24,999 bases of DNA from a virus, in IMG/VR virus record IMGVR_UViG_3300032278_000111, positions 1 to 24,999 of that record; one strand, given 5' to 3'. The notes beneath the pieces were generated by a model, which saw nothing but the letters and a program-made list of their open reading frames with translations, ran no database searches and had not been told where the DNA came from. A program made the position numbers and the translations under genes. Position 1 is the stretch's first letter. Every line of letters starts with the position of its first letter. Below are positions 1 to 24,999 of the stretch, in pieces.

Positions 1-89
1 TTCATCACGCATTTACCTGTATTACCGCAAGCCCATTAAACATAGGAAGTCGATCCATGTCTCCTTAAGCCATTCTTTAACATTCATAA

Positions 90-122
90 CTAAGAACTTT
101 AAAACATTCATCCAAAAAAAAA
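90..122 (-). terminator. Oligo-T terminator with TTAAAGTTCTTAG motif
   Basis: Reading the minus strand after the stop of the 185-aa gene, a run of nine T (122-114) is followed by TTAAAGTTCTTAG (102-90). Oligo-T tracts are typical archaeal intrinsic terminators. The same 13-nt motif recurs five more times in the window. Confidence 0.6.
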
Positions 123-131
123 TAGACGTTA

Positions 132-689
132 CTAAGCTAGCAGTTTGCTTAACTTCTCACGCTTACTTTCGTAGTCATCATACAAAGCATCCCATTCACT
201 TTGACCCTTGTTCTTCACTCCACCGTTAGTCATCTTTGACATTACTGCTGGCAACATCATCTCGATGTTCCCTCCCAGTGAACTTCGGATCCACATTCGT
301 TCAATACTTGGACTGTACCACAGAGACCAACTCTCGTATCCATATCCTGCAAAGCGGATACCAGACTTGCGTTGCTCTTCAGGCGTAGGCTTATAATTGA
401 CGCAAGGAAACATATCATCCTTTAAGTCGTCATCTGTCATTCCTACTGGCCATGTTGTTATTAACGTACTGATGCCAAGATGATAATTCTTGCCATTGTA
501 CTTCATGGTACCGAAGTCGATCAAGTATCTGTTCTGAACGTTTGCTTCGTTTAGGTCGTACATTAAGTCAATGTTAGAACCTTCGCGTATTCGGAAGGTA
601 CTGCCATGCTTAGTTACGAACCTGATGTCTACTCGTCCGTTCTGATTGAAGTCTTGCTGACGTTGCAATTCTTCGTCCTTACTCTTCAT
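132..689 (-). CDS. Hypothetical protein, 185 aa
   Basis: I do not recognise the family. The protein is soluble with no signal peptide or membrane segment. It has a charged N-terminus (MKSKDEELQRQQ), a middle part rich in Tyr, Trp and Gly that looks beta-rich, and a charged C-terminal helix ending in SKREKLSKLLA. The start is supported by a TTTAAC TATA box on the minus strand whose first base is at 719, 30 nt before the ATG, which implies a leaderless mRNA. The stop is followed by a run of nine T on the coding strand and then a conserved TTAAAGTTCTTAG motif. It is therefore a single-gene unit. Its place among small accessory genes suggests an early, host-interaction or regulatory role, but that is inference. 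Confidence 0.75.
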   Translation of the reverse strand: MKSKDEELQRQQDFNQNGRVDIRFVTKHGSTFRIREGSNIDLMYDLNEANVQNRYLIDFGTMKYNGKNYHLGISTLITTWPVGMTDDDLKDDMFPCVNYKPTPEEQRKSGIRFAGYGYESWSLWYSPSIERMWIRSSLGGNIEMMLPAVMSKMTNGGVKNKGQSEWDALYDDYESKREKLSKLLA

Positions 690-893
690 TAATATATATA
701 TCTTTTACAGGTAGTTAAATATTATGTCAGACAGAATCATACACGTTAGGAAATACTACAATAACTAATTTTGCGCAGTATGTATATCTATATGTATGTC
801 TCCACATGAGCGAGAATTAAGGCTTGCCTTCGGAGTATGAAATGTGTTCTATATAATTGTGTAAATAAAAGAGGGATGGGAGTAGGAGTGTTG

Positions 894-955
894 GTTGAGT
901 AGGTAAGGTAGAAGGTTCGACGTTCAGTTTTGGGGAAAACTAGAACCTACTCAAC
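894..955 (-). terminator. Long stem-loop downstream of the 94-aa gene
   Basis: Perfect 11-bp arms GTTGAGTAGGT (894-904) and ACCTACTCAAC (945-955) enclose a second perfect hairpin, AGTTTT-GGGG-AAAACT (926-941). An alternative pairing of AGGTTC with GAACCT overlaps the outer stem. It starts 15 nt after the stop of the minus-strand gene at 970 and is followed on that strand by CTCTTTTATTTA. It probably terminates or stabilises that transcript. It is the only large hairpin in this role in the left region; the other genes use plain oligo-T. Confidence 0.5.
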
Positions 956-969
956 CTGTGTTGACAGTT

Positions 970-1254
970 CTACTGTTTCTTGAATACTATTCGTCCAAAC
1001 TTGCCTTCACCACGTTTTTCCTTAATGACTGTACCTGATAGCAGAGCCTTTGTTCTTGGCGCTGTTAATAAAGGTACGTCTGTCCTTTGCTTCTCTGGCA
1101 ATTCTATACCTTGTTGTACTAAGAATTCGCAGAGTTGCGTTGTAGTGACTATGTCACCTGACTTCATTGCATCAAAGAACGCATCTAAGTGTCCAATGAC
1201 CTCACTGTTGTCTTTCGTAGTTCCGACTTTGTTGACGTACTGACTAATGTCCAT
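970..1254 (-). CDS. Paralog A of a four-member small protein family, 94 aa
   Basis: This is the shortest-headed and most divergent copy of a family found four times between 970 and 4806. It keeps the shared layout: an N-terminal DISQYV segment, a helix with FFDAMKSGD, a second helix LCEFLVQQGIEL, the block TDVPLLTAPRTKAL, and a C-terminal strand-like tail GRIVFKKQ. Size, helices and basic tail fit a small winged-helix-like DNA-binding protein, but this is a guess. The start follows GGAGGTGA by 4 nt. The TATA box (first T at 1301) is 29 nt before another ATG at 1272, so the mRNA probably has an 18-nt leader that itself begins with AUG. It is followed by a long stem-loop (894-955). The function is unknown. 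Confidence 0.75.
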   Translation of the reverse strand: MDISQYVNKVGTTKDNSEVIGHLDAFFDAMKSGDIVTTTQLCEFLVQQGIELPEKQRTDVPLLTAPRTKALLSGTVIKEKRGEGKFGRIVFKKQ

Positions 1255-1301
1255 CTATTCACCTCCTTTCATAATATATAATTCATTACCAGGATAATAA
1301 A
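1254..1301 (-). promoter_or_regulatory. TATA box plus 18-nt leader with AUG at +1 and strong SD
   Basis: The TATA-like TTTATT begins at 1301; the ATG at 1272 lies exactly 29 nt away, where leaderless genes in this window have their start codon. From it reads ATG AAA GGA GGT GAA TAG, a five-codon ORF that contains the GGAGGTGA Shine-Dalgarno and stops directly before the gene's own ATG at 1254. Confidence 0.5.
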
Positions 1302-1324
1302 TATTTTGTCAAACACGATCGTTC

Positions 1325-1351
1325 ACGAAACTACACTCCTATACACTAAGC
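1325..1351 (+). repeat. 27-nt ACG...TAAGC box, copy C
   Basis: Reads ACGAAACTACACTCC then TATACACTAAGC. It matches the copy at 2500-2526 at 22 of 27 positions without gaps. Other copies are at 1858-1883 and, more diverged, 3817-3843, all in the same orientation on the plus strand. Confidence 0.5.
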
Positions 1352-1603
1352 TGTTCGACTTATTAATAACCCTGGGTAGGGAAGTTAGAATCACACTCCT
1401 GGCGTGGGTATGTTAATGTTAGTTAGAATGTTATTAAGTTATGTTAGTAACTAAGTTTCACTTGTACATAAAGAGTATATATGATAACGTGGAGAGTTGT
1501 TAACAAACCCTGACCCACAGGCAAAAAAATCACCCTCCTGCGTATCGCTGTTCCAGAACGCTATTATCGCGTTACATAGTTCTATCCTGTTTCGATATTC
1601 GTC

Positions 1604-1697
1604 TTAGTTAGTTAGTTACTATCATGTGTATCTAAATAGATATATAAGATCTATGCTGATGGCAAGAGTTCGGCCGTATTAGTTCTTAACTAACTAA
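1604..1697. repeat. Inverted repeat TTAGTTAGTTA / TAACTAACTAA
   Basis: Perfect 11-nt arms at 1604-1614 and 1687-1697 with a loop of 72 nt. The left arm belongs to a longer (TTAG)n run to 1618, so the pairing may partly reflect simple repetition. A similar GTTAGTTAGTTAATAACCC occurs near 6863. Confidence 0.35.
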
Positions 1698-1825
1698 CAT
1701 ACGCTACTACCTCTTTAGGGTAATAATGCTCTAACGAAAAAATGCCCATTAACGCACGTGACCATCAACGGTATACTGCTACTAGTGTAACCTCCTGTTT
1801 ACCAATGCCCCTTCGTGAACCCGGA

Positions 1826-1841
1826 GCGCTATAATCGCGCG
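1826..1841. repeat. GCGC palindrome-like motif (GCGCTATAATCGCGCG)
   Basis: One of five related GC-arm/AT-centre motifs in the gaps of the left region (also 1559-1571, 1910-1922, 2614-2628, 3774-3789). This copy is an imperfect palindrome lying 17 nt before a copy of the ACG...TTAGC box. Confidence 0.4.
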
Positions 1842-1857
1842 AGGGACATGTGTTGTC

Positions 1858-1883
1858 ACGAAATACGCTCTATAACGCTTAGC
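1858..1883 (+). repeat. ACG...TTAGC box, copy A
   Basis: Reads ACGAAATACGCTC then TATAACGCTTAGC. It aligns with the boxes at 1325 and 2500 with one or two small gaps and lies in the same orientation. Confidence 0.45.
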
Positions 1884-1933
1884 ACCTTCTCGCTCTAGCG
1901 TCGAACAACGGGATAATCGCGCTACAGTCGTCG

Positions 1934-1942
1934 AAAAAAAAA
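1934..1942 (-). terminator. Oligo-T terminator (9 T)
   Basis: A run of nine A on the plus strand is a T-run on the coding strand, 43 nt past the stop of the 120-aa paralog ending at 1985. Confidence 0.5.
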
Positions 1943-1984
1943 TAGTGTTGCCGTGCGTCGACGGCTTGTGTGGTATCTACGTTT

Positions 1985-2347
1985 TTATTGTTTCTCGTAG
2001 ATCCAGCGTGACATTTTGTTGGCAGTGTTGACTTTGCGTCTTTCGATTGACTTGTCACTGAATGCGTTCGTCTTCGGAACTGCATACAATGGAACGTCTG
2101 TTTTGATGCTGTTGTTGATAGCGATGCCTTGGTCTTCAAGGAATGCTACCAGCGCTGCGTTGTCTACGACTTCACCTGCGTGCATCTGCTGGAAGAAGTT
2201 ATCGAGTGCATCGATGACTTCCTTGCTGACGCTGCCTCCGGTGCCTGAACCGAATGTCTTCGCAGTGTACTTCGTGATGTCTACTGGTTTCTTGAACGTC
2301 GTTGTTTCTTTCGTGTCTTTTTCTGCCTTCGTTTTCTCGTCTTTCAT
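1985..2347 (-). CDS. Paralog B of the four-member family, 120 aa
   Basis: Second family copy, with a longer charged N-terminus (MKDEKTKAEKDTKETTTF). The conserved core follows: DITKYTAKTFG, DALDNFFQQMHAGEV, LVAFLEDQGIAI, then NSIKTDVPLYAVPKT, and the tail SIERRKVNTANKMSRWIYEK. It is about half identical to paralog C at 3911. I chose the ATG at 2347 over an upstream ATG at 2389: the TATA box (TATATA from 2376) lies 29 nt before 2347 and inside the longer reading. Upstream lie four phased CTATATAG palindromes. The family's function is unknown; a small DNA-binding regulator is one possibility. It ends as a single-gene unit with an oligo-T terminator. Confidence 0.8.
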   Translation of the reverse strand: MKDEKTKAEKDTKETTTFKKPVDITKYTAKTFGSGTGGSVSKEVIDALDNFFQQMHAGEVVDNAALVAFLEDQGIAINNSIKTDVPLYAVPKTNAFSDKSIERRKVNTANKMSRWIYEKQ

Positions 2348-2419
2348 TATAATATATTTACTTCGGCAGGTATATAGTTCTTTTGTCACGTTATAGCTTC
2401 GATTAATAATACACGTGCA

Positions 2420-2478
2420 CTATATAGATGCAGGCCAGATCTATATAGATCTATATAGACCACTTCGGATCTATATAG
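2420..2478. promoter_or_regulatory. Cluster of four phased CTATATAG palindromes
   Basis: CTATATAG starts at 2420, 2441, 2451 and 2471, so the spacings are 21, 10 and 20 bp, close to whole helical turns. Three copies are extended to ATCTATATAGA. The cluster lies 44-102 bp beyond the TATA box of the 120-aa paralog. A matching cluster lies upstream of paralog D (4851-4897), and single sites occur at 3829 and 5703. The layout suits cooperative binding of a dimeric regulator to one face of the DNA. Confidence 0.55.
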
Positions 2479-2499
2479 ACACCGGTGCCCAAGTGTGTC

Positions 2500-2526
2500 A
2501 CGGAAATACACTTCTAAACACTTAGC
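2500..2526 (+). repeat. 27-nt ACG...TTAGC box, copy B
   Basis: Reads ACGGAAATACACTTC then TAAACACTTAGC; 22 of 27 bases match copy C at 1325. Orientation is constant along the plus strand although the neighbouring paralog genes point in different directions. Confidence 0.5.
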
Positions 2527-2556
2527 CGCCATCACAGGCGCGGTAGGCAAAACACC

Positions 2557-2589
2557 GGGACAAACGATTCCCCATCCCAAATTTTGCGC
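2557..2589 (+). repeat. 33-nt GGGACAAA...ATTTTGCGC element, copy 1
   Basis: Shares 24 of 33 ungapped positions with 3561-3593, including GGGACAAA at the left end and ATTTTGCGC at the right end. Both copies are followed within about 20 nt by GTTAT and CCATA. The ATTTTGCGC end alone also occurs at 768-776. Confidence 0.45.
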
Positions 2590-2613
2590 AAGGGGGGTTA
2601 TCAACACCATACT

Positions 2614-2628
2614 CGCGATTATCGCGCG
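2614..2628. repeat. GCGC palindrome CGCGATTATCGCGCG
   Basis: CGCGAT-T-ATCGCG is a perfect 13-nt inverted repeat with a one-base centre. Related copies occur at 1559, 1826, 1910 and 3774. Confidence 0.45.
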
Positions 2629-2669
2629 AAAGGGGATGCTATACCCGAAGACGGTCAATCGCATCAGGT

Positions 2670-2678
2670 AAAAAAAAA
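2670..2678 (-). terminator. Oligo-T terminator (9 T)
   Basis: T-run on the coding strand starting 3 nt after the stop of the 71-aa gene at 2681. Confidence 0.6.
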
Positions 2679-2680
2679 GA

Positions 2681-2896
2681 CTAGATTTCCACTCTAGTCT
2701 TCCCTGGCGTATACTTGCTTACATATTCTCTCACATGTGCGCATGCCAGCTTTCTTCCCTCTTCAGATAGACTATTCCACCAATCGAAGAATTCATCATA
2801 GTCACCTGAGTCATTCCCATTCAGGACGTCGTCAACATAGTCTGGGCTAATCCATCTTACCCATATCCTAGTTAACTCCTTCTCTTCTTTCATCAT
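2681..2896 (-). CDS. Hypothetical acidic protein, 71 aa
   Basis: I do not recognise the family. The protein is acidic and aromatic: MMKEEKELTRIWVRWISPDY, then an Asp/Asn/Gly-rich stretch, the helix DEFFDWWNSLSEEGRKLACAH, and a short basic tail. No Cys pair, signal or membrane segment is visible. Small acidic viral proteins of this kind are sometimes inhibitors or DNA mimics, but nothing here proves that. The ATG at 2896 (or the adjacent one at 2893) is preferred over an upstream ATG at 2932 because a TATA-like TATTAATA lies about 29 nt before it. A T-run follows the stop at once, so it is a single-gene unit. Confidence 0.65.
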   Translation of the reverse strand: MMKEEKELTRIWVRWISPDYVDDVLNGNDSGDYDEFFDWWNSLSEEGRKLACAHVREYVSKYTPGKTRVEI

Positions 2897-2938
2897 ATTA
2901 TATATTATATCGACCTCTATATTAATATTCAACCACCA

Positions 2939-2958
2939 CTAAAAACTTTAAAAAAAAA
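2939..2958 (-). terminator. Oligo-T terminator with TTAAAGTTTTTAG motif
   Basis: On the minus strand after the 77-aa gene, a nine-T run (2958-2950) runs directly into the motif TTAAAGTTTTTAG (2951-2939). The motif also lies just upstream of the TATA box of the next minus gene, so termination and upstream-element roles cannot be separated by eye. Confidence 0.55.
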
Positions 2959-2966
2959 GAGAGCGC

Positions 2967-3200
2967 CTACTCGGCAAACTCTCCTAGCTTATAGAGCGAC
3001 CTGGTATACTCACTCCATCCCTCCTTTCCATTTATATCAGTTCTGCATTCGCACTTGCAACATCGTACCAGACATTCGCTGCAATTGCCATCTATAAATG
3101 GCCTTCCACAATAGCACTCAATGGGTTCACTGTCTACACATTCGCAGACAAACTCTCCACCATCATAATGCCTTGGTTCCACGCTTTTCTTTTTTTCCAT
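2967..3200 (-). CDS. Cys-rich zinc-binding-like protein, 77 aa
   Basis: It contains eleven or so cysteines in a compact pattern: CECVD, IECYCGRPF, GNCSECLVRCCKCEC. Such spacing suggests at least two structural zinc sites, as in small zinc-ribbon or treble-clef proteins. A short basic N-terminus (MEKKKSVEPRH) precedes it, and a tail without Cys ends in LYKLGEFAE. A TATA-like TATATA about 29 nt before the ATG (around 3222-3231) supports the start and a leaderless mRNA. The stop is followed by an oligo-T terminator. Possible roles are binding of nucleic acid or of a host protein. The exact family is not recognised, and zinc binding is inferred only from the Cys pattern. Confidence 0.75.
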   Translation of the reverse strand: MEKKKSVEPRHYDGGEFVCECVDSEPIECYCGRPFIDGNCSECLVRCCKCECRTDINGKEGWSEYTRSLYKLGEFAE

Positions 3201-3269
3201 ACTACAATTTATTTGGACACGAATATATATTTTTACCCACCTCTGGGTAGCTGATTAAGTGACGAAATA

Positions 3270-3327
3270 TTTAATATCGTGCTAAAGAATATATATTATG
3301 GGAAGAAGTTTTCAGGAGGTGAAGTGA
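3270..3327 (+). promoter_or_regulatory. TATA box and AUG-starting leader with SD
   Basis: TTTAAT begins at 3270 and an ATG lies 28 nt later at 3298. That ATG opens a nine-codon ORF (MGRSFQEVK) containing GGAGGTGA at 3317-3324 and ending with TGA at 3325-3327, just before the coding frame of the next gene. Confidence 0.45.
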
Positions 3328-3328
3328 A

Positions 3329-3553
3329 CTGGATAGAGTAAGTATAAGTCGTAGTATCTTTGGTGGCAATGAAATGGATGGAACTTGTTGGAGAATAAGT
3401 TTGAAGGGTCCATATGCTATTGAGATAGACGGAGAGCATGCTGATACACATACTGAGAGTGAAGTAGAGTTAATCATAACCGAGGAGGATATGAAGTTAC
3501 TACTTGTTAAGATGTGCATTGAGGCAAACTATGGCGATAAGGGTATGCCCTGA
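3329..3553 (+). CDS. Hypothetical protein with non-ATG start, about 74 aa
   Basis: This reading frame looks protein-like (WRISLKGPYAIEIDGEHADT, then EVELIITEEDMKLLLVKM). A promoter and a GGAGGTGA Shine-Dalgarno sit just in front of it, but it has no ATG, GTG or TTG near them. The CTG at 3329 lies 6 nt after the Shine-Dalgarno and is the best-placed start. The first ATG in frame is at 3374 and would give 59 aa. Alternatively, a one-base loss near 3332-3340 has broken a start such as GTG AAC TGG. The family is unknown; the mix of short strands and helices suggests a small alpha/beta protein. The frame is real with fair confidence, the start is uncertain. Confidence 0.5.
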   Translation: MDRVSISRSIFGGNEMDGTCWRISLKGPYAIEIDGEHADTHTESEVELIITEEDMKLLLVKMCIEANYGDKGMP

Positions 3554-3560
3554 TCAACTC

Positions 3561-3593
3561 GGGACAAATGAAACCCACAACCCTATTTTGCGC
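3561..3593 (+). repeat. 33-nt GGGACAAA...ATTTTGCGC element, copy 2
   Basis: Matches 2557-2589 at 24 of 33 positions, in the same plus-strand orientation, and is followed by GTTATAACCATA. Confidence 0.45.
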
Positions 3594-3611
3594 GGTCGGG
3601 AATGTTATAAC

Positions 3612-3753
3612 CATAAGACACGACGTTCTGGAGGGGGTTATATAGTATATAACCTGGAACAGAAGGTCGTTCGGTGGTAGATGGGTAGCACAGTCATAAG
3701 GCAGGACGTTCGGAGGAGTGTTAAATACTATATAACAAGACACAGAAGGACGT
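3612..3753. repeat. 83-bp direct repeat around GTTATATAGTATATAAC
   Basis: Two units begin with CATAAG at 3612 and 3695. Their first 59 bases match at 45 positions with no gap. Each contains GACGTTC, then a 17-bp AT palindrome (GTTATATAGTATATAAC at 3637-3653, perfect; GTTAAATACTATATAAC at 3720-3736), then ACAGAAGG. The layout resembles tandem operator or iteron sites. Confidence 0.6.
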
Positions 3754-3773
3754 GCTGTTTGTCAAGTCGGAAA

Positions 3774-3789
3774 GCGCGATAGTCGCGCG
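3774..3789. repeat. GCGC palindrome GCGCGATAGTCGCGCG
   Basis: Perfect 6-bp arms GCGCGA/TCGCGC around TAG. It is one of five related motifs in the left region. Confidence 0.45.
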
Positions 3790-3816
3790 TAAGAACAGGG
3801 TGACGTGAACTAGATC

Positions 3817-3843
3817 ACGAGAACGTCCCTATATAGCGTTAGC
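3817..3843 (+). repeat. ACG...TTAGC box, copy D, with CTATATAG
   Basis: A diverged copy, ACGAGAACGTCC then CTATATAGCGTTAGC, 25 nt before the TATA box of the 3911 gene. It combines the box with one CTATATAG palindrome (3829-3836). Confidence 0.4.
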
Positions 3844-3867
3844 CCTGTCGCATGATTCACCACAACA

Positions 3868-3911
3868 TTTATATTACCCTCGATATATATATAAGTATGG
3901 AGGTGAAAATA
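3868..3911 (+). promoter_or_regulatory. TATA box and 14-nt AUG-starting leader with SD
   Basis: TTTATA begins at 3868; an ATG at 3897 lies 29 nt later at the expected transcription start. It reads ATG GAG GTG AAA ATA TGA, includes the GGAGGTGA Shine-Dalgarno, and its TGA overlaps the ATG of the gene at 3911. Confidence 0.55.
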
Positions 3912-4234
3912 TGAAGAAGGTTGAAGGTTCGAAGCCTGCGGACATTAGTAAGTTCGTCAGGCAGTCGATCGGGGATCAATCGGTCAGTGCTACGGTAGTG
4001 GCAGCGGTCGATAGATTCTTCCGAGCGATGACTCCTGGGGAGGTAACCACCAACGCACTCTTGGTCCAGTGGCTAGAGGGCGAAGGGATTGCCATCACCA
4101 ACTCGATCAAGACTGACGTGGCCATGGCCGCAGTTGTCCGAAGTGACGGCTACGCGAAGGGCCAGGGAAGCATTGAGCGAGTCAAGGTGAACCCAGGAAA
4201 CAAGTGGAGCCAGTGGGTCTATCGGAAACGGTAG
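3911..4234 (+). CDS. Paralog C of the four-member family, 107 aa, GC-rich
   Basis: Third family copy and the only one on the plus strand. It shows the full pattern: ADISKFVRQSIG, DRFFRAMTPGEV, LVQWLEGEGIAI, NSIKTDVAMAAV, and SIERVKVNPGNKWSQWVYRK. It is about half identical to paralog B over the core. Its codons are strikingly GC-ending (GTC, ATC, GCC, CAG, AAG), and the flanking 3' sequence to about 4450 is also GC-rich, unlike the rest of the window. The start is set by a strong GGAGGTGA 4 nt upstream. A ten-T run at 4293 probably terminates it. The basic C-terminal tail suggests nucleic-acid contact; the role is unknown. The composition suggests later acquisition from another source. Confidence 0.85.
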   Translation: MKKVEGSKPADISKFVRQSIGDQSVSATVVAAVDRFFRAMTPGEVTTNALLVQWLEGEGIAITNSIKTDVAMAAVVRSDGYAKGQGSIERVKVNPGNKWSQWVYRKR

Positions 4235-4292
4235 GCTCAGGGTCCACCGCCCTCAGAGTCCTCTCGGTTGCAGACGAGGGTGGGCACAAAGA

Positions 4293-4302
4293 TTTTTTTT
4301 TT
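4293..4302 (+). terminator. Oligo-T terminator (10 T)
   Basis: Run of ten T about 58 nt after the stop of paralog C. Confidence 0.55.
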
Positions 4303-4479
4303 GTTCGACCATAACCCCTGGACGGTCTCAGCAGTGGAGGATAGGACAATGCAACACCCGGACACTGAAGGCTGGAGGGATGGGAACAGGGGTGGACCAG
4401 TGGACAGGGGGACTATGGGAATAGGGTGGGAACGGCTCGAGAGGTGCGTGATTGATGTGATTATCGTGATTTCATTAAT

Positions 4480-4497
4480 AAAAAAAATAAAAAAAAA
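4480..4497 (-). terminator. Double oligo-T terminator
   Basis: Two T-runs of nine and eight on the minus strand, separated by one A, about 30 nt after the stop of paralog D. Confidence 0.55.
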
Positions 4498-4527
4498 GAT
4501 TTAGGATTTTCGTTTTTCGGATTTGGT

Positions 4528-4806
4528 TTATCCTTTTACGTATATCCATTTGGCCCATTTGTTATCGGGATTTGCTTTTTCCCTTTTAACGTTTTGGGTT
4601 TTCGATATTTTCTTAACGATTTCCAAAACTATATCGGTTTTGATTTCTGCCGATATTTTCAACCCTTTTTCGTTTTCCAAAAATTCTACTATTTTTTGGT
4701 TTGACGTTTTTTGGCCTTTTTCCATTTCCTGAAAAAATATTTCTATTTCTTTTTGGATTTGAAAGTTTTGGTTTTGGTTTTCGTTTTCCAAATATTTCTT
4801 TTTCAT
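4528..4806 (-). CDS. Paralog D of the four-member family, 92 aa, extremely AT-rich
   Basis: Fourth family copy. The core is recognisable: EIEIFFQEMEKGQ, IVEFLENEKGLKI, AEIKTDIVLEIV, and KREKANPDNKWAKWIYVKG. Its residues are pushed toward Lys, Glu, Asn, Gln and Ile (MKKKYLENENQNQNFQIQKE), and its codons are almost all AAA, GAA, CAA, AAC, ATA and TTT. That is very different from paralog C next door, although the structural signature is the same. The TATA box (TTTATA, first T at 4840) lies 34 nt upstream, and three CTATATAG palindromes (4851-4897) lie just beyond it. It ends with a double oligo-T terminator. The function is unknown. Confidence 0.8.
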   Translation of the reverse strand: MKKKYLENENQNQNFQIQKEIEIFFQEMEKGQKTSNQKIVEFLENEKGLKISAEIKTDIVLEIVKKISKTQNVKREKANPDNKWAKWIYVKG

Positions 4807-4850
4807 TCTTAATTATATATTCATTCTTGCGTGTTATAAATGTATGTATT

Positions 4851-4897
4851 CTATATAGATTCCGAAATCTATATAGTTACTGTTGCTATCTATATAG
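4851..4897. promoter_or_regulatory. Cluster of three CTATATAG palindromes
   Basis: Sites start at 4851, 4869 and 4890 (spacings 18 and 21 bp), directly upstream of the TATA box of paralog D. The arrangement resembles the cluster at 2420-2478 upstream of paralog B, which suggests shared control of the two paralogs. Confidence 0.5.
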
Positions 4898-5062
4898 ATG
4901 CGTATGCACTACTCAGTATATAACATAGGGTGAGTATATATAGTATATATAGTGTCCCCAGGTTAAATACGGGCATCGGGTAATGGTGGAATCCGATTTC
5001 CCTGTGCGCAAACACAGAACGTCGTTCGATGGCGATATAGCTAAGCCGGTTGGGAATCATTC

Positions 5063-5072
5063 AAAAAAAAAA
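5063..5072 (-). terminator. Oligo-T terminator (10 T)
   Basis: Ten T on the coding strand starting 3 nt after the stop of the 69-aa gene. Confidence 0.6.
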
Positions 5073-5074
5073 GA

Positions 5075-5284
5075 CTATTCTGGATAGCCGTAGTTAGTTC
5101 TACGTTTGTGGAGTTGTTGGATCCTTTCTCTCAACTGTTCCATAACTTCCTCACTTGAACTTCTCAGAAGTCTATTCCTCTGATTCTCAATGTAAGGTCT
5201 AGTCAGGTTACTTGAGTATGGTACTCCTGCTATTCTCAGAAGCCTTCTTAAGAACTTCTCCTCTGAACTTATCTCTTCATTCAT
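5075..5284 (-). CDS. Hypothetical basic helical protein, 69 aa
   Basis: The family is not recognised. The sequence is mostly helical and rich in Arg, Glu and Leu: MNEEISSEEKFLRRLLRIAG, a short turn with PYSSNLTRPY, then a long helix with EEVMEQLRERIQQLHKRR. The C-terminal half has the heptad look of a short coiled coil, so the protein may form dimers. The start is supported by a TATATAGT box with its first base at 5313, 29 nt before the ATG. An oligo-T terminator follows the stop. As a free-standing unit among accessory genes it may be a small regulator or anti-host factor; this is only a guess. Confidence 0.7.
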   Translation of the reverse strand: MNEEISSEEKFLRRLLRIAGVPYSSNLTRPYIENQRNRLLRSSSEEVMEQLRERIQQLHKRRTNYGYPE

Positions 5285-5423
5285 ATTCTCTATTAGTGCG
5301 TGCGTACTATATATGTATGTATTGTGCGAGCTAAACCAGGGTGTCCGAACGTCGTGATACTTTTAAGTGCTATAACGGCAGACGGTCCATCATAGGACAA
5401 GGGGACGAGTGTCTTACCCTCTG

Positions 5424-5443
5424 CTAAAAACTTTAAAAAAAAA
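5424..5443 (-). terminator. Oligo-T terminator with TTAAAGTTTTTAG motif
   Basis: A nine-T run (5443-5435) continues directly into TTAAAGTTTTTAG (5436-5424) after the 80-aa gene. The arrangement is the same as at 2939-2958. Confidence 0.6.
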
Positions 5444-5448
5444 GAAAG

Positions 5449-5691
5449 TTATTGCATTGCTTCTTTTCTGATAATGGCTACTATTTTCACTTGCCATTCC
5501 ATTAACAGGTTTTGCAATCTGAAACTGTCTAACATTGCAATGCTATAAAAGTCCATGTAACTTTCGTCGTCATATTCTTCCGGTGTTAGCATTGCCTGTG
5601 CCATCAGGTCAGCCCTTCGTCGGAAGCTGCATTGGTTGTTAAAGAATTCCACTTCCCAAGTGTTTTCTATTTCTTCAGTGTTGTGATTCAT
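5449..5691 (-). CDS. Hypothetical protein, 80 aa
   Basis: The family is not recognised. The protein begins MNHNTEEIENTWEVEFFNN, has a basic patch CSFRRRADLMAQ, an acidic turn TPEEYDDESYMD, and a long C-terminal helix FRLQNLLMEWQVKIVAIIRK. No membrane segment or Cys pair is visible. The ATG at 5691 is chosen over an upstream in-frame ATG at 5766 because the TATA box (TTTATA, first T at 5725) lies between them, 34 nt before 5691. A single CTATATAG palindrome (5703-5710) lies between TATA box and start, a position where a bound protein would block initiation. Confidence 0.65.
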   Translation of the reverse strand: MNHNTEEIENTWEVEFFNNQCSFRRRADLMAQAMLTPEEYDDESYMDFYSIAMLDSFRLQNLLMEWQVKIVAIIRKEAMQ

Positions 5692-5978
5692 TCTTACTAT
5701 ATCTATATAGGTCCCATAATATAAATGTACTTGGAGTATATAAACACGCGTATAGAAACAGTACATTTATAACACCCGAACAATATATATAATTAGAGAA
5801 GGAAGAAGTGAGGATGGTCCTGCTTTCGAAAAACCGGTCGAAGAAGTCGGACGTCCAGAAAATGACCTGATGAATCCTTCTACCGAAATCTAGTACCTAT
5901 ACCCTTGGCGGGTTGGTAGGAACCTGGTACCTATGCTAAATACAAACATTTATAACTGCCTTGTACTATATATATAGT
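5692..5978. other. Divergent promoter gap with a possible short transcript
   Basis: A plus-strand TATA box TTTATAAC begins at 5766 and predicts a transcript from about 5795. After it I see only an 18-codon ATG ORF (5814-5870) and, in another frame, an ATG-less protein-like stretch (EGRSEDGPAFEKPVEEVGRP) that ends at a TAG just after CCGAAATC near 5890. A hairpin TTCGA...TCGAA lies within it. It could be a small RNA, a leader of the 5979 gene, or a decayed gene. Confidence 0.35.
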
Positions 5979-6290
5979 ATGAAGAAGTGGGAAGTAGGTA
6001 CCTGCAAATATTGCAGTTGTACCTTCGATAAGAAGACATGGTGTGAATCGTATGATACTGCTGAAATGCACTATCATGGCTTTTGGAGACGATGTTCACA
6101 TGCTGCATACTGTCTAAAGCATCGCGAAAGAAAATTCGTGAACTTGGTACAACAGCGAATAAGAAAAGCAATGCCACATGAAGCAGAAGTGGAAGTAGTA
6201 CCAGATGTAGCAAGACCAATAATGACGTGGGAAGAAATCATGGCAAGTCCACTGTTTAAGAAAGTGGGTTTCTTTACAAGACCACGTTAG
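5979..6290 (+). CDS. Zinc-finger-like protein, 103 aa
   Basis: The N-terminal half carries Cys and His in zinc-binding spacing: GTCKYCSCTF, then TWCESYD, HYHGFW, RRCSHAAYCLKHRERKF. The C-terminal half is basic and then ends in a Pro-containing segment MTWEEIMASPLFKKVGFF. The start at 5979 is fixed by TTTATA at 5949, 30 nt upstream; an ORF six codons longer would begin inside the promoter region. Eleven T directly follow the stop. A DNA-, RNA- or protein-binding accessory role is likely from the Cys/His pattern, but the family is not recognised. It converges with a 36-aa zinc ribbon gene on the other strand. Confidence 0.75.
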   Translation: MKKWEVGTCKYCSCTFDKKTWCESYDTAEMHYHGFWRRCSHAAYCLKHRERKFVNLVQQRIRKAMPHEAEVEVVPDVARPIMTWEEIMASPLFKKVGFFTRPR

Positions 6291-6301
6291 TTTTTTTTTT
6301 T
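6291..6301 (+). terminator. Oligo-T terminator (11 T)
   Basis: Eleven T directly after the TAG stop of the 103-aa gene. Confidence 0.65.
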
Positions 6302-6382
6302 CGATGATCGAATACAATAACTGTTTAATGGCTATATACCGACCGACGATTCTACAAGGTACCTTGATGGTACGATGGTCCT

Positions 6383-6404
6383 ATGCTACCATAGCATCCT
6401 ATGG
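6383..6404. repeat. Overlapping alternative hairpins
   Basis: ATGCTA-CCA-TAGCAT (6383-6397) and CCATAG-CATC-CTATGG (6389-6404) are both perfect and mutually exclusive. They lie at the 3' end of the minus-strand 36-aa gene and may act in its termination, since no T-run follows it. Confidence 0.35.
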
Positions 6405-6509
6405 TCTGCATTTACCACATGTCACTATCAATTTGTCACCGTTTGGGACAAACAAGGTATCCAAGTCAATTGGACCTTTGCAGATAGAACATGTTAGTTC
6501 CTCTTCCAT
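6399..6509 (-). CDS. Zinc ribbon miniprotein, 36 aa
   Basis: The whole protein is one zinc-ribbon pattern: M-EEELTCSICKGPIDL, a short beta-like linker with FVPNGDKLIVT, then CGKCRP. CxxC...CxxC with about 20 residues between the knuckles is the usual layout of small rubredoxin-like ribbons. Although only 37 codons long, it has a TATA box (TTTATA from 6552), a leader, and a GGAGGTGA Shine-Dalgarno 4 nt before the ATG, which makes it a credible gene. The leader starts with an in-place AUG at 6523. Role unknown; such ribbons often bind nucleic acid or transcription components. Confidence 0.65.
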   Translation of the reverse strand: MEEELTCSICKGPIDLDTLFVPNGDKLIVTCGKCRP

Positions 6510-6552
6510 ATCTTCACCTCCATGTATTATATATCTTTAACTATGTTATAAA
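6509..6552 (-). promoter_or_regulatory. TATA box and 14-nt AUG-starting leader with SD
   Basis: TTTATA starts at 6552; an ATG at 6523 lies 29 nt away. The leader ATGGAGGTGAAGAT is nearly identical to that of paralog C (ATGGAGGTGAAAAT at 3897), with the same 14-nt distance to the true start. Confidence 0.5.
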
Positions 6553-6696
6553 TGTTCTGATCCCTCCAAAGTTGTTAAAGGAAAGGAGAAAGGGCGACAT
6601 AGAGTGGTTTGAAGGGGAAGAAGACTCCACACATGAAAATGAATGAAGAAGGTCCTCCACAGTTCGCGGGAATGAATAAGCGCACCTAAGTTCGCT

Positions 6697-6789
6697 TTAC
6701 GGGCTGTTGAGGATCCACTCTAAAACCAGATCTTTCTCACCTTGTGAGAGTCTGGAAAAGAGCTGTCTCTCCCTTTCTTTCCTTTCCAT
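6697..6789 (-). CDS. Hypothetical miniprotein, 30 aa
   Basis: A 31-codon ORF encoding a charged amphipathic segment (MERKERERQLFSRLSQGEKD then LVLEWILNSP). Its main support is the promoter: TTTATA with first base at 6818, exactly 29 nt before the ATG, as for the leaderless genes nearby. No T-run follows. The shape resembles a single helix-turn-helix-like or leucine-rich helix pair; function unknown. It could be a remnant or a chance ORF behind a real promoter. Confidence 0.4.
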   Translation of the reverse strand: MERKERERQLFSRLSQGEKDLVLEWILNSP

Positions 6790-7318
6790 ATTTTATTATA
6801 TCTAATCGGTAATATAAATTTACTTTTTTATTAAAGTTTTTAGCAAGTATATAACTCAGTGGTTAGTTAGTTAATAACCCTCGAGCACACTATCTGCACA
6901 GATTCTCACCTATAACCCTCGACGAGAACGGTATTTAGTGCTTTAGGTATGGTTATATAGGACTTATCTGGGAAGCACGTACAGTTCGCACTCGGAATAG
7001 GCTGGAGTCCTGGGAAATGACCGGCATTTGACTGGGTACCCTCCAAACTAACCCGGAATCCTGGTCGGAAAGTGGGAATTGCCTGGTCTTTTGCTGGGTA
7101 GAAGGGTGGATCCCAGTGCTTTTCCCTCCTAAAACGGTATAAAACCCTTTATAAAGCGTTATATACGGTTCATTCGGGAGACCTGGAACTAACCTGGAAA
7201 GTGGTAGGAAGGAGGATGGATCCGACCAGTTTAACCCGGACTAGACCGACTATTCCCTCGAAATAGGGTATATAAGCCTTCATAAAGCACTATATACTCC
7301 TCGATAGATATATATAGT
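6790..7318. other. Gene-free 529-bp stretch with degenerate repeats
   Basis: No ORF is convincing. Contents: a plus-strand TTAAAGTTTTTAG motif (6831-6843), GTTAGTTAGTTAATAACCC near 6863, repeated ACCTGGAA-like and GGATCC-containing stretches between 7010 and 7250, and the 131-bp spaced promoter-like repeat (7122-7166, 7253-7297). Confidence 0.45.
7122..7297 (+). repeat. 131-bp spaced duplicate of a promoter-like segment
   Basis: Positions 7122-7166 and 7253-7297 match at 36 of 45 bases without gaps (TTCCCTC, GGTATA, CCTT, ATAAAGC, TATATAC). In the second copy TATATAC serves as the TATA box of the 7319 gene (28 nt to the ATG). In the first copy the same distance leads to no start codon, so it looks like a duplicated, silent or RNA-only promoter. 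Confidence 0.5.
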
Positions 7319-7447
7319 ATGAGGAGAAACAGAAACATAACATGTGAGAGATGTGGAGAAGGGAATCTCAGTTGGGATCAGACTCACCACGCTCGAACTG
7401 GTGTATGGAGATTGGTCTTGCACAAGGGATGTACGAGCCACAGATGA
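7319..7447 (+). CDS. Zinc-binding-like miniprotein, 42 aa
   Basis: The protein reads MRRNRNITCERCGEGNLSWD, then a segment with TGVWRLVLHKGCTSHR. The pattern CxxCG-GNL-W, a short linker, W-RL, and a C-terminal H-x3-C is typical of small phage and viral zinc proteins of 40-60 aa. The TATATA at 7291 is 28 nt before the ATG, which supports a leaderless transcript. It is followed 41 nt downstream by another zinc-type minigene with its own promoter. Zinc binding is inferred; the partner is unknown. Confidence 0.65.
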   Translation: MRRNRNITCERCGEGNLSWDQTHHARTGVWRLVLHKGCTSHR

Positions 7448-7488
7448 GTATCACAACATTTATAACCTGGATATGATATATATAGAAC

Positions 7489-7605
7489 ATGGAGAAGAAG
7501 AGAAGACTCACAAGGTGTTGCAAACGACATGGAAGCACATTGCCACAGTTTGAGGAAGTCTCAACAGACGAGTGCATGTTCTGTCGAGCAGAACAAATGT
7601 TCTAA
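7489..7605 (+). CDS. Cys-rich zinc-binding-like miniprotein, 38 aa
   Basis: The protein reads MEKKRRLTRCCKRHGSTLPQ then FEEVSTDECMFCRAEQMF. A CC-x2-H group and a CxxC about 18 residues later could hold one zinc ion. The basic N-terminus suggests nucleic-acid contact. A textbook TATA box (CATTTATAAC, first T at 7459) lies 30 nt before the ATG, so this 39-codon gene is probably expressed. No clear terminator follows, and it is the last gene before the packaging module. Confidence 0.6.
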   Translation: MEKKRRLTRCCKRHGSTLPQFEEVSTDECMFCRAEQMF

Positions 7606-8092
7606 CCACATTGGGTGAACTCGCACAGATGAGCACGAACTTGTGAACCAAAACAAAAGACACTGTTCAGAACACGAGCTGGGGTGAGAACCATACCTGG
7701 TAAGAAGAAAGCACGTGGTATTTCCAACACGCGCTGTGTTAAAAGAAAAGACCACAGCCTGGGTATGAGTCTGGTCAGAAAAGCTCACCTGAAAACAAAG
7801 ACCCGGGTCAAAGTGTTAAAGACTCACACCTGGTGTGAAGTGGTAAGTGGTATTAACAAGACACAGACCTGGTAAGTTTGAGACCGGGGTAAGACAAAGA
7901 CAAAGACACAGTATGGCAGAGGCAATAGTCTTTAGTGTAATATATTTGATTATATAGATGCGCCAGGCATCTTTCTCCAAATCACACTTTTTCGATTTAT
8001 AAACTATATCACACCCCTGCAAACCAAATCACGATTTTGTTAACTGTTATCCAATATGCTTATATACTACCCTATCACAATATATATTAGAA
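7606..8092. other. Gene-free 487-bp stretch before the terminase genes
   Basis: The plus strand is purine-rich and lacks credible genes. It contains the palindromes GACCCGGGTC (7800-7809) and TCACACCTGGTGTGA (7824-7838, 7-bp arms), two exact ACCTGGTAAG repeats (7695, 7867), short AAGACA iterations near 7892-7910, and a small hairpin GATGC-GCCAG-GCATC around 7968-7982. TTATATAC at 8060 is the likely TATA box of the next gene. Its place next to the small terminase gene makes it a candidate packaging or replication site. Confidence 0.4.
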
Positions 8093-8686
8093 ATGATCAG
8101 GTCAGAAGACTTTGACGAAGATAGTGATGATCCTAGAGAGATAATAGATCCGTCAATGGTAGTTAAAAACTTTAATAAATTAACAAAGAGTTCTTGTAGA
8201 GTTTGTGCTCATAATAATAGGTTTGAATGGGAAGACAAGATTATTAATCATAAAGCAACTCGTAAAGATGCCGCAAAGGATATGGACGTTAGTGAACAAA
8301 TGATGTCTGAGCATATGAGATTTCATTTTGGTAGTCAAGTAATGACTGAAATTAAAGAATCACCAGTAGCTCAAAAGGCTGCAATAAATCTTAAATCTGC
8401 TATAAGTATGCTGAATACTTATCTATCTCAACTTACCCAACGTCAAGATGCAATCTTTATGATGCCAATTGATGCTAAAAGTGAGTTTGCTATTAAAGCT
8501 CATCTTTCAGAAGTAAGAGAGACTTTAAAGATGCTTCTAGAAGTACAGGGTAATCTCTCCCAAGCGCCAAGCGTTAAGGTACACGAAATGAACATTCAGT
8601 ACAACAATCTTAAAGAAACTGTTGTAAGTGATTTGTGTCCTATGTGTAAAGCGAAAATTATCAAAAAACTAGAAGTTGGTAAATGA
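8093..8686 (+). CDS. Probable small terminase subunit, 197 aa
   Basis: It likely recognises viral DNA for packaging. Residues 35-80 show the pattern known from many small-terminase-like proteins: CRVCAHNNRFEWEDKIINH, then a helix-turn-helix-like DAAKDMDVSEQMMSEHMRFH, giving Cys35, Cys38, His53, His74 and His78 as possible zinc ligands. A helical middle (about 90-155) could oligomerise, and a second knuckle CPMC sits at 182-185. A TTATATA box 33 nt upstream supports the start. Its stop overlaps the ATG of TerL (ATGA), the usual terS-terL order. The name rests on the domain pattern and position, not on a search. Confidence 0.7.
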   Translation: MIRSEDFDEDSDDPREIIDPSMVVKNFNKLTKSSCRVCAHNNRFEWEDKIINHKATRKDAAKDMDVSEQMMSEHMRFHFGSQVMTEIKESPVAQKAAINLKSAISMLNTYLSQLTQRQDAIFMMPIDAKSEFAIKAHLSEVRETLKMLLEVQGNLSQAPSVKVHEMNIQYNNLKETVVSDLCPMCKAKIIKKLEVGK

Positions 8687-10248
8687 TGGGAAAATCATGG
8701 AATACACTTAGTAGGGATGACCAAGTTAGATTGGAACTTAAAGCATCAGTTGATCCGATATTCTTCTGTGAGAATGAATACTTCCTGGGTGAGAAATTAT
8801 ATCGAACTCCTAAAGGTACTTCTCAATACGACATTATTAAAGAATTTTTTAAGAAGACACCCAAAGGTGAATCAGTTTATAACGAACTTGTTTTATCTGT
8901 TGGAATGCGAGCATCTAAAACTTATCTTTCATCTCTTATTACTACGTACGAATTATTTCAATTATTATTATTTGAGGACCCAGCAGCTCATTTTGGCCTT
9001 TCTAGGGGATCAGAAATTTTTCTAATTAATGCCGCAACTAACGACGATCAAGCTAAAGATACTATATTTGCTCAAACTAAAGCTAAGATAGATAACTCTC
9101 CATGGTTTCAAGCACAATCTTATAAAGAGCGTACTAACGAGTTTAAATTTGATAATAAAAGTGTTGTTGTAAGATCTGGTGGTAGTAACTCTGATGCGTT
9201 AATTGGTAAAACTGCTAAATTAGTATTATTCGATGAGTTAGATAGCTTTCTTAGTACACAGGGTAAACGTTCTGGTCAAATGGTATACTCTAGACTAGGA
9301 AAGTCAGTTAGATCCTTTGGTCACGAAGGTAAGAAAGTTTCTCTTTCATCTCCACTTACTAGTGATGGAGTTATCATGTCATTAGCAAAGATGTATTCTG
9401 GTGCTAGAATTTCAAAGGACTTTGAATATGGTATTTACACTAAGCAACAAAAAATGGTAGTTTATCTTCCAACATGGAAAATGAATCCTACACTTACTTA
9501 TGAAGTTCTTTGGAATGAGGATGGACAGTTTGATCCAGGTACATTTTGGAGAGACTTTGGAGCGAAACCAACATATGGTACAGATCTATTCTACAAGGAT
9601 CCAACTGCAATTAAATTTTCAGACAAGCCAAATCTAGCAGTTCATTTTTGTGATTTTCCTGATAATGCTAAAGTGTTTAATTGGGATTGGAAACCAGATG
9701 AAGCTCACGATTATAAGATCGCTGGAGACCCTGCTCAAAAAGAGGATGCATTTGCATTTGCAATTGGACACGTAGAAGATGAGAAACCTATAGTTGATGC
9801 TTTATTTAGACTTGTACCTGAGAATAAGATAGAACTAAAACCTTCTGAAGTAAAAGCTGTTGTAGTGGGGTTACATGAAATATTTGGATTCAATGAAATG
9901 GTTATAGATCAGAATAGATATCCAGAGATTACAGAAGAGATGGAACAGGTTGGAGTAGATGTAATACTTCATCAAGCAGATTATACTACATATCGATTTA
10001 TGAAATCTAGATTGCTAGGAGGCATTTTACAGATTCCTCATGATGACGTTTTGTTAAAAGAATTAACACAATTAAAAGATATTAAAGGTACACGTGTAGA
10101 CCATCCTGATGTAAAAGGAGGTTCTAAAGATATGGCAGATGCAGTTGCAAACTTAAGCTGGCTATTAATCGATTCTAAGAACTTAAAGAAAAATGAAAAT
10201 CGTAAATCACAAATGCAATTTATTACAGGAGTATCACCATGGAAATAA
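8683..10248 (+). CDS. terL: Terminase large subunit (packaging ATPase and nuclease), 521 aa
   Basis: The motor that pumps DNA into the prohead and cuts it. The ATPase half shows a Walker A-like GMRASKT (74-80) and a Walker B LVLFDE (181-186) with the acidic pair D184-E185, followed by the LSSPLTSDG coupling region. The nuclease half carries acidic residues in AGDPAQ (D349), VIDQN (D409) and KDMADA (D483/D486), the RNase H-like layout. Length fits the family. The start ATGATG overlaps the upstream stop, and the 3' end overlaps the next gene by 10 nt, which indicates translational coupling. Codons are strongly AT-ending, in line with a low-expression gene. Confidence 0.95.
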   Translation: MMGKSWNTLSRDDQVRLELKASVDPIFFCENEYFLGEKLYRTPKGTSQYDIIKEFFKKTPKGESVYNELVLSVGMRASKTYLSSLITTYELFQLLLFEDPAAHFGLSRGSEIFLINAATNDDQAKDTIFAQTKAKIDNSPWFQAQSYKERTNEFKFDNKSVVVRSGGSNSDALIGKTAKLVLFDELDSFLSTQGKRSGQMVYSRLGKSVRSFGHEGKKVSLSSPLTSDGVIMSLAKMYSGARISKDFEYGIYTKQQKMVVYLPTWKMNPTLTYEVLWNEDGQFDPGTFWRDFGAKPTYGTDLFYKDPTAIKFSDKPNLAVHFCDFPDNAKVFNWDWKPDEAHDYKIAGDPAQKEDAFAFAIGHVEDEKPIVDALFRLVPENKIELKPSEVKAVVVGLHEIFGFNEMVIDQNRYPEITEEMEQVGVDVILHQADYTTYRFMKSRLLGGILQIPHDDVLLKELTQLKDIKGTRVDHPDVKGGSKDMADAVANLSWLLIDSKNLKKNENRKSQMQFITGVSPWK

Positions 10249-10511
10249 CTAGACAACTTGTAAATAATTTAATACCGAAACTACGAGAATACTTTGATAC
10301 TCCAGACAGTTATATCTTTGTAGAAATTGAAAAGGTATGTGAATCACCTGAAGGATTAAGACAGTATGGAATTAGAAAATACACTGATACTAATATTACC
10401 ATATCTATAGATATCCCTATACAGACAGAGAACCCCAAGGTTAGAGAAAAAGTTAAAGATATATTTACCTGGAATCAGAAGAAATACTTAGAAAGAGATG
10501 AATGCACATGA
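10239..10511 (+). CDS. Small hypothetical protein between TerL and portal, 90 aa
   Basis: The family is not recognised. The gene overlaps the end of terL by 10 nt and the start of the portal gene, so it belongs to the packaging operon. The sequence starts MEITRQLVNNLIPKLREYFD, then alternates strands (SYIFVEIEKV, NITISIDIPI) and ends in a charged helix KVREKVKDIFTWNQKKYLER. This alpha/beta make-up and position suit a small structural or packaging accessory protein. No metal site or membrane segment is seen. Confidence 0.75.
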   Translation: MEITRQLVNNLIPKLREYFDTPDSYIFVEIEKVCESPEGLRQYGIRKYTDTNITISIDIPIQTENPKVREKVKDIFTWNQKKYLERDECT

Positions 10512-12103
10512 CAAATAAAGGTTGGGATGATCCAAACGTTAAAGGAAAGACTGAAGGTACTACAACAAATCTTAACAACGCTTATAATGTTCAGAATGCT
10601 ACTAGAGGTGCATTTGGTAGAGATGATATTGTAACCCTACCATCAATTCAACCTATGGAACCTCATTTGGATGAATTCTATAAACAAGGTGTTACAAACA
10701 AGTATGATATCTATCGTGAAATGAGAACGATTGATCCAGAACTTAATGGTGCAATTAAAACAATTGCAATGATGGTTAGTGGGATGTATGATAAGGTATG
10801 GATAGAACCAGAACCTGGTAGAGAATTTACTGATGAAGAAAAGATGATACTTAAAGAAGGTCAAGAATTTGCTAGTTTAGGACAAATGGACTTTCAAGGA
10901 TTGTTTGCTAGCATTTCAGATAAACTAATTCAGAATGGTGACTTTGTAGCAATTAAACGTTATCACTTCGGTGACAAGCGTTTACCAATTTCTGCAAGAT
11001 ACTGGAAACCACTTCCAATGGCTGCTGTAACTGCAGTTAAAGAACCAACAGATCTTAAAAACTGGGAAGCACAAATTTGGGATGTTGACTGGTATGTTTT
11101 AAATGAAGGTACAGGAGAGAATTTGCAGACATGGCACAGAGATGAAGTTGTTCATATTACACTTAATAATTATGCTAATGAAGTTTATGATAATGTTAAC
11201 AGATACACATTTGGAATATGGAGTAAAAGTTTATTAGAACCATTACAAACTTCTATAAAGTGGAAGTGGAATGCAATTCAAAATGATATTAAATGGAGAC
11301 ATGCTTCAGTTCCACGAATGCATGTTAAAGTAGACACATCAGCATTTACACCTGAAAAGTATGAAGGTTCGACTCAATTAGAAAGAGTCCAATCTGCAAG
11401 AACAGCAATGGAATCTTATATGAAAGACATTCGAGCTTCAATAGAAGATCCAGCAGCAGAACAGGGATTGATTACTGATAAGGAAACTGAGATTGACTAT
11501 GTAGAACCTAAGACAACTACATATGCTAGTCCTAACTTTGCAGTAGATCAACAGAATAAAGATATTTCTGCAGCAACTGGAGTACCACAAAGTCTTATTG
11601 GTGGTAAGGAAGAAAGCTTCAGTAGTATGTTTATATCTTCATCATTTGCAACTATGCAAGCTGAAATAATTTTCGGAAAAATAGCAGAACAGATAACAGA
11701 GTTAACTCGTGATCATTTGACACGAAGATTCATGTTTGTTATTCGTTCAGAAGACTTACTTGAGAATATAGTAAGTAGAATACACATCAAACGTAAAGAA
11801 ATCTTTCTACGAGATAGAATGGAACAAGCTAGAATCGCAAGTACACTAGCTGGAACAGGAGCATTTACTCCTAATGAAATTCGAGAGATATTTGGTAAGG
11901 ATCCCTTATCAGAAGATGAATTAACATCAGTCTCTCAACAATGGGGAAATCTAACTAAAGGTAATAGATTAACACATTCACCAAATCAAACATCAGAAGA
12001 TGTTAGTCGTAGAACAGCACCTAGTCCTAACGCAAGTCCCAGTGAGAATGATAATTCGGACTATACAAAGGGTACGTTTGAGAGGTATAGTAGAAGAGAA
12101 TGA
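10508..12103 (+). CDS. Portal protein, 531 aa
   Basis: The dodecameric ring at the unique vertex through which DNA passes. Features fitting portals are the order directly after terL, the size, an N-terminal region starting with an Asp/Gly-rich arm, the core with FGDKRLPISARYWKPLPM and HRDEVVHITLN, and the stretch TGVPQSLIGGKEESFSSMF followed by a long helix and a Ser/Pro/Asn-rich C-terminus. ATG 10508 is preferred because it overlaps the upstream TGA (ATGA); ATG 10502 would add two residues. The 3' end overlaps the next gene by four bases. Confidence 0.9.
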   Translation: MTNKGWDDPNVKGKTEGTTTNLNNAYNVQNATRGAFGRDDIVTLPSIQPMEPHLDEFYKQGVTNKYDIYREMRTIDPELNGAIKTIAMMVSGMYDKVWIEPEPGREFTDEEKMILKEGQEFASLGQMDFQGLFASISDKLIQNGDFVAIKRYHFGDKRLPISARYWKPLPMAAVTAVKEPTDLKNWEAQIWDVDWYVLNEGTGENLQTWHRDEVVHITLNNYANEVYDNVNRYTFGIWSKSLLEPLQTSIKWKWNAIQNDIKWRHASVPRMHVKVDTSAFTPEKYEGSTQLERVQSARTAMESYMKDIRASIEDPAAEQGLITDKETEIDYVEPKTTTYASPNFAVDQQNKDISAATGVPQSLIGGKEESFSSMFISSSFATMQAEIIFGKIAEQITELTRDHLTRRFMFVIRSEDLLENIVSRIHIKRKEIFLRDRMEQARIASTLAGTGAFTPNEIREIFGKDPLSEDELTSVSQQWGNLTKGNRLTHSPNQTSEDVSRRTAPSPNASPSENDNSDYTKGTFERYSRRE

Positions 12104-12420
12104 AGAGAACGTTTCCATTTATTCTAAACACTAAAACTTTAAATAAATTCGAAAGAAGGTATGCTCAATTCTTTCCAGTTACTCCTGAGATAGATCAACA
12201 GTGTAAAAATTGTATGCATTTTCTAATAGATAAAGATAATACTGGAAGTTGTCAGGTAGTAGAAGGAGGTGTAAATGTAGATAGTTGGTGTAGATTTTGG
12301 AGAACAGTAGAAGACTTAGTAGTATTTAATCATCAATACACTATTCATCCAGGGATAGGAGAAGCTCTAGAAACAGAAGATAAAGTGGATATTAAAGTAA
12401 TTCCCAATAAGAAAGCTTAG
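12100..12420 (+). CDS. Four-Cys HiPIP-like or zinc-binding head-module protein, 106 aa
   Basis: The centre has the pattern CKNCMHF (Cys35, Cys38), GSCQVVEGGV (Cys51), WCRFW (Cys64). The same C-x2-C-x-HF...C-VEG...WC-W signature is seen in small phage proteins, or protein parts, next to XkdF-type proteases, where it resembles a high-potential iron-sulfur fold. Whether it binds Fe-S or zinc cannot be told here. It overlaps the portal gene by ATGA and precedes the protease, so it is probably co-produced with the prohead. The N-terminus (MKRTFPFILNTKTLNKFERR) is basic. A structural role is inferred from position. Confidence 0.75.
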   Translation: MKRTFPFILNTKTLNKFERRYAQFFPVTPEIDQQCKNCMHFLIDKDNTGSCQVVEGGVNVDSWCRFWRTVEDLVVFNHQYTIHPGIGEALETEDKVDIKVIPNKKA

Positions 12421-12438
12421 TAGACATACACTTTAATG

Positions 12439-12469
12439 TTTATATACTGGCACATTATAGTTAAGTATA
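12439..12469 (+). promoter_or_regulatory. TATA box that fixes the protease start
   Basis: TTTATATAC begins at 12439, 30 nt before the ATG at 12469. An in-frame ATG at 12436 overlaps the box and would not be transcribed. Confidence 0.65.
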
Positions 12470-13827
12470 TGGGCACTAATATCTCATTGACGACTTTATA
12501 TACTCAGAACAAACTAGAGTGGGTTGATCTTGAAGATGGTCTCGAATTCGAGATGCGTCTTATTAGACCTGGTGTATTTACTGGTATTGATGGTCACACA
12601 CTGAGATGGATGCCTGAAGCAATTGACAGGGATATGCACAAAATAAGAGGTGCACAAGTCAAGTGGTCTCATTCAGAGAATCCAAACAACGTTGTAGGCT
12701 TTATTAGAAGTGTAGCCATTCGTAATGGTGAAGCGTTCGGTAAGATCAAAGTATTCAATCCACAAGCAGTTGAAGAATTAAAACAACGCTTAACTGATGG
12801 CGAAGTGATTGCAACTTCAATAGAAGCGATGGTCGAAGCAGACAAGAATGAAAAAACTGGCGAGTTAGAAGTAACCTCAATTGAACCAACAGGTACTGCA
12901 TTAATTGTAGAACCAGAAGAACCAGCATGTCCAAACTGTTCTATGATAAACGTTCAAGAAGTAAAACTAGAAAAGCAATGTGCTGTCTCTAAGACAGCCT
13001 CATGGAATGATATAACTTCAATTGCTAAAGAAACAACACAACAACCTATACCAGATAAAGAGGTTTCAGGTAATACTGAACCTCGTCTAGGCAACATAGA
13101 TAATTGTTGTAAAGTTCAAGAGAAAGAACAAAAAATGACAGACAAAGAAGAAATTCTGAAATCAGTAATCTCTGAAGAGGTTACTAAGCAACTGGAAGAG
13201 AAAAAAGAAGATCCTCTGACTGAAAAGAAAGAGGAAGACGACGAAGAACTTCCAGTCAAGAAACAAGAAGAGAAAGAAATTCCAAAAGAAATTCAGAAAT
13301 GTGTTGACATGGGTGTTGACGAAGAAAAATGTTGGAACATTGCTGGTATATTCGGCTATCCAAGAGAAGGCGAAGTACAAGAAAAAATGTCCGACAATAC
13401 TTACAGCCCAGCTACACAAGAAGACGCAGTTGAGATGATTGAGACTAGAAATCAAGAGATATCTAGTTTAAAGAAAACTCAAACTGGCAACAAAGATCTT
13501 TCAAAAGAACTCGACAAGGTCAAAGCAGAGTTATGCGCAGCACAAGACGTTATTCAAGCTGTTCGCAAAGCTGAGCTTGAGAAATATTCTGACGCAATTA
13601 AAAAAGTCGATCCAGAAGGTAAATTCATGGAGCAGATCAAAGATCTACCACATGATACCAAGATCGGACTTTGCAAAACATTCATACAGAAATTCCAAGC
13701 TAGCCCAGAAGTGCAACTATCCAGAGAAGATGTCTCTACTAGTAGTACTCGCGATCAAGCTGCAAAAGGATTGTTCGGCATGACAGAATCTGAGATCTTA
13801 GAATATTACACAGGAGTGAAACCATAA
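12469..13827 (+). CDS. Head maturation protease (XkdF-like) fused to scaffold-like region, 452 aa
   Basis: Residues 1-150 look like the XkdF-type prohead serine protease: EFEMRLIRPGVFTG, VKWSHSENPNNVVGF with probable catalytic His68, and GEVIATSIEAMVE with probable Ser117. After a CPNC pair (about 154-157) comes a Glu/Lys-rich, low-complexity region, a second Cys-containing motif CVDMGVDEEKCW, and a coiled coil (about 340-395) that suits a scaffold. Such a protease-scaffold fusion guides capsid assembly and is then digested. The ATG at 12469 is used because a TATA box lies 30 nt upstream. The stop overlaps the next start by one base. Confidence 0.8.
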   Translation: MGTNISLTTLYTQNKLEWVDLEDGLEFEMRLIRPGVFTGIDGHTLRWMPEAIDRDMHKIRGAQVKWSHSENPNNVVGFIRSVAIRNGEAFGKIKVFNPQAVEELKQRLTDGEVIATSIEAMVEADKNEKTGELEVTSIEPTGTALIVEPEEPACPNCSMINVQEVKLEKQCAVSKTASWNDITSIAKETTQQPIPDKEVSGNTEPRLGNIDNCCKVQEKEQKMTDKEEILKSVISEEVTKQLEEKKEDPLTEKKEEDDEELPVKKQEEKEIPKEIQKCVDMGVDEEKCWNIAGIFGYPREGEVQEKMSDNTYSPATQEDAVEMIETRNQEISSLKKTQTGNKDLSKELDKVKAELCAAQDVIQAVRKAELEKYSDAIKKVDPEGKFMEQIKDLPHDTKIGLCKTFIQKFQASPEVQLSREDVSTSSTRDQAAKGLFGMTESEILEYYTGVKP

Positions 13828-14309
13828 TGGGTGCACGAGTAAGAGGCGTTAATGTCTATACTTACAAAACTTGTTCCACAGCTCTAGATGACTATGGCTA
13901 TGTCTTACATTTGACAAAGGCAACAGACTTAGTTACGAAGACAGCTGCGAGCAATTTGAAAGTATTCGGCATCGCAAATCAAAACACAAAGGATCCATTA
14001 GACGGTGACGCAGGAACAGCAAAAACAAATGTATCAATTGCAATTGTTCAAGATGGTGAATGTCAGGTACAACTGAAGGCAGCCAACGCGGCAATAGTAG
14101 TTGGAGATTTGTTGATTGCACAAACTGATGGAACAGTTGATAAATATACACCAACTTCCTTATCTACAGTCAACGAAGCAAATGTTGAAGCAAGATTTAA
14201 GGAACTAGGCAGACTTGTAGGCACTGCTACAGAAGCAAAAGCCGCATCCGCTGGTGGTAAAATTATCGCTAGACTTCAGATACAAAGCACAGTGAGTGCT
14301 AACGATTAG
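13827..14309 (+). CDS. Head decoration or capsid-stabilising protein, 160 aa
   Basis: The sequence is Ala/Thr/Val-rich, beta-strand-prone and lacks Cys clusters. Blocks such as DYGYVLHLTKATDLV, KVFGIANQNTKDPLDGDAGT and VVGDLLIAQTDGTVDKYTP resemble DUF2190-type decoration proteins that sit between protease and major capsid genes. It begins at the stop of the protease gene and ends 5 nt before the major capsid gene, so the two are surely co-expressed. Its codons, like those of the capsid gene, use more C-ending forms than terL or portal, as expected for abundant products. The assignment rests on gene order and fold-like pattern. Confidence 0.7.
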   Translation: MGARVRGVNVYTYKTCSTALDDYGYVLHLTKATDLVTKTAASNLKVFGIANQNTKDPLDGDAGTAKTNVSIAIVQDGECQVQLKAANAAIVVGDLLIAQTDGTVDKYTPTSLSTVNEANVEARFKELGRLVGTATEAKAASAGGKIIARLQIQSTVSAND

Positions 14310-14314
14310 GTGTA

Positions 14315-15208
14315 ATGAAAATGGTCGAGAAAGAATTAAATGAGATTTTGTTGGCAACTGCAACAAGCGATATTTCCGTTCGTAAGGAACTCACAAAAGA
14401 AATACTTTATAAAATAAGTAATCTTTTGGCAACTGGTACAAAACTAATTCCTGTTAGGAATTATAATGTATTGGATATCAAGTTCACTTACCCAGACGAA
14501 GGTGTTGCTGCTGAATACCCAGTACCAGAAGGTGCAAACGCAGGAGAGACTGCCGTTGCATGGTCAAACTTTGGCATCACCTTAGAAAAGGCAGAAGCCA
14601 GATTTACTATCACAGATGAATCTGTTCTCAGAGGCATTGCCACTGAACAAAACAGACGTTCATTTATGAGAGCTGCAGAAAGTTTAGCAAAGAAGAAAGA
14701 TGGCAACATCCTATCTAATTTGTATTCAGGTGCAGGCCAGTCACAGACAGTTAGTAACGCATGGGATACCAGTAGTGGTACTCCAGCAGACGATGTAGTT
14801 TCCGCATGGGGACTGTTACTTAAAAATAGTAACATTACTGATGCTGAGATGAAGAAGGTTTGGTTGGTTCTACCAGCTGAGGCATTCGCAATCGTTTCAA
14901 AGCTACAAGAAATCTCAAATATCAATCAAAGATTGAGAGATTGGCTTGAACAGAGCTTTGGTATTAGTCTCGTGGCCACAAGAAGTACTGAGTTGGGCGG
15001 TAATGCTATCATGGTTGTTAACAGTGAAGAAACTGCAACACACGGTATATTAGCTTCGAACAGTATTCCACTTTCTGAGGAAGAACGAATTCCAGGCGTT
15101 GGTGACAGGTTCACTATTAGGCAATACTTTAATACTAAAGTAGTTCCAGAGTCTAGCTCTGTAGCTACTACAAAGCGTATTGTCAAATTAGATACCGTAG
15201 TCACATAA
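14315..15208 (+). CDS. Major capsid protein (HK97 fold), 297 aa
   Basis: The shell subunit. Length, position after protease and decoration genes, and features of the HK97 fold support this: an N-terminal helical arm, KLIPVRNYNVLDIKFTYPDE leading into an E-loop-like region with EYPVPEGANAGET, a spine-helix region MRAAESLAKKKDGNILS, an A-domain with AWGLLLKNSN and KVWLVLPAEA, and a C-terminal beta part ERIPGVGDRFTIRQYFNTKV. ATG 14315 follows an AGGTG-like ribosome site; a second ATG lies two codons later. A hairpin and T/C-rich tract follow the gene. Confidence 0.88.
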   Translation: MKMVEKELNEILLATATSDISVRKELTKEILYKISNLLATGTKLIPVRNYNVLDIKFTYPDEGVAAEYPVPEGANAGETAVAWSNFGITLEKAEARFTITDESVLRGIATEQNRRSFMRAAESLAKKKDGNILSNLYSGAGQSQTVSNAWDTSSGTPADDVVSAWGLLLKNSNITDAEMKKVWLVLPAEAFAIVSKLQEISNINQRLRDWLEQSFGISLVATRSTELGGNAIMVVNSEETATHGILASNSIPLSEEERIPGVGDRFTIRQYFNTKVVPESSSVATTKRIVKLDTVVT

Positions 15209-15217
15209 CCATAGAAT

Positions 15218-15259
15218 GAGTTTTAACTCTTTTCCCCCTTTTATTTTTAAAGTTTTTAG
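15218..15259 (+). terminator. Hairpin, T/C tract and TTAAAGTTTTTAG motif
   Basis: GAGTT-TT-AACTC (15218-15229) is followed by TTTTCCCCCTTTTATTTT and then the conserved motif TTAAAGTTTTTAG (15247-15259). It ends the head operon after the major capsid gene. Confidence 0.6.
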
Positions 15260-15283
15260 ATCATAGTTCCTCTAAGCTAAAGG

Positions 15284-15313
15284 TTTAAATTGTGGTAAAT
15301 TGTTAGTATAACA
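15284..15313 (+). promoter_or_regulatory. TATA box of the connector genes
   Basis: TTTAAA begins at 15284, 29 nt before the ATG at 15313, so translation should be leaderless. Confidence 0.65.
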
Positions 15314-15741
15314 TGGTAGTTACAGTAGATCAAGTTCGTGATGTACTCAATAATATCGGGATGTCAATAGTCTCTGATACCACTATACAAACACAAATTG
15401 ATACTTGTACCACTTATGTAGGTCAACGTAAGATTGACAATGCTACAGACGCACTTATTGATATCGCTGTAAAGTACTGGGCATCATATTTATCAACAGT
15501 TTCATATTCCACAACTATTAGTAGAGAATTGGGAAGAGTTCCAGTAGCAGTTCAAATTGCATTAGATGAATTACAGAGACTGGCTATGGGTTTCTTAAGA
15601 TCAGTTCTAGCTGATGATGACGATATATTTGGAAAAGATGATTCGTCTGCAAAGGAACCAACCAAAATATCATGGGGAATCAAATCAAGATCATTTGATG
15701 TAATAGAGAGACATCCAAATTCACAAGTCGATAAGATATGA
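15313..15741 (+). CDS. Head-tail connector (adaptor) protein, 142 aa
   Basis: It is placed right after the capsid gene and is mostly helical: VTVDQVRDVLNNIGMSIVSD, a Thr-rich helix TQIDTCTTYVGQ, DALIDIAVKYWASYLSTVSY, and ELQRLAMGFLRSVLADDDD, ending in an acidic then charged tail. This four-helix layout resembles gp6/gp15-type adaptors that dock under the portal. A leaderless TATA box supports the start. Its stop overlaps the next gene (ATGA), so the connector genes form one unit. Confidence 0.65.
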   Translation: MVVTVDQVRDVLNNIGMSIVSDTTIQTQIDTCTTYVGQRKIDNATDALIDIAVKYWASYLSTVSYSTTISRELGRVPVAVQIALDELQRLAMGFLRSVLADDDDIFGKDDSSAKEPTKISWGIKSRSFDVIERHPNSQVDKI

Positions 15742-16232
15742 TTGAACTTAAACCAAAACAGTTCGCTAAGCAGTGGTTAAATGAAGTTAATAGAAAAAAA
15801 AAGTATTGGGGTAAACAGAATATAGTATTAGTATTAAATACATTAGGAACAATAGGTGTGAAAGAATTAAAACGAGCAGCACCAGGACGAACTAACAAGT
15901 TAAAAAATTCATTTGGTTTTCATATTACACGAAAAGGAGTTCAACGTGGAACTGGAGTATTTACTAGTAGGGTAGAATATGCACAAATGGTACAAGATGG
16001 AACAGAACCATCTGTAGGTGGATATATTCCTGCTATTGAAAAAAGATTAACTAAACGATTCTTACAGGGAAAAGGAAAAAATATTAAATCAAACAAACTA
16101 AAAATACATCGTGGTAATAAACCAAATCCTTATCAAACTCGAGCATCTAATCAATTACAGAGAAAGGCATTACCAGCAATTTTGAAAGCACTTCGAGGAC
16201 GAGGAGTACTTAGAGGAAATAAAGTGCAATGA
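15738..16232 (+). CDS. HK97 gp10-like tail/neck completion protein, 164 aa
   Basis: It shows the pattern of the gp10-like family: an N-terminal helix with KQWLNEVNRKKKYWG, then TIGVKELKRAAPGRTNKLKN, the strand GVFTSRVEYAQMVQDGTEPS and a basic C-terminus. In that family the block A-P-x-x-T-G-x-L-x-x-S and the VEYA-G motif are typical; here they read APGRTNKLKNS and VEYAQMVQDG. The high Lys/Arg content suits contact with other virion parts or DNA. It overlaps both neighbours by four bases and sits in the standard place between adaptor and tail terminator. Confidence 0.7.
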   Translation: MIELKPKQFAKQWLNEVNRKKKYWGKQNIVLVLNTLGTIGVKELKRAAPGRTNKLKNSFGFHITRKGVQRGTGVFTSRVEYAQMVQDGTEPSVGGYIPAIEKRLTKRFLQGKGKNIKSNKLKIHRGNKPNPYQTRASNQLQRKALPAILKALRGRGVLRGNKVQ

Positions 16233-16678
16233 CTCTACAAACTAATGTCATAAATATAGAAACTAGATTGCTAGCTTTACTTAATAAACTTAAAACTGAT
16301 GGAGATGTAGAAGTTATTAAAACCGGTACTAAAGGTGCTATTAACTCTCTCGTAGCTATGGCATTGGATTGGAGAGGATATACTGTAGTTGATGACTCAC
16401 CAAGTGCAGAACAGTTTGAATTAGAATATACACTTACTACTATGGTTAGAGATTCTAATCCTGATGTTCAGCTAGATAAAATGTTAAGAATATTCTCTCA
16501 GGTTATTGATCAGATATATACCGATAGAACTCTAGGTGGAACTGTATATGATACTAAAGTAGATACAGGAGAAGTAGATGTAATTGGTGAGAAAGTACCA
16601 GACTCTGGTCAGGGATATGGTACTATGCTAGGTAGACAAGATATTACCGTTTTAGTTCAAATTCCTACAGCAACCTAA
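16229..16678 (+). CDS. Probable tail terminator protein, 149 aa
   Basis: The gene order (adaptor, gp10-like, this, tail tube) points to the protein that caps the tail tube and joins it to the head. The sequence begins with a helix TNVINIETRLLALLNKLKTD, followed by alternating strands including FELEYTLTTMVRD, a helix LDKMLRIFSQVIDQIYTD, and a final strand DITVLVQIPT. This alpha/beta layout is that of lambda gpU-like terminators. It overlaps the previous gene by four bases. The next gene has its own promoter 9 nt after the stop. Confidence 0.6.
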   Translation: MTLQTNVINIETRLLALLNKLKTDGDVEVIKTGTKGAINSLVAMALDWRGYTVVDDSPSAEQFELEYTLTTMVRDSNPDVQLDKMLRIFSQVIDQIYTDRTLGGTVYDTKVDTGEVDVIGEKVPDSGQGYGTMLGRQDITVLVQIPTAT

Positions 16679-16686
16679 CCTCAAGC

Positions 16687-16717
16687 TTTAAATAGTGGTA
16701 CATATCATTATTAAGTA
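16687..16717 (+). promoter_or_regulatory. TATA box of the tail operon
   Basis: TTTAAATA begins at 16687, 30 nt before the tail tube ATG. Confidence 0.65.
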
Positions 16718-17667
16718 TGACAAGATTTGCGCAATTCTTGAGGGAAAGTACATTCGGTAGTAAACCTAGTGGAGCACTACGAAAGTTTAACTTTTCGGCA
16801 CATTCTATGAATCCAAATGCCAATATTATTATTGACGATGGAGCAGGAAGTCCCGATCCTCTTAATGCCCAACTTGGAGCTTTTAACATAACAGGATCAA
16901 TCGATACTTGGTTGTATCCAAATGTAGTGTCAAGCCTGATTTGTTCAGGTATCAACCTAGCAACAACTTCTACAGACACTGGAAGTTCAACACCATACAC
17001 ACATGTAATGTCTCCTGGTACTAGTGTAGATTCATTCTATCTAGAATTAGGATATGATGCAGTTGGTACGAGAGCTATAGCAGGTTGTACAGTCAATGGT
17101 ATCACAATCGATGGTGTCAAGAGAGAACGAACAGGTGTCTCACTAGATATTATTGGTGCCAAAGAACCAGAGACAGGTACTACATTAGCCGCAGCACAAA
17201 CAGGAGTATTACCACCTCCAACACCTCCATTCGTATTTCAAGAAGGAGCTATCACATATGCAGGTTCAGCAAAGAATGATATAGAATCATTAAGTGTTAA
17301 CATCAGCAATAACTTACCAGATGATAAGTTTAGAATAGGTGATAAATATATGGGAGACAATACAGATAATGTTGGCAAGAGAGAAATAACTATGACTGCT
17401 GATATTAGATTTGAAGCTGCAACTGATTACAATAAGTATATCGGTGGTACAAAGTTTGCTGTCGTAATGGACAACACTAGAGGTTCTGATTATGAGTTCA
17501 AGTTGGATATGCAAGAGTGTATCTATACAGGATTCCCAACAAATGTCTCAGGTCGAGATAGGTTCTTACCATCTGCAGAAATGAGAGCATTATATGATAC
17601 TAGTGCAGCAAAGGCACTAACCATTACTGTAAAGAATGACGAAACAGAAGGAGTCTGGAGAAGTTAG
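16717..17667 (+). CDS. Major tail tube protein, 316 aa
   Basis: It is a beta-rich, Gly/Thr-rich protein with few helices, right after the terminator gene and before the chaperone pair. Stretches such as GAFNITGSIDTWLYPNVVSS, TVNGITIDGVKRERTGVSLD and ESLSVNISNNLPDDKF resemble tube proteins of long-tailed phages, where a beta-sandwich and hairpin stack into rings. A separate leaderless promoter fits the need for many copies. The length is above the common 200-250 aa, so an added outer domain is possible. The role rests on composition and order. Confidence 0.75.
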   Translation: MTRFAQFLRESTFGSKPSGALRKFNFSAHSMNPNANIIIDDGAGSPDPLNAQLGAFNITGSIDTWLYPNVVSSLICSGINLATTSTDTGSSTPYTHVMSPGTSVDSFYLELGYDAVGTRAIAGCTVNGITIDGVKRERTGVSLDIIGAKEPETGTTLAAAQTGVLPPPTPPFVFQEGAITYAGSAKNDIESLSVNISNNLPDDKFRIGDKYMGDNTDNVGKREITMTADIRFEAATDYNKYIGGTKFAVVMDNTRGSDYEFKLDMQECIYTGFPTNVSGRDRFLPSAEMRALYDTSAAKALTITVKNDETEGVWRS

Positions 17668-17668
17668 A

Positions 17669-18064
17669 ATGACTGACGAATATGTTACCCCAAGTGAGTA
17701 CAGAAAAATATCACAAACTGAAACGACAACTCCAACTGGCCATAAATTTTTAATTCATGCACCAGATGTAACAGTCGTACTAAAGCATCTCGATACTTTA
17801 AAAGATTTGCAAGGTAAGACTACAGCAGAGTTAACAGGAGACCAAACACTTAGAATGACTAACTTTCTAAGAGAGTTATTACCATCTACTATAATACAAC
17901 CAAAGGTTGCTGAAGAAGGTAGTGATACAGTTTTGGGAGTTAACGATCTAGTATTTGGTGATCAAATTCATCTCGCTATGGAAGGTATAAAGTTATCAGG
18001 TCTATCCGGAGACAATATTCCCAAGATACAGGATTTTCAAAAACCACAGGTGCCACAACCCTAG
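17669..18064 (+). CDS. Tail assembly chaperone (gpG-like), 131 aa
   Basis: Small acidic helical protein between tube and tape measure, the place of the lambda G gene product. Blocks: VTPSEYRKISQTETTTPTGH, the helix VTVVLKHLDTLKDLQ, TNFLRELLPSTI, and a Pro/Gln-rich end. The start at 17669 is chosen over an upstream in-frame ATG at 17636, which lies inside the tube gene. The next frame (-1) is open from 17962 through the stop and runs on to 18297, a typical gpG/gpGT arrangement. A possible slip site CAAAAAC lies at 18038-18044. It assists tape-measure folding and is not expected in the mature virion. Confidence 0.6.
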   Translation: MTDEYVTPSEYRKISQTETTTPTGHKFLIHAPDVTVVLKHLDTLKDLQGKTTAELTGDQTLRMTNFLRELLPSTIIQPKVAEEGSDTVLGVNDLVFGDQIHLAMEGIKLSGLSGDNIPKIQDFQKPQVPQP

Positions 18065-18066
18065 GG

Positions 18067-18297
18067 GTGTTATCAACGCAGGTTGGATTACTGCCGTCTG
18101 AGATTCTCATAAGATATGGAGATTCTTGGGTAGAAAGTATGCCATCTGCAGCCCGATTCTTTTTTGATGTATCTGTGGTGGGCAAAGGCATGCCAGTACA
18201 ATCAGATCCACATTCAAAATCAGGTTCTCAATCAGGAGGTACCTTAGCTGATCGTATTCGTGCTAAGCATCGAAATTGGGGAGAGGATATGAGATGA
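18067..18297 (+). CDS. T-part of the tail chaperone, probably made by -1 frameshift
   Basis: A 76-codon frame in the -1 register relative to the upstream chaperone, opening at a GTG 2 nt after its stop. The frame is open back to 17962, so about 100 nt overlap the upstream gene. The content (LPSEILIRYGDSWVESMPSA, then LADRIRAKHRNWGEDMR) is protein-like. In many tailed phages this second frame is reached only by ribosomal slippage to give a longer gpGT protein that binds the tape measure. Alternatives are reinitiation at the GTG, or an independent gene. Its stop overlaps a tiny zinc gene by ATGA. Confidence 0.5.
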   Translation: MLSTQVGLLPSEILIRYGDSWVESMPSAARFFFDVSVVGKGMPVQSDPHSKSGSQSGGTLADRIRAKHRNWGEDMR

Positions 18298-18413
18298 AAT
18301 GTAATATATGTAACAGTCTAAAAACTATAATAAAATTATCAGGTAAACATACTTTAATTTTTTGTAAGGAGTGTACTAGTAGTGTAGACATTTGTGAGAG
18401 GCATGATGATTAA
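18294..18413 (+). CDS. Zinc ribbon miniprotein in the tail operon, 39 aa
   Basis: The protein reads MKCNICNSLKTIIKLSGKHT then LIFCKECTSSVDICERHDD. Two CxxC knuckles (Cys3/Cys6 and Cys24/Cys27) and a C-terminal C-x2-H give a clear zinc-ribbon pattern. The gene overlaps its neighbours at both ends (ATGA with the upstream frame, TAATG with the tape measure gene), so its position is not accidental. It could be an assembly factor or a regulator. It is too short for routine gene callers. Confidence 0.65.
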   Translation: MKCNICNSLKTIIKLSGKHTLIFCKECTSSVDICERHDD

Positions 18414-20422
18414 TGGCTAAGAAAGGAGCAATTAAACTTGATTTTATATTTAACGCTAAACAAAATGTAGCAAGTGCATTTAACCAAGTAGCAAAGAATT
18501 TCGAAGATATTAATAGAAAAGGAGACGAGATGAGGGAAGGGTTTGAAGACCTCAACACTCAAATGCAAAAACTTGCAACTGTAGGACAAAAAGGTTTCCA
18601 AATGATGACTCAGTTCCTTCAAGAGTCTATAGATAAGGGTGCACAATTTGACTTTATATTCGCTCAGATGAGAGGTACTATAAAAGGTCTTGGTCTTGCG
18701 ACTGCAGATCTAGAAGGAGATTTAGATAGTCTTCGAAATAGAGTATTTGAATTGGCTGTAGAAGCAGGTGAGTCTTCTGAGAAGATTGCTAAGGCAGCAT
18801 CTTTGATTACACAAACTGGTAAAACACTTGCACAGACAGAAGAATTATTAGGTCACTTTATTCACTTAGCAACTGTAGAAGGACAAGACTTTGAAAGGCT
18901 AGCAGGTATCTTAACAGATACAATGACTGCATTAAACATGGAAGTAAGTCAAGCTAGTGAATTAGTTGATACATTAGCTACAATATCTCTAGCAACTGGT
19001 ATTCAGGAAATTGATACAGCAGCAAGAGCAATTGGTAAAGCTTCAGGTGCTATGAACCAATTCGGAGTCTCAGTTAAAGATGCAGGATCCACTCTTGGTT
19101 TACTATCTAAAGCATTTGTAATTTCAGCAGGTGGTATAGAGGCATTTACATTAGTAGGTAATGCTATGGTAGACATGGTAGATGGATTTGGTCGTGCAGG
19201 ATTATTTACAGATACCGCTCTTGAACAAATGAGAAAGAAATTGAATCTTGTTCAAAAAGACGGAGACAAAATGGAAGTAGTATTCCGTATGATAAGAGCG
19301 ACAATGGGAGATACTACTGACAAAGAAGCATTAATTGGTAGATTAGATAGTATGAGTAAAATGTTAGGACTTAATGAAGCTGGAATGGAAGGTTTGAGAA
19401 AGATTGCTCAGATGTCTAGTAAAGAGTTTGAACATATGTCTCATGTAATGAAACAAACACATGTGGCACAAACAAACTTTAATGAAATAGTTCAATCTGC
19501 ACAACGTCGTATTGGTGCTTTGAACACAGTAGTTGAACAATTAAAAATTAACTTCTTCCTTGGTATGATTGAACCACTTAGAGAACCTCTGAAAGACTTC
19601 TTTGTGATAATTCAAGACAAGAAAACAAATGAGATGATTAAAGAGATAGGACATGGATTCGGATCAGTATTAGCACCATTGGCAAGAAGAGCTTTAGATG
19701 TATTAGAAGTATTGCTAACAGTACTTGAAAAATTCGGTCCAGAAGGTAGAGTATTCTTGGGAGCTATGATGGCAGCTGGTACAGGTATTCTCATTATGCT
19801 TGCTAATATAAGACTGATAGTTCCAGTAATGAAAATCTTACAAGGATTATTTGGTCAAGGATCACAGTCAGCATTACACTTAGGTAGAATGTTTGCCAAC
19901 ATAGGAAGAACTATAGGTATAGCTGGTTCATCCCTACGTCTATTTACTAGAGGTATGGGAATGTTAGCAAAAATATTCGCTCCACTTGCAGTTATAATTA
20001 GTTTGTTTGATATACTTGCTATATCAATGAAGGAAGGCTTTGGTTCTGCTAGTGATTGGTTAAAGATAGGTTTAGATATAGCAACCATATTCTTTACAAT
20101 CGGAGCTATGATTCCAGGACCACATTCACCATTCTTTGCTATAATTGCACTTGTACTTGCATTAGTAAATGGATTCGATCTTTGGAAATTAGCAATAATA
20201 GGTGTTCACGATGCAATAGACTCTTTAGGATTAACTTGGTTGGCAAAGGGTTGGAGAGAAATGTTCCCTGAACAGTTCGGCGATCTAAAACCAACATATG
20301 AAGAATGGTCAGATCCCAATAGTGATTACAACAAACAAACAGGTAAGTTTACACCACAAACTATTAACGTACAGGTCAATCTCGATGTCACTAAGAATGA
20401 CTCATTTGCAACGGAGGAATAG
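18413..20422 (+). CDS. Tape measure protein, 669 aa
   Basis: It sets tail length and may help DNA entry. The N-terminal part is helical with coiled-coil character (FNQVAKNFEDINRKGDEMRE). It is followed by the conserved TP901-type block with FAQMRGTIKGLGLATADLEG and LVDTLATISLATGIQEIDTA, which is common in tape measures. Residues around 445-600 hold hydrophobic, probably membrane-active segments (GTGILIMLANIRLIVPVMKI, PLAVIISLFDILAISM, PFFAIIALVLALVNGF). At 669 aa a comparatively short tail is expected if the usual one-residue-to-0.15-nm rule holds. It overlaps the zinc minigene by one base and is followed after 2 nt by the hub gene. Confidence 0.85.
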   Translation: MAKKGAIKLDFIFNAKQNVASAFNQVAKNFEDINRKGDEMREGFEDLNTQMQKLATVGQKGFQMMTQFLQESIDKGAQFDFIFAQMRGTIKGLGLATADLEGDLDSLRNRVFELAVEAGESSEKIAKAASLITQTGKTLAQTEELLGHFIHLATVEGQDFERLAGILTDTMTALNMEVSQASELVDTLATISLATGIQEIDTAARAIGKASGAMNQFGVSVKDAGSTLGLLSKAFVISAGGIEAFTLVGNAMVDMVDGFGRAGLFTDTALEQMRKKLNLVQKDGDKMEVVFRMIRATMGDTTDKEALIGRLDSMSKMLGLNEAGMEGLRKIAQMSSKEFEHMSHVMKQTHVAQTNFNEIVQSAQRRIGALNTVVEQLKINFFLGMIEPLREPLKDFFVIIQDKKTNEMIKEIGHGFGSVLAPLARRALDVLEVLLTVLEKFGPEGRVFLGAMMAAGTGILIMLANIRLIVPVMKILQGLFGQGSQSALHLGRMFANIGRTIGIAGSSLRLFTRGMGMLAKIFAPLAVIISLFDILAISMKEGFGSASDWLKIGLDIATIFFTIGAMIPGPHSPFFAIIALVLALVNGFDLWKLAIIGVHDAIDSLGLTWLAKGWREMFPEQFGDLKPTYEEWSDPNSDYNKQTGKFTPQTINVQVNLDVTKNDSFATEE

Positions 20423-20424
20423 AA

Positions 20425-22326
20425 ATGGCAGATATTAAGTTTGTTTATGATGTTTTGAGTGCTCATTCAGATTCAAACTATAGAAATAAAACTTTTCATA
20501 CAAGCATTACAACAGATCGTCCAAGTATGGTAAAGCTTGCTTGTTCTGATGCTTCTCATCAATTTGATATAGTATTAGATGAGAAACTTCTATACGATGA
20601 ACATAGTGGTGATATTAAAATGGAGAAACTACTTCCAAAATACAAGTGTGAGATTTATATGAAAGCTTCAGGTTCTGGAGTATGGTTAAAAATAATGACA
20701 TGTCTTCTTATGAGAGTTCAGCGATTTACAACAGGTCAGAGAAGAAAGAAATTTATAAAACTATCAGGTACAGATTGGGCAACTGGTATTATGAAGAAAA
20801 GAGTAATGCGTAATCTTGCGTTTACTGGAGATCCATTTGGTTCAGAATCTGGTGTAGGTATACAATCAAATGCTAAAGTAGTAGGACAAGCTATTGTTGA
20901 TAAAACTAATGCTATTGGATCTGCAGGAATAACATTTTCAGCAGGTACCTTACTTGATAGTCCCAACAATGTAGCATGGCCATCTATAGCTAGAGACTTC
21001 TCTAACAGAACTGCATTTGATTCTATGAGAGCATTAGCAAAAGAAATAGGTGCTGATTTTTGGTCAGATGAAAATGCTGAGATTACTCTCGCAGGATGGA
21101 TGTCAATAGATTCAGGTAAAAATTATACAGATGATGATTTAGCTACTTTAGATTTTACAGAGTCGGCAGAAGTTCAATCAGATAACATTTACTCAGGACC
21201 AGGAACTATGAGAGTGTATCCCTTAGAAAGAATAGACAAGTGGATGAATACTGATCAGTGGAGACGTGTAGGTGTATTTAATGGATCAGGTAGTAATGGT
21301 GAGATAGTAGTTTCTGCTAATCAGCAAGGACCAGATGGTACAAGTGTTGTAAGAATGACAGCAACTAATGTTCCAGCACTAGGATTATCAAATGGTGTAG
21401 CTAAAATATTTCAAATGAGACCTAATGCTACAAGTGCTAATACTGGTACTTCAGGAGATGATCCTACTGATGAGACAGCTTTTGATTTACCAATCAACGC
21501 AGCTAATACTCTTAATCCAGATGGTCAGTCTGTTCTATCAGCTTTAAAAATGATACGATTCTATTGTCAAATTCAACAGACAGATGGCAATCCTCTTAAC
21601 CATAATGATATCATAGGTAATGTTTTTAGGATACATTTAGTAGACTTCTCTACTGGCAGTTACAGATTTTTCGGATCACGTGACTTAGCATTTAGTCGAG
21701 ACAACCCACCTTTAGTAAAATGGTATGATCTTAGTTTAGAAGGAGCTGGTACTGGTTCAGGTGACTTTCCAACTAAAAGTAGTACTGCACCAACAAAGAT
21801 TCAAATGGTAGAATTCTATATTGGATCACAATATACAAGAAGTTGGCTTTGGGATATTGGTCAGTTTCATGCTGTCTATGAAGCAACTCAAAAAGATGAA
21901 GCTTCACCTGTATCAGGAACTCCACTCTTCGAAGGTATAAATTTAGATCCGTCAGGATTGGCTCCAACAGATTCATTAACAATGGCTGAACGTGCAGCTG
22001 TCATGACAAGAGCAAATGATTTATCTGGTAGAATGATCTTACTTAATGAAGATCTTGATTGGGGTACAACTAAGTTTCCAGGTATGACTTTAGACTTACA
22101 ATCTGATTCATTAGAAGTACCAGACGAGAGTCCTAGTACACAAGAAAAGATGAGAGTTGAAGTAGTTGAACATCAATTTAAAGAACATACTATTACCACT
22201 ACAATTCGCTGTGCAAAGGTACCAATGACTGGTAATGCAGCACAGGAATCAAAGGTAGTTAATATGCTTGATACGTTATTGGGTTATGATGAAACATCTA
22301 CCTTTTCAACAAATGTACCGAATTGA
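20425..22326 (+). CDS. Tail hub / baseplate protein with inserted beta domain, 633 aa
   Basis: It follows the tape measure gene, the usual place of the distal tail and hub proteins. The first 250 residues (KMEKLLPKYKCEIYMKASGS, VQRFTTGQRRKKFIKLSGTD, AKEIGADFWSDENAEITLAG) and the last 100 (LDWGTTKFPGMTLDLQSDSL, EHTITTTIRCAKVPMTG) look like a gp27/Tal-type hub. Between about 275 and 480 is a Gly/Ser/Asn-rich stretch (VGVFNGSGSNGEIVVSANQQ, IRFYCQIQQTDG, SYRFFGSRDL) resembling a carbohydrate-binding beta-sandwich. This insert may recognise host glycans. The division is by eye. The gene is tightly spaced after the tape measure gene, so it is co-transcribed. Confidence 0.65.
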   Translation: MADIKFVYDVLSAHSDSNYRNKTFHTSITTDRPSMVKLACSDASHQFDIVLDEKLLYDEHSGDIKMEKLLPKYKCEIYMKASGSGVWLKIMTCLLMRVQRFTTGQRRKKFIKLSGTDWATGIMKKRVMRNLAFTGDPFGSESGVGIQSNAKVVGQAIVDKTNAIGSAGITFSAGTLLDSPNNVAWPSIARDFSNRTAFDSMRALAKEIGADFWSDENAEITLAGWMSIDSGKNYTDDDLATLDFTESAEVQSDNIYSGPGTMRVYPLERIDKWMNTDQWRRVGVFNGSGSNGEIVVSANQQGPDGTSVVRMTATNVPALGLSNGVAKIFQMRPNATSANTGTSGDDPTDETAFDLPINAANTLNPDGQSVLSALKMIRFYCQIQQTDGNPLNHNDIIGNVFRIHLVDFSTGSYRFFGSRDLAFSRDNPPLVKWYDLSLEGAGTGSGDFPTKSSTAPTKIQMVEFYIGSQYTRSWLWDIGQFHAVYEATQKDEASPVSGTPLFEGINLDPSGLAPTDSLTMAERAAVMTRANDLSGRMILLNEDLDWGTTKFPGMTLDLQSDSLEVPDESPSTQEKMRVEVVEHQFKEHTITTTIRCAKVPMTGNAAQESKVVNMLDTLLGYDETSTFSTNVPN

Positions 22327-22332
22327 TACACA

Positions 22333-22449
22333 ATGATAAGATGGAATAATAATAGAAAAAGAAAGAGAAGAATGCAGGAGATATTGAACACTCAAGCGCA
22401 TTACAATCAAGTACGGTGGAATACTGGTGGTTTCCATATTCCAGCCTAA
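22333..22449 (+). CDS. Possible basic miniprotein, 38 aa
   Basis: The ORF starts 6 nt after the hub gene and reads MIRWNNNRKRKRRMQEILNT then QAHYNQVRWNTGGFHIPA. It is very basic at the N-terminus, with aromatic residues at the C-terminus. It has no separate promoter but would be on the same mRNA as the hub gene. It could be a small nucleic-acid-binding or virion protein, or a chance ORF. No family recognised. Confidence 0.4.
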   Translation: MIRWNNNRKRKRRMQEILNTQAHYNQVRWNTGGFHIPA

Positions 22450-22472
22450 TTAGGGTGTATACCCATTAATTG

Positions 22473-22502
22473 TTAAATACTGGAACATATTAGATTTAGT
22501 AA
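22473..22502 (+). promoter_or_regulatory. TATA box before the 57-aa zinc gene
   Basis: TTAAATAC begins at 22473, 29 nt before the ATG at 22502, so a leaderless start is expected. Confidence 0.6.
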
Positions 22503-22675
22503 TGGCAAGACACAATTCAGAACCAGAACATCTGAGAATTTATGTCAATATGACATGTCCCTTTTGTAATGAGCAAGCCGATGGCGTTGCTGAAGAAAAA
22601 GAGACATCTACAGGTGTTAAGTTCGTTGCGTTTAATTGCCCACATTGCGAAACAGCAATACCGGTGAAACATTAA
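22502..22675 (+). CDS. Zinc ribbon protein, 57 aa
   Basis: The protein begins MARHNSEPEHLRIYVNM and contains TCPFCNEQADGV, a charged turn EEKETSTGVK, and FNCPHCETAIPVKH. CPFC...CPHC spaced by about 26 residues is a standard zinc ribbon. A leaderless promoter precedes it, and its TAA overlaps the ATG of the next tail gene (TAATG), so the two are translated from one mRNA. It may regulate, or be made with, the tail fibre genes. Zinc binding is inferred from the Cys pattern. Confidence 0.75.
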   Translation: MARHNSEPEHLRIYVNMTCPFCNEQADGVAEEKETSTGVKFVAFNCPHCETAIPVKH

Positions 22676-23313
22676 TGGACACGAAAGGATTAGCTAAATC
22701 AAAAGACAACGTTAGTACCGTTGCAACTAGGAACAATTCTATCGACGATAGCATCAAGGTAGGAAAGAACGTAGTTCAGTACGACGTTAGACGATGGACT
22801 CCAAAACAATGGATGACACCAATTCTTAACCGTTCAGAGTCACTCCCAAAAGTTATGAGAAGTTTAGTACATAGATCACTAAAACCATTTGGTAATTATA
22901 CAGAATGGCAATTTCATGATAAGGTAAATAACTTACTAACTGACGCAGGAAGAGACTTAATGCATAATGCTACACTAAAGGCTACTGGCCAACCAGCTGG
23001 AGCTCAATGGATTGCACTTACTCAGAATACTGGAGCACCAGCAGATGGTGATACAGCATTGACGGGTGAGTTAACAGGTACCAATCTTGCAAGAGCATCA
23101 TCTACATATACTCATGTTGCAGGAGAAGCTACTAGTACACTTGTACACACATTTACAAATAGTACAGGAAGTGCAGTAGCAGCTATTGTAAAATCAGGCA
23201 CATTTAATGCAAGCTCAGGAGGTACATTACTCTTTGTAAATACCTTCACAACAGTAACATTACAAGCATTGGACCAGTTACAAGTCACGTGGACAATTAC
23301 GATAAACGATTAG
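22675..23313 (+). CDS. Beta-rich tail or tail-fibre-associated protein, 212 aa
   Basis: The N-terminal 90 residues are basic and include RWTPKQWMTPILNRSESLPK. After NNLLTDAGRDLMHNATLKAT comes a Thr/Ala/Gly-rich beta-prone domain with QWIALTQNTGAPADGDTALT and TSTLVHTFTNSTGSAVAAIV, a pattern common in phage tail-fibre or baseplate-attached proteins that begin with an NL-x-x-AG-R motif. ATG 22675 is chosen because it overlaps the upstream stop (TAATG); an in-frame ATG at 22636 lies inside the zinc gene. It ends before a strong terminator hairpin. Confidence 0.6.
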   Translation: MDTKGLAKSKDNVSTVATRNNSIDDSIKVGKNVVQYDVRRWTPKQWMTPILNRSESLPKVMRSLVHRSLKPFGNYTEWQFHDKVNNLLTDAGRDLMHNATLKATGQPAGAQWIALTQNTGAPADGDTALTGELTGTNLARASSTYTHVAGEATSTLVHTFTNSTGSAVAAIVKSGTFNASSGGTLLFVNTFTTVTLQALDQLQVTWTITIND

Positions 23314-23321
23314 ACAAATAT

Positions 23322-23357
23322 ATAACTGAGCAATCAGTTATTCCCCCATTCTTTATA
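23322..23357 (+). terminator. 8-bp hairpin with GCAA tetraloop and T/C tract
   Basis: ATAACTGA-GCAA-TCAGTTAT (23322-23341) is a perfect 8-bp stem with a GNRA-type loop, followed by TCCCCCATTCTTT. It lies 8 nt past the tail gene stop. The T-C5-T tract also follows the hairpin after the capsid gene. Confidence 0.6.
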
Positions 23358-23381
23358 TACTAGTACAATTTACTTTATTTA
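23352..23381 (+). promoter_or_regulatory. TATA box with no downstream ORF
   Basis: TTTATATAC begins at 23352; a transcript would begin near 23381. No start codon or ORF lies there. Confidence 0.45.
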
Positions 23382-23547
23382 GCTATCACAGAGCACATTT
23401 AGGCTTCATAGCGTGCCAGATAGAAGGGAACACAAAGTAGTAAGATGTTTACTAGATAAGCAAGCGGTTGGAAATCCGAAGGGTCAATCCCTAGAAATAA
23501 GCCCTAGAAAATCTCTTATTATTCCCGAATTTTATTAAAGTTCTTAG
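23381..23547 (+). ncRNA. Candidate structured RNA of about 165 nt
   Basis: Between an orphan TATA box (23352) and the terminator-like motif TTAAAGTTCTTAG (23535-23547) lie several perfect short stems: GCTAT/ATAGC (23382, 23408), TAGTAA-GATGT-TTACTA (23438-23454), AGGG-TCAAT-CCCT (23480-23492), and AATAAG/CTTATT (23496, 23515). No ORF longer than a few codons is present, and the segment is less AT-rich than other gaps. It is not a tRNA by eye. The role is unknown; it could equally be an attachment or regulatory site. Confidence 0.35.
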
Positions 23548-23587
23548 ATTGTATAAATGGTATAAATATGGTACTACCTCAATATTG

Positions 23588-23621
23588 TTATATACCTGCA
23601 TTAATTAGTTATAGTATCAAA
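23588..23621 (+). promoter_or_regulatory. TATA box of the tail fibre gene
   Basis: TTATATACC begins at 23588, 33 nt before the ATG at 23621. Confidence 0.55.
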
Positions 23622-24999
23622 TGGCTAGAACTGGTTGGGGTAGACACGTTAAAGTAGTTGCAGTTGCAGATGATGGTTCATCTCCTGTAGGTTCAGATGA
23701 GTGGAATGCAGATTTAAGTCCAATAGGAATGTTAGGATTTACTAAGCAAGCAGGTACAATATCAGGTGCAGCGATTACACCAACAGGTAGTGTTATAGAA
23801 GTTCAAGCCGATGGAACATTAACAATATTAACAGTAAGTGCAGATATCAATGAATATGATGTAATTTATCTTATAGCAAAATCAACAGCGACAAGTGTAA
23901 CATTAACAAATGGAACAGGAACTGCAGGCAATCTTAGATTACTAAGTGGAGGAAATGAAACATTAAGTACTACTACTCCAAAAATCTTTATATGTAGAAC
24001 AATTGGTTCTAACAAAGAATGGCAAGAGTATGGTGGTAGTCCAGTAGCAAATAGTTCAATTACATTTGCAAAAATTCAAGACATAGCATCAATGAAAGTT
24101 GTTGGAAGGACAGCAGGAAGTTCAGGAGTAACTTCTGAGGTAGCACTTTTAGATGAAGATAATATGGCAACAGATAGTGCCACATCATTAGCAACACAGC
24201 AATCAATTAAAGCTTATGTGGATAGTCAATCACATTCAGTCACACCAACTTCTACTACTACATTTGAAAACAAAACAGTAGACTTGGGAGATAATACTTT
24301 AACAGGAACAGTTGCAGAATTTAACACTGCATTGCAGAGTGATTCATTTGCAACATTAGCTAACAAGATAAGTGACTTGGCAGCATCAACATCAGCAGAG
24401 TTAGCAGGAAAGATTTCAGATGAGACTGGAACAGGTACTTTAGTATTTGCAACAAGTCCAACTTTAGTCACCCCTGTATTAGGAACACCAGCAACAGGAA
24501 GTGTGTTAACTAATTGTACAGGATTACCTATTGCCACAGGATTAGCAGCAGGTTCATCTGCCAATTTGGCAAGTGTTATTAACGATGAGACAGGTACAGG
24601 TCTATTAGTTTTCTCAACAAGTCCAGCATTAACTACTCCAACAGCAACACAATTGAATATTTTGGCAGCAGGAGGATTAAGATTAAATGATTCTAACAAT
24701 AGTAACTATTCAGGATTCAAATCTCCTGCAGATGTAACTACAAGTTATGAATTAATACTGCCTGCAACTTCTACTAGTACAGCAGGACAAGTATTAAAAA
24801 TGTCTTCAACTACTAATACTTTAGAATGGGGTACAGCAGGAGGAGGAGCACATACAGAACAAGAATGGACAGTTTATACTAATCACACACCAACAGCAGC
24901 AGTGTCTGATACAAGTGCGTTTATGTTCACAAGAAAGATCGATACTAATAATGATGGATTATATATTCAGTTGTGGAAGAATGCTGCTAGTACAACAAT
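23621..24999 (+). CDS. Tail fibre protein, N-terminal part (runs off the window)
   Basis: The frame is open from ATG 23621 to the window end (at least 459 aa), so the gene is partial. After MARTGWGRHVKVVAVADDGS it is Ser/Thr/Ala/Gly-rich and beta-prone. It carries two copies of a repeat known from tail fibres of many marine phages: ISDETGTGTLVFATSPTLVT and INDETGTGLLVFSTSPALTT, about 50 residues apart, with the companion motif LGTPATGSVLTNCTGLP after the first. Such fibres bind host surface structures. Codons are strongly A/T-ending (ACA, GCA, GGA). A leaderless TATA box supports the start. The receptor-binding tip lies outside the window. Confidence 0.85.
   Translation, partial: MARTGWGRHVKVVAVADDGSSPVGSDEWNADLSPIGMLGFTKQAGTISGAAITPTGSVIEVQADGTLTILTVSADINEYDVIYLIAKSTATSVTLTNGTGTAGNLRLLSGGNETLSTTTPKIFICRTIGSNKEWQEYGGSPVANSSITFAKIQDIASMKVVGRTAGSSGVTSEVALLDEDNMATDSATSLATQQSIKAYVDSQSHSVTPTSTTTFENKTVDLGDNTLTGTVAEFNTALQSDSFATLANKISDLAASTSAELAGKISDETGTGTLVFATSPTLVTPVLGTPATGSVLTNCTGLPIATGLAAGSSANLASVINDETGTGLLVFSTSPALTTPTATQLNILAAGGLRLNDSNNSNYSGFKSPADVTTSYELILPATSTSTAGQVLKMSSTTNTLEWGTAGGGAHTEQEWTVYTNHTPTAAVSDTSAFMFTRKIDTNNDGLYIQLWKNAASTT

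Follow-up and report, generated by a model that had tools for sequence, protein, structure and literature searches.

Small winged-helix proteins encoded by viruses are known as a kind, a close described case being the virus SSV1, whose genome carries several of them: F93, F112 and B115 are winged-helix proteins and putative transcription regulators (PMC9608457). The four genes considered here, named A to D, lie on a virus contig of 24,999 bases that is probably a fragment and was analysed at its full length (the window). Like the SSV1 proteins, which have about 90-115 amino acids, their products are small, virus-encoded, of predicted winged-helix fold and present several times in one genome. 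However, SSV1 is a spindle-shaped crenarchaeal virus to which no sequence relation was found, whereas A-D come from a tailed virus and are related among themselves as paralogs; the A-D family together with its candidate circuit is new. We consider it probable that A-D are virus-specific single-domain winged-helix DNA-binding transcription regulators of an archaeal HK97-type virus and that B and/or D act on a shared operator; SSV1 sets the precedent for several such regulators in one archaeal virus. If true, this reading accounts for four otherwise unannotated genes and provides a compact circuit of gene regulation that can be tested, in a group, the tailed viruses of uncultivated archaea, for which, to our knowledge, few regulators with a known site have been described.

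The genome in the window is that of an HK97-type tailed virus. Its packaging and virion module occupies the plus strand from 8.1 kb on. TerL matches PHROG 17415 (E 3e-13) and shares about 27% identity with terminases of Streptomyces phages; the portal matches Pfam PF04860 (E 6e-9, just under the cut-off), and the product of 14315-15208 is a likely capsid protein (Pfam PF25209, over the cut-off). Further members are a tail protein and a tape measure protein, with E-values of 6e-33 to PHROG 290 and 1e-17 to PHROG 167, respectively. The first 8 kb hold small genes that are separately placed on both strands, A-D among them; no Rfam match was found in positions 1-8100 and no tRNA in the window. Several Cys-rich ORFs of very small size that resemble zinc ribbons also lie in this part, at 2967-3200(-), 5979-6290(+), 6399-6509(-), 7319-7447(+) and 7489-7600(+), most of them with a TATA-like box of their own; two of them were scanned and gave no meaningful family match.

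All four genes are present as the earlier note had placed them, each running from ATG to stop. Paralog A (970-1254, minus strand) encodes 94 amino acids, has the most diverged wing (GEGKFG) and is preceded by the Shine-Dalgarno sequence GGAGGTGA and an AT box at -47. The 120-residue B (1985-2347, minus strand) has the longest N-terminal extension, lacks a Shine-Dalgarno sequence and is flanked by a TATA-like box at -29 and a T-run 43 nt past its stop. Paralog C (3911-4234, plus strand; 107 amino acids) is again led by GGAGGTGA, with a TATA-like box at -43 and a T-run 59 nt past the stop, and D (4528-4806, minus strand; 92 amino acids) is AT-rich and without a Shine-Dalgarno sequence, its TATA-like box lying at -34 and its T-run 31 nt past the stop. 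That A-D are real paralogs, as had been proposed, is borne out both by profiles built from three members and searched against the fourth (E-values in the window of 5e-26 for C, 6e-31 for B, 3e-16 for D and 3e-14 for A) and by Smith-Waterman scores that range from 8.4 (A-D) to 39.6 (B-C) standard deviations over shuffled sequences, with none of 500 shuffles reaching the score of any pair. Pairwise identities in MAFFT alignments are 51% for B-C, 37% for A-B, 36% for B-D, 34% for C-D, 29% for A-C and 22% for A-D. The same leave-one-out profiles revealed no significant fifth copy in the other frames of this 25-kb record, and the neighbouring ORFs o132, o2681, o2967, o5075, o5449 and o5979 fall outside the family (Smith-Waterman against shuffles, best z 3.8). 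The shared motif layout holds much as first noted, including the absence from A of the N-x-NK...W-Y part, in place of which it has GKFGRIVFKK; the exception is B, which reads NKM and not NKW.

AlphaFold2 models of two paralogs, C and A, each built from the four-sequence alignment, predict the winged-helix order H1-S1-H2-H3-S2-wing-S3 at middling confidence. The model of C (pLDDT 74.0, pTM 0.64) has helices at 27-39, 48-57 and 64-77 and strands at 45-47, 86-92 and 100-106, and that of A (pLDDT 74.9, pTM 0.65) has the same order of elements. In both, helix 1 carries FFxxM and is followed by a short strand, helix 2 corresponds to LxxxLxxxGI, helix 3 lies at or adjoins the I-K-T-D block, and a wing of two predicted strands contains the N..NK..W[IV]YxK motif. 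Helix 3 and the wing together make up a half of the protein that is strongly basic in every paralog (predicted isoelectric points of 9.9-10.4). According to the earlier note, a winged helix or another DNA-binding fold whose surface is basic would speak for a regulator, and the models of C and A together with these isoelectric points give just this picture.

Comparison of the models with solved structures by VIA-align returned mostly winged-helix proteins, matched across the whole domain. For C the top matches are Zur (3mwm, Z 7.4, 2.8 Å over 70 residues), PerR (2rgv, 7.2), an M. mazei regulator (3r0a, 7.0) and a viral Zalpha domain (1sfu, 7.0); for A they are a chain of an RNA polymerase III complex (8ity_P, Z 9.0, 3.0 Å over 91 residues), Zur (8.6), FurB (8.2), PadR (8.2) and Zalpha (8.0). 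Z-scores of 7-9 are not family-specific and lie too close together to pick a family inside the fold; Foldseek gave no match with an E-value below 0.001. The DNA-binding domain of the Fur/Zur/PerR regulators (3mwm, 2o03, 2rgv) is among the closest neighbours of A-D across the whole domain, but A-D lack the metal-binding His/Cys set of these proteins (each has 0-1 Cys and 0-1 His) and end past the wing, without the C-terminal dimerisation domain. Similarly, PadR/LmrR proteins are neighbours of A (Rv3488, Z 8.2), whereas their C-terminal dimerisation helix is missing from A-D, which in the models end at the second wing strand. The Zalpha domains of ADAR1 (1qbj) and of the viral E3L type (1sfu) score between 7.0 and 8.0. 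Zalpha has a wing Trp together with an Asn/Tyr recognition pair in helix 3; B, C and D, unlike A, have a Trp near the second wing strand, and on inspection of the alignments by eye the pair does not appear to be conserved in A-D, the Tyr occurring in B only.

At the level of sequence, A-D are so far an orphan family, most scans being able to see close relatives only. No match to Pfam, PHROGs or NCBIfam was obtained at the curated cut-offs or at E 0.001 (best E-values 0.063, 0.013 and 0.053, respectively), in agreement with the earlier failure to recognise a known family. The hits of BrxC_BrxD to C (E 0.063) and of the restriction enzyme PspGI, the best sequence match in the PDB (E 0.022), were judged to be due to chance, and that of PHROG 9852 to D (E 0.013), which covers 46 residues of a Lys/Glu-rich stretch, to composition. 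Among viral contigs, searches with C, the queries A1 and A2, TerL and MCP, which see only close or motif-sharing relatives so that absence is weak evidence, yielded no true relative, and neither did DNA patterns for the NKWxxWIYxK motif, a TerL motif and the promoter. Nothing was found in genome contigs with query A2, nor by tblastn in phages with C and in plasmids with B. Finally, profile A3 gave nothing at E <= 0.001 in about 1,580 archaeal genomes, scanned without a positive control genome and with one fragment at E 0.086 ignored; these comprised a mixed set of 50, the Nitrososphaeria, the phyla of an ANME-2 MAG and of Methanosphaera, one Asgard phylum, one Thermoplasmata phylum, and the class of a Bathyarchaeota MAG, the centres of the sets coming from genome contigs scanned with an archaeal TBP motif.

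The promoters and T-run terminators point to an archaeal host, which we regard as likely. In 14 upstream regions compared with respect to Shine-Dalgarno positions, with boxes assigned partly by eye since A/T repeats give several equal scores, genes without a Shine-Dalgarno sequence have an AT box (TTTATAA, TATATAC or similar) 28-34 nt ahead of the ATG, and in the three genes with GGAGGTGA, namely A, C and an ORF that starts at 6509 on the minus strand, the box lies 43-47 nt ahead, a shift of about the length of a leader that fits the archaeal reading. Most of these regions contain a second A/T element about 20 nt past the AT box. Archaeal promoters combine a TATA element near -27 with an A/T element near -10 (PMC5316973), and the box distances in leaderless and Shine-Dalgarno-led genes match this anatomy with its leaderless and leadered messages. 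A sigma-70 arrangement, TTTATA-16/18-TATAAT, also scores (33 sites against 19.7 expected), but is outweighed by the near-fixed distance between box and ATG. Runs of at least eight T residues in positions 1-8100 all lie on the coding strand (10 of 10), past the stops of 9 of 11 genes; most have no adjacent hairpin, which resembles the hairpin-free intrinsic termination of archaea (PMC7289017). The host may still be a bacterium, as a small hairpin immediately precedes about one in three of the T-runs. The only match of the terminase in archaeal genomes comes from the class of the Bathyarchaeota MAG (E 9e-39, 28%) and is accompanied by no further shared gene; 200 Nitrososphaeria genomes contained none. 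The matching TerL is encoded on contig G832:C3 (L160, 3631-5178), probably a virus or provirus, near DNA polymerase B-like and portal-like ORFs.

Upstream of two of the paralogs we find clusters of one palindrome that are candidate operators. With up to one mismatch TCTATATAGA has 11 matches in the window where 2.0 would be expected, a count not reached in any of 100 shuffles, and 7 of the 11 fall in these clusters, though promoter sequence may explain part of the enrichment, since the palindrome is rich in A and T and lies close to promoters. The cluster of B (2419-2479), about 43-103 bp upstream of its TATA-like box, has TCTATATAGA at 2440, 2450 and 2470 and ACTATATAGA at 2419, spaced by 21, 10 and 20; the cluster of D (4850-4898) lies directly upstream of its TATA-like box, with TCTATATAGA at 4850 and 4889 and TCTATATAGT at 4868. 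A related site, TATATAGATGC at 7951-7961 on the plus strand, stands about 130 bp ahead of the gene that opens the packaging and virion block and has exact copies in the B cluster (2421) and the D cluster (4891), which makes three exact copies; with up to one mismatch there are 5 against 0.73 expected (0 of 100 shuffles). The upstream regions of A and C contain no operator cluster of the TCTATATAGA kind, and the GTTAGTTA repeats ahead of A are not above chance. The basic wing half and the clusters upstream of B and D bear indirectly on sequence-specific DNA binding. In the proposed mode of binding, helix 3, with its near-constant T-D-V/I at the start, would insert into the major groove of the DNA and the two strands of the basic wing would touch flanking DNA. 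Most likely B and/or D would occupy the TCTATATAGA clusters ahead of their own promoters, resulting in auto- and cross-regulation, and perhaps also the site ahead of the terminase and virion operon, by which the early region would be linked to a switch to late expression. We infer DNA binding by A-D, the pairing of proteins with sites and the choice between repression and activation; the sites lie upstream of the TATA-like boxes, a position that would suit activation or cooperative loading more than simple occlusion. The predicted fold supports the DNA-binding regulators of the earlier suggestion, but the different targets and the arms race with the host that it also raised would be conjecture: the B and D clusters carry the same palindrome, helix 3 begins alike with I-K-T-D in B, C and D, and the searches yielded no sister virus for a comparison of copy number or of sites under selection.

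But could proteins of this fold not serve another purpose? In some proteins the winged helix contacts RNA polymerase or another protein in place of DNA, and this argues against the regulator reading to the extent that the best VIA-align matches of A are the winged helices of an RNA polymerase III subunit (8ity_P and 8iue_P, Z 9.0 and 8.9). A-D might accordingly have the transcription machinery or some other protein of the host as their target, for take-over or counter-defence, with the copies reflecting diversification against host variants. Archaeal virus-encoded regulators that bind RNA polymerase are known, for example ORF145/RIP (PMC7289017), and A-D are small, early-type and separately expressed genes. 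Yet the matches to Zur, FurB and PadR lie within 1 Z of those to RNA polymerase III, and the basic C-terminal half in all four proteins and the palindromes ahead of two of the genes do not favour a host-factor target, which we therefore hold to be unlikely.

The palindromes themselves might instead be iterons of a replication origin or a partition site, for which winged-helix proteins would be initiators or partition adaptors. They are repeats at near-helical spacing in AT-rich non-coding DNA, the sign of the GC skew switches near 3 kb, and winged helices are found in plasmid initiators of the RepA/RepE/Pi kind. Nevertheless, there are two clusters, each upstream of the promoter of a paralog and one of them adjoining the TATA-like box, with a third site ahead of the terminase operon; 92-120 amino acids are short for an initiator, and GC skew also tracks gene strand, all of which leaves an origin or partition site very unlikely. 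Least probable, and hardly to be expected, is that A-D are minor virion or genome-condensing proteins whose likeness to regulators reflects nothing but a common winged-helix arrangement: they are small, basic and without a known family, but they lie outside the virion block (8.1-25 kb), in transcription units of their own and in both orientations, and their GC3 of 0.35-0.69 contrasts with 0.20-0.32 in virion genes.

Returning to A-D as regulators, codon usage bears on the origin of the copies. GC3 is 0.41 in A, 0.59 in B, 0.69 in C and 0.35 in D, and 42-60% of the residues that are identical between paralogs are encoded by different codons, as fits old protein-coding copies. The synonymous codon choice of D is unlike that of A, B and C (z 5.5-6.2, 0 of 300 permutations), as is apparent from Lys AAA/AAG (16/2 in D, 1/8 in C) and Glu GAA/GAG (12/0 in D). 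This difference suggests that D arrived by an acquisition of its own and did not arise in place as a copy of a neighbour; only a weak contrast is seen for A, B and C. In D (4528-4806) nearly all codons of the kinds concerned are AAA, GAA, CAA and AAC, unlike in its neighbours and as if imported. It is conceivable, though doubtful, that A-D form a four-protein winged-helix network, with copies from separate sources, as the different codon usage would indicate, at least two of them sharing an operator at which they compete or cooperate, and with sites that also govern the virion operon.

Several other repeats occur in the window. A GC-rich palindrome similar to CGCGATWATCGCG is found in non-coding DNA at 1559-1571, 1827-1839, 1909-1921, 2614-2626 and 3775-3787, two of the five shortly past T-run terminators; with up to three mismatches CGCGATWATCGCG has 7 matches against 2.0 expected. 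The pair CGACGTTC/GAACGTCG is present at 918, 3621, 5017 and 5347, all non-coding and in the first 8 kb (4 copies against 0.08 expected). Upstream of C, positions 3619-3754 form an imperfect inverted repeat with 35-nt arms (74%) and TATATAGTATATAAC-like palindromes. A TTTAAAGTTTTTAG-like sequence, finally, recurs at 2939-2960, 5424-5445, 6822-6843, 15240-15259 and 23528-23547, in several cases downstream of a gene and adjoining a T-run, and may be part of a terminator.
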